From an uncultured Clostridia bacterium (GTDB lineage Bacteria; Bacillota; Clostridia; Oscillospirales; Acutalibacteraceae): a stretch of DNA of 64,000 nucleotides. The notes under the pieces were generated by a model. The model saw only the letters and a program-made list of their open reading frames with translations, did not search any database and was not told the origin of the DNA. Within the stretch, counting starts at the first letter, position 1, and every line of letters starts with the position of its first letter. Location: positions 1 through 64,000 of the forward strand of contig CAMVEX010000006.1 in assembly GCA_947166625.1 (NCBI GenBank). Direction: 5' to 3'. Of the stretch, positions 1 through 64,000 are shown piece by piece. Position numbers and translations under genes: made by a program.

Positions 1-2
1 TT

Positions 3-2654
3 AATGAGTCAAACAAACAACTTCTTGGATTTGGGTGCGATTATTCAAGTGACGCTCCCACGGCTCTGATGACCTTCTCCTGCACCGTTGATGAAGATGC
101 ACAGGGCGATGCCGAAATCGCCGCCCCTCTCTGCTTAATTTCCGATAAGGACGCATCGGAAATTCCGAGTGGTTATTATTCGGCATTGTCTTGCGTAACC
201 ATTACTTCCGCCGATGCGGAAACCTACTCCGTCGGCGACACGCTCTATTACGGCACCTATCCGCAGAGCGGCGTAACGGATGAAGCGACGGTTGCCGCGC
301 TGAATGAAAAGCTTACGGATGAAGGCTGGGTGAGCTACGGCTATTACAGCGGCACCGGCACATGGGATGACGGTCTGATGACCTCCGGCGATTTTATGAG
401 GTATCAGGACATCGTGTTTGACGGAGTTAAATACAGAGCCGTCATATTCGACAGTTACAGGCCATATGAACCCGGATTTACTTCAAGCGAGAACAATACC
501 TGGCAGGACGATAACGGCTACGAAGCAGGTACGGTTTACTGGTTTGAAATTGAGCCTCTCGAATGGCGGGTGCTTGACCCGGATAACGGGCTTATTATAT
601 GTGAAACAATCATTGACGCTCAGCCATACAATAACTTTGTTATCAGCGCAGACAGCGAATACTGGGGAGATGCGGACAAAACATATTACCCGAATAATTA
701 TGCAAAAAGCAGTATCAGAGAATGGCTCAACAATAATTTCATAAATACAGCATTTTCAAATGAGCAAAAATCAAATATGAAGGCTGAATCTATGAATAAT
801 GACGGTTATTATACTCTGACCGGCACACCCGGATATGAGAAATATGATGCTCCGTCAACTGATGACAAGGTTTTCCTGCTTTCTTATGATGATGTTTTGA
901 ACAGCAGCTACGGCTTCAGCACCGGCACAAGATTTGATCCTGCCAGAGAGGCTGAAGGAAGCGATTACGCAAAATGTCAGGGATTATATGTATATAGCTA
1001 CAGCAATCCGGGCTACAGCTATGACGGATGTTCCAATTGGCGTTTACGCTCACCCGGCGATGATTCTCACCATTCCTGCGTTGTGCGTAACGACGGATTT
1101 GTTTGCTACAACTACAGTACCGGTTATTCCAGGGAAGGCGTTCGGCCTTCTTTGAAACTGCAAGAGCTTAAATCCGACCCGACGGGCGCTCCTTTATACA
1201 CGATAATTGAAATTCCCGAAGGTATAGAGGAAAGCTATAAGGCGACCGAATATACGGGCGTCGAGACCGCAGAGGGCTATACCCTGAGCGGCACCGTCAA
1301 GGCGACCGACGCCGGCGATTACACCGCCACGGCAACTCTTGAAGAAGGATATATCTGGAGCGACGGCACCCTTGAGCCGAAAGATATAAGCTGGAAAATA
1401 ACACCGCGCCTTATATGGTTCTGCTCAGAAGCGGGTCTTGATGAAGATTCATTTATTTATGACGGCACAGCCAAAGAGCCGGAGCTTGAATTCCTTAAAG
1501 ATTCTTACATTACGAAAGATCTTGTTGAGGGCGTTGACTATGAAATCATTCACAAGGAATGGAGAAATAACATAAATGCCTCCGATCCGAATGAAGCAGA
1601 TTCGGAAAAACTGCCGACAGCGGTGATCGCGGTTGAAGGAAAGGGCAATTACAAAGATTCACAGGATTTGTATCTGACCTTTGATATATTAAAAGCCGAT
1701 CCCGAAGTGACCGCTCCCGTTCCCGTTGAAGGGCTCAAGGCCGACGGCAACGAAAAAGAGCTTGTTACTCCTGGCAGAACAACCGGCGGCACCCTCGAAT
1801 ATTCGCTCGACGGCGAGAATTATTCCGAAACCGTGCCGTCCGGAAAAGCCGAAGGTGAATATACGGTTTATTACAGAGTGACCGGCGATGAGAATTACAA
1901 TGATGTTGAGCCTCAGACTGTCACCGCAGCTATAGGCGAAAACATCCACACGGTAACATATATCGTTGACGGCGAGGAATTTGCAAAGTTTGATGTGAAT
2001 TTCGGTCAGGCTGTTGCCAGACCCCGCACACCGCAAAAAGAGGGTTATAAATTCGCGTGGATTGACGAGATTCCCGAAACGATGCCTGCCGAGGATGTAA
2101 CAATCAACGGCACATTCACTCCGATTGAATACACAGCGACATTTGTTGACGAAAACGGCAAGACGGTCAAGAAAGTAACATTCACGGTCGAAACCGAGAA
2201 ACTCGATGAACCCGCCGTTCCCGAAAAGACAAATTACAACGGCAAGTGGGAAGAATATATCATCGAGGCAAAAGACCTCACTATAAAACCCGTTTACACT
2301 CTCGCGGGCGAAACGAAAGTTACCGCCGATTGCGGAAATGAAATAACACTTGATTACAAAGAATCAAAGACCTATAACTTCAATGTGGAGTATATGCCCG
2401 AGGGAGCAAGCGCTCATATCTTCATTAACGGCGAAGATAAAGGCGAGGGAACAACATACGAGGTAAAAGAGCCGACGGACGGTTACACAGTTGAATGCAA
2501 AGTCCTCGATGAAAACGGCAACGAGATCGCAACAAGCGGCGAAATCAAAGCGAAGGTCAAAAACTGTTTCTTTGACAGACTCAAATGGTTCTTCAATAAC
2601 TTTATGACCGTAATTCTCAAATCATTCATTGACGCCCTGCTTGCAGCCTGCTGA
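3..2654 (+). CDS. Large secreted/surface protein with DUF6273-like domain, MBG/Ig-like and InlB-like segments (5' truncated by window edge)
   Basis: Frame is open from nt 3 through ORF 69..2654; WRLRSPG...GVRPSL motif typical of DUF6273; YTATATLEEGYIWSDGT repeat-like Ig segments; EYTATFVDENGKTV InlB/MBG-like. Confidence 0.75.
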   Translation, partial: NESNKQLLGFGCDYSSDAPTALMTFSCTVDEDAQGDAEIAAPLCLISDKDASEIPSGYYSALSCVTITSADAETYSVGDTLYYGTYPQSGVTDEATVAALNEKLTDEGWVSYGYYSGTGTWDDGLMTSGDFMRYQDIVFDGVKYRAVIFDSYRPYEPGFTSSENNTWQDDNGYEAGTVYWFEIEPLEWRVLDPDNGLIICETIIDAQPYNNFVISADSEYWGDADKTYYPNNYAKSSIREWLNNNFINTAFSNEQKSNMKAESMNNDGYYTLTGTPGYEKYDAPSTDDKVFLLSYDDVLNSSYGFSTGTRFDPAREAEGSDYAKCQGLYVYSYSNPGYSYDGCSNWRLRSPGDDSHHSCVVRNDGFVCYNYSTGYSREGVRPSLKLQELKSDPTGAPLYTIIEIPEGIEESYKATEYTGVETAEGYTLSGTVKATDAGDYTATATLEEGYIWSDGTLEPKDISWKITPRLIWFCSEAGLDEDSFIYDGTAKEPELEFLKDSYITKDLVEGVDYEIIHKEWRNNINASDPNEADSEKLPTAVIAVEGKGNYKDSQDLYLTFDILKADPEVTAPVPVEGLKADGNEKELVTPGRTTGGTLEYSLDGENYSETVPSGKAEGEYTVYYRVTGDENYNDVEPQTVTAAIGENIHTVTYIVDGEEFAKFDVNFGQAVARPRTPQKEGYKFAWIDEIPETMPAEDVTINGTFTPIEYTATFVDENGKTVKKVTFTVETEKLDEPAVPEKTNYNGKWEEYIIEAKDLTIKPVYTLAGETKVTADCGNEITLDYKESKTYNFNVEYMPEGASAHIFINGEDKGEGTTYEVKEPTDGYTVECKVLDENGNEIATSGEIKAKVKNCFFDRLKWFFNNFMTVILKSFIDALLAAC

Positions 2655-2675
2655 GAAAAACAACATTAACGCCAT

Positions 2676-2699
2676 ACCGCCCGGATCGCTCCGGGCGGT
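2676..2699 (+). terminator. Rho-independent terminator after DUF6273 protein
   Basis: Perfect 10-bp stem ACCGCCCGGA-tcgc-TCCGGGCGGT followed by tgcttttt. Confidence 0.85.
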
Positions 2700-2813
2700 T
2701 GCTTTTTGTATCTGAAGCTTTTTATTTTCAAAAAGAGTTATGTCGAGACACGACAGATATGAGGCTGTCCGCAATGCGGGCTGCCGAAGGAATATTCGGA
2801 ATTCATTAAAAAA

Positions 2814-3554
2814 TCATCTGTCATTATAATCATAAAAAAGTTCATCAAGGAGTTTATCCAGATCCTTTTTATTGCCGAATGCGGCTTTTACGAAAGCAAA
2901 GATATTTTTGAACATAAGCTTAAAATATAGCCAATCGCCGAGGTCATCGTATTTGCGAGTTGAATTGATAAGATAATTCTCTTTCAGAACGGTGTATTTC
3001 AGCCCGGATTTCTTACCGTATTTTTTGATTTTTTTCGCGGTATCTGCATCCTCCATCGCCTTTTTTTCGGTGAATCCGCCGACGGCGTCAAAGGTTGATT
3101 TCTTTGCCCAGAAGATACCGCAGTAAAGCCCCGTCAATCCAAAAGAAACGCGGCACATTATGTCGTTGCACCAAAGAGGAAAAGAGTACCGTTCAAACCT
3201 TATCGGCGCGCCGCCGCCTATGTATTTACCGCTTTCAAGCAGTGATACCGCTTCTTTTATCGTGCCGGGGGTCATACGGTTGTCGCAATCAATGGTCAGG
3301 ATGATTTCTCCCTGCGCCGATTTGATTCCGTCATTACGTACTTTTGCTATACATCTGTCTTCATTAAAAATAACCTTTGCACCCGCGCGCTTCGCAAGAA
3401 AGGCGGTGCTGTCGGTGCAGCGGTTGCAGACAACAGTTATTTCAACTTCGCCGCCGTAAACCGCCGACGCATCATTGATGGATTTAATACATCTTTCAAC
3501 ATATTTTTCTTCATTATGAGCGGGAATTATGACCGAAACAGACGGTATATTCAT
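2814..3554 (-). CDS. Glycosyltransferase family 2
   Basis: MNIPSVSVIIPAHNEEKYVERCIKSI N-terminus; ATG at 3554 preceded by AGGAGA; ORF 2814..3593. Confidence 0.85.
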   Translation of the reverse strand: MNIPSVSVIIPAHNEEKYVERCIKSINDASAVYGGEVEITVVCNRCTDSTAFLAKRAGAKVIFNEDRCIAKVRNDGIKSAQGEIILTIDCDNRMTPGTIKEAVSLLESGKYIGGGAPIRFERYSFPLWCNDIMCRVSFGLTGLYCGIFWAKKSTFDAVGGFTEKKAMEDADTAKKIKKYGKKSGLKYTVLKENYLINSTRKYDDLGDWLYFKLMFKNIFAFVKAAFGNKKDLDKLLDELFYDYNDR

Positions 3555-3622
3555 GAAAATTCTCCTGATATTATTACTCGGAGGGACCTGCAAAAACAGA
3601 TCCCTCCGTGATTAAGAAAACA

Positions 3623-5119
3623 TTATTTATCGAGATTTCTGGTGCACTTTGTGACGGTCTTGAAGACATCCTCAAAGTGATTGAGAGCCTCGTCAACGAC
3701 CTCGTCGGTATCGGCGAGAGAGGTGTAAAGACGGGAGCCGGCAAGGGTAACGATGCCGTGAGCCATATAAGCCGCGCCCATCTGCTCCATAGCGACCTTC
3801 CTGCGAAGCATCTCCGGCTTCTCTTTGAGCATGGGGATGACGGAATTGGGAAGGAACATGGATGAGAAATCATAGCTCATTGCGCCGGAGCACTCAAGAT
3901 GGCAGATGGAGCCCTGGTTGTAAGCTACGAAGGGAAGCGAATACTTATCGATAAGACCCTGGAGACCTGCGGTGATCCTGTCGCCCGCCCTGCCTGCCTT
4001 CTCGCAGGCGTTGGTCTTTTCGATCTCCTGAATAGCTGTATATCCGGCAAACGCCGAGAGCGGGTTTGCGGCGAGAGTTCCGCCGACATAGGCTCTCTTC
4101 ATCATTGTGCCGACGCCGGCAGCCATACCACTGACGAATTCTTTCTTACCGCCTACGCCGCCTGCTGACGGATAGCCGCCCGCGACGACCTTGCCGAAGA
4201 TGGTAAGATCGGGAACAACGCCGAAGTAACCCTGAGCGCCGCCGAGACCGATACGGAAACCGGTAACGACCTCATCCATGATGAAGAGGGCGCCGTATTT
4301 GTCGCAGAGCTCGCGAACACCTTTGTTATAATCGAAATCAACGGGTCTTGTGCCGCTTTCGGGGCCTACGGGCTCAACGATAACCGCCGCTGTGCCGCCG
4401 CGAAGCTTATTGAGTTTGAGCATCTGCTCGAGCATATTGAGATCGTTGGGTCTGACTTCGTCGGTAGTGCTGTAAGCGCCTCTGGGGATACCGAAGGATT
4501 CGAGGAAGCTTCTTGAGCCGGGGATCTTAAGACCGTAAACCATCTGATCGGACCAGCCGTGATATGCGCCGCCGACCTTGATGATCCTCTTATTCTTTGT
4601 AGCGTTGCGGGCTACGCGGATAGCCGCCATAACGGATTCGGTACCCGAGCCGAGCATACGGAACATTTCAACGGCGGGCATATGCTTATTTATCTCTTTT
4701 GCGAGAAGAAGCTCAGCCTCATGGAAAAGACCCGTTACGGGGCCGCATTCGTTGATAAGCTGGATCGCCTTTTCGCGAACGGGAGCATAGTTGCTGCCTA
4801 AGATAGTGGGGCCGCCTGCCTGAAGGAAGTCAAAATACTTATTGCCGTCGATATCATAGAGATAAGCGCCGTCCGCCTTGGTGATGCAGATAGGGAACGG
4901 ATAGTTGAAAGCGAGGTTGTGCTGAACGCCGCCGGGGATATACTTTTTCGCTTCGGTGGTGATTTCTTTTGATTTTGCGCACTTGGTCTCGAAATACTCA
5001 AGATCCTTCTTGAGCTCTTCGTCATTTACACAGTAAATGGGCTGGGAAGTGAGGTAATGAAGCTTATTGTAGATAGGCTGTGCGGGGGACCAATTTTCGA
5101 TTGCGTAACCGTTACTCAT
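3623..5119 (-). CDS. Class III PLP aminotransferase, glutamate-1-semialdehyde 2,1-aminomutase-like
   Basis: DGAYLYDIDGNKYFDFLQAGGPTILG, FIMDEVVTGFRIG, TIFGKVVAGGYP motifs; ~500 aa, longer N-terminus than I expect for HemL. Confidence 0.8.
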   Translation of the reverse strand: MSNGYAIENWSPAQPIYNKLHYLTSQPIYCVNDEELKKDLEYFETKCAKSKEITTEAKKYIPGGVQHNLAFNYPFPICITKADGAYLYDIDGNKYFDFLQAGGPTILGSNYAPVREKAIQLINECGPVTGLFHEAELLLAKEINKHMPAVEMFRMLGSGTESVMAAIRVARNATKNKRIIKVGGAYHGWSDQMVYGLKIPGSRSFLESFGIPRGAYSTTDEVRPNDLNMLEQMLKLNKLRGGTAAVIVEPVGPESGTRPVDFDYNKGVRELCDKYGALFIMDEVVTGFRIGLGGAQGYFGVVPDLTIFGKVVAGGYPSAGGVGGKKEFVSGMAAGVGTMMKRAYVGGTLAANPLSAFAGYTAIQEIEKTNACEKAGRAGDRITAGLQGLIDKYSLPFVAYNQGSICHLECSGAMSYDFSSMFLPNSVIPMLKEKPEMLRRKVAMEQMGAAYMAHGIVTLAGSRLYTSLADTDEVVDEALNHFEDVFKTVTKCTRNLDK

Positions 5120-5691
5120 TTGTTTTCCTCCTGATTTTTAAGAAAATTTATAAAACGGCAGATTTTATCATAGATTTCGCCTGCATCATCGAAACTCTCT
5201 TTATCTGCAAATTTTTGGAATACAAGGCCGAAATAGGCGCCCATGATGAGGGCGGAAATATCTTTGGGAGAGAATTGACCGAGCAGCTCTTTATAGCCCT
5301 CGGTTTTGATCTCATCAGCCATAAGTGACAGGATATCGGAAATACTGCTGTCGCTGTCGCCGATAAGGCTCTTCATAAGCAGCTGGCCCATAACATAGGG
5401 GTATTTGCAGGTATCAACGGTAAGCTGGGTAAACAGAGCCTCGAGATCTGTTTTTCCGTCTGAGGCGGAAGCTTTGATGATATCGTCAATTTCTTCATTC
5501 GCTATCTGGGAAAGCATATCGTCAAGCGAATCGAAATGTGTGAAAAATGTTGAGCGGGAAACATCCGCTCCCTCGGCAATTTCTTCAATGGTTACGTTGC
5601 CGATGCCGTATTGCTCAAAAAGCAATTTGGCGCTGTGTTTTAACGCGCGGTGGGTTGCTTCGCGCTTGCGTGACTGTCTGGTTTGTTCCAT
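5116..5691 (-). CDS. TetR/AcrR family transcriptional regulator
   Basis: N-terminal HTH ATHRALKHSAKLLFEQYGIGNVTIEEIAEGADVSRSTFFTHFDS; stop overlaps the aminotransferase start by 4 nt. Confidence 0.9.
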   Translation of the reverse strand: MEQTRQSRKREATHRALKHSAKLLFEQYGIGNVTIEEIAEGADVSRSTFFTHFDSLDDMLSQIANEEIDDIIKASASDGKTDLEALFTQLTVDTCKYPYVMGQLLMKSLIGDSDSSISDILSLMADEIKTEGYKELLGQFSPKDISALIMGAYFGLVFQKFADKESFDDAGEIYDKICRFINFLKNQEENK

Positions 5692-5822
5692 ATATCACTC
5701 GGCATTGAGCCGTTCCTTTCTTCAGATTTGAGAAAATTATATCACAGCAAAATTAAAAAAGTAAAGTCTTTTTTATACTCAAGTCTAAAAATAAACATAA
5801 ATCTACTTATTGCACAAAAAAA

Positions 5823-5847
5823 TGCCCTGTTTTTGTTCAACAGGGCA
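5823..5847 (-). terminator. Rho-independent terminator for the minus-strand membrane protein
   Basis: TGCCCTGTT-tttgttc-AACAGGGCA stem, A-tract on + strand (U-tract on minus transcript). Confidence 0.8.
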
Positions 5848-5853
5848 AATGAA

Positions 5854-6768
5854 TTATGCGTTTGCGGGCTTTTCAAAGAAATGAGTGAAATTAAGCATAA
5901 AGAGCAGGATGTAAGCGGCGGTCATCGGGATATTCTCAATGACGGCGCTCTTGAAGCCCGCGACGGTGAGAACGAGCAGGGCAACGAGCACAAGGGCAAA
6001 TGCGATAAGCGCTCCGAGGAATCTGCCCTTTTCTTTAACCGCCTTACTGAAAAGGAAGAAGACAAGGGGCATTGCGCAGCATCCCGCAAAGACGATGGCG
6101 CCGATCCAGTGACCTGCGCAGCGGGCAACGCTGAAATCTTTATCCACGCCGTAGGACGGGCAGTTGACGGTAACATAAATTGCGACCGAGCCAAGGGAGC
6201 CGAGGATAACGCCGAGCCTGCTGCTGTAGCCGTATTTACGATAGGTGTACATCGTATTCATAAATATCGAAGCGGATGCGAGAACGCCCCACAGACGGAA
6301 GGACCAGGGATATTCAAGCCCGGTCATACTGGCGGTGACATAGGTGAGTTTATCTCTGAAAGCCGCCTGAGTTACAACGCCGTCTTTGACTATCGTTACA
6401 TCAAAGAAGCCGTACCAGTTGATAAACACGCATCCTGCGATCAAGAGGATAACGCACGCGGCGGTTATGCCCTTATTGAGGGATTTCGCATAGAGTATTT
6501 TTGCGATATAGAAGATGAAAAGCAGAAGGCACACGCAGGAGATGACGACCCAGACGGGATAGAGCCAATGTCTGCCGACCATACCGGTAATATCGGGCTG
6601 AACATAGGGCGGATAATAGCCGCTGATCCGGCGCGCCGCCTCTTTTTCATAATGGAAGAGAACTATATCTTTCATAAAGAAGGTCATCCATACGCCGTAA
6701 ACGGCGGTGATGATGATCCACATTACGGCGTAACCCTTCGGCATTTTTTTATCTTGAAGTTCGGACAT
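5854..6768 (-). CDS. Multi-pass membrane protein of unknown function
   Basis: Hydrophobic ORF; internal ATG at 6768 (MSELQDKK) with RBS gagaggagac. Confidence 0.65.
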   Translation of the reverse strand: MSELQDKKMPKGYAVMWIIITAVYGVWMTFFMKDIVLFHYEKEAARRISGYYPPYVQPDITGMVGRHWLYPVWVVISCVCLLLFIFYIAKILYAKSLNKGITAACVILLIAGCVFINWYGFFDVTIVKDGVVTQAAFRDKLTYVTASMTGLEYPWSFRLWGVLASASIFMNTMYTYRKYGYSSRLGVILGSLGSVAIYVTVNCPSYGVDKDFSVARCAGHWIGAIVFAGCCAMPLVFFLFSKAVKEKGRFLGALIAFALVLVALLVLTVAGFKSAVIENIPMTAAYILLFMLNFTHFFEKPANA

Positions 6769-6809
6769 GATCCGTCTCCTCTCTTTTTCTTTCATTTTTT
6801 ACCGTTTTC

Positions 6810-8735
6810 TCATATCAGCGGGATGAAGAAAAGCCAGTAATCATTGCCGCCGAAAATCTTTTCAAAAACATCGCTGATGAATTTTGTCACCTTGAGAAGG
6901 AAGGGCAAAAGAGTATATTTCACAAATGAGCTGTCATCATTTTTGCCGAGCATCTTTGCTTTTTCCATGGCGGTATATAATTCACGCTCGACCTCAGCGG
7001 TCTCACTCTGAGACCACACCCTATTTTCGCGAAGGGCGACCGCCTTTTCGTAAGCGGCGTCAACGGCTCCGTTTTTACCGGCGAGTTCATTCTCATTATA
7101 ACGCCTCATCAGGCTCTCGATACGGCTGAGATCTCTGTATTCGTTAAACTGGGCGTATCCGCCGTTTTCGTTTCTCGCATCCTTGATGGATCTGTCCGTC
7201 AGCAGGGCAACGCAGAGACCGATGACATCATTCACCGAGCTCTGGAGCTTGAGATGGCTTTGATTTTTGACAAAGAACGTTTTATCGGGAAGCGCGCAGG
7301 TGCCGGCGTCAACGAGCCTGTCGGGGTCTATATAGGAGCTGTCGATCGCGGGGGTATAATCGCTGCCGAAGGGCTTACCCTTCTCTGCAAAGGTGGCGCC
7401 GATTGAGGTGGACGCAGCCTGGATTATCTCATCAGAGCTGAGCCTGAAATGCTCGACCGCGGCGGGAAGCTCGAGATTATAGCCGGTCACGCAGAAAATA
7501 TCCACGCCTTCGTCATTCAGCTCTTTTATCCTCTCCTTCGCGCCGAGCTGGATATTATAGTATCGGTCCGTCTGACGCTTCAAAACGGCGTGAGCCTCAT
7601 CGGAGATATATTTCGCCGCCATGGCGGGATACTCCGCGCTCGGCACAAGCGCCCACATGGACTGGCAGTTGCGCATTAGTTTCGCGAGCACCTCGTTTAT
7701 CGCCCTTGAAAGAGCTTCTTCGAGGAAATCGCTGAATACCTCCTGCGGTATCGCTCTCGCGACAGCGTTGCCCAGATAAGCCAGCGCCATATATTCCTCA
7801 GCCGCGAGATTTACGATATTCGGGATAAGATCATTGTAGATAACGCTGCCGTCACCGAGGGTGGAGCGGTCATCCATAAGATCGCTGAGCAGATATGAGC
7901 CGTCCGTCGCCGCGGCGGCAAGAATGATCCTGTCGATTTCGGAGGTATCTATATAATCTGCAAGCCAGGTGTTTGCGACAGTACCGCCGAGGCTGATAAA
8001 TACAAGGCTCACCTTATCGTGACCCGTCTGATACTTGACCATATCAATATATTCATTGAGGTCTGCGGCGGTTTCGAGGATATTGCCGAAAGAGGCATAA
8101 GAATAATAATACGCGTGGTCATACCCCGCTTTTTCGCAGAAGGCGGTGATATCGACCTGCTTCTCTATAAAATCATACTGATATTCATATTTGGTGGTCG
8201 GCAGGGTGTTGCCGTCATCATCGGTGCCGTAGCCCTTGGCGTAATTATACGACCTGTCGGGCACTTTCTTTGTCTCTTCGAGAGAATACCAATATTCGTC
8301 AACGGCGACATCATTCACTCTGGTGCCGTCGGGATTGAAATAATGATCGCTGAAGCTCTCATCAAAAATACCTATGAGGGTATCAAACAGACCGTCGCGA
8401 TCTCTTTTGAGGATGGATCTGAGTATTGACGGAACGGCATCTTTGAGCTCCTGCTTGAGTTTGACGGTATCAAACATAAAGCTCATATCCATTCCCTCAA
8501 CTATCGGGAAACCGTCACTCGTCATAAGATCGTTGCCGCTCTTATCGCGGACATAGGTCTGCGACTGCATAATACCGGGGACGATTATCACGGGCGAATA
8601 GCCGCAGTCCCCTGCGTAGTGAGTCTTGACCTCATGCTCCCATTCGTGAGCGCCGTCGGCACCCGCGCCGATAGGCAGGCAGCATACGGCGACAGTCACG
8701 CAGAGTAAAACGCTGAGAAGTTTTTTGACTTTCAT
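6810..8735 (-). CDS. Secreted alpha/beta hydrolase (lipase/LCAT-like)
   Basis: Signal peptide MKVKKLLSVLLCVTVAVCCLPIGAGA; YSPVIIVPGIMQS; VFISLGGTVAN putative nucleophile elbow. Confidence 0.65.
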   Translation of the reverse strand: MKVKKLLSVLLCVTVAVCCLPIGAGADGAHEWEHEVKTHYAGDCGYSPVIIVPGIMQSQTYVRDKSGNDLMTSDGFPIVEGMDMSFMFDTVKLKQELKDAVPSILRSILKRDRDGLFDTLIGIFDESFSDHYFNPDGTRVNDVAVDEYWYSLEETKKVPDRSYNYAKGYGTDDDGNTLPTTKYEYQYDFIEKQVDITAFCEKAGYDHAYYYSYASFGNILETAADLNEYIDMVKYQTGHDKVSLVFISLGGTVANTWLADYIDTSEIDRIILAAAATDGSYLLSDLMDDRSTLGDGSVIYNDLIPNIVNLAAEEYMALAYLGNAVARAIPQEVFSDFLEEALSRAINEVLAKLMRNCQSMWALVPSAEYPAMAAKYISDEAHAVLKRQTDRYYNIQLGAKERIKELNDEGVDIFCVTGYNLELPAAVEHFRLSSDEIIQAASTSIGATFAEKGKPFGSDYTPAIDSSYIDPDRLVDAGTCALPDKTFFVKNQSHLKLQSSVNDVIGLCVALLTDRSIKDARNENGGYAQFNEYRDLSRIESLMRRYNENELAGKNGAVDAAYEKAVALRENRVWSQSETAEVERELYTAMEKAKMLGKNDDSSFVKYTLLPFLLKVTKFISDVFEKIFGGNDYWLFFIPLI

Positions 8736-8747
8736 ACTGTTCTCTCC

Positions 8748-9404
8748 TTAATCATCGGTATTTTTAAGAGACGGAAGATTCCATTTGAATATCGTTGCAA
8801 GAAGTCTGATGATCAATACGCTTGAAATTCCGGTTATGATGATAAGCGGTTTTGAAATATCGGTAAGCTCAAACAGGCCCTGATAAATGCAGGCGCCGAT
8901 GATCGCCGCTATGGCATAAACGCGCTTTTTGAGGATCCCGGGCACTCTGCCCGCCATAATATCTCTGAGCACTCCCCCGCCAACGGCGGTGAGAACACCG
9001 ACAAAAATGCAAAGAAATGAATTCTCCGCAAAGCCGCAGGCATGAGCGGCGTTGACTCCGCCGACAGTGAAGGCGGCGAGGCCGATGGAATCAAAGATAT
9101 TGAGGATACCGAACCATCTGGTATTATGCTCCCTGATCCTCCTGCCGACAAAATAGGCGATCACAAAAGATACGGCGGAGGTAACTAAGGCGATTATCGA
9201 AAAGAGCGGCACTCTGAAAGCCGCAGGCGGCAGATAGCCGAGAATGATGTCTCTCAGAATGCCTCCGCCCACAGCGGTTACGAGCCCGAGGACGACCGCA
9301 CCGAGAGCATCCATTTTTTCGTCAAACGCGACTATTACACCGGTAACCGCGAAAGCGACGGTACCGATTATTTCAAGCACGAAGTAAATATTATCAATAT
9401 TCAT
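8748..9404 (-). CDS. Trimeric intracellular cation channel (TRIC/UPF0126, YicG-like) membrane protein
   Basis: Duplicated GxxxAVGGGxLRDI motif (GLVTAVGGGILRDIILG and GVLTAVGGGVLRDIMAG). Confidence 0.9.
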   Translation of the reverse strand: MNIDNIYFVLEIIGTVAFAVTGVIVAFDEKMDALGAVVLGLVTAVGGGILRDIILGYLPPAAFRVPLFSIIALVTSAVSFVIAYFVGRRIREHNTRWFGILNIFDSIGLAAFTVGGVNAAHACGFAENSFLCIFVGVLTAVGGGVLRDIMAGRVPGILKKRVYAIAAIIGACIYQGLFELTDISKPLIIITGISSVLIIRLLATIFKWNLPSLKNTDD

Positions 9405-9408
9405 AAAT

Positions 9409-9870
9409 TCATTCAGATTTTTTACGCTCACGAAGCTGTGTGAAAAAGCCGCTGAGAAGGCTGCCGCATTCATCCGCCATAAAGCCGCTTATAACTTCGG
9501 GCTTATGGTTGTAAGGCAGATCAAAGAGGTTGATGACAGAGCCGCAGGAGCCCGCTTTTGAATCGGAGGCTCCGTAAACGAGGCGCCTGATCCTTGAATT
9601 TATCACTGCGCCGGCGCACATGGGGCAGGGCTCAAGAGTGACAAACATATCGCACTCCCAAAGCCTCCAGCCGCCGAGCGCCCTGCAGGCGGAATCGATC
9701 GCTTCGATCTCGGCGTGAGCAAGGGCATTCTTTCCGCTTTCACGCCTGTTTCTGCCGGTCGAAACAAGCTCTCCGTTTTTTGTAATCACCGCTCCGACGG
9801 GCACTTCACCTTCGGCGGCGGCAAGCCTCGCCTGCTCAAGGGCGAGAAGCATACACTCTCTGTCGGTCAT
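9409..9870 (-). CDS. tadA: tRNA adenosine(34) deaminase TadA
   Basis: NALAHAEIEAI and TLEPCPMCAGAVINSRI zinc motifs; start MTDRECM at 9870 overlapping the glgP stop. Confidence 0.92.
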   Translation of the reverse strand: MTDRECMLLALEQARLAAAEGEVPVGAVITKNGELVSTGRNRRESGKNALAHAEIEAIDSACRALGGWRLWECDMFVTLEPCPMCAGAVINSRIRRLVYGASDSKAGSCGSVINLFDLPYNHKPEVISGFMADECGSLLSGFFTQLRERKKSE

Positions 9871-12269
9871 CACTTTTTGACATTCCAGATATTTTCGGCA
9901 TATTCTCCGATAGATCTGTCTGCGCTGAAAATTCCCGCGCCCGAGATATTCATAAGCGACATACGGTTCCAACGCTCTTTATCGAGCCATACAGACTCAA
10001 TATCTCTCTGAGCCTGCCTGTAATCGGCAAAATCGGCGAGCACCATATAGGGGTCGCTGCGGATGAGAGAATCCGAGATCTCTCTGAACTGCTTGCCGAG
10101 AATCCCCTTGTTTATAAAATCGACAAGGTCGTGGATCTCGCCGTTGTTGAGATAGTAATTATAGGGATTGTAGCCCTGTTTTTTAAGCTCATTGACCTCG
10201 GGAGTTGACATACCGAAAATGAAAATATTATCGGCTCCGACTGCGTCATATATCTCAATATTCGCGCCGTCCATAGTGCCGAGGGTAAGGGCGCCGTTTA
10301 TCATGAGCTTCATATTGCCCGTTCCGCTCGCCTCGGTCCCCGCGAGGGAGATCTGCTCGCTCACCTCGGCGGCGGGCATAAGCGCCTCGGCTTTGGTCAC
10401 GCAGTAATCCTCAACAAATACAACCTTCATCTTATCGTTAACATCGGGATCGTTATTGATAAGCTTGGCAAGATAGCTGATAAATTCTATTATCTTCTTT
10501 GCCATAAAATATCCCGCGGCGGCTTTTGCGCCGAAAATATAGGTGTGGGGAACATAGTTGCCGTTCGGATTATTTTTTATTTCAAGATATTTTGCGAGAA
10601 TATTTATCGCGTTGAGCTCCTGGCGCTTATATTCGTGAAGACGCTTTACCTGAACATCGAAAATCGAATCGGGATCGAGCGAAACTCCGGCAGACTTCTT
10701 GATAAGGCGCGAGAACTCCTCTTTATTCGCTCTCTTTATCTCGCCGAGTTTTGAGAGCACCTGCGCATCGTCTTTGAATTCACGCAGCTTAATAAGCTCG
10801 GAGGCATCGTGAACGAACTTTTTGCCGATAAGCCCGGTGATATAATCCGAGAGCCCCGGATTTGCCTGGCAGAGCCATCTGCGGTAAGCGATGCCGTTCG
10901 TTACATTGGTAAATTTGCCGGGCTCAAGGGTATAGAAATCATTGAATACGGTATCTTTGAGGATTTGGCTGTGAAGAGCGGATACGCCGTTGACCTTGTG
11001 GCAGACGGCAACATCGAGATTTGCCATCCTGACGACTCCGTTTGAAATGATCGCCATTCTCTCAACTCTGCCGGCGTCGCCGGTGAGGTCCCAGATCTTC
11101 TTTCTGAAGCGGTTATCTATCTCCTGAACTATCTGATAGATCCTCGGGAGAAGCCTGCTGAAAAGATCGGTTCCCCAGCATTCGAGAGCCTCTGCCATAA
11201 CGGTGTGGTTCGTATAAGCGCAAACCTTGCGGACCACTTCAAAGGCGTCATCCCAGCCGTAGCCGCATTCATCGAGCAAAATCCTCATAAGCTCGGGGAT
11301 CGCGAGAGAGGGATGGGTATCGTTGATATGGACTGCGTTTTTCTCGGCGAAATTATCGAGCGAGCCGTAATTGCGAAGATGCCACGAAACTATATCCTGA
11401 ACGGACGCCGAGACAAGGAAATACTGCTGGCGCAGACGAAGGCTCTTGCCCTCCTGATGATTGTCGGCGGGATAGAGGATCTTGCTTATGACCTCAGCCA
11501 TAGCCTTCTGCTCCATGGCGCGAAGATAATTGCCCTCGTTGAAATAGGTCATATCTATCTCATCGACCTTGGCGCTCCAGAGACGCAAAACGGCAACGCC
11601 TTCACCATCCTTTGAAGGGACCATCATATCGTAAGGAACGGCTTTGACGATTTTTGCATCTTCGATATTCACATCGTGGAGGCCGTCGTGCCAGCTGTCA
11701 ACGACTCTGCCCTCAAATTTGACATTGACCGTCTTTTCTTCTCTGGGGACAAGCCACACATCGCCGCCGGGAAGCCAGAAATCGGGCATCTCGGTCTGCC
11801 AGCCGTCAACGAGCTTCTGGCGGAAAATTCCGTATTCATAGAGAATGGAATAGCCGATTCCGTGATAGCCTCCGTTAGCGAGGGCGTCAAGATAGCAGGC
11901 GGCAAGTCTGCCGAGGCCTCCGTTTCCGAGACCTGCGTCGGGCTCGAGCTCATAGAGCTTCTCAAGAGAAACATCAAATCTCTTTAAAGTCTTTTCTGCC
12001 ACATCGGTCATGGAAAGATTATAGAGGGTGTTTTTGAGACTCCTGCCCATGAGGAATTCCATGCTCATATAATAGATCCGCTTATCGTGATTCTTTTTGC
12101 CTTTGGAATCAAACTTCCTGCGGATCTCGCGCGCCATATCTCTCGATATGCCCGCAAGCACTTCATAAAACTGCTCGTCTGTCGCCTGAGACGGAGTGAT
12201 ACCGTAAAGATGCGATAAACGGACAGAGATCATTTCTTCCAATTCTTTGACTGTGATTTTTTTACTCAT
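9870..12269 (-). CDS. glgP: Glycogen/starch phosphorylase
   Basis: EASGTGNMKLMINGALTLGTMDGANIEI PLP-site motif; MSMEFLMGRSLKNTLYNL. Confidence 0.95.
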   Translation of the reverse strand: MSKKITVKELEEMISVRLSHLYGITPSQATDEQFYEVLAGISRDMAREIRRKFDSKGKKNHDKRIYYMSMEFLMGRSLKNTLYNLSMTDVAEKTLKRFDVSLEKLYELEPDAGLGNGGLGRLAACYLDALANGGYHGIGYSILYEYGIFRQKLVDGWQTEMPDFWLPGGDVWLVPREEKTVNVKFEGRVVDSWHDGLHDVNIEDAKIVKAVPYDMMVPSKDGEGVAVLRLWSAKVDEIDMTYFNEGNYLRAMEQKAMAEVISKILYPADNHQEGKSLRLRQQYFLVSASVQDIVSWHLRNYGSLDNFAEKNAVHINDTHPSLAIPELMRILLDECGYGWDDAFEVVRKVCAYTNHTVMAEALECWGTDLFSRLLPRIYQIVQEIDNRFRKKIWDLTGDAGRVERMAIISNGVVRMANLDVAVCHKVNGVSALHSQILKDTVFNDFYTLEPGKFTNVTNGIAYRRWLCQANPGLSDYITGLIGKKFVHDASELIKLREFKDDAQVLSKLGEIKRANKEEFSRLIKKSAGVSLDPDSIFDVQVKRLHEYKRQELNAINILAKYLEIKNNPNGNYVPHTYIFGAKAAAGYFMAKKIIEFISYLAKLINNDPDVNDKMKVVFVEDYCVTKAEALMPAAEVSEQISLAGTEASGTGNMKLMINGALTLGTMDGANIEIYDAVGADNIFIFGMSTPEVNELKKQGYNPYNYYLNNGEIHDLVDFINKGILGKQFREISDSLIRSDPYMVLADFADYRQAQRDIESVWLDKERWNRMSLMNISGAGIFSADRSIGEYAENIWNVKK

Positions 12270-12317
12270 ATAAAACTCCTGAATGCAAATTGCGTAAATC
12301 TGACGATATACTGTGAT

Positions 12318-12346
12318 ATTATATAATATATTATCGAAAAATACAA
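12318..12346 (-). promoter_or_regulatory. Sigma-A-type promoter for glgP
   Basis: -35 TTGTAT (12341-12346 rc), 17-nt spacer, -10 TATAAT (12318-12323 rc). Confidence 0.65.
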
Positions 12347-12380
12347 TACCGGCGATACATTTAATTTTAATATACGGTAC

Positions 12381-12409
12381 TTGTAAGATTCAAATATTTA
12401 ATATATAAT
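12381..12409 (+). promoter_or_regulatory. Sigma-A-type promoter abutting the CPBP protease start
   Basis: -35 TTGTAA (12381-12386), 17-nt spacer, -10 TATAAT (12404-12409); ATG at 12413. Confidence 0.65.
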
Positions 12410-12412
12410 AGC

Positions 12413-13456
12413 ATGAAGAGACCGAAAGCAGGTGATATTACGGAACACTACGGTTCATACGCAAATCAGCCGGGAGGCTTCGCCCCCGACGCTCAAAACG
12501 AAATATATCTCAGGCGACGCGGAGAAAAAACGGCGATCAAAAAAATAGGTATAACAGCGGGGATATGCGTTATCGCTTATGTAGTGCTTCAGAATATCCT
12601 CTCGCTCCCCGTCGTTTTTTCGCCTACGCTCGCTCAGCTATACAAAGATTCAAACACTTTCTTCTACATACTGACTATGTTTATGTCGGTGGCAACGATC
12701 CTGATACCGTTTATCATAGGCGGAAATTATCTGAGAAAGAAAACCGGCGCGGATATCTATTATCTCGACGCGCCGAAGGATACTCTGCTCGCGGTTTTTT
12801 CAATACCGCTCGGGCTTCTGATCTGCCTTATAGGCAACTATCTGACGGGGCTCTTTGTTTACGGAGCCGAGCAGATCGGATTCAAACTCACATCCCCGGA
12901 TTTTTCGACCCCGATGGATATAACGGACAGGATCCTTTATGTGTTGGCGATAGCGGTCATCCCCGCCCTTGCGGAGGAGCTTTCGATAAGAGGCTGCATA
13001 CTCCAGCCGCTCAGAAGATACGGCGATATGTTTGCGATACTCGCTTCGTCAATGATATTCGCGGTGCTTCACGGAAATCTGATACAGGCGCCTTTCGCCT
13101 TCATAGCGGGCATAGGGCTCGGATATATCTGCTGCATCACGGGCTCGCTGTGGCCCGGGATAATCGTTCATTTTATCAATAACGCTTACTCCTGCGCAGA
13201 GGAATTCATAACCGCCGACGTCACCGATGAAAAGCTTCAGTATATAATTCTCAACGGCTTGCAGGCGGCATTTATCGGCGCGGGCATAGTGGGTGCGATA
13301 GCGTTTTTCGTTGCCCTCAAAGGCAGAAAGCCGGAGCCTTCTCACACCATGATACGCGGCAAAGAAAAAGCGGCGGCGTTCATACTGAATATACCGATGA
13401 TCATCGCGCTGATAATTATGCTGTTCATAACCGCTCAATATGTAAGCAGGGTATGA
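12413..13456 (+). CDS. CPBP (CAAX/Abi-type) intramembrane metalloprotease
   Basis: ALAEELSIRGCILQPL and ...AVLHGNLIQAPFAFIAGIGLGYI motifs, multi-pass. Confidence 0.88.
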   Translation: MKRPKAGDITEHYGSYANQPGGFAPDAQNEIYLRRRGEKTAIKKIGITAGICVIAYVVLQNILSLPVVFSPTLAQLYKDSNTFFYILTMFMSVATILIPFIIGGNYLRKKTGADIYYLDAPKDTLLAVFSIPLGLLICLIGNYLTGLFVYGAEQIGFKLTSPDFSTPMDITDRILYVLAIAVIPALAEELSIRGCILQPLRRYGDMFAILASSMIFAVLHGNLIQAPFAFIAGIGLGYICCITGSLWPGIIVHFINNAYSCAEEFITADVTDEKLQYIILNGLQAAFIGAGIVGAIAFFVALKGRKPEPSHTMIRGKEKAAAFILNIPMIIALIIMLFITAQYVSRV

Positions 13457-13457
13457 T

Positions 13458-14876
13458 ATGGAGATAAAGAAAAACGATATAATAGACCTCGAGATCGGCA
13501 ACTGCACCCTTGACGGCAGCGGTGTGGGAAGATATGATTCGCTCGCGGTTTTTGTGCCTCATACCGCGCGGGGAGACAGGATAAAGGCTCACATACTCAA
13601 AGTCAAAAAGAACTGCGCATTTGCCAAAATCGAAGAGATACTCACGCCTTCGCCGGACAGAACGGAATGCCCCTGCCCGGTATATCTTAAATGCGGAGGA
13701 TGCTCATTCGGCCATATAAAATACGAAACAGAAACGGCGATAAAAGAAAATCATGTGCGCGAATGCTTCAGGAGGATAGCGGGAGCGGAGCCCGAAACAG
13801 AGCCTGTTATCGCCGCCGAAAAAATCTACCGCTACAGAAACAAGGCGCAGTTTCCCGTTGAAATAAACGGGGAGGAAATCAAGACGGGTTTTTACGCCTC
13901 TCATTCACACAGGGTGATCGACTGCCCCGGCTGTCTGCTTCAGCCCGAGGAGTTTGAGGGAATAATCAACATAATTCGCGGGCACATTCTCAAATTCTCA
14001 ATCACCTCTTATGATGAGACAAGCGGCCGGGGGCTTCTCAGGCACATTTATCTGCGCAAAGGGACAAAGAGCGGAGAGATAATGGTCTGCCTCGTGATAA
14101 ACGGCGATTCATTCCCCGGGGAAGAAGAACTCTGCGCACGGCTAAGCGGAAAATTCCCCGAGATCAAAAGCATCGTGATCAACATCAACAAAGACAAAAC
14201 AAATGTGATCCTCGGCAAAAAATGCCGCACGATATACGGTGACGGATACATAAGCGATTATCTCTGCTCTCTCAAATTCCGCATCTCTCCCCTCTCTTTT
14301 TATCAGGTAAACAGAGATCAGGCGGAGAGACTTTATGAAAAAGCGGCGGAATACGCAGGGCTGACGGGGAACGAAACTCTGCTTGACCTCTATTGCGGAA
14401 CGGGCACGATAGGTCTGACCATGGCGCACAGGGTAAAAAAGCTCATCGGAGTGGAGATAATCGGGCAGGCTGTCAAAGACGCGGAACTGAACGCGAAAGA
14501 GAACGGAATAAAAAATGCGAGATTTATCTGCGCAGACGCCGCCGAAGCGGCACGGACTCTCAAGGATGAAGGAATAAGCCCCGATGTGATAATCCTCGAT
14601 CCGCCGAGAAAAGGATGCTCGGCGGAGCTTATCAATACTGTTTCACAGATGGCGCCCGACAGGATAGTTTATGTTTCGTGCGACCCTGCCACGCTCGCCC
14701 GAGATTGCAAAATTTTTGCCGGGCTCGGATATCGGGCGGTCAAAGCCGCCCCGGCGGATCTTTTCCCGAGAACGGGCCATGTCGAGACTGTATGCTGCTT
14801 GTACCACCAAAAGAAGGACTTTATTTCCGTACCGTATGAACCGAAGGATGACGGTTATATGAACCTACTGAAATAA
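13458..14876 (+). CDS. rlmD: 23S rRNA (uracil-C5)-methyltransferase RlmD/RumA family
   Basis: TRAM-like N-term, CPVYLKCGGCSFGHI Fe-S cysteines, LLDLYCGTGTIGL, ILDPPRKGC, VYVSCDPATLARD. Confidence 0.93.
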   Translation: MEIKKNDIIDLEIGNCTLDGSGVGRYDSLAVFVPHTARGDRIKAHILKVKKNCAFAKIEEILTPSPDRTECPCPVYLKCGGCSFGHIKYETETAIKENHVRECFRRIAGAEPETEPVIAAEKIYRYRNKAQFPVEINGEEIKTGFYASHSHRVIDCPGCLLQPEEFEGIINIIRGHILKFSITSYDETSGRGLLRHIYLRKGTKSGEIMVCLVINGDSFPGEEELCARLSGKFPEIKSIVININKDKTNVILGKKCRTIYGDGYISDYLCSLKFRISPLSFYQVNRDQAERLYEKAAEYAGLTGNETLLDLYCGTGTIGLTMAHRVKKLIGVEIIGQAVKDAELNAKENGIKNARFICADAAEAARTLKDEGISPDVIILDPPRKGCSAELINTVSQMAPDRIVYVSCDPATLARDCKIFAGLGYRAVKAAPADLFPRTGHVETVCCLYHQKKDFISVPYEPKDDGYMNLLK

Positions 14877-14909
14877 GAATGGTAATTCGAAGTTTTTGAG
14901 GGTTAATAA

Positions 14910-15479
14910 ATGTATTATCATGCATCAGCGATAGGAACTATAAAGCAACTTGAGCCAAGGATTTCAAATCATGGTGTTCCTTTAATCTACTTTTCAAAGA
15001 AAAGAGAAAATGTTCTTGTCTACTTAAGTAATGCTATAGAGAAGTATTGTAAAGAAACAGGCTTCGAATATGATGGAAGATGGGAAAAGTGGGGTGCATA
15101 CGGATTTGATAAGAACGGATTACAGCGTCTTGAAGAGTATTATCCCAACGCCCTGGAAAAAACATATAAAGGTGTTTCGGGATATATCTACTACGCCAAT
15201 AGTGTAATCGAAAGTGATTTTGATGTTCAAATTCCCGATGCAGCTGCAAGCAGCAGTCCAGTCGAAATCAATTATGTGGAATTTGTTCCAGATGCTTTGG
15301 AAGCTATTTTACAGGCAGAAAGAGATGGACTCATTACGATAATGAGATATGAGGAAATGTCCCCAAAGATGAAGGAATGGAATACAAAAATCATAAGGGA
15401 AGAATATGAGAAGGCTATTGACCATCCAGAGTATAGACATTTTTTGAAAGGTAATTTTTCTGACATCATTAATGGCTGA
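14910..15479 (+). CDS. Hypothetical protein
   Basis: ORF with ATG after a weak purine-rich leader (gagggttaata); AT-richer than neighbours. Confidence 0.6.
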   Translation: MYYHASAIGTIKQLEPRISNHGVPLIYFSKKRENVLVYLSNAIEKYCKETGFEYDGRWEKWGAYGFDKNGLQRLEEYYPNALEKTYKGVSGYIYYANSVIESDFDVQIPDAAASSSPVEINYVEFVPDALEAILQAERDGLITIMRYEEMSPKMKEWNTKIIREEYEKAIDHPEYRHFLKGNFSDIING

Positions 15480-15503
15480 CAAAGCCTGCATGTCGATCTG
15501 TTT

Positions 15504-15543
15504 CTCAATTAGCAGTTAATTGAGACAGTATGCTTACTGTCTC
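15504..15543. repeat. Two overlapping, mutually exclusive hairpins
   Basis: CTCAATTA-gcagt-TAATTGAG (15504-15524) and GAGACAGTA-tgct-TACTGTCTC (15522-15543). Confidence 0.75.
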
Positions 15544-15550
15544 GACAATA

Positions 15551-15700
15551 AATTGCGCCTGTCGTCGCATGAATTGCACTTCGTGCATGAATTGACCTTC
15601 GGTCATGAATTGCCCTGCGGGGCATAAGGCGCAATTCAATTCACGGAGCGCAGCGAGAAATCATGGCGAAGCCAAATCATGACGCGTAGCGTCAATTCAT
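15551..15700 (+). repeat. Hairpin array/structured intergenic element with 18-nt period
   Basis: P1 AATTGCGCCT(15551-15560)/AGGCGCAATT(15627-15636); ATGAATTG at 15569, 15587, 15605; stems TGCACttcGTGCA, TGACCttcGGTCA, TGCCCtgcgGGGCA, TGGCgaaGCCA, TGACGCgtaGCGTCA. Confidence 0.8.
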
Positions 15701-15717
15701 TCCAAAGGAGCGATGTT

Positions 15718-15930
15718 ATGGCAGACAACCAACTTGTAATACCGTCAAAGTCATTTGCAGTTGTCATTATAAATCTTTGTGAAAAGCTGTAGGAACGCAA
15801 AAAGGCAACTCCGTACATCAGCAGGCTCATAAACAAGAAGGACGGCATCGTTAACAAGGTATTCGTCGAAATGCTTGAAAAGCTGGGCTGCGATATCCAG
15901 ATTACATATGTAAAGAAGGAAACAATCTGA
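15718..15930 (+). pseudogene. Small ~70-codon ORF interrupted by in-frame TAG (probable pseudogene)
   Basis: RBS aaaggag, ATG 15718: MADNQLVIPSKSFAVVIINLCEKL*ERKKATPYISRLINKKDGIVNKVFVEMLEKLGCDIQITYVKKETI; TAG at 15790-15792. Confidence 0.65.
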
Positions 15931-15957
15931 CAAACCGGGATTTGTGGGGGAAATAGT

Positions 15958-16377
15958 ATGGATAACAATAAAATAGCAGAATTTATCAGGAAACAAAAAG
16001 TTGCTTTTATCTGTTCTGTTGACGAAGAGGGATTCCCCAATGTAAAAGCAATGCTGAAACCAAGAAAAATGGATGGGTTACGTCAGTTTTATTTTTCAAC
16101 AAACACTTCTTCAATGAGAGTAAAACAGTATATGAATAATCCGAATGCCTGTATTTACTTCTACCATAAAGGCTTGATTCAGTACACGGGTGTTATGTTG
16201 AAAGGCAAAATGGAAGTGTTGACTGACCAAAAGACAAAAGATATGATTTGGCGTAAAGGCGACACAATGTTTTATAAGGGCGGTGTTACCGATCCAGACT
16301 ACTGTGTTTTGAAATTCAACGCAGAAAGAGGAAGATACTATTGCGATTTGAAAACAGAGAATTTTACATTCGAGTAA
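15958..16377 (+). CDS. Pyridoxamine 5'-phosphate oxidase-like flavin-binding protein
   Basis: KVAFICSVDEEGFPNVKAMLKPRKMDGLRQFYFSTNTSSMRVKQYMNNPNACIYFY typical of the PPOX split-barrel family. Confidence 0.88.
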   Translation: MDNNKIAEFIRKQKVAFICSVDEEGFPNVKAMLKPRKMDGLRQFYFSTNTSSMRVKQYMNNPNACIYFYHKGLIQYTGVMLKGKMEVLTDQKTKDMIWRKGDTMFYKGGVTDPDYCVLKFNAERGRYYCDLKTENFTFE

Positions 16378-16382
16378 TATAA

Positions 16383-16577
16383 CTTCCGGTTTTACGAGAT
16401 GATTTCGTCTCGATTTATTATCAAAGCTGCCCACTCGACCGTTTCAGAGAGTGGAAACTGCTCAACGAGGGAGGACGAGCAATCAGCGTAAATAAACACC
16501 GATTTATTTACGCTATTGTCCCAAAGCATGTGGAGACTGCAGTAAAACTCATTCGGCAAGAAATTTTGCATCCGTGA
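16383..16577 (+). pseudogene. Gene remnant without a start codon
   Basis: Open frame ...RDDFVSIYYQSCPLDRFREWKLLNEGGRAISVNKHRFIYAIVPKHVETAVKLIRQEILHP*; no ATG/GTG/TTG near its 5' end. Confidence 0.4.
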
Positions 16578-16595
16578 TTCACAGAGGATAGGATA

Positions 16596-16967
16596 ATGAA
16601 TATAAAATACATAGAGTTGAAAACGGGATACAGCGACAACGGACCTGCGTGGATAGGTAATGTAAAAGAATCAAAAAGCGGAAAAACGATTTATTTCAAT
16701 GACCGCGCCTTCCAAAGATGTCAGGGAGCTTCGGGGAATTACCGCGATGTTGAAACCGGTGAAGAATATTGGATCTCCGGGATCAAGCGAAACGGGCAGA
16801 ACAGGCATTGGGCAGGCAGCGGTAAAGTGATCATTGACAGAAAATGCGTTGACGAATATCTTTCCGCAGTCTCGCTTAGCTCACTCCCGGATTCGGGCTT
16901 CACAGTAGAAGATATTGAGGATTCTTTTCCGGTCGAGAGGATAAACAGGCTGCTCAATAATAAATAA
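16596..16967 (+). CDS. Hypothetical protein
   Basis: ATG preceded by agaggatagg; complete ORF of 123 aa. Confidence 0.6.
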   Translation: MNIKYIELKTGYSDNGPAWIGNVKESKSGKTIYFNDRAFQRCQGASGNYRDVETGEEYWISGIKRNGQNRHWAGSGKVIIDRKCVDEYLSAVSLSSLPDSGFTVEDIEDSFPVERINRLLNNK

Positions 16968-17013
16968 AAGCAGTGATAATCAGAGCGTTTTTCGCTCCGG
17001 AGGTAAAGGCAAA

Positions 17014-17682
17014 ATGCCCGGCACTAAAGCAATGACAATAAAAGAAAAATTTAACAATATCCGGGAGCCCAAGCCGCAGACGAAGACGGGCACCGTTTTG
17101 ACCGCACTGTTTTCTCTGGCATCCGGGACAGCGCTCGGGATCTTTTCAAAATGGCTCGATGATCTCGAGCTTGACAGCGCTGTCCGGTGGCACAGATTTA
17201 TCGAGGCAACGGATCTCGGCAATTTCTTTTCCGATATTGCCGTATGGCTGGCGGCCGCTTTGATCATCGCCGTTTTCAGCCGGTCGGCTTTGCGGGCGGC
17301 ACTGAATGTGTTTGTGTTTTTTGCCGGGATGTGCGCAGCTTATCACATTTACACCGTGGTTTTCAGCGGATTCAACCCGTCATCATATATGATGATCTGG
17401 TATGCGGTCACGGCGCTGTCTCCCCTGCTCGCCGCCGCTTGCCGGTATGCGAAAGGCAAAGGCACAATCAGTACGGTTTTAAGCGCGGGGATAATCGCGG
17501 TATTGTTTTTATCTTGTTTTTCGATAGGTTTTTTCTACATAGATCTCAAAGGAATATTGTATTTGATCGTATTTTGCGTCGGTGCGGCGGTCATTTACGA
17601 TAATCCGAAGCAATTCTTTATATCTTTACCCGCCGGAATTATAACCGCTTTTATCATAAATCCGATCTGGCCGTTCCGGTGA
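17014..17682 (+). CDS. DUF6518-like multi-pass membrane protein
   Basis: Hydrophobic helices; GTALGIFSKWLDDLELDS...FSDIAVWL pattern; RBS ggaggtaaaggcaaaATG. Confidence 0.65.
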   Translation: MPGTKAMTIKEKFNNIREPKPQTKTGTVLTALFSLASGTALGIFSKWLDDLELDSAVRWHRFIEATDLGNFFSDIAVWLAAALIIAVFSRSALRAALNVFVFFAGMCAAYHIYTVVFSGFNPSSYMMIWYAVTALSPLLAAACRYAKGKGTISTVLSAGIIAVLFLSCFSIGFFYIDLKGILYLIVFCVGAAVIYDNPKQFFISLPAGIITAFIINPIWPFR

Positions 17683-17719
17683 ATAATTCACGGTATAAGA
17701 GAGAAAGGAGCCGATTTTT

Positions 17720-18466
17720 ACGGAATACATCAGAGTAACCAAAGAAAACATTGAAAGCGAGCATATCTGCTGCGCCATCTCAAACAACAAAGATATACAG
17801 GTTTCTTCAAAAAAAGCGTGGCTTTCAGATCGGTTTGACGACGGACTTGTATTTTTGAAGAGCACTCAGCGCGGCAAATGCTTTATTGAGTATATCCCGG
17901 CAGAGAATGCGTGGATTCCGATCGAAGCCGACGGATATATGTATATCGACTGTCTATGGGTCTCAGGCTCATTCAAAGGGCACGGTTATTCAAACGATCT
18001 GCTCGGTGCCTGCATTGAGGACAGCAAAGGCAAAGGGAAACAAGGGCTTTGCATTCTTTCATCCGCTAAAAAGAAGCCGTTCCTTGCAGACCCGAAATAT
18101 CTGAAATACAAGGGATTTAACGTATGTGATGAATCCGACAACGGGATCCAGCTTTGGTATCTGCCATTCTCTGAGAATGCAAAAAAGCCGAAATTCAGAG
18201 AATGCGCAAAGCATCCTCATACCGACGGCGACGGCTACACGCTCTATTACACAAGCCAATGCCCGTTTAACGCAAAATACGTGCCGATAGTTGAAAAAGC
18301 GGCGAAGGAAAACGATATTCCGTTTAAGGCGATACATATTGACAGCAGGGAGCAGGCGCAAAGCGCTCCCTCACCCGTAACGACTTACGCGCTGTTTTAC
18401 AAAGGAGAATACCTGACGAACGAGCAGATGAATGACGCAAAATTCCTGAAGCTCGCATTGAAATAA
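17720..18466 (+). CDS. GNAT N-acetyltransferase with YoaP-like C-terminal domain
   Basis: EYIRVTKENIESEHICCAI...CLWVSGSFKGHGYSNDLLGACIEDSKGKGKQGLCIL; frame open upstream of the TTG at 17855; best-spaced start is ACG at 17720 (GGAG 9 nt upstream). Confidence 0.75.
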   Translation, partial: TEYIRVTKENIESEHICCAISNNKDIQVSSKKAWLSDRFDDGLVFLKSTQRGKCFIEYIPAENAWIPIEADGYMYIDCLWVSGSFKGHGYSNDLLGACIEDSKGKGKQGLCILSSAKKKPFLADPKYLKYKGFNVCDESDNGIQLWYLPFSENAKKPKFRECAKHPHTDGDGYTLYYTSQCPFNAKYVPIVEKAAKENDIPFKAIHIDSREQAQSAPSPVTTYALFYKGEYLTNEQMNDAKFLKLALK

Positions 18467-18480
18467 ACCGGAGGGACACT

Positions 18481-18795
18481 ATGGCTTCAAGCAAAGAATA
18501 CCTCGATTACATATTGGAGCAGTTATCCGACACGGATGATGTGACTTATCGCGCAATGATGGGCGAATATATCATCTATTATCGCGGCAGGGTCATCGGC
18601 GGGATATATGACAACCGCTTCCTTGTGAAGCCGACGAGATCCGCCGCGGAGCTGATGCCCGGAGCATCCGCAGAGATCCCGTATGACGGGGCGAAAGAGA
18701 TGCTGCTCGTCGAAAACATCGAAGACAGGGCTTTTCTTAAAGAACTGTTTGAAAAAATGTATGACGAGCTTCCCGTTCCGAAGAAAAGAAATTGA
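18481..18795 (+). CDS. TfoX/Sxy N-terminal domain protein
   Basis: YRAMMGEYIIYYRGRVIGGIYDNRFLVKPT...GAKEMLLVENIED. Confidence 0.88.
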   Translation: MASSKEYLDYILEQLSDTDDVTYRAMMGEYIIYYRGRVIGGIYDNRFLVKPTRSAAELMPGASAEIPYDGAKEMLLVENIEDRAFLKELFEKMYDELPVPKKRN

Positions 18796-18832
18796 GAGAG
18801 ATATGGACAGACAAAAAACAAAGGAGAAAATT

Positions 18833-19471
18833 ATGCCATCAAAAAGAATAATCGCCGTAAATGCAGGGCCGAGACGCGGCTGGAATACAGATACGCTGAT
18901 CTCAAACGCGATCAAAGGCGCCGAGGACGCGGGAGCAGAGGTAATAAAATTCGATTTGTTCCGCCTCGAAAAATACACGGGATGCATCTCCTGCTTCGGC
19001 TGCAAAAAAGAGAAAAACAAGGGTCATTGCATTTGCAGAGACGGTCTGACGGGCGTACTTGACGCTGTAAGAGAATCAGACGGGCTTATAATCGGCTCGC
19101 CCAATTATCTCTCGGAAATGACGGCTTCATTCAGGGCGCTTTATGAAAGGCTGATCTTTCAGAATCTGACATATAATGTTGAAAATCCCTGCTGCAACGC
19201 TCACCCGATACCCGTTATATTGATAATGACGAGCAACGCGCCGGACACTAACTACATAAATCTCGTAAATAATTATAAACAGACGCTCAGCAGATTTGTG
19301 GGGCCGACCGAAACGCTTATCAGCGGAAATACGCTTCAGCTGAAGGATTACGGCAAGACAGACTGGGAATGGACCTTATTTGACCCGGCGGCAAAGCTGG
19401 AGAGACACGAAAAGGTATTCCCGCTTGAATGCAAAAAAGCCTATGAAATGGGAGCGGCTCTCGTAAAATAA
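18833..19471 (+). CDS. Flavodoxin-like NAD(P)H-dependent oxidoreductase
   Basis: IIAVNAGPRRGWNTDTLISNAIKGAEDAGAEV...YTGCISCFGCK...GLIIGSPNYLSEMTASFRALYERL; RBS aaaggag before ATG 18833. Confidence 0.88.
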   Translation: MPSKRIIAVNAGPRRGWNTDTLISNAIKGAEDAGAEVIKFDLFRLEKYTGCISCFGCKKEKNKGHCICRDGLTGVLDAVRESDGLIIGSPNYLSEMTASFRALYERLIFQNLTYNVENPCCNAHPIPVILIMTSNAPDTNYINLVNNYKQTLSRFVGPTETLISGNTLQLKDYGKTDWEWTLFDPAAKLERHEKVFPLECKKAYEMGAALVK

Positions 19472-19514
19472 GCCAACGCACGATTTACCTGCCGAATGAA
19501 AGGGGCTGATCGGC

Positions 19515-19841
19515 ACGGAAAGATTTATATTTTCTTTGATCGTATTCCCGGTAGCAATTCTTTTCACTTCGCTCGGAATTTATTCTTTCAGGCGCAAAGA
19601 GCCGATGTGGTTTTGGTCCGGCAAAGCGGTTGACAGAGACGAAATCTCGGATATTCCCTCATACAACAGAGCAAACGGAAAAATGTGGATAGGTTTTTCG
19701 CTGATATTCTGGCTCTCGGCCCTGCTCAGCATTTTGAATATCGGAGCCGCGGGCGCGGTAATGGGAGCCGGGATGATATTGGGGATCCCTCTGCTCGTCG
19801 TAATCTACGGCAGGATTTACGCAAAATACAAAAATTATTAA
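19515..19841 (+). CDS. Small membrane protein of unknown function (apparent ACG start; TTG at 19536 alternative)
   Basis: TERFIFSLIVFPVAILFTSLGIYSFRRKEPMWFWSG...; GGGG 9 nt upstream of ACG 19515. Confidence 0.55.
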   Translation, partial: TERFIFSLIVFPVAILFTSLGIYSFRRKEPMWFWSGKAVDRDEISDIPSYNRANGKMWIGFSLIFWLSALLSILNIGAAGAVMGAGMILGIPLLVVIYGRIYAKYKNY

Positions 19842-19860
19842 AAGGCAAAAGAGGATACAA

Positions 19861-20658
19861 ATGAAGCTTACAATGCTCGGAACGGGCAACGCGCTCGTCA
19901 CCGAATGCTACAACACATGTTTTATAATCGACGATAACGGTCAATATTTTATGGTTGACGGCGGAGGCGGAAGCGCAATACTCAGCCAGCTGAAAAAAGG
20001 CGGATTTGAGCTTAAGGATATTCATCATATCTTTGTGACCCACAAGCATATCGACCATCTGCTCGGGATTATCTGGATCGTGAGGATCATCTGCCAATCC
20101 ATGGGCAAAGGAAAATATGAGGGCGAGGCTTATATATACGGGCATGATGAGGTGCTTTCGCTTATACGCGACCTTTGCTCAAAGCTGCTCAGCAAGGAAA
20201 AGAGATTTATCGACGACAGGCTTCATCTCATTGAAGTGACCGACGGGCAAACTCTGGACATAATAAATCACGATTTCACATTCTTTGATATAGGGTCAAC
20301 CAAAGCCAAGCAGTTCGGATTCCTTATGGATATGGGAGGCGGCGAAAAGCTGATTTGCTGCGGCGACGAGCCGTTTTCGGAGCGCGAACGAAAATACGCA
20401 GAAGGATGTAAATGGATGCTTCACGAGGCGTTTTGCCTGCATTCTCAGGCGGATATATTCGGCCCGTATGAAAAAAATCATTCAACGGTAAAGGACGCCT
20501 GCGAGCTTGCAGAGGGGCTCGGAATCAAAAATCTGCTGCTTTATCACACCGAGGATCACAACATAACACACAGGAAAGAAATGTATGCCGAAGAGGGCTC
20601 GAAATATTACTCAGGCAATCTGATAATACCCGACGACCTCGAAACGGCGGAATTATAA
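19861..20658 (+). CDS. MBL-fold metallo-hydrolase (RNase Z-like)
   Basis: MKLTMLGTGNALVTECYNTCFIID...IFVTHKHIDHLLGI...LLYHTEDHN. Confidence 0.9.
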   Translation: MKLTMLGTGNALVTECYNTCFIIDDNGQYFMVDGGGGSAILSQLKKGGFELKDIHHIFVTHKHIDHLLGIIWIVRIICQSMGKGKYEGEAYIYGHDEVLSLIRDLCSKLLSKEKRFIDDRLHLIEVTDGQTLDIINHDFTFFDIGSTKAKQFGFLMDMGGGEKLICCGDEPFSERERKYAEGCKWMLHEAFCLHSQADIFGPYEKNHSTVKDACELAEGLGIKNLLLYHTEDHNITHRKEMYAEEGSKYYSGNLIIPDDLETAEL

Positions 20659-20678
20659 AGAAAACGGAGCAAAAAGAC

Positions 20679-21044
20679 ATGACACTTGAAAAGCTGGATC
20701 ACGAATTCAGTATATGTAAAACCGAGGATTTCTCCGGCATCAAGCCCGAGGGAGAATTTACATTCATCGCCAAAACCGACGATGAAATATCGGTGGTCTG
20801 CAAAACTCAGGATGTGCCCGAAAACACCATTGCGCGAAACGACGGCTGGAGCTGTTTCAGGATCGCGCAGGCGCTTGATTTTTCGCTTGTCGGGATCTTA
20901 TCAAAGATAACCGGGATCCTTGCGCAGGCTAATACGGGAGTATTCGCGGTTTCGACCTATAACACAGATTATATCTTTGTTAAATCCGAAAATTCCGAAA
21001 AGGCCGCGCGGCTTTTATCCGAAGCGGGATATACGGTAGTTTAA
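20679..21044 (+). CDS. ACT domain-containing protein
   Basis: SLVGILSKITGILAQANTGVFAVSTYNTDYIFVKSENSEKAARLLSEAGYTV. Confidence 0.88.
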   Translation: MTLEKLDHEFSICKTEDFSGIKPEGEFTFIAKTDDEISVVCKTQDVPENTIARNDGWSCFRIAQALDFSLVGILSKITGILAQANTGVFAVSTYNTDYIFVKSENSEKAARLLSEAGYTVV

Positions 21045-21060
21045 CGGCAAATAAATTCTG

Positions 21061-21741
21061 ATGAGGAGTAAAAATGCGGCAATGATTTCCGATTTTGAAA
21101 AGAAGGTAATATCCGACCCTTCCGGATTCACGGTATTGGCGGACTTTGTGCCCGGAATAATCCAGGAGATAAGATATTATTCAAGCTATAATTTTATAGG
21201 CGAACGGATTGACGGATATGAGGAGCCCTGCGCCCTGCTGACAAAAGAGGCGGCAAGAGCCCTCAAAAGCGTTGCAAAAGAAATGAATGTACGCGGTTAC
21301 CGCCTTAAAGTGTTTGACGCCTACCGCCCGGCGACCGCCGTAAAGCATTTTGTGCTTTGGGGAATAGAAGACACCGACATAAGGATGAAGCAGTATTTTT
21401 ATCCCGATCTCGAAAAGCAGGAGCTTTTTATAAAGGGATATATCGCGAAGCAATCAAGCCACAGCAGAGGGAGCACCGTTGATCTGACCCTGCTCGATAT
21501 GGCGAGCGGGAAAGAGGTCGATATGGGAAGCCCGTTTGACTTTTTCGGCGAAATATCTCACCCCGATTACAGGGGCATAACCGACGAGCAGTATCAAAAC
21601 AGGATGGAGCTGAGAAACTGTATGATAAGAAACGGTTTTGAGCCCATAGACTGCGAGTGGTGGCATTTCACATTAAAAGACGAGCCCTATCCCGATACAT
21701 ATTTCGATTTCCCGGTTTCTTCCGGATACCTTAAAAAATAG
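21061..21741 (+). CDS. VanX/DdpX-like D-Ala-D-Ala dipeptidase (M15D)
   Basis: GYRLKVFDAYRPATAVKHF, SSHSRGSTVDLTLLD and CEWWHFTL zinc/catalytic motifs; alternative ATG at 21082. Confidence 0.9.
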   Translation: MRSKNAAMISDFEKKVISDPSGFTVLADFVPGIIQEIRYYSSYNFIGERIDGYEEPCALLTKEAARALKSVAKEMNVRGYRLKVFDAYRPATAVKHFVLWGIEDTDIRMKQYFYPDLEKQELFIKGYIAKQSSHSRGSTVDLTLLDMASGKEVDMGSPFDFFGEISHPDYRGITDEQYQNRMELRNCMIRNGFEPIDCEWWHFTLKDEPYPDTYFDFPVSSGYLKK

Positions 21742-21758
21742 ATAAAGGAGTGGTCCTG

Positions 21759-22352
21759 ATGGAAATGAGAAAGGGATGCACCGTTCCTTTCCCGGACGCA
21801 CTGACAGAGGGCTATGAAATACACGAAAACGGTTTTATCGCAAATGTTTCCGCAGATAAAATAAGGGATGTGATGGAGCATTTTGTCGCCGTTCACAACG
21901 AGCCGATGTTTTTTATACTCGAGATCCCGTCAAGATATGATGATGAATCCGATAACGGCGACGGCACTGTAAGCTCCTTTCACAAAGATGTTTATTATAT
22001 TGACGGCTGTTCAAGGGAGGATGCTCTGGCGATCCTCGAGTGCTCATCCTCCGTTTTGATAAATGACGGGCTCTGCTCCTTCGGATTCGGATGCCACGAT
22101 TCACGCGATGAGATCATTTTCGGCAAATATAATGTGACAACGGTATTCACGGAAAACAAGCAGAGATTCAGCGGATTTTTTGAAAAGCACGATATACGCC
22201 ACACCTGCAAGCTGCTGACCGCACCCGAAACATTTTCGGCGGAAAACCCCGGAATTTCACGAAGAGAGGACACCGGCGGAAAAAGCGTATATTCCGTAAT
22301 AGATGACTGTGCGGATCGGGGCATATATAAGGCCGAACGCAGAGAGGAATAA
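21759..22352 (+). CDS. Hypothetical protein
   Basis: RBS aaaggag 8 nt before ATG 21759; complete ORF between vanX-like and AlkD-like genes. Confidence 0.6.
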   Translation: MEMRKGCTVPFPDALTEGYEIHENGFIANVSADKIRDVMEHFVAVHNEPMFFILEIPSRYDDESDNGDGTVSSFHKDVYYIDGCSREDALAILECSSSVLINDGLCSFGFGCHDSRDEIIFGKYNVTTVFTENKQRFSGFFEKHDIRHTCKLLTAPETFSAENPGISRREDTGGKSVYSVIDDCADRGIYKAERREE

Positions 22353-22356
22353 CGCG

Positions 22357-23046
22357 ATGACAAAAAGAGAGATAATCCCCTGCCTCAAAAACGCGGAGGA
22401 TATAAGTTACCGCGATTTTCAGGCGAACCTGATACCCGGCATTGACAGGCGCCGCTTTATCGGTGTGAGGACACCTCAGCTCAAAGCATTCGCAAAAGAA
22501 ATATCAAAGGATAAAAAGCTTTCAAGCGCCTTTATCGGCTCGCTGCCGCATAAATATTTTGACGAAAACCAGCTTCACGCCTTTATCCTTAATGAAATAA
22601 AGGATTTTGACGAATGTGTAACAAGGGTGTCGGAATTCCTGCCCTATATTGATAACTGGGCGACCTGCGACCAGCTCTCTCCGAAGGTATTCGCAAAAAA
22701 TCGGGAGAGGCTTCTGCCGTATATTGATAAATGGATAAAATCGGAGCAAACCTACACGGTAAGATTCGGGATCGGGATGCTGATGAGGCATTTTCTCGAT
22801 GATGATTTCGATATAAAATATCCGCAGGCAATAGCTGAAATCAAAAGCGATGAATACTATATAAATATGATGATCGCGTGGTATTTTGCCACGGCTCTGG
22901 CAAAGCAATATGAGGCGATTCTTCCGTTTATAGAGGAAAAACTGCTCGGAGCATGGGTACATAACAAAACGATCCAAAAAGCTGTTGAAAGCTACAGGAT
23001 AACGGATGCGCAGAAAGAATATCTCAAATTGCTGAAAATAAAATGA
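22357..23046 (+). CDS. DNA alkylation repair (AlkD/HEAT-like) protein
   Basis: GVRTPQLKAFAKEI...FDENQLHAFILNEIKDFDE...YIDNWATCDQLSPKVF; RBS agaggaataacgcgATG. Confidence 0.88.
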   Translation: MTKREIIPCLKNAEDISYRDFQANLIPGIDRRRFIGVRTPQLKAFAKEISKDKKLSSAFIGSLPHKYFDENQLHAFILNEIKDFDECVTRVSEFLPYIDNWATCDQLSPKVFAKNRERLLPYIDKWIKSEQTYTVRFGIGMLMRHFLDDDFDIKYPQAIAEIKSDEYYINMMIAWYFATALAKQYEAILPFIEEKLLGAWVHNKTIQKAVESYRITDAQKEYLKLLKIK

Positions 23047-23052
23047 AAAAGC

Positions 23053-23081
23053 AAAGGACACTGCCTTGGGCAGTGTCCTTT
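23053..23081. terminator. Bidirectional terminator between convergent genes
   Basis: 13-bp perfect stem AAAGGACACTGCC-ttg-GGCAGTGTCCTTT. Confidence 0.88.
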
Positions 23082-23099
23082 AATAATGCGAAAAGAATT

Positions 23100-24038
23100 T
23101 TATTTGATCTTTGAGAGCGCCCATTCACCGATATCTTCATAAACCTGCTCACGGTTTATCTCATTATGTATCTCGTGGCGCATTCCGGGATAAAGCTTCA
23201 GAGTGACTTCATAGCATCCCTGATTTTTAAGCTTTGTGCAAACCTCGCGGACTCCTTTGCCGTAAGCGCCGACGGGATCTTCCTCACCGGCAGTAAGAAG
23301 TATGGGCAGGGTCTTTGGCACCTGTTCATACCAATCCTCGGCGGAAACGGTTTTGAGCAGAGTAAAGAGATCTCTGTAGCCGGTGGCGGTGAAAAGGAAG
23401 CCGCAGTAAGGATCGGCGATATATTTATCGACTATGGCGTTATCATAGGTCAGCCAATCGAATGAGGTGCGCGGAGAGGGGATCTGCTTGAGATATGTGC
23501 CGAAGGCGATTTTGTTTATGAATTCGCTCTTATGAAGCATACCTTTGGATTTGGCGATGATATTTGAAAGCATTATACCTGCCGCCGCGGCGGGATTCGC
23601 TCCGCTTGTGCCGCAGATAACTGCCGCCTTGAGCCTCGGATCGGTGCCGTAACGGCGGATATATTCTCTCGCGATAAACGAGCCCATACTGTGTCCGTAA
23701 TAAACAACGGGGACATCTGGGAATTCGCCTTCGATAAGATCGGCGACAAGGCGTACATCTTCAACGAGCGCATTCCAGCCGTCTTTTTCACCGAAAAAGC
23801 CGAGTTCGGAATTATTCCTGACCGATTTACCGTGACCCTCGTTATCGTGAAGGCATACGGCAAAGCCCTTGGCGCACAGGCGCGAGGCAAATTCCTCGTA
23901 TCTCTCGCCGTGCTCAGCCATACCGTGAGTCATCTGAAAAATTGCCTTAACTCCGTCATCGGGATACCAGCAGCGCACAAAGATATCCGCAAGGCCCGAG
24001 GTTGAATGAACGGTGTATTCTTTTCTGATAATTTCCAT
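23100..24038 (-). CDS. Alpha/beta hydrolase, monoacylglycerol-lipase-like (S33)
   Basis: IFQMTHGMAEHGERYEEFA, VYYGHSMGSFIAREYI. Confidence 0.9.
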   Translation of the reverse strand: MEIIRKEYTVHSTSGLADIFVRCWYPDDGVKAIFQMTHGMAEHGERYEEFASRLCAKGFAVCLHDNEGHGKSVRNNSELGFFGEKDGWNALVEDVRLVADLIEGEFPDVPVVYYGHSMGSFIAREYIRRYGTDPRLKAAVICGTSGANPAAAAGIMLSNIIAKSKGMLHKSEFINKIAFGTYLKQIPSPRTSFDWLTYDNAIVDKYIADPYCGFLFTATGYRDLFTLLKTVSAEDWYEQVPKTLPILLTAGEEDPVGAYGKGVREVCTKLKNQGCYEVTLKLYPGMRHEIHNEINREQVYEDIGEWALSKIK

Positions 24039-24053
24039 AGCAATAGCCCTTTC

Positions 24054-24224
24054 TCAATTTTGTTTTTTAACTATTTTATATTCGTCATAGGGAGAATAAT
24101 AGGGGCATTCAAAATTGCCGCCCTGCATAAATCTGTATAATTCATCCTCATCGAGGTTGACGAGGCAGACATACATCTCGCTCTCATCATCATAATCATA
24201 ATAGACGCAGTTATCACAAATCAC
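24054..24224 (-). CDS. DUF6472-like small Cys-containing protein
   Basis: Manual translation: VICDNCVYYDYDDESEMYVCLVNLDEDELYRFMQGGNFECPYYSPYDEYKIVKKQN; GTG start overlaps folK stop by 4 nt; below ORF-track length cutoff. Confidence 0.72.
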   Translation of the reverse strand: MICDNCVYYDYDDESEMYVCLVNLDEDELYRFMQGGNFECPYYSPYDEYKIVKKQN

Positions 24225-24733
24225 AGCAAATCACCCTGCTCCGGAATGATAAGCTCATATCCCGTTTTATCCACTCCGTCTTCACCCAGCTCACGCAGAG
24301 CGGGGCCGAACAGGATACCGAGTGCTCTGCCCTGCGGAAAAATATCCGAAAGCGGCTTCAAGACGAACGCCCGCTCCATCATCCGTGGATGAGGCAGAGA
24401 CAACTCAAAGCTTTCATTCTTATAATTTTCGTAGAGAAGCAGATCGAGGTCTATCAGACGGGGACCGTTTTTTTCGGTCCTGACTCTGCCCATCGCCGCT
24501 TCTATACCGAGGCATCCGCCCAGCAAAGTCAAGGGCGACGCCGTGGTATGAACAAGTACGACGGCGTTATAAAATCTCCCCTGATCCGTCTTGCCGACGG
24601 GATCCGTTTCATAGACTGCCGACCCGGCTATCACCTTGACATTGGGCAGGCGCGAAATCGCTCTGATCGCCATATTGAGATTGCCTATCCTGTCACCGAT
24701 ATTGGTGCCGAGTCCTATTACTGCCTGGCTCAT
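24221..24733 (-). CDS. folK: 2-amino-4-hydroxy-6-hydroxymethyldihydropteridine diphosphokinase
   Basis: MSQAVIGLGTNIGDRIGNL...YETDPVGKTDQGRFYNAV...GPRLIDLDLLLYE...LPHPRMMERAFVL. Confidence 0.93.
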   Translation of the reverse strand: MSQAVIGLGTNIGDRIGNLNMAIRAISRLPNVKVIAGSAVYETDPVGKTDQGRFYNAVVLVHTTASPLTLLGGCLGIEAAMGRVRTEKNGPRLIDLDLLLYENYKNESFELSLPHPRMMERAFVLKPLSDIFPQGRALGILFGPALRELGEDGVDKTGYELIIPEQGDLL

Positions 24734-24749
24734 TTTATCATCTCCCCGC

Positions 24750-25109
24750 TTATTTACCGACGGTGATCTCGACCGCCGTATATTCAAAATCCGCGTCTAT
24801 CGGAGCCTCCGGCTTTTTGAGAAGCACCGTTACGGATTTAAGTTCCTTAAACTGCGAAAAAAGGCCGTCCGCCACACGCATGGCGGCTCTTTCGATAAGA
24901 TCATCCCTTTGGGCGAGGAAAATCTTTTTTGCCTCTTTGATAATAGCCGAATAGCTGACCGTATCGCTGAGCTTATCGGTTATACCCGGCTTTGTGAGGT
25001 CGATTGACGCAGTAATATCGAGAATAAAATTCTGACCGTTAACCTTCTCTTCGGGGTTTACACCGTGATAGCCGAAGATTTTAAGGCCTTTTACAATGAT
25101 TTTATCCAT
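24750..25109 (-). CDS. folB: Dihydroneopterin aldolase
   Basis: MDKIIVKGLKIFGYHGVNPEEKVNGQNFILDI...LSDTVSYSAI. Confidence 0.93.
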   Translation of the reverse strand: MDKIIVKGLKIFGYHGVNPEEKVNGQNFILDITASIDLTKPGITDKLSDTVSYSAIIKEAKKIFLAQRDDLIERAAMRVADGLFSQFKELKSVTVLLKKPEAPIDADFEYTAVEITVGK

Positions 25110-25890
25110 TTTCTCTCCCCTTCCTTATCTTATCGGCAACGGCAGCCGACTGCACCGCCGCCTCAACATTATGAACTCTTATCATATCCGCTCCGTTTAT
25201 TATCGCAAGGGCATTCGCCGCGCTTGTGGCCCAATCGGATCGGGCGGGAGGGCATGAGCGGATAAACCTCTTTCTCGAAAGAGCGGCAAGAAGGGCATAC
25301 CCTTCGATTTTAACAAGAGAAAGATTTGACAGAAGCTCATAATTATCGCTTTCGGATTTGCCGAAGCCGAAGCCCGGATCGAGTATAAGAGAGGATCTGT
25401 CAAGGCCGCATTTTTCCGCTTTTTTTACACAGTCTTCAAAGAATTCTCTGACCGACGCGATGACTCCGCGAGGGTATTCAGCCGTAAAATCAGCCCCTCC
25501 GGGATTATGGGTAACGATATATTTGCACGAATGCTTCACTGCGAGAGCGGCGATTTCTGGATTGAATTCTCCACTGACATCGTTGATTATCTCCGCTCCC
25601 TGTCTGAACGCCTCAGCGGCGCATTCGGGATAGAAGGTATCGACTGATACGGGTATTCTGACCTTGCCGATGACCGATCGGAGAGCCGGAACGAGCCTTT
25701 TAAGCTCTTCATCACAGCTTAAAATATCGGCGCCCGGGCGAGTAGAATTACACCCTATATCTATGATATCCGCTCCGAGAGATTCGATTTCAACGGCACG
25801 CTCAGCCGCGAGATCTGGGGTATTGTATAATCCTCCGTCCGAAAAAGAATCGGGGGTATAATTGAGGATGCCCATTATGAGAGTTTTCAT
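25102..25890 (-). CDS. folP: Dihydropteroate synthase
   Basis: [20 protein letters not shown]...ADIIDIGCNSTRPGA...INDVSG...LDPGFGFGKS. Confidence 0.93.
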   Translation of the reverse strand: MKTLIMGILNYTPDSFSDGGLYNTPDLAAERAVEIESLGADIIDIGCNSTRPGADILSCDEELKRLVPALRSVIGKVRIPVSVDTFYPECAAEAFRQGAEIINDVSGEFNPEIAALAVKHSCKYIVTHNPGGADFTAEYPRGVIASVREFFEDCVKKAEKCGLDRSSLILDPGFGFGKSESDNYELLSNLSLVKIEGYALLAALSRKRFIRSCPPARSDWATSAANALAIINGADMIRVHNVEAAVQSAAVADKIRKGRENG

Positions 25891-26462
25891 CACTCTCTGC
25901 CTCCGGTAAGAAGTGACAGAGCCTCGGCCCTTGTCTTTGAATCGACCCTCATAATGCCTCTGAGCGCAGAGGTACGGGTCTGCGAGCCTGACGCTCTCGC
26001 GCCGCGCATAGTCATGCAAAGATGCTCCGCTTCGATCACGACCGCAACTCCCATGGGATGAAGGTTTTCATCGAGAAAATCCGCTATCTGCATGGTGAGG
26101 CGCTCCTGAAGCTGGGGCCTTTTGGCAAACGAATCAACTATCCTTGCGAGCTTTGAGAGCCCTATCACCTTGCCGTCTGACGGGATATAGGCGATATGCG
26201 CCTTGCCTATAAACGGCAAAAGATGATGCTCACACATTGAATAGAGCGGTATATCCCTGACGATGACCATCTCTTCGCTGCCCTCATCAAAAAGCTTGAG
26301 ATGCCTCTTGGGATCGTCGCTCAGACCCGAAAAGATCTCTTCATACATCCTCGCGACTCTCGCCGGAGTTTCAAGTAGGCCGGGTCTGGAGGGATCTTCA
26401 CCGACCGCTTCAAGAATATCGCGGACCGCGTTTTCAATTTTTTCTTTATCCATCGGTATCAC
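25890..26462 (-). CDS. folE: GTP cyclohydrolase I
   Basis: [36 protein letters not shown]...RPQLQERLT; possible start ATG 26453. Confidence 0.95.
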
Positions 26463-26468
26463 CTGCGT

Positions 26469-27638
26469 TTACTTAAAAATGAAGGTCAGCGTGAAAAATC
26501 CCGCGTCTTCGTAATAGCCGGAGAGCGACCTTGCGAGATCGGTCCCTCTGCCGGATCTCACGCCGGAAAGGATCTTGTAGATCCCTCCGCCTTTTATCAG
26601 CTCGGAATTTGCGCTGTCATAGGATTCCTTTGTGACAAAGCTTATCTGAATATTTTTTTCTCCCGAATTATAGAGTTTGAGAATAAGCTCCTTCAGCCTG
26701 CTTTCATCGGATTTGGAAAAATTCGGGAAACGGAGCCCGTTGCGGACGTAATAATTATCATCCGTGCTCGTGCATCCAGGAGAATAGGAGAAATCGCTGT
26801 GGTTGACGCCTATCGCATCATCCGTTAAATTAAAATAGGTGTGAAGGCTCATAGCGACGGTGTTGGAGCTGACGGGATCATCCCAGGTGAGGTCGAGATG
26901 ATAATAGTTGCCGTTTATCTTGACGATATTCCACATGTGGTCTCCTCCCCCTTTATTGGAGTCGGATTCCGCCTTGCCGCTCACAAGAGCGCTCTCTATG
27001 CCGATTTTATCAAACACATATTTTGCCGCCTTGGAATACCCTTCGCACGCTGCCTCACCGTTGACAAGGGCGCCGTAAGCCGATGAATAAAAATAATTAT
27101 TATCCTCCAGCTTATATGTGCAGTTTTTTATGATATAATCATGCACCTCAAGCTCGCAGCGGTATTCATCGCTCAGATCCGAAAGGGAGGCAATGATAAG
27201 ATCTCTCTTTTCGCGCATTTCTCTGTCAGCCTTGTCATACTCTTCCTTTGTCATTATGTAATCAAAGGAGATATAGTCATTCCAAAGCTCGCTGTTAAGC
27301 CTGCATTTGCGCCCGAGAAAAATGAGATCGGGATTATCGTTGAGCAGAGCCTTGAACACATTGTCGAGCTGTTTTTCGCTAAGATCGGGCACAAGGATGC
27401 GCTCGGGCATATCGTAAATGCTCTCAAGAATGAGATTATATGCCTGCTTCTCAATGGGAGACAGACCGGGAAAATAGGTCTTGAATCTTGAGCCCGCGGC
27501 TGATTCTTCAACGGCGCCTATATATCTGTTTATAATCGGTTTCTCTATATCGGGGTATTCTCTTCTAATCTGAATGAAACCCGTCACCGCCAAAACAGCG
27601 GCGAGAAAAATCAGGAGAATTCCTGTCTTTTTTTTCAT
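26469..27638 (-). CDS. Transglutaminase-like domain protein, signal-anchored
   Basis: NGEAACEGYSKAAKYVFDKIGIESALVSGKA...HMWNIVKINGNYYHLDLTWDDP (Cys-His-Asp triad pattern). Confidence 0.87.
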   Translation of the reverse strand: MKKKTGILLIFLAAVLAVTGFIQIRREYPDIEKPIINRYIGAVEESAAGSRFKTYFPGLSPIEKQAYNLILESIYDMPERILVPDLSEKQLDNVFKALLNDNPDLIFLGRKCRLNSELWNDYISFDYIMTKEEYDKADREMREKRDLIIASLSDLSDEYRCELEVHDYIIKNCTYKLEDNNYFYSSAYGALVNGEAACEGYSKAAKYVFDKIGIESALVSGKAESDSNKGGGDHMWNIVKINGNYYHLDLTWDDPVSSNTVAMSLHTYFNLTDDAIGVNHSDFSYSPGCTSTDDNYYVRNGLRFPNFSKSDESRLKELILKLYNSGEKNIQISFVTKESYDSANSELIKGGGIYKILSGVRSGRGTDLARSLSGYYEDAGFFTLTFIFK

Positions 27639-27670
27639 TATTTATCCTCTCGACCGTTATGATCTCACAG

Positions 27671-28525
27671 TCATTTTATCTGATTCGGTTTTTCCGCAAT
27701 AACCGTCTCCTTAACCCCTGTATTGAACAAATCATTTGCATAATCTCTCAGCTCGGAAAAGACCACGACGGTCATATCCGTATAGAGGATATTCGCAATA
27801 CGCGAATAGATGCTTTCTATACCGCCGGCGTTATCGGGATTGATGACATTGCGAAGGACTCCCTCAAGCGCCTCTCCCCTGAGTTTGACGGTGTTGCCCT
27901 GCATAAAGCCGGTATAGACAAGATATTTATAGAGGGTATCGCCCTTGATAACATTGCTCCCGCGGGGAAGAATAAGATTGAACGAGCCCCTGTAATTGAT
28001 ACTGTCCGGCAGATCGACCGTGACAGACCCGAAGCGGTTTACCGTCTGCTTGAAGGCTTCGGTATCCGACCCGATATGGTGTGAGATCTTGACGCCGCAG
28101 TATTCTTCGAGCGCCTGCGTCAGACCTTCCGCACCGTATTGCCTGAATATATAGGCGAGAGAGCCGAATTCATTCTCATACTCCACATTTTCATCCACAG
28201 AAGGAGAATAAATTATATATTTGCCGCGCGGCATGATGATTCTGGTGACCCAGAGGAAACGCAGCTCTCCGCTCACGGAATCCTTGCACCAGAAGAGCCA
28301 GCAGTTATCGCTCCTGGGAATATCGGGAGCCGTTTCGGTCTGATCGGCGGTAACTGCGGGGTCGCCTCCCAAAACGGTCCTCAAATCAAAGTCTCCCGCT
28401 CCCATCACCGCCGCGACGGAAACAGCGACGAGCAGCAGCAAAGCCGCCGCGACAGCCGCGGTTATTATATTTCTGTTTCGCCTTTTGGATTTTTTCTCTG
28501 TCCTGAAGGTGATATTCTTACTCAT
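27671..28525 (-). CDS. Divergent LytR-CpsA-Psr (LCP)-like membrane-anchored protein
   Basis: Single N-term TM, FKQTVNRFGSVTVDLPDSINYRG...LPRGSNVIKGDTLYKYL resembles LCP core. Confidence 0.55.
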   Translation of the reverse strand: MSKNITFRTEKKSKRRNRNIITAAVAAALLLLVAVSVAAVMGAGDFDLRTVLGGDPAVTADQTETAPDIPRSDNCWLFWCKDSVSGELRFLWVTRIIMPRGKYIIYSPSVDENVEYENEFGSLAYIFRQYGAEGLTQALEEYCGVKISHHIGSDTEAFKQTVNRFGSVTVDLPDSINYRGSFNLILPRGSNVIKGDTLYKYLVYTGFMQGNTVKLRGEALEGVLRNVINPDNAGGIESIYSRIANILYTDMTVVVFSELRDYANDLFNTGVKETVIAEKPNQIK

Positions 28526-28528
28526 TTG

Positions 28529-30379
28529 TCAATCATCGCAATTCAAATATAATATTGCCGTTTCAAAGGCTCCAAGCAAAAGCGCTCTGCCGCAGACCGT
28601 CTGACCGGTCAAAGAAACGAATCCGTCATCCTGAAGTATGTAGGTTATCGGGTGAGGGTTGCGGTTTGCGGCGGTGAGGATTCTCTCTCCCCTTCCGCGC
28701 CTCTCGTAACAGACGCACCCGAGCATATCGGAGACGGGGATAAACTCTCCGTCTTTGAAAACAGGATGCTCTCTGCGGATCTTACCGAGCATACGGTAAT
28801 GGGAAAGAAGCTCTTCATTCTCTCTGCCGTAGGGATAACAGCCGCGGTTATAGGGATCGACTCCGCCGCCTGCTCCCGCCTCATCACCGTAATAGATCGA
28901 AGGAACGCCCGGCAGGGTAAACTGCATGGAGGACACCATTTTAAGAAGGCGGACTCCGCGTTCATGCTGCTCGGCGGTCATATCGCCCTTGTATCTGTTA
29001 ATGGGGTCGCTGACATAGCCGTCAAGAGTACCGAGGCGGCTGAGCACCCTGCAGGTGTCGTGGGTGCCTATATGATTCATAAGGCAGTCAACAACGCATT
29101 TGGGATAGTTTTCGCAAATAACGGAAATTTTATCGTTAAATCCCTCAGCCCTGCCGGTAACGGCAAAATCAATGAGTGCATCGGCAAATGGATAATTCAT
29201 AACGGAATCAAGCTGTGAGCCGGTGAGATAACGCCTGCGTGAGCCGTAGCTGATCTTATTTGACGCATCCTCCCAGACCTCGCCGATTATCAGCGCGTCT
29301 TTATCCTGAGACTTGACGCAGAGGCGAAGGGCATCGAGGAATTTATCGGGAAGCTCATCCGCGACATCAAGCCTCCAGCCGGAAGCGCCGAGCGACTGCC
29401 ACTTTTTAAGCACCGAGCAGATATATTCAATATAACTGTCGCAGTTTTCGTCGGTCTCGGGAAGAATATCCACTCCCCACCAGCTTTCGTATTCATCGGG
29501 CCACTCGCTGAATTTATACCAGGAATAATAGGGTGAATTCTTATCTCTGTATGCTCCGCCGTCGCCGTATCTGCCGTTTTTATTGAAATAGCGGCTGTCT
29601 GACCCGGTATGGCTGAAAACGCCGTCAAGAATGATGTCAATACCGCGGCGCTTTGCAGAGCTGCACAGCCTCTTGAAATCGGTCTGTGTGCCGAGCAGGG
29701 AGTCGATACGCTCATAATCGGCGGTATCGTATCGGTGATTGGATTCAGCCTCAAAAATCGGGTTGAGGTAAATGCAGCCCACACCGAGACTTTCCAGATA
29801 ATCGAGCTTTGACTCAATTCCTTTGAGATCGCCGCAGAAGAAATCATATTTTGTGATATTCCCGTCTTCATCGGGCTCCCACATCGGAAGCCCTCCCCAA
29901 TCATCTCTGATGATTCTGCCGGGAAAGCGGGATTCTTTCTTCTCGCCCGAAAAACAGAATCTGTCCGGAAAGATCTGATAAATGACCGAGCCCTTTACTG
30001 AATCCGGGGTGGTGAAATCCTTATCATAAACCGTGAGCTGGAAATCTTCTCCGCCGCCGGAAATCCTGCCCGACGAACTGTCAAACCTTGTGATGGGCAC
30101 TTCGCCGAAACCGGTCATAAGGGTAAACGAATAGAAATACAGACCGGGCAAACCGGGAGTAAAGCTCCCGCCCCACCAGCTTTCGCCGTTATCGGCGGTA
30201 TATTCGTAATTCATCGGGTAAATAAATTTTTCGCCGTCGCGAATGACATTGATATGAGCCCACGAGCAGTAGAATCCGGCAGGAAGAACGATGCGCAAGG
30301 TAACCTCTGTTCCGTTTTTGACCGCTCCGAAAGGCGTTTTATGCCAACTCAGGCGGGAATTGAAAGGGACAAAATCCAT
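28529..30379 (-). CDS. GH13 alpha-amylase/neopullulanase-like glycoside hydrolase
   Basis: SVIYQIFPDRFCFSG, GWRLDVADELP, IIGEVWED, LMNHIGTHDTCR, PSIYYGDEAG motifs; start MDFVPFNSRLSW at 30379. Confidence 0.92.
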   Translation of the reverse strand: MDFVPFNSRLSWHKTPFGAVKNGTEVTLRIVLPAGFYCSWAHINVIRDGEKFIYPMNYEYTADNGESWWGGSFTPGLPGLYFYSFTLMTGFGEVPITRFDSSSGRISGGGEDFQLTVYDKDFTTPDSVKGSVIYQIFPDRFCFSGEKKESRFPGRIIRDDWGGLPMWEPDEDGNITKYDFFCGDLKGIESKLDYLESLGVGCIYLNPIFEAESNHRYDTADYERIDSLLGTQTDFKRLCSSAKRRGIDIILDGVFSHTGSDSRYFNKNGRYGDGGAYRDKNSPYYSWYKFSEWPDEYESWWGVDILPETDENCDSYIEYICSVLKKWQSLGASGWRLDVADELPDKFLDALRLCVKSQDKDALIIGEVWEDASNKISYGSRRRYLTGSQLDSVMNYPFADALIDFAVTGRAEGFNDKISVICENYPKCVVDCLMNHIGTHDTCRVLSRLGTLDGYVSDPINRYKGDMTAEQHERGVRLLKMVSSMQFTLPGVPSIYYGDEAGAGGGVDPYNRGCYPYGRENEELLSHYRMLGKIRREHPVFKDGEFIPVSDMLGCVCYERRGRGERILTAANRNPHPITYILQDDGFVSLTGQTVCGRALLLGAFETAILYLNCDD

Positions 30380-30627
30380 TCTTGCGCTCCCTCCGGGAAA
30401 AAGTGAATAAACGCGGGCAGCTCGGTGATGCCTATGAGCAGCTCGGTAAGAAAGAAACCGATGTAAACGAGGGCGAGCAGGCAAAGAATGACCGCGATAT
30501 ATCCGGCTATCTTTTTGCCGCGAAGCTTATCCTCATAGCTTATTCCCGTGCCGAAGCGCGAGGTGTATTCAGTTATGCTTTCGCGCTGAGAAGGCTTCAG
30601 CGCCCTGTTTTCAGAATTTCTTTTCAT
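30349..30627 (-). CDS. Small single-pass/hairpin membrane protein
   Basis: KKIAGYIAVILCLLALVYIGFFLTELLIGI; ORF abuts the rnfA-like gene and overlaps the GH13 start. Confidence 0.6.
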   Translation of the reverse strand: MKRNSENRALKPSQRESITEYTSRFGTGISYEDKLRGKKIAGYIAVILCLLALVYIGFFLTELLIGITELPAFIHFFPEGAQEWILSLSIPA

Positions 30628-30637
30628 AATTATTTCC

Positions 30638-31222
30638 TTAAAAAAGCTGTGTTCCGGTAAAACCGATAAAGCCCAGCGAAATCATGGCGACATAAAAGAA
30701 CATCGCGGGGGTTCCCTTGAATATCGGCGGAATATGTTTGTTGCGCTCTATTACTCTCGCACCGCTTCCGATAAGAGCGGCGGCAAGCACAAAGGCAAAG
30801 CCTGCGCCGAGCCCCGAGCCGATACAATCCGTAAGGGAATACGCCGCCGAATCGTTTATGTAGGGGACGGCAAATACGAGGGTATTGAGCGCCGCGATTC
30901 CGAGGATCCCGGTAATTTCTTTATCTTTAACGGCAATATTCGCTATAAACGCGACCGCGAAATAAACTGCGGCAAGCACCGAGGCATATATCAGCGCCTT
31001 GGCGGCGTAGGATCTGACCGAGCCTGTATATGAGGCGATCAGATTGCAGAGAATACTCGTAACCGTGGAGAATCCCGAAATCATAACGGCGAATCTCACA
31101 AAAGTATTGGGGCGCGGAGAAATTCTCATCGCTTCGCTCATGCCGAGGCCCGAGGTCATAACGAGATTCTGGACAAAGACCGTATATAAAGCGGTGATAA
31201 GAAGGCCGGTTATCATTTTCAT
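30638..31222 (-). CDS. RnfA-like membrane subunit, degenerate at Fe-S cysteines
   Basis: VFVQNLVMTSGLGMSEAMRISP and MISLGFIGFTG align by eye with RnfA/RsxA; six-TM pattern. Confidence 0.75.
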   Translation of the reverse strand: MKMITGLLITALYTVFVQNLVMTSGLGMSEAMRISPRPNTFVRFAVMISGFSTVTSILCNLIASYTGSVRSYAAKALIYASVLAAVYFAVAFIANIAVKDKEITGILGIAALNTLVFAVPYINDSAAYSLTDCIGSGLGAGFAFVLAAALIGSGARVIERNKHIPPIFKGTPAMFFYVAMISLGFIGFTGTQLF

Positions 31223-32019
31223 TCGCCGTCACCTCCGTTTACATCGCCCGGGTAGCCGGTGAGCGACTTTAAGAATTCATCGGTGGATGAAAGGATATTA
31301 TCAATATCATCATAATCGGCTATTATCATTTCGACCGCTTCGGGCTCATCATCCGAGCCTATGTCAAGCGATATTTCTTCGGGCCGATCGGGGCCGTCTT
31401 CTTCGGAGCGGGAGCCGGGATTTCTCTGAGAGAATCTCACGCCCGCTTTAATAAACGCGGCGAGGAAGCCGAGCAAAACGAGGCAGCCGAAGGGCATAGA
31501 CATGGTGCTCATGGTAAATTTCATATTGAGCTCATATCCGCCGACGGTGCCTTTGCCGATGACCTCGCGTATGATCCCGCATATAACGGCGACGGCTCCG
31601 GTGCCGACTGCGGCGGCAAGGGCATCAAGAAATGCGCTTTTTACGCTGTTTTTAACGGCAAAGGTTTCGCAGTGAACGGCGGTAACGGAATTTACCGCAA
31701 TCAGAGGTATGATGATCCTCATACCGAGAGTTATCTCGATAAGCGTTTTTTCTTCGATATAATGCAAAACGGGATAGATGACGGCAATGCCTATCATCAG
31801 ATATATCGCGATCCTGACATATCTGGGGATCTTTTTAAGCAGAGCGCTCGCTATGACGCAGGTGATAATAAGATCAGCCGCGAGCAGAACGGCGATAAAA
31901 AGCGAATCCTTCAGGGTAGCGGTGCCTGCAATTATAGAGCATAATCCGACGCATTGGAAAAGGACCGGATTATTGAGCAGGGCGCCCCTGAGCATATATC
32001 CGCGTGAATTCTCACTCAA
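31219..32019 (-). CDS. RnfE-like membrane subunit with acidic C-terminal tail
   Basis: NNPVLFQCVGLCSIIAG, RIIIPLIAVNSVTAVHCETFA, GIIREVIGKGTVGG align by eye with RnfE/RsxE. Confidence 0.78.
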   Translation of the reverse strand: MSENSRGYMLRGALLNNPVLFQCVGLCSIIAGTATLKDSLFIAVLLAADLIITCVIASALLKKIPRYVRIAIYLMIGIAVIYPVLHYIEEKTLIEITLGMRIIIPLIAVNSVTAVHCETFAVKNSVKSAFLDALAAAVGTGAVAVICGIIREVIGKGTVGGYELNMKFTMSTMSMPFGCLVLLGFLAAFIKAGVRFSQRNPGSRSEEDGPDRPEEISLDIGSDDEPEAVEMIIADYDDIDNILSSTDEFLKSLTGYPGDVNGGDGE

Positions 32020-33013
32020 CGGAGCTCACCTCCCTGCGCTGTTTACGGGGAGCTATGAAATCCATGATCCGCTTTGTAAGAATATCAAGCAGAGGGCTGA
32101 AAGCGTTGGCAAGAAGCACCGCAAAGCATACCGGCTCCTCAAATGCGCCGAGCTTTCGCATCGCCATGCAAATAATTCCGCAGAAAATGCCGTAGGCGAG
32201 CTTATCGCGCCTGTAAGCGGGCAGAGCGGAATAATCCGTAAGAAGAAATACGGACGCGAACATCAGGCTTCCGGATGAAAGCTCCATGATCATACCGGCG
32301 AGCCTTGAGCCGTTTGAACGGGGAAAAACAAGCGCAAATATGATACACGCGCCGAGAAATCCCGCAGTCGCAAGAAGGGCTTCACGCCTGCGCACCAGGA
32401 GATAAATCATACAGGCGGCAAATACTATTATGCAGCCGGTGCCCATAGGTCCGGCGATATTTCCCGTAAGTATATCAAGAATATTTGAGCCGTTCATCCT
32501 CATCGCACCGCCGTGCATAAGGGTAGAGCCGAGCGAAACGCCGCCCATATATTCTCTGCCCGGCAGATAAGTAAACACTTCATCCTTGAAGCATACGGCG
32601 ACAAACGCAAAGCCCGCCGCCGCAGGAACAAACGGAGCCTGCATACCTCCGCCGAACGGGATCTTGATGACCGTGACGCTGAATGCCGCCGCAAGCACCG
32701 GGATATAAGCCGGAATGCCGGCAGGCATCATCAGCGCTATCATAATGCTCGCGCAAAACGAGCTCAGATCGGCGGCGTAGAATTTTTTATATACGAGAAT
32801 ACTTCCGAAGAAATCGCAGATAAAGCCCGTAACGACCGTGACCGCAAGGGTCCTGACAGCGGGCATTCCGTAATACCAGACGGAAAGCGCGCACGGAAAC
32901 ACGAGCATTATCAGATAGTCTCCGAAAATATTGAGTGATTTCAGACTTGAACTTTTGCTTTCACTCGCCAAGGGGTTACCTCCGTACAGGAGCCTTAAAG
33001 GCGCCTGAATCAA
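32012..33013 (-). CDS. RnfD-like membrane subunit
   Basis: FGGGMQAPFVPAAAGFAFVAVCF...GGVSLGSTLMHGG...LDILTGNIAGPMGTG...SGSLMFASVFLLTDYSALP typical of the NqrB/RnfD family. Confidence 0.82.
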   Translation of the reverse strand: MIQAPLRLLYGGNPLASESKSSSLKSLNIFGDYLIMLVFPCALSVWYYGMPAVRTLAVTVVTGFICDFFGSILVYKKFYAADLSSFCASIMIALMMPAGIPAYIPVLAAAFSVTVIKIPFGGGMQAPFVPAAAGFAFVAVCFKDEVFTYLPGREYMGGVSLGSTLMHGGAMRMNGSNILDILTGNIAGPMGTGCIIVFAACMIYLLVRRREALLATAGFLGACIIFALVFPRSNGSRLAGMIMELSSGSLMFASVFLLTDYSALPAYRRDKLAYGIFCGIICMAMRKLGAFEEPVCFAVLLANAFSPLLDILTKRIMDFIAPRKQRREVSSVE

Positions 33014-33672
33014 ACTGATTTAAGAGCGTTGTTTTTGAGATCTTCTATCATTTTTGCGGGGTCTTCCGATTTGAATACGGCGCTGCCCGCAACAAAAACA
33101 TTCGCGCCCGCCTTTGCGGCAACGCAGACTGTCTCGGCGTTTATTCCGCCGTCCACCTCGATATCGGTTTTAAGGCCGCGCCGCTCGATCTCTTCTTTCA
33201 CCGCGGCGACCTTATCCATCATATCAAACATAAACGACTGACCGCCGAAGCCCGGCTCAACGGTCATCACAAGCACCATATCGAGCCTGTCAAGATAAGG
33301 GAACACAGCCTCGGCAGGGGTTGCCGGTTTGAGGCTTATACCCGTCTTGCATCCGAGAGAACGGATCTTATCTATGGTTTCGCCGACGGGCGAATCACTC
33401 TCGAAATGGAAGGTGATGATATCAGAGCCCGCTTTTGCAAAATCCTCAATATATTTCAGAGGCTCGCTTATCATCAGATGCACGTCAAAGACGAGATCGG
33501 TATATGATCTTATTGATTTGATAACGGGCGCGCCGAAGGTTATATTCGGGACAAAATGACCGTCCATAACATCAAGATGAAGATAATCCGCTCCGCTGTT
33601 TTTCATTTTAACGGATTCGCTGCCGAGGGATGAAAAATCACCCGCGAGCACGGAAGGAGAAATCCTGATCAT
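33010..33672 (-). CDS. rpe: Ribulose-phosphate 3-epimerase
   Basis: MIRISPSVLAGDFSSLGSE, YLHLDVMDGHFVPNITFG, MTVEPGFGGQSF, EVDGGINAETV. Confidence 0.95.
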   Translation of the reverse strand: MIRISPSVLAGDFSSLGSESVKMKNSGADYLHLDVMDGHFVPNITFGAPVIKSIRSYTDLVFDVHLMISEPLKYIEDFAKAGSDIITFHFESDSPVGETIDKIRSLGCKTGISLKPATPAEAVFPYLDRLDMVLVMTVEPGFGGQSFMFDMMDKVAAVKEEIERRGLKTDIEVDGGINAETVCVAAKAGANVFVAGSAVFKSEDPAKMIEDLKNNALKSV

Positions 33673-33749
33673 AATTGACTCCTCTCGGGTAAAATTGAAA
33701 CTGACATACACGGGGCAGGCAAAAATAACTGCCGCCCTATATTTAATAG

Positions 33750-33778
33750 ATTATAACATAGAGTAAATATAAGGTCAA
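33750..33778 (-). promoter_or_regulatory. Sigma-A-type promoter for rpe-rnf tract
   Basis: -35 TTGACC (33773-33778 rc), 17-nt spacer, -10 TATAAT (33750-33755 rc). Confidence 0.75.
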
Positions 33779-33811
33779 TTATTTTAATTAAATTTATGGG
33801 GCGTATCCGCC

Positions 33812-33840
33812 TTGACATTTAAGAAAAAAACAGATAAAAT
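33812..33840 (+). promoter_or_regulatory. Sigma-A-type promoter for SDR gene
   Basis: TTGACA (33812-33817), 17-nt spacer, TAAAAT (33835-33840). Confidence 0.78.
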
Positions 33841-33877
33841 TATAGGGCAAATTTCAGGTATCACAAGGAGGTACATT

Positions 33878-34654
33878 ATGTCAAAGAATTATTTTGATCT
33901 CACAGGACAGGTCGCTGTTGTAACAGGTGCATCGACAGGTCTCGGTGTTCAGATGGCAAAGGCTCTTGCAAATCAGGGTTGCAATATTGTCGCCATGGCG
34001 CGCAGGCAGAATCTCATTGATGAGGTCGCCGCGGAAATCGAGAAGGAATACGGAGTTAAGGCCATCGGCGTTCGCTGCGACATTACGGATACAGACAGCG
34101 TTGAAGCCGCAGTTGACGCCGTTCTCAAAGAATTCGGCAGAATTGATATTCTCATCAACAACGCAGGCACCGGCGGAGTCACTCCCGCAGAGGATATGCC
34201 CGACGCTACATTTGAAAACGAAATGAATATCGACCTTTTCGGCACCTTCAAGATGGCGAGAGCGGTAGCCAAAAAGGCTATGCTCCCCGCAAAATACGGC
34301 AGAATCATCAACATCGCTTCGATGTACGGCCTTGTAGGCAACAAAATCGCTCCCACAGCCTGCTATCACGCGGCTAAAGGCGGCGTTGTAAATCTCACGA
34401 GAGCTCTCGCCGCGGAATGGGGCGAAAAGGGCATTAACGTAAACTCGATCTGCCCCGGATATTTCTACACTCCGCTCACGGAGGAAACACTCAATTCCGA
34501 ATTCTTCCAGAATTACGCAAAGACCATGATCCCCCTTGCCCGTTACGGCAACGAAGGCGAGCTTGACAGCACCGCGATTTTCCTTGCATCCCCCGCTTCA
34601 AGCTATGTAAACGGACAGAATATCGCTGTTGACGGCGGCTACACCTGCATGTAA
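33878..34654 (+). CDS. SDR-family oxidoreductase (gluconate 5-dehydrogenase/3-oxoacyl reductase-like)
   Basis: VAVVTGASTGLGVQMAKAL, INNAGTGG, YHAAKGGVVNLTRALAAEW; RBS aaggagg before ATG 33878. Confidence 0.92.
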   Translation: MSKNYFDLTGQVAVVTGASTGLGVQMAKALANQGCNIVAMARRQNLIDEVAAEIEKEYGVKAIGVRCDITDTDSVEAAVDAVLKEFGRIDILINNAGTGGVTPAEDMPDATFENEMNIDLFGTFKMARAVAKKAMLPAKYGRIINIASMYGLVGNKIAPTACYHAAKGGVVNLTRALAAEWGEKGINVNSICPGYFYTPLTEETLNSEFFQNYAKTMIPLARYGNEGELDSTAIFLASPASSYVNGQNIAVDGGYTCM

Positions 34655-34672
34655 TCAAATAAGTTACGCAAA

Positions 34673-34702
34673 GCCCGCAGAGATCATAAGATCCCTGCGG
34701 GC
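34673..34702 (+). terminator. Rho-independent terminator after SDR gene
   Basis: GCCCGCAG-agatcataagatcc-CTGCGGGC followed by agatttttt. Confidence 0.85.
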
Positions 34703-34709
34703 AGATTTT

Positions 34710-35447
34710 TTATATACGAATATTATTCATAAAATCGGAAAAACCGTATTGATTATAATCGATATACTCATCCGCCGCGGCGGTCTGCTTAACTTTTCTG
34801 TAAGCGATAATGAACATAATCAGCACAAAGACGATCCATGCCACGGTAGCCGCATCGGCCTGAACGGTCGCCAAAAAATCATAGGCGCCGTGTAAGAATG
34901 CAGGTATCAGCAGAGCCTTTATCTTACAGGCCTTGACTCTCAGGGAATTGCCTCTGTAGCTCCAGCGCTTAGCCGCCGCATACCAGACTCCCATAAACAC
35001 GCCGAAGCAGGCATGGGCGGGAACTGCGGTAAACGCGCGGGCAACAGCATTTGAAAGGCCGAACTGGATTACATACCCGATATTTTCAAACAGAGCAAAG
35101 CCGAGGGAAACAAAAACGGAATATACCACTCCGTCGAACGAGCAGTTGAAATTCGGCGATTTCCATGTGCGGATCTTAAGGAAGAAATATTTGGAGCCTT
35201 CCTCCGCAAACGCGACTATTAAAAAATACTCGATTATATTATAGATCAGTGTTTTTTCGGGGACAAACCGTGCAAGGATCCCGCCGCACACAAGCTCGGC
35301 GATGCCTGCCGTGAAAGTCGAAAGCAGCCCCATAAAAACAAGGGATATAAGCAGACCTTTGGGCTCTTTTTCGAGCCTGTCTGCCTTATAGACCTTTGCG
35401 AGAAGTATAATTGCCGGAATGACAGCGGCAATCGTGCGAATAATCAT
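34710..35447 (-). CDS. PrsW-like intramembrane metalloprotease
   Basis: VAFAEEGSKYFFL, FDGVVYSVFVSLGFALFENIGYV, AVPAHACFGVFMG. Confidence 0.88.
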   Translation of the reverse strand: MIIRTIAAVIPAIILLAKVYKADRLEKEPKGLLISLVFMGLLSTFTAGIAELVCGGILARFVPEKTLIYNIIEYFLIVAFAEEGSKYFFLKIRTWKSPNFNCSFDGVVYSVFVSLGFALFENIGYVIQFGLSNAVARAFTAVPAHACFGVFMGVWYAAAKRWSYRGNSLRVKACKIKALLIPAFLHGAYDFLATVQADAATVAWIVFVLIMFIIAYRKVKQTAAADEYIDYNQYGFSDFMNNIRI

Positions 35448-35989
35448 AATTTCTTTTCCTCAAAAACGGTATTGCCGCGGCAGTCTATGCCGACAAAAAC
35501 GGGAAACTCGCTGACCGTGAGCCTCTTGACGCTCTCGCACCCGAGCTCGGGAAACGCGATCTCTTCAAGAGAGGTGATATGCTTGGCATAGAGAGCGCCC
35601 GCGCCCCCGAGGGCGCAAAAATAAACCGAGCCGTTACGCACGACGGCTTGACGCACTTTTTCGCTTCTCTCGCCCTTACCGATCATCGCGGCGAGCCCGA
35701 GATCAAGCAGACGGGGTGAATAAGGATCCATTCTGCCCGCTGTGGTAGGGCCGCAGCTGCCTATAGGCAAATTTGCCGGAGCAGGGGTAGGACCCGCGAA
35801 ATAGATGCAGGCGTCTTTTAATTCAAAGGGCAGTTTTTCTCCTCTGTCGAGCAATTCAAAAATGCGTTTATGTGCCGCATCCCTCGCGGTGTAGCAGATC
35901 CCGCTGAGTTCAACCATATCCCCGGCGGCGAGGTCGGGGATATTATTTCTTATTTCCTGTAAATTTAATTTATACAATGACATAATCAT
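35444..35989 (-). CDS. Fumarate hydratase/tartrate dehydratase class I beta-subunit-like
   Basis: YFAGPTPAPANLPIGSCGPTTAGRMDPYSPRLLDLGLAAMIGKG, AVYFCALGGAGAL-like core. Confidence 0.88.
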   Translation of the reverse strand: MIMSLYKLNLQEIRNNIPDLAAGDMVELSGICYTARDAAHKRIFELLDRGEKLPFELKDACIYFAGPTPAPANLPIGSCGPTTAGRMDPYSPRLLDLGLAAMIGKGERSEKVRQAVVRNGSVYFCALGGAGALYAKHITSLEEIAFPELGCESVKRLTVSEFPVFVGIDCRGNTVFEEKKL

Positions 35990-36564
35990 TCACCGGGATT
36001 GATTTTTTCTGAAATCGAGCCGAGATTTTCTATAAGCTCATCCACGCTCTTTTTGACCGCATTGAGCGAAAAATCAAGATTTACCTGAGCGGTCCTCACT
36101 CTTTCGCCTGCCGCGCGGATATCCGCCGCAGCGGAATCTATTGAACCGCCTGCCGTTTCGAGAGCCTTTGAGGCAGTCTGCTTCGCTCCGCTCACAAGAG
36201 TATCCGAATACTTCATCGCCTCCTGTATGAGCACACCGGAGCTTTCTCCGCTGAAAGCGTCATACCCGGATCTGTTCATCTGCTCCGACGGCTGCGAAAG
36301 CTTCGCCTCAAGCTCTTCTTTTTCGCGCCCGAGGGCCTCAAGCCTCTCATTCAAAGACCTGATTTTCTCTTTGAGCTCTTCATTCTCCGATTTCAACGCG
36401 GAAAAATCATCGCCCGAAACAGAGCCGGCGCATTCGGCGCTCTTTTCTCTAAGCTCATCTGCAAGCGCGACATTTTCACTTTGAAGCTTCTCTATATAAG
36501 ATAACACATCTTCTCTTTTGAAGCCGCCGAATACGGATTTTTTCAGAATTCTGTCACTGTTCAT
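35986..36564 (-). CDS. DivIVA/coiled-coil protein
   Basis: SVFGGFKREDVLSYIEKLQSENVALADEL N-terminus followed by coiled coil. Confidence 0.72.
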   Translation of the reverse strand: MNSDRILKKSVFGGFKREDVLSYIEKLQSENVALADELREKSAECAGSVSGDDFSALKSENEELKEKIRSLNERLEALGREKEELEAKLSQPSEQMNRSGYDAFSGESSGVLIQEAMKYSDTLVSGAKQTASKALETAGGSIDSAAADIRAAGERVRTAQVNLDFSLNAVKKSVDELIENLGSISEKINPGE

Positions 36565-36573
36565 TTTGAAACC

Positions 36574-37524
36574 TTATTTCTTTAATGAAATAGCCTTTTT
36601 GGCTTTATCGGCGATATTTGCGGCGTCAAGACCGTAAATATGCAGAAGTTCGACCGCAGGGCCCGATTTGCCGAATACATCGTTTACGCCGACGCGGACG
36701 ACCGGAACGCAGGTGCCGCTCTCGCAGATGGCTTCGCTGACTGCGCTTCCGAGGCCGCCGATGATATTATGCTCCTCTGCGGTAACAACGCAGCCTGTCT
36801 TGGCGGCGCTGCGGCAGATTGTTTCGGCGTCAAGCGGCTTTATGGTGTGGACATTGATGATCTCGGCATCGATACCGTCCTGCGCGAGAAGCTTCTTGGC
36901 TTCGATCGCTTCATTGACCATAAGACCGGTGGCGCAGATGGTAACATCCGCTCCGTCACAGAGCTTGACGGCTTTGCCCCACTCAAACTTATAATCATCG
37001 CCGAAAACGCAGGGCACTGCAAGCCTTCCGAATCTCATATAGACAGGGCCTTCATATTCCGCGGCGGCAAGAACGGCTGCTCTCGCTTCGACAGCATCCG
37101 CGGGATTTATGATAACCATGCCGGGAATGCTCCTCATAAGAGCGATATCCTCACAGCACTGGTGGCTGGCACCGTCTTCGCCGACGGAAATGCCCGCGTG
37201 AGTGGCGCCTATTTTAACATTGAGATGGGGATAGCCTATCGAATTTCTCACCTGCTCGAAGGCTCTGCCTGCCGCAAACATGGCAAAGGTGCTGGCAAAC
37301 ACGGTAAATCCCGTTGTGGCAAGACCCGCCGCAACGCCCATCATATTGCTTTCCTGAATACCGGAATCGAAAAATCTCTCTTTATATTCTTTTTTGAACA
37401 TACCCGTCTTGGTAGCGGCGGCAAGGTCGGCATCAAGGACTATGACCTTATCATTTATCGCGCCGAGCTCAACGAGAGCCTTGCCGTAAGCGTCACGGGT
37501 CGCCATTTTGATTATATCAGCCAT
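36574..37524 (-). CDS. Transketolase, C-terminal half (split enzyme)
   Basis: KERFFDSGIQESNMMGVAAGLATTGFTVFASTFAMFAAGRAFEQVRNSI, GATHAGISVGEDGASHQ. Confidence 0.93.
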   Translation of the reverse strand: MADIIKMATRDAYGKALVELGAINDKVIVLDADLAAATKTGMFKKEYKERFFDSGIQESNMMGVAAGLATTGFTVFASTFAMFAAGRAFEQVRNSIGYPHLNVKIGATHAGISVGEDGASHQCCEDIALMRSIPGMVIINPADAVEARAAVLAAAEYEGPVYMRFGRLAVPCVFGDDYKFEWGKAVKLCDGADVTICATGLMVNEAIEAKKLLAQDGIDAEIINVHTIKPLDAETICRSAAKTGCVVTAEEHNIIGGLGSAVSEAICESGTCVPVVRVGVNDVFGKSGPAVELLHIYGLDAANIADKAKKAISLKK

Positions 37525-37539
37525 TGTTACACCCCTTCC

Positions 37540-38391
37540 TTATGCTTCAAGCTCGGCGAGAGCCGCCGAAAGCTCCGTCATCGCCTGCTCATATTCTTCC
37601 GCATTGGGAGCCTTGCCGTGCCAGCCGACTTCGTTTTCCATATAGGAAACGCCCTTGCCCTTTACGCTCTTGGCGATGATCGCGCTGGGCTTGCCTTTGA
37701 ATTCGGCAGCGGCGGCAAAAGCGGCGTCTATCTCATCAAATGAATGAGCGTCTATCTCTATCACATTCCAGCCGAAGGCTTTGAATTTCTCTGCAATAGG
37801 ATAGGGAGAATTGACCTCGGCGCAGGTGCCGTCGATCTGAAGATTGTTATTGTCAATGACAGCTACAAGGTTATCGAGGCCTTTTGCCGAAGCATACATA
37901 GCGGCTTCCCAGACCTGACCCTCCTGGATCTCACCGTCACCGAGAACGGTATATACTCTGAACGGTTTACCCGAAATCTTTGCGCCGAGCGCCATACCGC
38001 AGGCGGCTGAAATGCCCTGACCGAGAGAGCCGGTACACATATCTACGCCGGGGGTATATTTGATGCTCGGATGACCCTGGAGATTGGAATCGCTCTTTCT
38101 GAGGGTCTTGATCCACTCCTGAGGGAAGAAGCCTTTGAGGGCAAGCACTGCGTAAAGAGCGGGTGCGGCGTGACCCTTTGAGAGAACGAATCTGTCTCTG
38201 TTTTCATTCTTCGGATCTGCGGGATCGACATTCATATGTCTGAAATAGAGGTAGGTAATGATATCAACGCAAGAGAACGCACCGCCCGGGTGGCCGGATT
38301 TGGCGTTGAATACACCTTCTATTATACCCATTCTTGCTTTGCACGCCGTAATTTTCAGCTGTTTTTTGATTGCTGCATCCATGGCAGCCAC
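37540..38391 (-). CDS. Transketolase, N-terminal half (split enzyme)
   Basis: AKSGHPGGAFSCVDIITYLYF, LSKGHAAPALYAVLA, GSLGQGISAACGMALGAK, VLGDGEIQEGQVWEAAM. Confidence 0.93.
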   Translation of the reverse strand: MAAMDAAIKKQLKITACKARMGIIEGVFNAKSGHPGGAFSCVDIITYLYFRHMNVDPADPKNENRDRFVLSKGHAAPALYAVLALKGFFPQEWIKTLRKSDSNLQGHPSIKYTPGVDMCTGSLGQGISAACGMALGAKISGKPFRVYTVLGDGEIQEGQVWEAAMYASAKGLDNLVAVIDNNNLQIDGTCAEVNSPYPIAEKFKAFGWNVIEIDAHSFDEIDAAFAAAAEFKGKPSAIIAKSVKGKGVSYMENEVGWHGKAPNAEEYEQAMTELSAALAELEA

Positions 38392-38398
38392 CTCCCGG

Positions 38399-39253
38399 TT
38401 AAATTTGATTGTTGTTTATATTCTCTTTATCTATCTCGGCTGTAAGATAGCGGAGGAAATCGGCAACGGCGCCGTCATTGCAATGGCAGGCGACATAATC
38501 GGAAATCGCCTTGACCTCACGCGGCGCGGATGCGGTGCATCCCGCTATCTCGACCTCCGAGAGCATTTTATAATCATTGTAATAATCGCCTATGGCGGCG
38601 GTATGATCTTTTTCGATACCGAGCATCCGGGCGATTTCCATTACAGCAGCGCCCTTGTTTGCGCCTTTTGCCTGAATCTGAACGCTGACGCTTGAAGAAT
38701 CTATAACGCTGAATTCTCTGCCGGAAACGCTGCGGAGGACTTTGCCTATCTGTTTCACTCTCCACATAGCGCCGATAAAGACCACCTTGCCCCAGTTTTC
38801 GGGCGGAACATCCGCAATATTCCTGAAATACTTATATGTGGCTTTGCTCTTTTTGATAAAGAAATGAGCCCAGTAGCCGATGCCGGAAATATACAGGGTA
38901 TCTTTGGTATCAATCAGCACATCGAGGGTGGGAAACTTCTCTGCGATCTTTTTGGTCTTCCTTACAGAATCTTCGCTGAGAGCGGTGAAAGAAAGCATTT
39001 TTTCCTCTTTGAAATCATATATTCCGGCGCCGCCCATAACGACGGCGGGTATGCCGCCGAGCGGGAGATTTTTATAATAGTCTCGCATAAGCTCGGGATT
39101 TCTGTCTGAAGCGAGGGTAAAATTACCGCCTTTATCCGTGAATTTTTTGATCTCTGCCGGATTTTCGGGCGGCAGCAGACGCTTTTTATTTATCAGGGTG
39201 CCGTCTATGTCTGAAGCAACAAGCCATGACGAATACGGTGAACTGCTTTGCAT
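38399..39253 (-). CDS. HAD-superfamily Cof-type hydrolase
   Basis: LVASDIDGTLINKKRLL...KGAAVMEIARMLGIEKDHTAAIGDYYNDYKML. Confidence 0.9.
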   Translation of the reverse strand: MQSSSPYSSWLVASDIDGTLINKKRLLPPENPAEIKKFTDKGGNFTLASDRNPELMRDYYKNLPLGGIPAVVMGGAGIYDFKEEKMLSFTALSEDSVRKTKKIAEKFPTLDVLIDTKDTLYISGIGYWAHFFIKKSKATYKYFRNIADVPPENWGKVVFIGAMWRVKQIGKVLRSVSGREFSVIDSSSVSVQIQAKGANKGAAVMEIARMLGIEKDHTAAIGDYYNDYKMLSEVEIAGCTASAPREVKAISDYVACHCNDGAVADFLRYLTAEIDKENINNNQI

Positions 39254-40200
39254 TATTTACTCCTTAATCGGGATAAAAAAGATTCAAAATAAGGCGGAAG
39301 AGGGGCAGAAAGCTTTATCCTCTCGCCTGTAACCGGATGCGTAAAACCGAGCACCGCAGCGTGAAGGCACTGACCGCCTTCGAGAGCGGGCTTTCCGCCG
39401 GGGCCGTAAACCGGATCTCCGGCGACGGGATGGCCTAAATAAGCCATGTGAACTCTGATCTGATGGGTACGACCGGTTTCAAGAATACATCTTACAAGTG
39501 AAAAGCCCGGAAATTCTTCAATAACTTCATAATGCGTAACCGCATCTTTGGAATTTTTATCCGTTACGCACATTTTTTTACGGTCGGCAGAGCTTCTGCC
39601 GATGGGCGCATCGACAACGCCTTCGCTTTCTTTAAGCCTGCCGTGGACGACCGCATTATATTCGCGATCGAGCGAATGAGCCTTTATCTGCTCGGAGAGA
39701 GATACATGAGCCTCATCGGTTTTGGCAACTAACAGAAGCCCGCTTGTATCTTTGTCGATCCTGTGGACTATCCCGGGGCGGATCTTACCGTTGATGCCGG
39801 AGAGCGAATCTCCGCAATGCCACAAGAGGGCGTTGACGAGAGTGCCTTCGTAATTCCCCGGGGCGGGATGAACCACCATACCTCTCGGCTTATTGACAAC
39901 GAGCAGAGAATCATCCTCATAAACGATATCGAGAGGGATATTTTCTTTCTTTATATTGAGGTCAACAGGCTCGGGGACGGCGAAAACTATCTCATCGCCG
40001 CACGAGGGCCTGAAGCTCTTTGACACCGCTCTGCCGTTGCAGGTAACGAGCCCTTTATCAAAAAGCCCCTGCACGAAGGAACGGGAACGGTTATCAATCA
40101 CAAAGGAGAGAATTTTATCAACTCTCTCCTGCGCAAAATTTTCGTCAACAACAAAAGATACAGGTTCGTCGTATTCAAATGAACTTATCTTGTCAATCAT
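39253..40200 (-). CDS. RluA/RluD-family pseudouridine synthase
   Basis: S4-like N-term; GIVHRIDKDTSGLLLVAKT, GRTHQIRVHMAYLGHPVAGDPVYG. Confidence 0.94.
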   Translation of the reverse strand: MIDKISSFEYDEPVSFVVDENFAQERVDKILSFVIDNRSRSFVQGLFDKGLVTCNGRAVSKSFRPSCGDEIVFAVPEPVDLNIKKENIPLDIVYEDDSLLVVNKPRGMVVHPAPGNYEGTLVNALLWHCGDSLSGINGKIRPGIVHRIDKDTSGLLLVAKTDEAHVSLSEQIKAHSLDREYNAVVHGRLKESEGVVDAPIGRSSADRKKMCVTDKNSKDAVTHYEVIEEFPGFSLVRCILETGRTHQIRVHMAYLGHPVAGDPVYGPGGKPALEGGQCLHAAVLGFTHPVTGERIKLSAPLPPYFESFLSRLRSK

Positions 40201-40687
40201 TGTCTTCCGCTTTGTTTTCTTTTGACTGCTTCTTTTCGGAAATGAGGGTGTAGATCTCGTAGCATATCAGCAGGATCCCGCCGACCGTTATGAAAATATC
40301 CGCTACATTGAAAACAGCGAAATTCATAAACAGAGGCTCGATGAAATCAACGACAAAGCCGTTTGCGACCCTGTCGATCAGATTGCCTATGCCGCCCGAT
40401 ACGATGAGGAGCAGGCACACGCTCGCCGCTTTGGATCTGACCTTATTTGTCATCAGCACAAACAGACACAGCGCGATCACAAGGGAGGTAAATACGATCA
40501 GTATGACCTTGTTATCGGAAAATGAGCTGAATGCGGCACCGGTGTTTTCGGTATATCTGAGCTGAAATAATCCGAAAAGAAATTCTTTTGTATCGCCGGA
40601 TTTAAGAGCGGAAACAGCCGCGATCTTAGCCACTCTGTCTATCGCAACAAGCCCAGCAATTATCAGAACATATATGACACGAATCAT
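40193..40687 (-). CDS. lspA: Lipoprotein signal peptidase
   Basis: YTENTGAAFSSFS, GGIGNLIDRVANGFVVDFIE, FAVFNVADIFITVGGIL. Confidence 0.95.
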   Translation of the reverse strand: MIRVIYVLIIAGLVAIDRVAKIAAVSALKSGDTKEFLFGLFQLRYTENTGAAFSSFSDNKVILIVFTSLVIALCLFVLMTNKVRSKAASVCLLLIVSGGIGNLIDRVANGFVVDFIEPLFMNFAVFNVADIFITVGGILLICYEIYTLISEKKQSKENKAEDND

Positions 40688-40693
40688 TTAATT

Positions 40694-41842
40694 TTAATCG
40701 AAGAGCGAATCGAAAAGAGATGTGATATCGTCATCGTCATCATCGGAATCATCAGCCGAGGGGATGTCGAGAGCATCAAAATCATCATCAAGGTCTCCGA
40801 AAATATCGTCATCGTCTGCTTCGGGCGAAGCGGGCACGGAGGGCTCTGCGGGAGCTTCGGGCTCTGCGGGAGCTTCGGGCTCTTCCTGAGCCGGAGCCGC
40901 TTCCTGCTCGGGGGCGGCGAAATCGGGAATGAGAGAATCTATATCCGCAGATATGCCGCTGTCATCGGAATCATCAAGATCAAGCTCGCTGAGGAAGGAA
41001 TCAAAATCATCCTCTTCATCCTGAGCGGCAGGCTCCTGCTCAGCTGTTTCTGCGGGGATTTCGGGCTCCTGAACCGGGGCGGGCTCTTCGGCCTCGGCCT
41101 CAACCTCGGGCTCCTGAACGGGCTCTTGCACCGCTGCCTGAGGCTCGGGAATCTCTGCCGCCGCGGGCGCCTTCAGATCGGGGATCTCGGGCTCATTTAT
41201 AAACTCGGGGATATCCTCGGGCTTCTTTTCGCCGTTGCAGAGCATCTCGACCATAGTCCTGAACTGCTGAAGTTCAGCCTTGACCTTCTTGAGCTCATCG
41301 GAATAGAATTCAAACATTTTTTTGCTGTTTCCGATTATGCCCGCGCTCTGTTTTTCGGCGTCGCCGATTATTTTTTGAGACTCTTTGTTTGCGTTTGCGA
41401 GCGTTTCATCCGCCTGGGTGCGCGCTCTCTCCTGAATGGAGGCGACGGCGTTTCTCGCGTTTGTAACTATATCCGCCGCCTGAGTGCGCGCGGCGTTGAC
41501 GAGATCAAGAGCCTGCTTATCGGCATTGGTCTTGATACGCTCAGCCTCGGCGTTTGCGCCGGCTATCGCGGCATCTGCATTTTCTTTTGAGGATTTGGTG
41601 ACGCTGTCTGCCATTTTGTGAGCGTCGAGAAGGGCTGCCTTGATGGCATCCTCATCGCCGCGATATTTTTCAACAGTGCCGGCAAGGATGCGGATCTTTT
41701 TATTGAGGACTTCGTTTTCATCCTGCATTTCTTTGTATGCGGCAGCAACTGCGGCGATATATTTATCTACTTCTTCAGCGCTGTAAGCGCCGGCGCTTAC
41801 GGGCGTAAATTTAGCGTTTGCGATCTGTTCGGGTCTAAGCAT
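40694..41842 (-). CDS. DivIVA-domain cell-division protein with acidic, Pro/Ala/Glu-rich C-terminus
   Basis: VSAGAYSAEEVDKYIAAVAAAYKEMQDENEVLNKKIRIL, coiled coil, then P/A/E and D-rich tail. Confidence 0.85.
   Translation of the reverse strand: MLRPEQIANAKFTPVSAGAYSAEEVDKYIAAVAAAYKEMQDENEVLNKKIRILAGTVEKYRGDEDAIKAALLDAHKMADSVTKSSKENADAAIAGANAEAERIKTNADKQALDLVNAARTQAADIVTNARNAVASIQERARTQADETLANANKESQKIIGDAEKQSAGIIGNSKKMFEFYSDELKKVKAELQQFRTMVEMLCNGEKKPEDIPEFINEPEIPDLKAPAAAEIPEPQAAVQEPVQEPEVEAEAEEPAPVQEPEIPAETAEQEPAAQDEEDDFDSFLSELDLDDSDDSGISADIDSLIPDFAAPEQEAAPAQEEPEAPAEPEAPAEPSVPASPEADDDDIFGDLDDDFDALDIPSADDSDDDDDDITSLFDSLFD
40841..40882. repeat. In-gene tandem repeat (18-nt unit) encoding PAEPEA-type repeats
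   Basis: gggctctgcgggagcttc repeated consecutively. Confidence 0.75.
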
Positions 41843-41857
41843 TTTTTATTCCCCCTG

Positions 41858-42358
41858 TTAAAATTCTTCTTCCGGAGCGCTGCTGATCTCGTCGCCGAGC
41901 TCACCGGTCACGGGCACATTATTCGGAGTGATTATATATGCTCTGTCCGCAATCTTTTTGAAATCGCCGTCATTGGCATAGGACACGCCGTAAAGAACAT
42001 CGATTATCCTCTGCGCCTCGTCTATCGGGCAGGATTCGAGATTGAGGACCACAATTCTCTTTTGCTTGAGAATATCGGCAACCTTGTTGACCTCAGCAAA
42101 GCGGTCTATCTTTTGGAAAACGACTCTCGGCTTTGACTGGGAAACGGGCTTGCCCGAATTGATATTGACTACATTTGAGTTTCTGTCGCTTCTTGAAGAA
42201 TGGAATGCGCCGGTCTTGGGGGCACGCTGAACTGCCGGCTCAGCCTCATCGTTATCGGGAGCGAAATCAAAATCATCTCTGACCTCGTCATCTACTCCCT
42301 CAACATAGGTATCGTCCGTTACGTTGATCCAGCTCTGGATCTTGTCTTTAATGCTCAT
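41858..42358 (-). CDS. sepF: Cell division protein SepF
   Basis: VNKVADILKQKRIVVLNLESCPIDEAQRIIDVLYGVSYANDGDFKKIADRAYIITPNNVPV. Confidence 0.93.
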   Translation of the reverse strand: MSIKDKIQSWINVTDDTYVEGVDDEVRDDFDFAPDNDEAEPAVQRAPKTGAFHSSRSDRNSNVVNINSGKPVSQSKPRVVFQKIDRFAEVNKVADILKQKRIVVLNLESCPIDEAQRIIDVLYGVSYANDGDFKKIADRAYIITPNNVPVTGELGDEISSAPEEEF

Positions 42359-42401
42359 GGTAAATCCTCCTTAATATGTGACCGCCTCGGCGATAATTTC
42401 A

Positions 42402-43136
42402 TCAGTGTTTGTCAGAATAAATCCTCGGGCCGAATATTGCCGAGCCCACTCTGACCAGATTTGCTCCGGCGAGAATTGCGGTTTCATAATCTCCGCTCAT
42501 CCCCATAGACAAAATTTCCATATTTATATTATCCATTTTTTTATTGCAAATGTCAATAAACAGTTTATGCATATTTTCAAAAATATGAAGCAGCTCGGTT
42601 TTATCATCGCAAATCGGGGCTACGCACATCAGCCCTTTGACCTTGATACCGCTGATCTCGGCTATCTCAGCCGCCCTTTCGGGCACCTCGGAAATATCAA
42701 AGCCGAATTTGCTCCATTCGCAGCCGATATTCACCTCAAGCAAAACCTTTTGCTCAATTTCGCGGCTGAGAGCGTGCTTCGCGATCTCACGCGCTATCGA
42801 GACGGTATCGACCGACTGGATCACATCGACCTCTCCGACGATCTTTTTAGCCTTGTTTGACTGGAGATGGCCTATAAGATGGGCTTTGCAGGATGACATA
42901 TCAAGCTCGTTTATCTTTGACATAAATTCCTGCACTCTGTTTTCGCCTATGAGATCTACTCCCTGCGATAAGGCGTAATTGATACGAGCCGAATCTATCG
43001 TCTTGGTCACAGCCATCAGATCAACGGCATTTTCGTCTCTGCCGGAGGCGAGAGATGCTTTTGCGATCCGCTCCCTGATGACCTTGAGATTTTCGGTGAT
43101 ATTTTCAAATTCGGGATTAAGCGATGACTTTTCCAT
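42402..43136 (-). CDS. YggS/PLPBP-family PLP-binding protein
   Basis: LMAVTKTIDSARINYALSQGVDLIGENRVQE, HLIGHLQSNKAKKIV, SMGMSGDYETAILAGANLVRVGSAIFG; start MEKSSLN at 43136. Confidence 0.92.
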   Translation of the reverse strand: MEKSSLNPEFENITENLKVIRERIAKASLASGRDENAVDLMAVTKTIDSARINYALSQGVDLIGENRVQEFMSKINELDMSSCKAHLIGHLQSNKAKKIVGEVDVIQSVDTVSIAREIAKHALSREIEQKVLLEVNIGCEWSKFGFDISEVPERAAEIAEISGIKVKGLMCVAPICDDKTELLHIFENMHKLFIDICNKKMDNINMEILSMGMSGDYETAILAGANLVRVGSAIFGPRIYSDKH

Positions 43137-44334
43137 TTGACAGCTCCTTTCCGGCAACCACGACCTCGTCATACTGGGCGAGCCAGCCCGCAACGCCGGT
43201 TTTATCCTGAGCGACGACAAAGTTTTCATCCGAATAGACTTCCTCTATCCTGTTGAATTTAATGAGATTGCCCTCTTTGATATAGACGCCCGGCTTGTTT
43301 TCATCATTGAATCTGACAGCGTCGCGCCTGATTTTGATGCCCGTATATTCGCGCACGATTATCTTGCCCGAAACCTTGCGGATATCGGAAAGCTCGCTGT
43401 TCATATTTGAGCATTTGAATATAACGAAGCACCTGCCGTCTTCAAGAAGTTTTTTTGAATAAACGCGGGCTTCGACGGTTTCTTCATCCGAATCACCGAG
43501 CATAAGGCGGATCTTATGGTTTGCCTCGACACCGGTGAGTTTTTCCGATGGAACGACGCAGGCGGCATACCATTCAAAGCCGTTTATGACCTTACCGATC
43601 GCTCCGGCGGGAATTTTCCCCTTCTTTTGACCCAGAGCCTTCAAAACATCATCGGCGGTCGCCTCGTCTATTTTTTCTGCGGGTATCACATTCTCAAAAC
43701 CGTCCGGCCGGGAGACGAAGCAGCCCGCCACATCGGCGGTGACCATTCCTTCGGGCTCGGCCTTTGTCAGCTTCTCTATCTGTTTCTCGAGCTTTTCTAT
43801 CTGCTCGGTGCAATCGACATCATAGCCGAGAGAGATATTTTTTCTGGAGAAGTTTTCGCTGAAGGTCAGCTCATCTGAGCTGAGGTTTACATAATTGTTG
43901 TAATAAACGGCGTCAAGCATTGCAAAAAAGTTTCTGTCTATCTCGCCGTTGAGTTTATTCATATCGAGGTTTGCAAGGCGGACCTGACCCTCGATTTTTT
44001 TATAAGTCTCGAGCTTTTTGATGAGCGAGAGCGCAGCCGAATAATTCTCGGCATCCTTCTCATTTGAGAAAACCGCCGCTATTTCACTGCCGCTGCTGAC
44101 CTTGCCTCCGTTTTGAGCGAGGGAAACAACCACTCCCTTTGAGCCGGAGGTGATTATATGCTCCTCGCGGATGATATACATATCGGTATCAACGGTTTCG
44201 GAGACGGTCTGAACATAGGCCGTAGAGGTCTTATAGGCGTTGCCTGAATTGCGGTAAACGCTGACCCCGAAATAACCGAGGATGATCACCGCCGCGGCAA
44301 CGGCGAGAATCCTTGTAATCTTTTCGGGTTTCAT
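43117..44334 (-). CDS. HlyD-like membrane-anchored periplasmic adaptor-type protein
   Basis: N-term TM, IIREEHIITSGSKGVVVSLAQNGGKVSSGSEIAAVFSN biotinyl-lipoyl-like half motif. Confidence 0.75.
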   Translation of the reverse strand: MKPEKITRILAVAAAVIILGYFGVSVYRNSGNAYKTSTAYVQTVSETVDTDMYIIREEHIITSGSKGVVVSLAQNGGKVSSGSEIAAVFSNEKDAENYSAALSLIKKLETYKKIEGQVRLANLDMNKLNGEIDRNFFAMLDAVYYNNYVNLSSDELTFSENFSRKNISLGYDVDCTEQIEKLEKQIEKLTKAEPEGMVTADVAGCFVSRPDGFENVIPAEKIDEATADDVLKALGQKKGKIPAGAIGKVINGFEWYAACVVPSEKLTGVEANHKIRLMLGDSDEETVEARVYSKKLLEDGRCFVIFKCSNMNSELSDIRKVSGKIIVREYTGIKIRRDAVRFNDENKPGVYIKEGNLIKFNRIEEVYSDENFVVAQDKTGVAGWLAQYDEVVVAGKELSNGKVIA

Positions 44335-45278
44335 TTCTCACGCTCCTTCCGGATATAATCATTAACGGCGCAGGCAAGCGAATCGAAGGAATCGTATTCG
44401 TCGATAAAGAAGAAACGGATCCTCTCATCGCGTCTGAACCAGGTGAGCTGGCGTTTCGCATAGCGCCTTGTCTGCATTTTAAGTTTTTCCACACATTCAT
44501 CGAGAGACGCTTCGCCTTTGAAATAAGGGAGCAGCTCTTTGCAGCCTATTGCCTGGGAGGCGGTGCCGGAGGGGTATTTCTCATAAAAGAGCCTCGCCTC
44601 TTCTTCAAGACCGCTTTCGAGCATTCTGTCGATCCGTGAATTTATGCGGTCATAGAGATAATCTCTGTTTTTGGCGTCAAGCCCGACAGCCGTGAGTTTA
44701 TAGGGCGAAGGGCTCGAGCGGGAGAGAAGATCCTGCTCGGTCTTGGTTTTGCCGGTGGAATGATATATTTCAAGAGCTCTTATTATCCTGCCGACATTGT
44801 TGACATGGAGAGTTTCCGCCGCCCGGGGATCGAGAAGCCGCAGCTCTTCAAGCAGAGCCTGCGCTCCCTCAGATTCGGCGCGGGATTTGAGAAATTCTCT
44901 GTAAGCAAAATCGGTTTCTCCCTCGGTGAACGAGATATTATCGACAAGCGATGAATAATAGAGCCCCGTCCCACCGACGAGCACGGGAAGCCGACCGCGC
45001 TTCGCTATATCCGCAACGGTGTCTTTGGCGAGCCCGCAATACTGAGCAACGCTGAATTTTTCATCGGGAGAAACAAAATCAATAAGATGATGAGGCACTC
45101 CCTGCATTTCGGCGGCAGTCGGCTTTGCGGTGGAAATATCCATACCTCTGTAGATCTGCATTGAATCACAGGAGACGACCTCCCCCGAAAATTCTTTGCA
45201 CACAGAGACTCCGACGGCTGTTTTGCCCGAAGCGGTGGGGCCGACTACGGCAATCAATTCATTACTGTATTCTGCCAA
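44331..45278 (-). CDS. miaA: tRNA dimethylallyltransferase
   Basis: VVGPTASGKTAVGVSVC, DSMQIYRGMDISTAKPT, PVLVGGTGLYYSSL, QTRRYAKRQLTWFRRD. Confidence 0.95.
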   Translation of the reverse strand: MAEYSNELIAVVGPTASGKTAVGVSVCKEFSGEVVSCDSMQIYRGMDISTAKPTAAEMQGVPHHLIDFVSPDEKFSVAQYCGLAKDTVADIAKRGRLPVLVGGTGLYYSSLVDNISFTEGETDFAYREFLKSRAESEGAQALLEELRLLDPRAAETLHVNNVGRIIRALEIYHSTGKTKTEQDLLSRSSPSPYKLTAVGLDAKNRDYLYDRINSRIDRMLESGLEEEARLFYEKYPSGTASQAIGCKELLPYFKGEASLDECVEKLKMQTRRYAKRQLTWFRRDERIRFFFIDEYDSFDSLACAVNDYIRKEREK

Positions 45279-47205
45279 AATTCTTTTCCAGCTCTCTTTG
45301 TGTCATTTCGATAAGCACGGGTCTGCCGTGCGGGCAGTAGCGTATCTCGGGCATCGAAAGAAGCTGCTTAGCGAATTTTTCCATTTCGAGCCTTGAGGTA
45401 ACATTGCCCGCCTTAATCGCGCTTCTGCACGCTACGGAATGAAAGATCCAATCCAGCTTCTCAAACATAACATCCTGCCGTTTTTCGACAAATCTGCCCG
45501 CTATCTCGGCTATGATATCGGGGATCTCATCGGGCGAGAGCTCCATCGGGCACGCTCTGACAAGGACCGAGCCGCTTCCGAAATCCTCGACCTCGAAGCC
45601 GGATTCATTTATTATCCCGATATTGCCGGTGACAGCCGAATACTCATCCTTGGGCAGATCCACCGTAACGGGTGAGAGAAGCATCTGACCCGTTCTTTCG
45701 CCCTCGTTATTTTTAAGACGCTCATAAATGATCCTCTCATGGGCGGCGTGTTTATCTATGATGATGAGTTTCTTTTTGTATTCGCAGATGATGTAGGTCA
45801 TAAACGCTTCGCCTACAAGCCTGAACTGCTCCTCTTCAAATTCTTCGCTGTTTATCGGCTGAGGAGCCTCGCTTACCGGTGATTCCTCGGAGGCGGGGGC
45901 TGAAACGGGAGAAGGAGAATTCAAAAGAATATCATCCGCCGAATCGATCCCGGCGCCCTCGCGCGGCAAAGAATCGGGCGCGTTTGCCGTAAGAGTGGTT
46001 TTCGGCCTGAACGGGACGGGTGAAGGAACGCTTTCCTCCTTTTTTGAGGCGCCGCCGTTTCCGAACTCCGAGGCGCTCATACGCAGGAATCCGCCGCCCG
46101 TCTTCATTTTAAGCTGCTCATCGGGCACCTTTGGCTTATCGGTATATTTTACCGGGAAATTATACGGTTTATTGCTTTGGTAAGGCGAGCTTACTTGCTC
46201 GACCTGTACCCTGGTATCACCCCGGTCAAGAGCCGATTTGACAGCCCCGAATACCGCGGAAAACACGGGCTTCTCGTCGCTGAATCTGACCTCGGTCTTT
46301 GCCGGGTGAACATTAACGTCAACAAGTGACGGATTGATTTCAATATTGAGGACGCATGACGGGAATTTACCGACCATGATGCTGTTTCTGTAACCTTCGG
46401 AGAGAGCCGCGGAGCCGGTGCCCGTGCGGACATATCTGCCGTTTATGAAGAAAAACTGCATATTTCTGTTCGGCCTTGAATACTGCGGCTTTGAGATAAA
46501 TCCGCCGACTTTGATGCCCGACGCCTCACCGGAGCATTCTATGAGCCCTGAGGCGAATTCTTTGCCGAAAACCTCGCGGATACAGGTGAGCAGATCACCT
46601 TTGCCGCTCGTCATAAGCGTCTGTTTGCCGTCTCTGATAAACCGGAAGGAAACCTCCGGATGTGAAAGAGCGACCCTGTCAACGGCAGAGGCGACGGCAT
46701 TAGCCTCCGTGACATCTTTTTTGAGGAATTTCATCCTCGCGGGGGTTTTCATAAACAGATCACGCACCGTGACGGTAGTACCGCACGGACAGCCCGCATC
46801 GTCAAGCAAAATCTCCTCACCGAATTCGGTGACATACCTCGTACCGACCGGATCTCCTTTGACGGCGGTCAGCACTTCTACACGGGATACCGCGGCTATG
46901 CTCGCGAGCGCCTCTCCCCTGAAACCGAGGGTCATTATCGAATTCAAATCATCGGCATCTTTGATCTTGCTTGTGGCGTGGCTGACAAAGGCGTTTCTTA
47001 TATCGTCGCGCCCGATCCCAGAGCCGTTATCGCTGATACGGATATATGAGATACCGCCGCGCCTTATCTCAAGGGTAACGGTATCTGCTCCCGCATCGAC
47101 CGAATTTTCAAGGAGCTCCTTGACTATTGACGCAGGTCTCTCGACGACCTCGCCCGCGGCGATAAGCTCCGCGAGATGCTTGGGCATTACATTTATCTTG
47201 GCCAC
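45262..47205 (-). CDS. mutL: DNA mismatch repair protein MutL
   Basis: LAELIAAGEVVERPASIVKELLENSVDAGAD, GFRGEALASIAAVS; likely GTG start at 47205 with upstream gaaaggag. Confidence 0.95.
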   Translation of the reverse strand: MAKINVMPKHLAELIAAGEVVERPASIVKELLENSVDAGADTVTLEIRRGGISYIRISDNGSGIGRDDIRNAFVSHATSKIKDADDLNSIMTLGFRGEALASIAAVSRVEVLTAVKGDPVGTRYVTEFGEEILLDDAGCPCGTTVTVRDLFMKTPARMKFLKKDVTEANAVASAVDRVALSHPEVSFRFIRDGKQTLMTSGKGDLLTCIREVFGKEFASGLIECSGEASGIKVGGFISKPQYSRPNRNMQFFFINGRYVRTGTGSAALSEGYRNSIMVGKFPSCVLNIEINPSLVDVNVHPAKTEVRFSDEKPVFSAVFGAVKSALDRGDTRVQVEQVSSPYQSNKPYNFPVKYTDKPKVPDEQLKMKTGGGFLRMSASEFGNGGASKKEESVPSPVPFRPKTTLTANAPDSLPREGAGIDSADDILLNSPSPVSAPASEESPVSEAPQPINSEEFEEEQFRLVGEAFMTYIICEYKKKLIIIDKHAAHERIIYERLKNNEGERTGQMLLSPVTVDLPKDEYSAVTGNIGIINESGFEVEDFGSGSVLVRACPMELSPDEIPDIIAEIAGRFVEKRQDVMFEKLDWIFHSVACRSAIKAGNVTSRLEMEKFAKQLLSMPEIRYCPHGRPVLIEMTQRELEKNFGRIQ

Positions 47206-47234
47206 AGTCGCTCCTTTCTCCGCATTGCGTAAGA

Positions 47235-49838
47235 TCAATCCGCAAGCGAAATCAATTCATAAAGTATCTGCATCGCCTCAATGGGCGTGAGTGTGTTGAT
47301 ATCTATCTTTTTGAGCTTGGCTCTTATCGCGCTGTCATTGGAATCGGCAAACGAGATCTGATTGTCGCTCTGAGAATCGCGCTCTTCAAATATGATCGGT
47401 CTGCCGCTCTCCTCAAGGATCTCTTTAAGGACGACCTTTGCCCTCTCAACGACGGAATTGGGCACTCCCGCGAGCTTTGCGACTTCAATGCCGTAGCTGC
47501 CGTCTGCACAGCCGGGAACGATGCGGCGAAGGAAGGTGATACTGTCTCCCCTCTTTTTGACCGAAATATTGTAGTTTTTGACGCCCGGAACTTTGTTTTC
47601 GAGGTCGGTGAGCTCATGATAATGAGTTGCGAAAAGAGTTTTGGCGCCGAGTTTTCGTTTATCGGCGGCGTATTCGAGGACGGACCTCGCGATGCTCATT
47701 CCGTCATAGGTGGAGGTGCCTCTGCCGATCTCATCGAAAATTATGAGGCTTGACGAAGTGGCGTTTTTGAGAATATCCGCGACCTCGCTCATCTCGACCA
47801 TAAATGTAGATGAGCCGGAGGCGAGGTCATCCGAAGCGCCTATTCTTGTAAAAATACCGTCAACCACACAGAGCCGCGCGGACTCGGCGGGGACAAATGA
47901 GCCTGCCTGAGCCATCAGGCAAATCAAAGCGACCTGCCTCATATAAGTCGATTTACCCGCCATATTGGGACCCGTGATTATCGCGCAGCGGTTATCCGCG
48001 CAATCGAGCACCGTATCATTCGGGACGAACGGGGAATCTATCATTTTTTCAACAACGGGATGCCGCCCGCTGTTTATCACTATTTCACTGCCCGCATTCA
48101 TTTCGGGGCAAACATAGTTGTTTTCATTTGCCGCACGGGCAAATGAGCAAAGCACATCGAGAGTCGCGGCGGCGGCGGCAGTCCTCTGTATCTCTGTAAG
48201 CCTCTCAGCCGCCTTCTTACGCACGGAATCGAATATCTCATATTCGAGCTGGCCGATGCGCTCCTGTGCTCCGAGGACTTTGGATTCAAGCTCCTTTAAC
48301 TCCTGCGTGATAAATCTCTCGCAGTTTACGAGGGTCTGCTTGCGGATATAATCATCCGGCACAAGCTCTTTGAAGGAATTTGAGACTTCGATATAATAAC
48401 CGAACACCCTGTTATATCCTATCTTGAGCTTTTTGATGCCCGTCCTCTCCTGCTCTCTTGCCTGAATATCCGCAAGGAAGCCTTTGCCGTTGCTGACAAT
48501 CCCGCGAAGCTCATCAAGCTGGGCATTGAATCCCGAACGGATCATCCCGCCCTCTCTCACGGTAAACGGAGGCTCATCGACAATAGAAGCCTCGATAAGA
48601 GAGGTCAGATCGGAGAGATCTGCCATATCATCCGACACCGATGAAAACACAGCGCTTCTGCAGCCGGAAATCATGGCTTTGATCTCGGGCATACGCATAA
48701 GAGTGTATGACAGCGCCCTGAGGTCTTTGGCGTTTGCACTGCCGTAGGAAATCCTGGTGATAAGCCTCTCAATATCCTGGCAACCGTCAAGCGCTCCGGC
48801 GATATCGTCGCAGAGCATCGGGGATTCGGTCAGTTCCTTGACGGCATTGTGGCGCTTTGTAATGCCTCCTATGCTCATAAGAGGCTGTTCAAGCCAAGAG
48901 CGAAGCATACGCTTGCCCATTGAGGTCTTTGCCTTATCGAGCACCCAGAGCAGAGTGCCGCGTTTTTCGCGGGTACGGAGAGTTTCCGTGATCTCGAGAT
49001 TCCTGCGGGCGGAAACATCAAGGCGCATAAAGCTGCCCTCTCCGTAGCACTCAACGGCACGGATATTTTCAAGTTCGTTTTTCTGAACGCTTCTCAAATA
49101 ATCGAGGGTTGTGCCGGCGGCGGCAACCGCTGCGCCGGAATCGCCCGGAATAAGAGAGGAAGTATCCGAAACTCCGAAATGGGCTTTGAGGATCTCCGCG
49201 CACGCGGAAACTTCAAATTTATCATCATCGAGCATCTCGAGAGAAGCGGAATTCATCCTGGATTTTATGAAATCCGTCACCTGCTTCAATTCCAAAACGG
49301 CGGAATTGATAATAACCTCTCTGGGCAAAAACTTACCGAGCTCGTTTATAACTCCCGAGGTGCAGTTTTTGAGAGGATAGCCTGTCACATGGAAAGCGCC
49401 GGTAGAAACATCTGCAAAGCATAAGCCGACCTCGCCGCCCGTAACGCAGACGCAGCCGAGATAATTGTTTCTGCCCTCGTCGAGCATCGTGCTCTCGATG
49501 ACAGTGCCCGGGGTGAGGACTCTGGTAACATTTCTCTTGACTATTCCTTTGGCGAGAGCGGGGTCTTCAAGTTGCTCGCAGACGGCTACTTTATAGCCTT
49601 TTGCAACAAGCCTCGCTATATATGAATCGGCGGCGTGATACGGGATCCCGCACATCGGGGCGCGCTCCTCCTGCCCGCAGTCTCTGCCCGTAAGCACAAG
49701 CTCAAGCTCTGCGGACGCGGTTTTTGCATCCTCAAAAAACATCTCATAAAAATCACCGAGACGAAACATAAGAATAGTATCGGGATACTGTTTTTTGATT
49801 TCAAAATACTGTTTCATCATCGGAGTGTATTCCGCCAT
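47235..49838 (-). CDS. mutS: DNA mismatch repair protein MutS
   Basis: YEMFFEDAKTAS, ITGPNMAGKSTYMRQVALI, LIIFDEIGRGTSTYDGMSIA, FATHYHELTDLE. Confidence 0.97.
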   Translation of the reverse strand: MAEYTPMMKQYFEIKKQYPDTILMFRLGDFYEMFFEDAKTASAELELVLTGRDCGQEERAPMCGIPYHAADSYIARLVAKGYKVAVCEQLEDPALAKGIVKRNVTRVLTPGTVIESTMLDEGRNNYLGCVCVTGGEVGLCFADVSTGAFHVTGYPLKNCTSGVINELGKFLPREVIINSAVLELKQVTDFIKSRMNSASLEMLDDDKFEVSACAEILKAHFGVSDTSSLIPGDSGAAVAAAGTTLDYLRSVQKNELENIRAVECYGEGSFMRLDVSARRNLEITETLRTREKRGTLLWVLDKAKTSMGKRMLRSWLEQPLMSIGGITKRHNAVKELTESPMLCDDIAGALDGCQDIERLITRISYGSANAKDLRALSYTLMRMPEIKAMISGCRSAVFSSVSDDMADLSDLTSLIEASIVDEPPFTVREGGMIRSGFNAQLDELRGIVSNGKGFLADIQAREQERTGIKKLKIGYNRVFGYYIEVSNSFKELVPDDYIRKQTLVNCERFITQELKELESKVLGAQERIGQLEYEIFDSVRKKAAERLTEIQRTAAAAATLDVLCSFARAANENNYVCPEMNAGSEIVINSGRHPVVEKMIDSPFVPNDTVLDCADNRCAIITGPNMAGKSTYMRQVALICLMAQAGSFVPAESARLCVVDGIFTRIGASDDLASGSSTFMVEMSEVADILKNATSSSLIIFDEIGRGTSTYDGMSIARSVLEYAADKRKLGAKTLFATHYHELTDLENKVPGVKNYNISVKKRGDSITFLRRIVPGCADGSYGIEVAKLAGVPNSVVERAKVVLKEILEESGRPIIFEERDSQSDNQISFADSNDSAIRAKLKKIDINTLTPIEAMQILYELISLAD

Positions 49839-49887
49839 TTTTATACCTTCCGTATCACAAAATTAAAAAAGTAAACCAGGTTTGATA

Positions 49888-50301
49888 TTATTCGCAGCCG
49901 GAGCAGGAATCGCAGCCGCAGGAGCAATCGTGCTCGTGGATATGAGGCTCGCAGGTAGCGGGGTCTTCGCCCTGGATGCAGCAGGAGAGGATGCCGTTGA
50001 TATATTTCATAAGCTTATCCATCTCTTTGACCGCGGCATCATAAGCCTTCATATTTTCGCTTGCCATGATCTGAGAATAAATCTGACCGTATTCGGTATC
50101 TATCTGCTGAAGCTTGGCTTCATCTTTATCCTCTTTGCCCGCCTCCTGCTGAAACTGAAGCTGGCAGAGCTGAAGCTTTGCGATGAGCTCATTGAGAGCA
50201 GTATCTTCTTCATTCACTTTCTGAGCCTGTCTGAATTTGAGATAGCGCTCATCCTTCTGTAACTCCGCGCCGAGCTGTCTTGCCATTTCGATTAAATCCA
50301 T
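49888..50301 (-). CDS. YlbF-family regulator with Cys-rich C-terminal tail
   Basis: MDLIEMARQLGAELQKDERYLKFRQAQKVNEEDTALNELI...; ends HEHDCSCGCDSCSGCE. Confidence 0.85.
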   Translation of the reverse strand: MDLIEMARQLGAELQKDERYLKFRQAQKVNEEDTALNELIAKLQLCQLQFQQEAGKEDKDEAKLQQIDTEYGQIYSQIMASENMKAYDAAVKEMDKLMKYINGILSCCIQGEDPATCEPHIHEHDCSCGCDSCSGCE

Positions 50302-50361
50302 AATTGTTTCTCCTGTAAATTTATTTTTTAGGCACCGCTATACACGGCGCATTTTGTATTA

Positions 50362-51771
50362 TCAAATCATTCTGCCCCGTAATATCCAGGTCAGCGATTC
50401 CGTCACCTCGACATCCCGATAAGTCCCGAGGACGCTTTTATCTGCCGGGAACTCGATAATGATATTGCCCTCGGTCCTGCCTTCGATAAGACCCGCCTTG
50501 CTCACGCCGTCACAAAGCACTCTGTAAACTCTGCCGACGCTCGCCGCGGTCCTCTTTGAGGCGACCTCCTCCTGAACGGAGAGAAGCTCTCTGAACCAGA
50601 TCCCCTTTTCTTCACGCGATACGGGGTCGGGAAGCTTCGCGGCAGGAGTTCCCTCACGGGGCGAATAAATGAAGGTAAACATGGAAGTAAACCCGCATTT
50701 TTTCACAAGCTCGACGGTCTTTAAGAAATCTTCTCTTGTTTCGCCGGGGAAGCCGACTATGACATCGGCGGTGATCGAAAGCTCCGGCATAACTTTGTAA
50801 GCATATTCAACGAGGGAATAGTATTTATCTGCGGTATAGCCGCGATTCATGGCTTTGAGGATCCTGTCGCTTCCGCTCTGAAACGGCAGATGAAGGTGCT
50901 TCGCGACTTTTTCACACTCTGCCATGGTATCGAGAAGCTCACGGGTGCAATCCTTGGGGTGAGAAGTCATAAAGCGGATGCGGAAATCGCCTTCAATGGC
51001 GTTGATGCGCCTGAGAAGAGAAGCGAAATTCACTCCGTAATCGGGAGATTTGCCGTAGGAATTGACATTCTGACCGAGAAGGGTGATCTCTTTATATCCC
51101 TGAGCGACGAGTTCCTTTGCCTGAGCGACTATGATATCCGGATCGCGGCTGCGTTCCCTGCCCCTGACATAAGGCACGATACAGTAGGTGCAGAAATTAT
51201 TGCAGCCGTACATAATCGGGAGCCACGCTTTATAATCGGAATCTCTGTGGATCGGCATTTCTTCGCTTATCACGCCGTCACCCGACGGGATCTCCGTGAT
51301 CTTTTTGCCCTGAGAGAGAGATTTATAAACAAACTCCGGCAGGCGGTGGATCACATTGGTACCGAAAACCACATCCACAAAAGAATAGCTCCTGCGGATC
51401 TTTTCGGCTATGTGAGGCTGCTGCATCATACAGCCGCAGAGGAATATTTTTAAATCTTTGTTTTCCGCCTTTTTATTTTTGAGGGCGCCCACATTGCCGA
51501 ACACTCTGTCTTCCGCATGCTCCCTCACGGCGCAGGTGTTATAGAGGATCAAAGAAGCGTCATCAAGAGAATCGGTGAGGCCGTAGCCCATTTCGGAAAG
51601 CATACCTTTGATATACTCGCCGTCGGACACATTGCCCTGGCAGCCGTAGGTATGCACATACGCGAGAGGTTTTGAACCGAAGCGCGAATCAATGAGCGCG
51701 CGCACAAGCTCGGTATATTCTTTTTGCTTTGCGGTTTCTTCGGGAGAAACGCGGAATTTTTCGCCGCTCAC
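50362..51771 (-). CDS. miaB: tRNA-2-methylthio-N6-dimethylallyladenosine synthase
   Basis: YVHTYGCQGNVSDGEYIKGML, MYGCNNFCTYCIVPYVRGRERSR, TRAM C-term; probable GTG start at 51771 behind GGAGGG. Confidence 0.94.
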   Translation of the reverse strand: MSGEKFRVSPEETAKQKEYTELVRALIDSRFGSKPLAYVHTYGCQGNVSDGEYIKGMLSEMGYGLTDSLDDASLILYNTCAVREHAEDRVFGNVGALKNKKAENKDLKIFLCGCMMQQPHIAEKIRRSYSFVDVVFGTNVIHRLPEFVYKSLSQGKKITEIPSGDGVISEEMPIHRDSDYKAWLPIMYGCNNFCTYCIVPYVRGRERSRDPDIIVAQAKELVAQGYKEITLLGQNVNSYGKSPDYGVNFASLLRRINAIEGDFRIRFMTSHPKDCTRELLDTMAECEKVAKHLHLPFQSGSDRILKAMNRGYTADKYYSLVEYAYKVMPELSITADVIVGFPGETREDFLKTVELVKKCGFTSMFTFIYSPREGTPAAKLPDPVSREEKGIWFRELLSVQEEVASKRTAASVGRVYRVLCDGVSKAGLIEGRTEGNIIIEFPADKSVLGTYRDVEVTESLTWILRGRMI

Positions 51772-51801
51772 TGCCTGCCCTCCGTTCAAAAAATATATAT
51801 T

Positions 51802-51830
51802 ATTATATAATAAAGCGCCGCATTATTCAA
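51802..51830 (-). promoter_or_regulatory. Sigma-A-type promoter for miaB
   Basis: -35 TTGAAT (51825-51830 rc), 17-nt spacer, -10 TATAAT (51802-51807 rc). Confidence 0.7.
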
Positions 51831-51866
51831 GTATAAATTGAACAATATCGGCGCAATTCAGAGATT

Positions 51867-52802
51867 TTATTTGTCAAGCTTGACGGTAATGCTTTCACCG
51901 TCGCTGTAAAGATAAACATTGCCGCATATATCGGTGCGGTAGATTTTATCCGTAAATGATGACAGAGCATTTAATACTGCCTCGTGGGGATGGCCGTAAT
52001 CGTTGCCGGCTCCCACGGAAATAATACAGTAAACGGGGCTGATAGCGCTGAGAAACCCGGGGCTCGATGAGCTTGACGAGCCGTGATGGCCCACTTTGAG
52101 CACGTCGCTCCTTATATCCGCTCCGGAATTTACAATATCGGTTTCTTCCCGCTCTTCCGCGTCCCCCGTAAAGAGAAAACTTCTCTTGCCGTATTTGATC
52201 TTCATCACCAGAGAGAGGTCGTTATGATTATCCGTAAGCTCGTTGACGGGGCCGACCGTAACGACCTGCGCGCCGCCGAGTTCAAAAGAATCCCCCGGCA
52301 GAGGGGTGATTATCCCGGCGCCGCAATCATCCACCGATCTGATAAGCGAGCCGTAGGCAGCGGTATCGGGAATGAGCTCCGGGGGAACGGACGGCATAAT
52401 TACCGTTGAGGGTGTGAATTCATCAATGACCGCGGACATAGATCCGATATGGTCGGAATGAAAATGAGAGCAGACGACATAATCGAGCTTTTTTACGCCC
52501 ACGGAACGAAGGTAGCCGATAACCCTTTCGGAGTAAACGCTCTCGCCCGCGTCGATGAGCATGGTCCTGCCGTCGCAGACAATAAAGGAGCAATCCCCCT
52601 GCCCCACATCAAGGCAGGTGATCCCAATGCCTTCAAGATCTGCCGCGGACGATCCGCTGCTTTGGAGCGTATTCTCAAGGCCGCTGAAAACACCGTCGCC
52701 GTCAATTATATACCAAAGCCCGAAAACCGCCGCAATAAGCAAAGCGGCGGCAACAGCGGCAATTATTATTCTCTTGGCTTTACCTCTTGTTTTTTCCGCC
52801 AT
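51867..52802 (-). CDS. ComEC-C-terminal-like MBL-fold hydrolase, membrane-anchored
   Basis: GITCLDVGQGDCSFIVCDGRTMLIDAGE, VVCSHFHSDHIGSM, FTGDAEEREE, VGHHGSSSSSS. Confidence 0.9.
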   Translation of the reverse strand: MAEKTRGKAKRIIIAAVAAALLIAAVFGLWYIIDGDGVFSGLENTLQSSGSSAADLEGIGITCLDVGQGDCSFIVCDGRTMLIDAGESVYSERVIGYLRSVGVKKLDYVVCSHFHSDHIGSMSAVIDEFTPSTVIMPSVPPELIPDTAAYGSLIRSVDDCGAGIITPLPGDSFELGGAQVVTVGPVNELTDNHNDLSLVMKIKYGKRSFLFTGDAEEREETDIVNSGADIRSDVLKVGHHGSSSSSSPGFLSAISPVYCIISVGAGNDYGHPHEAVLNALSSFTDKIYRTDICGNVYLYSDGESITVKLDK

Positions 52803-54621
52803 TTTTCCTCTTTCCGTTCGCGGCTCCGTGAGGCTTTGCGGGAGGCACAAGGCAATTTTGCCCGTAGCCTATCAGATCTCTGCGGCCCGCTTTTATCAGC
52901 GCCTCGCGCACCGCGTTTGCGTTTTTGGGATCGTAATATTGGAGAAGGGCCCTCTGAAGCGATTTCTCATGCGGATTTTTTTCGGCATACACTTCTTTTA
53001 ATGTGTAAGGATCGAGCCCCGTGTAATACATACAGGTCGAAACGGTCCCCGGAGTGGGGTAAAAATCCTGGACCTGCTCGGGCCTTATGCCCATTTTTTT
53101 GAGAAATACGGCAAGCTCAACAGCTTCTTTCATCGTGCTCCCCGGATGGGACGACATCAGGTAAGGAACGAGATACTGCTCCTTGCCCGCCTTTCCGCTG
53201 AGGGAAAAATATTTCTTTGAAAACTCGATATATGCCTCGATATGCGGCTTGCCCATTTTATCGAGCACAAACGCGGAGCAATGCTCGGGCGCGACCTTGA
53301 GCTGACCGCTGACATGATGTTTCACAAGCTCTCTGAGAAATGTATCATCACTGTCGCAGAGCAGATAATCATATCTGATGCCGGAGCGCACAAACACCTT
53401 TTTGACCCCCGGCAGATTTCTCACGCTGCGCAGGATATCGAGATATTCGCTGTGATCCGCTTTGAGATTGGGACAGGGCTCGGGAGCAAGGCAATGCCTG
53501 CCTTTGCAAAGGCCTCTCTGCTCCTGACCGTCGCACGAAGGGCGCCTGAAATTCGCGGTCGGCCCGCCGATGTCGTGAATATATCCCTTGAAATCGGGAA
53601 GAGAGGTCAAAAGCCCGGCTTCTTTGATAATGGACTCTTTGCTTCTGGCGGTGATATACCGCCCCTGATGGAAGGCAAGCGAGCAGAAATTACAGCCGCC
53701 GAAGCAGCCTCTGTTGTGCGCTATGGAAAAGCGCACCTCTTCTATACCGGGCACGCCGCCATCCTTCTCATACATGGGATGATATGTTCTCTCGTAAGGA
53801 AGGGCGTAAACCGCGTCGAGCTCTGCGGTCGAGAGCGGCATCGCCGGGGGATTCTGCACGAGCATCCTGCTGCCGTGCTTCTGCTTTATCGCTTTGCCTC
53901 TGAAAAAATCCTGCTCATCCTGCTGGATCCTGCAAGATACGGCATATTCTTTTTTGGAATTAACAACATTCTCGTAAGACGGGCATTCCGCGCCGGAATA
54001 AGGCGTTTCGCGTACATCCACAGCATAGCAGGTCCCTTTGATATCTCTCATCTGAGAAATATCCTCGCCCGCATCAAGCCTTTCGGCGATTTCAAGGATC
54101 GAGCGCTCGCCCATACCGAAAGAAAGCAGATCCGCGCCCGAATCAAAAAGAATCGAGCGCCTGATTTTATCATCCCAGTAATCATAATGGGCAAATCGCC
54201 GCAGCGACGCCTCGAGCCCGCCGATTATGACGGGTATTTTACCGTATGCCTCACGGATCTTGTTACAGTAAACTATAACGGCTCTGTCGGGCCGCAGACC
54301 GGTTTTGCCGCCGGGCGAATAAAAATCCCTGCTCCTCGGTTTTTTGGCGACGGTATAATGGGCGACCATGGAATCTATATTGCCGCCGGACACCATAAAG
54401 CCGAGACGGGGCCTGCCGAAGCGTTTGAAATCATCGGCGGTTTTCCAGCCCGGCTGAGCAAGCACGGCGACCCTGAAGCCTGCGTTTTCAAGCACTCTTG
54501 TAATTATCGCGGCACCGAAGGAGGGATGATCCACATAAGCGTCTCCGCTGACATAGACAAAATCGACCTCATCCCATCCCCGGGCAAGCATATCTTCTTT
54601 TGTTACGGGTAAAAAACTCAT
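52780..54621 (-). CDS. YgiQ-family radical SAM protein
   Basis: MSFLPVTKEDMLARGWDEVDFVYVSGDAYVDHPSFGAAIITRVLE, NRGCFGGCNFCSLAFHQGR, APEHCS. Confidence 0.94.
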   Translation of the reverse strand: MSFLPVTKEDMLARGWDEVDFVYVSGDAYVDHPSFGAAIITRVLENAGFRVAVLAQPGWKTADDFKRFGRPRLGFMVSGGNIDSMVAHYTVAKKPRSRDFYSPGGKTGLRPDRAVIVYCNKIREAYGKIPVIIGGLEASLRRFAHYDYWDDKIRRSILFDSGADLLSFGMGERSILEIAERLDAGEDISQMRDIKGTCYAVDVRETPYSGAECPSYENVVNSKKEYAVSCRIQQDEQDFFRGKAIKQKHGSRMLVQNPPAMPLSTAELDAVYALPYERTYHPMYEKDGGVPGIEEVRFSIAHNRGCFGGCNFCSLAFHQGRYITARSKESIIKEAGLLTSLPDFKGYIHDIGGPTANFRRPSCDGQEQRGLCKGRHCLAPEPCPNLKADHSEYLDILRSVRNLPGVKKVFVRSGIRYDYLLCDSDDTFLRELVKHHVSGQLKVAPEHCSAFVLDKMGKPHIEAYIEFSKKYFSLSGKAGKEQYLVPYLMSSHPGSTMKEAVELAVFLKKMGIRPEQVQDFYPTPGTVSTCMYYTGLDPYTLKEVYAEKNPHEKSLQRALLQYYDPKNANAVREALIKAGRRDLIGYGQNCLVPPAKPHGAANGKRKNGGKNKR

Positions 54622-54634
54622 AAGCTAAGATAAA

Positions 54635-57600
54635 TCAATAATCTTCATCATCGGAAAAATCCGCATCTTCGGCAAAAATATCGTCAACATTTATGAGGGG
54701 ATCCGTATAATCATCATCGTCAAAATAATCATCATCGCTTTCAGCCGGCGAGTCGGAAACGGTGTCATCTTCGATTTCATCGACCCCGATGTCTATTTCT
54801 TCGGGAGGATCCGTATCGTTTTCACCTATCTCCGCCTCATCCAGAGAGACCTCGACGGGAATATCCGCCGTGACGGGAATAACCGGCATCAAGCCGTCCT
54901 CTCCACCTTCGTCATCCTCATATATATCGGCGAATCCGTCATCCTCCTCCGGCTTCATATCAGGCTCTTCCGTGGCATTATTATCCGGGGTTTCTTCCTC
55001 TTCATAATCATCTTCAAATTCATCTTCATCCTCGATGATATCGGCAAAATCACCCGCGCTGTCATCTTCATCAAAATCTCCGGTTTCGACAGCTTCGATA
55101 TCATCAAGCTCTTCCTCTTCTTCGGAATTATCAATATCATTGAAGCTCATCTGGACATTATGATCGGATTTGCCGCCCTGCGCGAGCGCCTGCCTCTCAT
55201 ACCATTCCTGAGCGGAAATGAGGACCTGCCTGGGTTTCGCGCCCTCGGAGGCGCCGACGATCCCCGTTTCTTCAAGCTGATCCATAACTCTGGAGGCTCT
55301 CGCATAGCCGAGCTTGAGCTTCTTTTGAAGCATTGTGGTCGAAGCCTGACCCGCCTGAATGACGACCTCCGCCGCCTGATTATACATCGGGTCAAGTATA
55401 TCGTCGCCTTCGGCATCGGCGCCGTGTTTGCCCTCGGCCTCGGCGGCTTTCGCGTCGATTTCACGCATGATCTCGTCGCTGTATTCGGCGGGAGTCTGCG
55501 ATTTGATATGATTAACTATTCTCTCAACTTCATCATCCGCGATATAGCAGCCCTGAATTCTGGTCGGAGCGCTTGCGCCGACGGGGGCGAAGAGCATATC
55601 GCCGTTACCGAGAAGTTTCTCGGCGCCGCCTCTGTCAAGGATGATCCTCGAATCCATCAGCGATGAAACATAGAGGGCGATCCTCGAGGGGATATTCGCT
55701 TTGATAAGACCGGTAATTACGTCGGCGGTAGGTCTTTGGGTGGCAATAACAAGATGGATACCCGCCGCGCGCGCCATCTGGGCGAGGCGGCATATCGAAT
55801 CCTCGACCTCTTTGGGCGAGGTCATCATCAGATCGGAAAGCTCGTCTATGAATATAACGATACGGTGCATTTTTTCCATATCGTCTCTGCCTGAGCAGAG
55901 TTTATTGAAGCCGTCGATTTCCCTCACGCCGTGCTCGGCAAAGAGTTTATAGCGCTTCTCCATCTCGCTGACAGCCCAGCCGAGAGCGCCCGCCGCCTTA
56001 CGCGGATTTGAAACAACGGGGATCTCAAGATGGGCGATCCCGTTATAAACGGTAAACTCGACCTGCTTGGGGTCTATCATCACAAGGCGCACCTCATCGG
56101 GAGAGGCATTGTAAAGGATGGAAACGATCATAGAATTAAGGCATACGGACTTACCGGAGCCCGTGGTACCCGCAACGAGCAGATGAGGCATTTTGGCGAT
56201 ATCCGCGAGAATGAGTCTGCCCGTGATATCCTTACCCAGAGCAACGCTCAGCTTGCTCTTTGAGCCGGCGCGTCTGTATTCATCGGTATCTATCATTTCG
56301 CGCATCGTAACGGTGGATTTTGCCTCGTTTGGCACCTCGATACCTATGGCGGATTTACCGGGTATGGGCGCTTCGATTCTGACGCTTCTCGCCGCAAGCC
56401 GCAGCGCTATATCATCCGAAAGGGATGTGATTTTGGAAATGCGCACGCCCGCATCGGGCACAAGCTCATATCTTGTAACCGAAGGGCCTCTCACGATATT
56501 GGTTATCTCGGCTCTGATCTTGAAGCTGTCAAGAGTTCCTATGAGTTTATTTGCGCCCTGTCTCTGCCTGTCCTCGATATTGACGGCGGACTCATAATTA
56601 TGAGGAAGCTCGAGCAGGTCTATGGGCGGAAGCATATATTTCTCGGAAGTTACGCGTATCTCTCCGTTTTCGGAGGGCTCGGGCTGCTTCTTTTCGGCAG
56701 GTTCGGGCTTCTCCGCTTTGGGCTTTTTGCGTTTATCTTTCTTTGCCGGGGTTTCGGGTACTTCAACCGATTGAGCCGCATTTGCCGCCGCCTGAGCAAC
56801 GGTAAGCGAAGCGGGCACCGCCGCAACAGCCTGACCCGCGGTCTGAACAACAGCGGGCATCGAAGGCTCTGCGAGGGTATCGACCGCTGCGCCTGCGCCG
56901 GGCAGTTTTATCGAAATATCGCTCCCCGAGTTAAACTCCGAAGGCGACGGGTGATTTTCTTCTTTATTATCCGTGATCGAGGGCGGAGTTTTGGCTCTGC
57001 GCCTTGATTCCTCAAGGAGGGCTTTTTCGGCTTCTTCCTCTTCTCTGAGCCTTTGCTCCTCTTCCATGGCCTCTCTCTCAAGCCTTCTCTGCTCACGCTC
57101 GGCGGCCTTACGCGAATAATCCTCTTTGCCTTTTTTGCCCGCTTTAGCAAAGAAACGGACAATGCCGGGAATCGTGATGCCGGTCATAAACATAAAGGCG
57201 GCAAAGGCGAGAATTATAACGGAGATAAGGGCGCCCGTCCTGCCGAAGAATTTGCCTGCGGCTCCGCCGACAAAAGCGCCGAGAGCCCCTCCGCTCCATT
57301 TGGAATTGGGATCGATCCAGACCTCATTCACCTGCTTGAGAAGCTCGGTATCCGTGATATAAGCCGCTTCTTTTGAAATAAGGTGGATAACCGACGAAAG
57401 GAATATGACAAATATTCCCGAAAAAACCACATTGACCGCCGCGCTTTTGACAGCTCTGTTTTTGGCGGTGGTGTAGCAAAGATAAAAGAAAATCAAAGGC
57501 ACTATAAATGCCGAAAAGCCGAAGGCTCCGAAAAGGGCATTGTGGATGACCTGCCATGCGCTTTCGCCCTCAACCAAAACTACGGCAAGGGTAAAAAGCC

Positions 57601-57826
57601 CCAGGCAGAAGAACGCTATCCCCGCGCCCTGTCTTTTGCCGAAGCTGTCATCCGCCGCGGTCTGCACACCGGCGGGCGCCGCCTTTGATTTGGCAGAGGA
57701 GCCCCCTGCCGCGGCGCGGGTCTGAGCCGGCTTTGACGCGGTCTTTTTAGGTATATCCGGCTCCTTCTTTTTTACGCTTTTTGAAGCGCCGGAAGGTTTC
57801 GCTGATTTTTTTGAGGTATTCGCCAC
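54635..57826 (-). CDS. ftsK: FtsK/SpoIIIE DNA translocase with long acidic C-terminal extension
   Basis: Four-TM N-term; HLLVAGTTGSGKSVCLNSMI Walker A; VIFIDELSDLMM; gamma winged helix LQKKLKLGYARASRVMDQLEETGIVG. Confidence 0.95.
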   Translation of the reverse strand: MANTSKKSAKPSGASKSVKKKEPDIPKKTASKPAQTRAAAGGSSAKSKAAPAGVQTAADDSFGKRQGAGIAFFCLGLFTLAVVLVEGESAWQVIHNALFGAFGFSAFIVPLIFFYLCYTTAKNRAVKSAAVNVVFSGIFVIFLSSVIHLISKEAAYITDTELLKQVNEVWIDPNSKWSGGALGAFVGGAAGKFFGRTGALISVIILAFAAFMFMTGITIPGIVRFFAKAGKKGKEDYSRKAAEREQRRLEREAMEEEQRLREEEEAEKALLEESRRRAKTPPSITDNKEENHPSPSEFNSGSDISIKLPGAGAAVDTLAEPSMPAVVQTAGQAVAAVPASLTVAQAAANAAQSVEVPETPAKKDKRKKPKAEKPEPAEKKQPEPSENGEIRVTSEKYMLPPIDLLELPHNYESAVNIEDRQRQGANKLIGTLDSFKIRAEITNIVRGPSVTRYELVPDAGVRISKITSLSDDIALRLAARSVRIEAPIPGKSAIGIEVPNEAKSTVTMREMIDTDEYRRAGSKSKLSVALGKDITGRLILADIAKMPHLLVAGTTGSGKSVCLNSMIVSILYNASPDEVRLVMIDPKQVEFTVYNGIAHLEIPVVSNPRKAAGALGWAVSEMEKRYKLFAEHGVREIDGFNKLCSGRDDMEKMHRIVIFIDELSDLMMTSPKEVEDSICRLAQMARAAGIHLVIATQRPTADVITGLIKANIPSRIALYVSSLMDSRIILDRGGAEKLLGNGDMLFAPVGASAPTRIQGCYIADDEVERIVNHIKSQTPAEYSDEIMREIDAKAAEAEGKHGADAEGDDILDPMYNQAAEVVIQAGQASTTMLQKKLKLGYARASRVMDQLEETGIVGASEGAKPRQVLISAQEWYERQALAQGGKSDHNVQMSFNDIDNSEEEEELDDIEAVETGDFDEDDSAGDFADIIEDEDEFEDDYEEEETPDNNATEEPDMKPEEDDGFADIYEDDEGGEDGLMPVIPVTADIPVEVSLDEAEIGENDTDPPEEIDIGVDEIEDDTVSDSPAESDDDYFDDDDYTDPLINVDDIFAEDADFSDDEDY

Positions 57827-57887
57827 TTAAATTTCCCCCTGTTATCTGAATTGTGAGCAACATTTATCCATTATGTTATAATAAATC

Positions 57888-57916
57888 ATTATAACACCCG
57901 AAAAAGAAAAATTCAA
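57888..57916 (-). promoter_or_regulatory. Sigma-A-type promoter for ftsK
   Basis: -35 TTGAAT (57911-57916 rc), 17-nt spacer, -10 TATAAT (57888-57893 rc), -10 lies in palindrome GTTATAATaaatcATTATAAC (57875-57895). Confidence 0.65.
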
Positions 57917-57947
57917 TAATAAAGACAATATTTTGTGACTGTATGAG

Positions 57948-57976
57948 TTGAAAAATACAATTTGTAGTGATAAAAT
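57948..57976 (+). promoter_or_regulatory. Sigma-A-type promoter for sirtuin gene
   Basis: TTGAAA (57948-57953), 17-nt spacer, TAAAAT (57971-57976). Confidence 0.7.
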
Positions 57977-57994
57977 CTTTTTGAGGTGACTTCA

Positions 57995-58717
57995 ATGGAA
58001 GATAAGATCGCAAGGCTCAACGAAATGATCGCCGAGAGTAATTCCATAGTTTTTTTCGGCGGAGCAGGCGTTTCGACAGAGAGCGGAATACCCGATTTCC
58101 GCTCCGCGGACGGCATATACATGATGAATTACAAATATCCGCCCGAGGAGATAATCAGCAGGAGTTTTTTTGACGCCCACCCCGTTGAATTTTTTGAATT
58201 TTACAAAAAATACTTCTACTATCCCGACGCGAAGCCGAATATCACCCATCTGAAGCTCGCGGAACTTGAGAGAGCGGGAAAGCTGAGCGCCGTGGTAACT
58301 CAGAATATTGACGGATTGCATACGGACGCGGGCAGCAAAACGGTCTATGAGCTTCACGGCTCGGTGCTTCGCAACTATTGCATGAAATGCTCAAAGAGCT
58401 ACACGATAGATTATGTGGTAAATTCGCAGGGGATCCCGAGATGCAGCTGCGGAGGGATCATAAAGCCCGATGTTGTGCTCTATGAAGAATCGCTTGACGA
58501 AGATGTTATCGGCGGCGCCGTTAAAGCCATTTCGGGCGCGGATATGCTCATAGTTGCCGGCACTTCGCTGAGAGTTTATCCCGCGGCGGGATTCATCAGA
58601 TATTTCAAGGGCAGGCATCTCGTTCTCATCAACCGCGATTCAACGGATATGGACGGGCTTTTCGGGCTCGTGATAAAAGGAAATCTCGGAGATGTGATGA
58701 GTATAATCACAATATAA
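57995..58717 (+). CDS. NAD-dependent protein deacylase, Sir2 family
   Basis: VFFGGAGVSTESGIPDFRS, VVTQNIDGLHTDAGS, YELHGS, CMKC...CSCGG zinc motif; ATG 57995 with upstream tgaggtg. Confidence 0.95.
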   Translation: MEDKIARLNEMIAESNSIVFFGGAGVSTESGIPDFRSADGIYMMNYKYPPEEIISRSFFDAHPVEFFEFYKKYFYYPDAKPNITHLKLAELERAGKLSAVVTQNIDGLHTDAGSKTVYELHGSVLRNYCMKCSKSYTIDYVVNSQGIPRCSCGGIIKPDVVLYEESLDEDVIGGAVKAISGADMLIVAGTSLRVYPAAGFIRYFKGRHLVLINRDSTDMDGLFGLVIKGNLGDVMSIITI

Positions 58718-58727
58718 TGAAAATATA

Positions 58728-58756
58728 TTGATATATTTTTGCCGAAGTGATATAAT
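58728..58756 (+). promoter_or_regulatory. Sigma-A-type promoter for glycerol-3-P dehydrogenase-like operon
   Basis: TTGATA (58728-58733), 17-nt spacer, TATAAT (58751-58756). Confidence 0.7.
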
Positions 58757-58816
58757 CTATTTTCAGACGGCAAGTCGAAGTGTGTAAGTCAAAATAAAAA
58801 AGCGGAGGTTCGATTT

Positions 58817-60247
58817 ATGATCTATGACGCAGCAATTATCGGCGCAGGCGTTTCGGGAGCTTTTATCGCCCGCGAGCTGAGCCGCTACGATATTAAAATT
58901 GCGCTGCTCGAAAAATGCAATGATCCCGCTACGGGGACGTCAAAGGCAAATTCGGGAATAGTTCATTCGGGATTTGACGCCGTTCCCGGCACTCTGAAAG
59001 CAAAGCTCAATGTCAAAGGGACAGCTCTCATGCCCAAGGTCTGCAAAGAGCTGAATGTTCCCTTCAAGCAGCTCGGCTCACTCCTCGCGGCATTTTCGGA
59101 TGAGGAAATCAAAACTCTCGAAATGCTCAAAGAAAGAGGCGAGAAAAACGGCGTTGAAGGGCTCGAGATCTATGATTCAAAGAAGCTTCACGAGCTTGAG
59201 CCGATGGTAAACGAAAGCGCCGTCGCCGCTCTCTGGGCTCCGAGCGCCGGTATAGTATGCCCGTATGAGCTGACCATAGCCGCCACGGAAAATGCGGTTG
59301 AAAACGGAGCGGAATTCATCAGGAATTTCAAGGTGACCTCAATTGAGCATGACGGCTCGGTATTCACCGTTTCAAGCGGCGAAAACTCCGTAAAAGCCAA
59401 ATATGTGATAAACGCGGCAGGCGTTTACTGCGACGAGATCGCCGCCATGATAGGCGATAATTCGATCCATACCATTGTGCGCAAGGGCGAATATATGCTC
59501 TGCGACAAATCGGCAGGCAAGACGGTCGGCCGCACCATTTTCCAATGCCCGACAAAAATGGGCAAGGGAGTGCTCGTAACTCAGACGGTTGACGGAAACC
59601 TGCTCATCGGCCCGAGCGCAACGGATATAGACGAAAAAGATAATACAGACACTACCTCAGACACGCTCTCCGCAATTCTGGAGAAGGCGAAAAAGACCGT
59701 ACCCACCCTGACTACAAGGGATGTCATCACCTCATTCGCAGGTCTGAGGGCTCATCTTGAATGCGACGATTTCATTATTGAAAAAAGCAGCGCAAACGAT
59801 AAATTCATCAATGTAGCCGGAATAGAATCTCCCGGCCTTTCATCCGCTCCGGCAATAGGTCTTTATGTCGCGGATATGATAGTTTCCGAGTGCGGAGCAA
59901 AAGAAAAAGAGAACTTCAATCCCGAGAGAAAAGCGCCGGTCCGCTTCAGAAATATGACTAACGAAGAGCGCAAAGCGCTGGTCGAAAAAAATCCCGCTTA
60001 CGGCAGGATAATATGCAGATGCGAAACCGTCACCGAGGGCGAGATCATTGACGCCATCAGAGCCCCTGCCGGCGCGAGAGACGTTGACGGAGTCAAGAGA
60101 AGGACCCGAGCGGGTATGGGCAGATGCCAGGGCGGATTCTGCGGCTCAAAGGTGGTCGAGCTTCTCGCAAAAGAGCTCGGAACGGAGATCAACGAGATAA
60201 CAAAATTCGGCGGAGACTCAAAAATAATCTATGAGAGAACAAAGTGA
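58817..60247 (+). CDS. FAD-dependent oxidoreductase, anaerobic glycerol-3-phosphate dehydrogenase subunit A-like with BFD-type [2Fe-2S] domain
   Basis: AAIIGAGVSGAFIARELSRYDIKIALLEK; IICRCETVTEGEIIDAIR...RRTRAGMGRCQGGFC. Confidence 0.92.
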   Translation: MIYDAAIIGAGVSGAFIARELSRYDIKIALLEKCNDPATGTSKANSGIVHSGFDAVPGTLKAKLNVKGTALMPKVCKELNVPFKQLGSLLAAFSDEEIKTLEMLKERGEKNGVEGLEIYDSKKLHELEPMVNESAVAALWAPSAGIVCPYELTIAATENAVENGAEFIRNFKVTSIEHDGSVFTVSSGENSVKAKYVINAAGVYCDEIAAMIGDNSIHTIVRKGEYMLCDKSAGKTVGRTIFQCPTKMGKGVLVTQTVDGNLLIGPSATDIDEKDNTDTTSDTLSAILEKAKKTVPTLTTRDVITSFAGLRAHLECDDFIIEKSSANDKFINVAGIESPGLSSAPAIGLYVADMIVSECGAKEKENFNPERKAPVRFRNMTNEERKALVEKNPAYGRIICRCETVTEGEIIDAIRAPAGARDVDGVKRRTRAGMGRCQGGFCGSKVVELLAKELGTEINEITKFGGDSKIIYERTK

Positions 60248-60261
60248 GAGGAGGAACTGCA

Positions 60262-61515
60262 ATGCTTAATTACGATATAGTCGTTGTGGGCGGAGGCCCC
60301 GCAGGTATGGCGGCTGCCATAAAGGCCAAAGAATGCGGCGTTGACAGCATACTCATTCTCGAAAGAGCCGAAACTCTCGGCGGAATTCTCGAGCAGTGTA
60401 TTCATACCGGATTCGGTTTGCAGTATTTCGGCGAACAGCTTTCCGGCCCCGAATACGCTGACAGATTCATTGAGCAGGTCAACGCTCTTGAAATAGAGTA
60501 TAAGACGGACACCATGGTCCTCGATATCACGGAGGATAAGACGGTATATGCCGTAAATAAAAAAGACGGAATGCTTGAAATAAAAGCAAAATCCGTGATC
60601 CTCGCAATGGGATGCCGCGAGAGACCGAGGGGCGCTCTCAACATAGCGGGCACAAGAGCCTCCGGCATAATGACCGCAGGCACCGCTCAAAAATATGTAA
60701 ATATAGACGGATATATGCCCGGCAAAAAGGTTGTTATACTCGGCTCGGGCGATATAGGTCTGATCATGGCGCGCCGTATGACCCTTGAGGGCGCGAAGGT
60801 TGAATGCGTCTGCGAGCTTATGCCCTATTCAAGCGGCCTTACAAGAAACATAGTCCAGTGCCTTGAAGATTTTGATATTCCCCTTTATCTGAGCACGACC
60901 GTAATCGATATCCACGGCAAAGACAGAGTTACGGGAGTTACGATAGCAAGCGTTGACGAAAACAGAAAGCCGATCCCCGGCTCCGAGAGATACATTGAGT
61001 GCGACACTCTGCTGCTCTCCGTCGGCCTTATCCCCGAAAACGAGCTTACGAAAAATATCGGGATCGGTCTTGACAGAGTGACCAACGGCGCGGTGGTGGA
61101 TGAATACAGGCAGACCGATCATGAAGGAATTTTTGCCTGCGGCAATGTGCTTCACGTCCACGACCTGGTCGATTTTGTAACGCAGGAGAGCCAGATCGCA
61201 GGCGAAGGCGCCGCAAAATATGTCAAGGGCGAAAAGAGCGAGCCCGAATATATCTTTGCCAAGGGAATCGGCGCGGTGAGATATATCGTTCCCCAAAAGA
61301 TAAATATCAAAAACGATGGCGATGTCAAGCTGTTTTTCAGGGTAGGCTCGACATTCAAAAACGCCACGGTAAAGGTTTCATACAACGGCGGCGAAATCAT
61401 CAGCCGCAAGCGCCCGAGGCTGGCGCCCGGCGAAATGGAAAATGTGACGATCAAAAACAGTATGCTCCGGGAATTCTCCGAGGGCGGAACTATCGAAATA
61501 ACGGTGGAGGCGTGA
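60262..61515 (+). CDS. NAD(P)/FAD-dependent oxidoreductase (partner of the GlpA-like protein)
   Basis: YDIVVVGGGPAGMAAAIKAKECG, VVILGSGDIGLIMARRM, GIFACGNVLHVHDLVDFVTQE. Confidence 0.92.
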   Translation: MLNYDIVVVGGGPAGMAAAIKAKECGVDSILILERAETLGGILEQCIHTGFGLQYFGEQLSGPEYADRFIEQVNALEIEYKTDTMVLDITEDKTVYAVNKKDGMLEIKAKSVILAMGCRERPRGALNIAGTRASGIMTAGTAQKYVNIDGYMPGKKVVILGSGDIGLIMARRMTLEGAKVECVCELMPYSSGLTRNIVQCLEDFDIPLYLSTTVIDIHGKDRVTGVTIASVDENRKPIPGSERYIECDTLLLSVGLIPENELTKNIGIGLDRVTNGAVVDEYRQTDHEGIFACGNVLHVHDLVDFVTQESQIAGEGAAKYVKGEKSEPEYIFAKGIGAVRYIVPQKINIKNDGDVKLFFRVGSTFKNATVKVSYNGGEIISRKRPRLAPGEMENVTIKNSMLREFSEGGTIEITVEA

Positions 61516-61519
61516 AATC

Positions 61520-61885
61520 ATGATAAGAAACATAACATGCGTAACATGCCCCATGGGATGCAGCATAGCAGTTGAGATCAACGAAGCGGGCGAGATAATT
61601 TCCATAACCGGAAACACCTGCAAGCGCGGCGAAACTTATGCCGCAAACGAAGTGACTCATCCCGCAAGAAGCCTTGCAACAACGGTAAGGGTCAACGGCG
61701 GAGTTTACAATGTAGTTCCCTGCAAATCAAGCGACGATCTGCCGAAAGAAAAGATATTTGACTGTATGAAGGAAATCAACTCCGCAAGAGTTGACGCCCC
61801 CGTTAAGCTCGGCGATATTCTCATAGAGAATGTGTGCGGCACGGGCATCAATATCATCGCTACAAATCACTGCCCCGCAAAATAA
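61520..61885 (+). CDS. DUF1667 Cys-containing protein
   Basis: NITCVTCPMGCSIAVEINEAGEIISITGNTCKRGETYAANEVTHPARSLATTVRV. Confidence 0.92.
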   Translation: MIRNITCVTCPMGCSIAVEINEAGEIISITGNTCKRGETYAANEVTHPARSLATTVRVNGGVYNVVPCKSSDDLPKEKIFDCMKEINSARVDAPVKLGDILIENVCGTGINIIATNHCPAK

Positions 61886-61921
61886 ACGGGCAAAAAGGAT
61901 AATTCAGGAGACAAACCGACT

Positions 61922-63025
61922 ATGGAAAACAGCAAAAACAGATCGATCGTATGGAAAATCATTTCGCTCATTCTTGCAATCGCGCTGATCGCAGTGAGCA
62001 CCTGTTTCGCGATCCACCTCAAAGGCGAAAAAGCCGAAGAAGCGGAAAAGCCGCAGGAAACGCCCGTTCTCACTTTATGGAATGACAGAGCGGTCGCGAA
62101 ATCCGAGCTTATCAACTACATCGAGGCGATAACTGATGAGGGATCGGCTGATTATATCCCTCCCGAGGACAGGATCGCCGTATTTGACCTTGACGGCACT
62201 CTCGTATGCGAAACGGACCCGGTCTATTTTGACCACTGCCTGCTGAAATACCGCGTGCTTGACGATCCGGATTATAAAGACAAGGCGAGCGATTTTGAAA
62301 AGGAAGTTGCCGCTCAGGTAGTCGAATATATGAAAACCGGCTCCTCTCCCTCTACTCTTATGGAAGATCACGGCAGGGCTGTGGCGTCCGCATTTTCGGG
62401 AATGACCATTGACGAATTTGAGGATTACATCGCAGAATTCAAAAAACTCCCCGCCCCCGGCTACAACGGAATGACGATAGGCGAAGCATTTTACAAGCCG
62501 ATGGTCGAGGTCGTAGAATACTTGCAGGCAAACGATTTCAAGGTCTATATCGTCAGCGGAACAGACAGATTCATAGTCCGCGGGCTCGTTAAGGATTCCG
62601 CGCTCAATATCCCCGACAGCCAGATAATCGGCTCGGACGAATCGCTCGCGGCTCCCGACCAGGGCGACACCGACGGCATCGACTATGTATTTGACGATGA
62701 CGATCAGCTCGTTCTCAGCGGAAACTTCATCATTAAAAACCTTGATATGAATAAGGTTACGGTGATAATGCAGGAGATAGGCCAGCAGCCCGTTCTCTCA
62801 TTCGGCAACAGTTCCAGCGACTCGAGCATGGCGGAATATGTTACGACGAATAACAAATATAAGAGCCTTGCCTTCATGCTTTGCTGCGACGATACCGAGC
62901 GTGAAAACGGAAACCCCGAAAAGGCAAAGAAGATGGCAAACAGCTGCACCGAAAACGGCTGGACGGCAATTTCAATGAAAAACGATTGGAAAACCATCTA
63001 CGGCGAAGGCGTAACAAGAAAGTGA
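61922..63025 (+). CDS. Membrane-anchored/secreted HAD-superfamily phosphatase
   Basis: N-term TM; RIAVFDLDGTLVCETDPVYFDHCLLKY; KVYIVSGTDRFIVRGL; SFGNSSSDSSM. Confidence 0.87.
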   Translation: MENSKNRSIVWKIISLILAIALIAVSTCFAIHLKGEKAEEAEKPQETPVLTLWNDRAVAKSELINYIEAITDEGSADYIPPEDRIAVFDLDGTLVCETDPVYFDHCLLKYRVLDDPDYKDKASDFEKEVAAQVVEYMKTGSSPSTLMEDHGRAVASAFSGMTIDEFEDYIAEFKKLPAPGYNGMTIGEAFYKPMVEVVEYLQANDFKVYIVSGTDRFIVRGLVKDSALNIPDSQIIGSDESLAAPDQGDTDGIDYVFDDDDQLVLSGNFIIKNLDMNKVTVIMQEIGQQPVLSFGNSSSDSSMAEYVTTNNKYKSLAFMLCCDDTERENGNPEKAKKMANSCTENGWTAISMKNDWKTIYGEGVTRK

Positions 63026-63063
63026 TTCGCCGCAGAATCACGGAATAAAAACTGATAAAATTT

Positions 63064-63091
63064 CACCCGCAGGGAATAATCCCCGCGGGTG
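63064..63091 (+). terminator. Rho-independent terminator after HAD gene
   Basis: CACCCGCaGGGA-ataa-TCCCcGCGGGTG followed by ttttttg. Confidence 0.85.
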
Positions 63092-63140
63092 TTTTTTGCT
63101 TTATTATGCACCTTGAAAGTGCCGATCGGTATTATAGTTT

Positions 63141-64000
63141 TCAGATTCTTGCAACGCCGCTCTTGCGTGCCGCTTCTGCGACTGCTTTTGCGACTGCGGG
63201 GCCGACTCTCGGATCAAATGCCTTGGGGATGATATAATCCTCGCAAAGCTCTTCATCTGAGATAAGGCTTGAGAGCGCTTCTGCCGCCGCCATCTTCATC
63301 TCTTCGTTGATGTCGCTCGCGCGAACATCGAAAGTGCCGCGGAAAACGCCGGGGAATGCAAGAACGTTATTGATCTGGTTGGGATAGTCGCTTCTGCCGG
63401 TGGAGATAACTCTCGCGCCGCCCGCTTTTGCATCCTCGGGGAAGATTTCGGGGGTAGGATTCGCGCATGCGAAAACGATAGCGTCTTTATTCATGGTTTT
63501 GACCATATCAACGGTAACGGTGCCGGGAGCGGAAACGCCGATAAATACATCCGCGCCTTTGATAACATCCGCGAGAGTGCCCTTTTCGCCGCCGAGATTG
63601 GTGACTTCCGCCATCTCTTCCTTAATCCAGTTAAGGCCTTCTCTGCCCTTGTAGATAGCGCCTTTTCTGTCGGTCATGATGATGTTTTTGAAGCCTGCGG
63701 AAAGGAGGAGCTTGGTGATGGAGATTGCCGCGGCGCCTGCGCCCGAGGTAACCACTCTGACATCCTCTTTCTTTTTGCCTACGACCTTGAGGGCGTTGGT
63801 AAGACCCGCAAGGGTGATTATAGCGGTACCGTGCTGGTCATCGTGGAAAATGGGGATATCGCATTTCTCTTTGAGCTTGCGCTCGATTTCAAAGCAGCGG
63901 GGAGCCGAAATATCCTCAAGGTTTATACCGCCGAATGAGCCGGAAATAAGATAAACGGCGTTTACGAATTCATCAACATCCTTGCTCTTGACGCAGAGAG
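63141..64000 (-). CDS. Malic enzyme (NAD(P)-dependent), 5' end beyond window
   Basis: Frame continues past ORF 63141..63755 to the window end: LEDISAPRCFEIERKLKEKCDIPIFHDDQHGTAIITLAGLTNALKVVGKKKEDVRVVTSGAGAAAISITKLL. Confidence 0.93.
   Translation of the reverse strand, partial: LCVKSKDVDEFVNAVYLISGSFGGINLEDISAPRCFEIERKLKEKCDIPIFHDDQHGTAIITLAGLTNALKVVGKKKEDVRVVTSGAGAAAISITKLLLSAGFKNIIMTDRKGAIYKGREGLNWIKEEMAEVTNLGGEKGTLADVIKGADVFIGVSAPGTVTVDMVKTMNKDAIVFACANPTPEIFPEDAKAGGARVISTGRSDYPNQINNVLAFPGVFRGTFDVRASDINEEMKMAAAEALSSLISDEELCEDYIIPKAFDPRVGPAVAKAVAEAARKSGVARI

What the first reader, a model, noticed from the sequence alone, without database searches (positions are those of the whole stretch)
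15551..15700. 18-nt-periodic hairpin array with one-to-three alternative pairing upstream of a small ORF
Three consecutive 18-nt units, each ATGAATTG followed by a small hairpin (TGCACttcGTGCA, TGACCttcGGTCA, TGCCCtgcgGGGCA). The stems differ but stay complementary, which suggests selection for RNA or cruciform structure. The block is closed by a perfect 10-bp helix (AATTGCGCCT/AGGCGCAATT). Two more hairpins follow (TGGCgaaGCCA, TGACGCgtaGCGTCA), then CAATTCAT at 15693-15700, the exact complement of all three ATGAATTG copies, ending 3 nt before the aaaggag RBS. Three identical arms competing for one anti-arm next to an RBS looks like a switch, or a mobile structured element.
Basis: partly seen in the sequence, partly recalled or inferred. 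Interest (0 to 1): 0.78.

Follow-up and report, generated by a model that had tools for sequence, protein, structure and literature searches.

The report
Hairpin array of mobile S23p gene
The row of small hairpins is one decayed copy of a scattered DNA element that sits in front of genes for a small four-helix protein of unknown function (S23p/IVP), and the way these elements are built and placed suggests that the protein helps them move.

Summary
The hairpin block is real, but it is longer and more symmetric than described: about 160 bp (15545-15703), with four direct linkers (ATGAATTG, the first degenerate), then inverted linkers (CAATTCAT/AAATCAT), and a hairpin between most neighbours. It is one copy of a dispersed family in Clostridia: 13 of 60 relatives, up to 16 copies in a genome, and at least 118 stretches in the GTDB genomes. 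Stem covariation is very strong: 162 distinct units are 95% paired, against at most 79% when the 3' arms are re-dealt. It matches no Rfam family. The downstream 'small ORF' is the broken start of a PF05635 gene (23S rRNA intervening-sequence protein, S23p). An independent survey of PF05635 genes found the same bipartite array, with gene-specific linkers, upstream of 35 of 80 (other windows 3 of 741). Linker word and protein sequence co-diverge. Arrays sit beside hairpins: the rlmD 3'-end palindrome, or tRNA terminators (22 of 34). A few copies carry variable-length flanking duplications. Many copies lack the gene. Best reading: a mobile element whose array is the cis-acting part and whose only own protein is S23p. 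Mobility is well supported; the chemistry is unknown. The three-to-one RBS switch is not supported.

The parts
13458..14876 (+). rlmD (RumA-type 23S rRNA m5U methyltransferase); its HVETV codons at 14778-14791 (CATGTCGAGACTGT) are the motif beside which intact copies of this class sit in other genomes
   Evidence: TIGR00479 432.9 bits; motif position; 13 of 24 assessable IVP-bearing copies elsewhere follow rlmD
15489..15543 (+). 5' border: CATGTCGA remnant of the rlmD-type end (15489-15496) and palindrome GAGACAGTATGCTTACTGTCTC (15522-15543), interrupted by about 25 nt
   Evidence: same palindrome borders the homologous copies L003, L055 and L060; stem>=9 beside 19 of 21 IVP copies, control 79 of 1000
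15545..15703 (+). complete bipartite hairpin array (the element): direct linkers with hairpins, closing helix, inverted linkers with hairpins
   Evidence: alignment to ten homologous copies; dispersed family
15547..15568 (+). degenerate first direct linker AATAAATTG and decayed first hairpin GCGCCTGTCGTCGC
   Evidence: intact in homologues as AATGAATTGCGCCTGACGGCGC
15569..15623 (+). three direct linkers ATGAATTG with hairpins GCACttcGTGC, GACCttcGGTC, GCCCtgcgGGGC
15551..15560 (+). 5' strand of the closing helix AATTGCGCCT; shares bases with the first hairpin, so the two pairings are alternatives
   Evidence: helix of >=7 bp in 95 of 117 copies with changing sequence
15627..15636 (+). 3' strand of the closing helix AGGCGCAATT
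15632..15643 (+). first inverted linker(s) CAATTCAATTCA
15645..15657 (+). sequence-conserved core GGAGCGCAGCGAG (family GGAGCGNAGCGAG), not a simple hairpin
   Evidence: weak trace in some other linker classes
15659..15700 (+). inverted linkers AAATCAT, AAATCAT, CAATTCAT with hairpins GGCgaaGCC (15665-15673) and GACGCgtaGCGTC (15681-15693)
15704..15710 (+). ribosome-binding site AAAGGAG
15718..15792 (+). broken start of a PF05635 (S23p / IVP, four helix bundle) gene: 24 codons then TAG; similarity continues to about 15849
   Evidence: 61% identity over 44 codons to the G055 IVP; same truncated form in L144; intact homologues match PF05635 at 92.1 bits and TIGR02436

Best explanation
The block is the cis-acting array of a small mobile element whose own gene encodes an S23p/IVP-family four-helix-bundle protein (PF05635); here the gene is broken and the copy is a relic. 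SHOWN by sequence: (1) the array is a dispersed, covarying, bipartite structure (direct linkers with hairpins, then inverted linkers with hairpins); (2) arrays of this architecture lie directly upstream of many PF05635 genes, each lineage with its own linker word that co-diverges with the protein; (3) arrays also occur without the gene, in many places, in tandem and across families; (4) they tend to sit immediately beside DNA hairpins, namely tRNA-operon terminators or the palindrome at the rlmD 3' end, and different classes occupy the same terminator in sister genomes; (5) a few copies have flanking duplications of variable length. INFERRED: S23p, as an oligomer, recognises its class-specific linkers and hairpins as extruded or single-stranded DNA and brings the element to hairpins exposed at replication forks or terminators, where host enzymes join and repair the ends, giving variable duplications. 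Gene-less arrays are then non-autonomous copies. No catalytic partner has been identified.
For: Dispersal: 13 of 60 relatives, up to 16 copies per genome, three in tandem in G055, which is in another family; 118 stretches in Clostridia genomes, with the scan stopped at its limit. Covariation: 162 distinct units, 94.7% of stem positions paired and 130 perfect, against at most 78.8% and 59 when 3' arms are re-dealt (1000 shuffles); closing helix in 95 of 117. Gene link: IVP gene within 400 nt downstream, same strand, in 27 of 134 copies found mostly by core DNA alone, start codon mostly 59-96 nt from the core. Reverse survey from PF05635: repeated words with >=5 copies and both orientations upstream of 35 of 80 genes, downstream 2 of 77, other windows 3 of 741, shuffles 0 of 80; all direct before all inverted in 34 of 35; hairpins also between linkers in the other classes, 75 of 116 against at most 26. 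Co-divergence: Mantel r = -0.60, 0 of 2000 permutations. Placement: tRNA within 450 nt upstream of 22 of 34 array-bearing IVP genes and 0 of 34 downstream; rlmD before 13 of 24 IVP copies against 3 of 104 gene-less ones; at one orthologous tRNA-Tyr terminator G158, G526 and G106 carry three different arrays and homology ends right after the terminator. Flanking direct repeats of >=14 nt exact in 7 of 108 copies (three are junctions of adjacent copies), 0 of 321 mismatched pairings; L061 and L073 repeat the 5' arm of a terminator, L122 a whole hairpin. Loops are T-N1-2-C in the 5' half and G-N1-2-A in the 3' half, i.e. GNA/GNNA loops on opposite strands, a DNA-hairpin-like signature.
Against: G007 (100% complete, 16 matches) has no PF05635 match, so copies persist, and perhaps spread, without the gene. 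No known mobilising enzyme is shared: RVT_1 is absent from G012, G020, G052 and G055, and Y1 transposase from G000, G007, G010, G030 and G055. No clean empty site was obtained for a single insertion. Only 35 of 80 surveyed IVP genes had a detected array. The co-divergence test is not corrected for host phylogeny. Most sequences are metagenome-assembled. S23p has no recognisable catalytic domain.
Confidence: 0.62

Rival explanations
1. The arrays are ordinary non-autonomous repeats (MITE/REPIN-like) moved by an unrelated transposase or by replication slippage at hairpins, and the S23p gene is a passenger that merely tends to be carried along.
For: Most ATGAATTG-class copies lack the gene (107 of 134); G007 has many copies and no IVP gene; S23p has no catalytic domain in Pfam.
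Against: Linker word co-diverges with S23p; arrays are found upstream of S23p genes with many different linkers but almost never elsewhere in the same loci, which a passenger would not produce; no shared RT or Y1 transposase.
Confidence: 0.2
2. The array is a stationary regulatory leader: S23p binds the hairpins in its own transcript (or the DNA) and autoregulates; scattered copies come from gene duplication and decay.
For: Fixed position upstream of the gene, co-divergence of array and protein; in the window class the array ends at the RBS.
Against: 24 of 35 surveyed arrays have a TATAAT-like box between array and gene; gene-less copies with flanking duplications at terminators; different arrays at one orthologous terminator.
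Confidence: 0.1
3. One reading: three ATGAATTG arms compete in RNA for one CAATTCAT next to the RBS and so gate translation of the ORF.
For: CAATTCAT ends 3 nt before the RBS and the folding energy is unusually low; the first hairpin and the closing helix are mutually exclusive.
Against: Four-to-four linkers, not three-to-one; the ORF is a 24-codon fragment; 107 of 134 copies have no IVP gene behind them; promoter-like boxes after the array in other classes.
Confidence: 0.04

Closest known systems
23S rRNA intervening sequences (IVS) with an S23p ORF (e.g. Coxiella, Leptospira)
   Same: Same protein family (PF05635); ORF accompanied by inverted repeats; regarded as selfish elements and long suspected to be mobile, with the ORF as a mobility component (PMC4990558)
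   Different: Here most lie outside rRNA, after tRNA terminators or rlmD; the repeats form a bipartite multi-hairpin array upstream of the gene rather than one stem around it; many gene-less copies exist
REPINs and REP-associated tyrosine transposases (RAYTs)
   Same: Short structured repeats in inverted pairs, compensatory changes in stems, class-specific co-evolution with a neighbouring single-copy gene, dispersed gene-less copies (PMC3116915)
   Different: The partner protein is a four-helix-bundle PF05635 protein, not a Y1 transposase, and Y1 genes are missing from several carrier genomes; units are 16-23 nt with four to eight linkers
MITEs and BOX elements of streptococci
   Same: Small, intergenic, modular, hairpin-forming, variable numbers of internal units (recalled from general knowledge, not compared here)
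   Different: No fixed duplication size seen; linked to S23p genes; unit stems vary freely while pairing is kept
Bacterial-C (group IIC) introns
   Same: Insertion immediately after Rho-independent terminators (PMC8919778)
   Different: No intron-encoded reverse transcriptase, and RVT_1 is absent from several carrier genomes; no match to any Rfam family, group II intron models included

Membership tests
23S rRNA IVS element with S23p | ORF of the PF05635 family | tested here: met
   Intact homologues match PF05635 at 92.1 and 86.2 bits, cut-off 33.8; window copy is a 24-codon fragment
23S rRNA IVS element with S23p | located inside the 23S rRNA gene | tested here: not met
   Window copy follows a protein gene downstream of rlmD; rRNA-located relatives were seen only in distant genomes (L264, L266, L272, L275)
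REPIN/RAYT | inverted pairs of short structured repeats with compensatory changes | tested here: met
REPIN/RAYT | associated Y1 (RAYT) transposase | tested here: not met
   PF01797 absent from G000, G007, G010, G030, G055; associated gene is PF05635
MITE of a DDE transposon | fixed-length target-site duplication | tested here: not met
   Flanking repeats of 14-19 nt exact, up to about 34 with mismatches, in the few copies where visible
group II intron (bacterial C) | intron-encoded reverse transcriptase and ribozyme domains | tested here: not met
   No Rfam match in the window; RVT_1 absent from several carriers
riboswitch or other described RNA family | match to an Rfam model | tested here: not met
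   0 matches at gathering threshold in 64 kb
mobile element | presence/absence polymorphism at a defined site | tested here: inconclusive
   Different arrays at the same tRNA-Tyr terminator in three sister genomes, but no clean filled/empty pair
mobile element | movement caught experimentally | not testable with these tools
   needs an assay or population sequencing

The most novel reading that the evidence does not exclude
S23p/IVP proteins, of unknown function since their discovery in rRNA intervening sequences, are the dedicated nucleic-acid-recognition factor of a widespread class of mobile DNA with no transposase, recombinase or reverse transcriptase of its own, which spreads by S23p binding to class-specific hairpin arrays and inserting beside DNA hairpins such as tRNA terminators with the help of host enzymes.
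Probability: 0.35. Interest if true: 0.92.

Novelty: new variant of a known kind. Interest (0 to 1): 0.78.

Why it matters
S23p/IVP genes are common in bacteria (75 of 149 genomes of this order, up to 9 per genome) and their role is unknown; the paper read here states so and cites the old idea that the ORF was a mobility component (PMC4990558). The arrays give each S23p gene an obvious candidate substrate, with built-in specificity controls (different linker words), so the function becomes directly testable. If right, it adds a mobile-element type built on a non-catalytic protein, explains a large stock of hairpin repeats in gut Clostridia, and shows tRNA terminators as its landing sites.

Tried and rejected
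Rfam match: none. Copies elsewhere in the window's own genome: only one clear copy; the near-exact CAATTCAATTCA hits were scattered single words. Presence in viral contigs: none. Empty sites by all-against-all flanks and by the L027 locus in 41 genomes of the genus: no clean pair, because synteny breaks. Reverse transcriptase or Y1 transposase as the shared helper: rejected, since each is absent from several carriers including G055, which lacks both but has an intact S23p gene and tandem arrays. A universal core motif GAGCGNAGCGA across linker classes: only weak, <=2 mismatches in 11 of 33 arrays against 125 of 1000 control windows. The idea that CAAATCGGGATTTG marks the 3' end of the element was not followed through: the word is enriched genome-wide and not specific. 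Literature searches for the repeat word, for S23p with repeats, for IVS mobility, and for IVP with tRNA or terminators found no description of these arrays; only open-access papers were searched.

Full report
1. The observation. The sequence at 15551-15700 is as described, with an unusually stable predicted fold (z = -3.85) and no Rfam match. The block is larger and more regular than reported. From 15545 to 15703 it consists of a degenerate direct linker AATAAATTG, three linkers ATGAATTG, then CAATTCAATTCA, two AAATCAT and a final CAATTCAT, with a small hairpin between most neighbours. Between the halves a helix AATTGCGCCT/AGGCGCAATT can close; its 5' strand overlaps the first hairpin. The core GGAGCGCAGCGAG (15645-15657) is conserved in sequence and is not a simple hairpin. 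The claimed three-to-one competition comes from overlooking the degenerate linkers.

2. A dispersed family. The own genome has one copy, but 13 of 60 relatives have copies, up to 16 in one genome and three in tandem in a genome of another family. Taking 135 copies, I cut out 322 units between consecutive linkers. The 162 distinct units have 94.7% of stem positions paired and 130 are perfect; re-dealing the 3' arms among units of the same length gave 74% on average and never more than 78.8%, with at most 59 perfect. The closing helix has at least 7 bp in 95 of 117 copies with varying sequence (AATTGCGCCT, AATTGCAACC, AATTGCC). Linker spacing is mostly 16 to 23 nt, so the 18-nt period is not a family feature.

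3. The gene behind it. The 'small ORF' at 15718 is the start of a PF05635 gene (23S rRNA intervening-sequence protein, S23p) that stops at codon 25; the same truncated form occurs in L144. In other genomes an intact gene of about 120 codons follows: 27 of 134 copies have the gene within 400 nt, in the same orientation. These proteins pass the PF05635 and TIGR02436 cut-offs and match the solved structure 2RLD.

4. The reverse test. I then searched for PF05635 itself in 149 genomes of the order (75 positive, up to 9 genes each), took the DNA around about 90 genes and looked for any repeated 7-mer, without assuming ATGAATTG. Upstream of 35 of 80 genes there is a word present at least five times and in both orientations; the same holds for 2 of 77 downstream windows, 3 of 741 other windows of the same loci, and 0 of 80 shuffles. 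In 34 of 35 all direct copies precede all inverted ones. The words differ: GTGAAGT, GTGATGT, ATGAAAT, GTGAAAT, AATGAAG, ATGATAT, GTGATAT, AGCTAAA and others. Hairpins lie between the linkers in these classes too (75 of 116 units, at most 26 in shuffles). Linker similarity and protein identity go together (r = -0.60, 0 of 2000 permutations). This is what co-evolving recognition would give; host phylogeny was not corrected for.

5. Where the elements sit. In the ATGAATTG class 13 of 24 assessable gene-bearing copies lie right after the 3' end of rlmD, against 3 of 104 gene-less copies. There the element is preceded by a palindrome whose left arm is the rlmD codons HVETV and whose right arm follows their synonymous changes. 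A stem of at least 9 bp precedes the first linker in 19 of 21 gene-bearing and 58 of 106 gene-less copies, against 79 of 1000 random positions. In the survey, 22 of 34 array-bearing genes have a tRNA gene, of many different isotypes, within 450 nt upstream and none downstream, commonly with an intrinsic terminator in between. At one orthologous tRNA-Tyr terminator, G158 has an ATGAAAT-class array with gene, G526 a GTGAAGT-class array with gene, and G106 a chimeric gene-less array; similarity stops just past the terminator, at TTTTCAACTAA.

6. Signs of movement. Flanking direct repeats of at least 14 nt occur in 7 of 108 copies and in none of 321 mismatched pairings. Three are junctions of adjacent copies; the others (L061 19 nt, L088 18 nt, L026 15 nt, L122 14 nt exact within a repeated 34-nt hairpin) and L073 (25 nt with two mismatches) are dispersed copies, most of them at or next to terminator-like sequences. 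The lengths vary, which does not fit a cut-and-paste transposase with a fixed stagger. No clean filled/empty pair was found.

7. Mechanism. The hairpin loops read T-N1-2-C in the 5' half and G-N1-2-A in the 3' half, i.e. GNA or GNNA loops on opposite strands. From general knowledge, GNA loops are exceptionally stable in DNA; many of the four-base ones (GTCA, GTTA) are not the RNA GNRA type. DNA energy parameters give a larger z-score (-5.1) than RNA parameters (-3.4) for the window copy, against simple base shuffles. In 24 of 35 surveyed arrays a TATAAT-like box follows the array, so the array is probably not in the gene's mRNA there. I therefore favour a DNA-level role: S23p recognises its own class of linkers and hairpins and directs the element to other DNA hairpins, with joining done by host enzymes. 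The protein-DNA step is inferred. Against it stands G007, with many copies and no S23p gene. Reverse transcriptase and Y1 transposase are not shared by the carriers.

8. Comparison. The closest known things are the S23p-bearing intervening sequences of 23S rRNA, whose function and mode of spread are unknown (PMC4990558), and the REPIN/RAYT pairs of Pseudomonas (PMC3116915), which the system resembles in logic but not in its protein. In distant genomes of the phylum, PF05635 genes are often flanked on both sides by inverted short repeats, several of them inside 23S rRNA genes, which links the two. Insertion beside terminators recalls bacterial-C group II introns (PMC8919778), without their machinery. 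I found no description of these arrays in the open-access literature searched.

9. Limits. Most sequences are metagenome-assembled; the first set was selected for an exact core; survey genes were the better-scoring PF05635 matches; copies are related to one another; and the own copy is a relic.

Noticed in passing
L188 (own genome G000:C5:82400-87500), about 1537-1880 and 3245-3590: Two PF05635 genes, one with an internal TAA, sit between genes that read like a type IV pilus operon (ATPase, inner-membrane protein, prepilin), flanked by AATTAGC/GCTAATT short repeats: probably two more insertions of another class.
   Followed up: partly
window 14778-14791; L065 3' part; L032 5' part: The rlmD 3' end (CATGTSGARACNGT, protein HVETV) looks like a recombination hotspot: L065 has a second copy of an rlmD end downstream of other genes, and L032 has the motif after a different gene.
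   Followed up: partly
L264, L266, L272, L275, L253: PF05635 genes inside 23S rRNA genes (classical IVS) and other PF05635 genes in distant members of the phylum are flanked on both sides by inverted arms of short repeats (e.g. AGTGGAG upstream, CACTCCC downstream in L253).
   Followed up: partly
own genome, e.g. window 15930-15945: The near-palindrome CAAATCGGGATTTG (up to 2 mismatches) occurs 64 times against 8 for the reversed control; meaning unknown.
   Followed up: no
L333 (G106:C32): Chimeric array that changes linker class from GTGAAGT to GTGAAAT midway, with no S23p gene directly behind it: recombination between arrays.
   Followed up: no
L006 (G030:C6): The array stands on both sides of the S23p gene as nearly identical direct copies (about 99.5%), the second one in front of an unrelated gene: a cassette-like arrangement.
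   Followed up: no
window 15793-15927 and L144, L055 downstream parts: The tail behind the broken S23p start (YISRLINKKDGIVNKVFVEMLEKLGCDIQITYVKKETI) recurs behind other copies and may be the end of a helix-turn-helix-like protein: a fused fragment.
   Followed up: no
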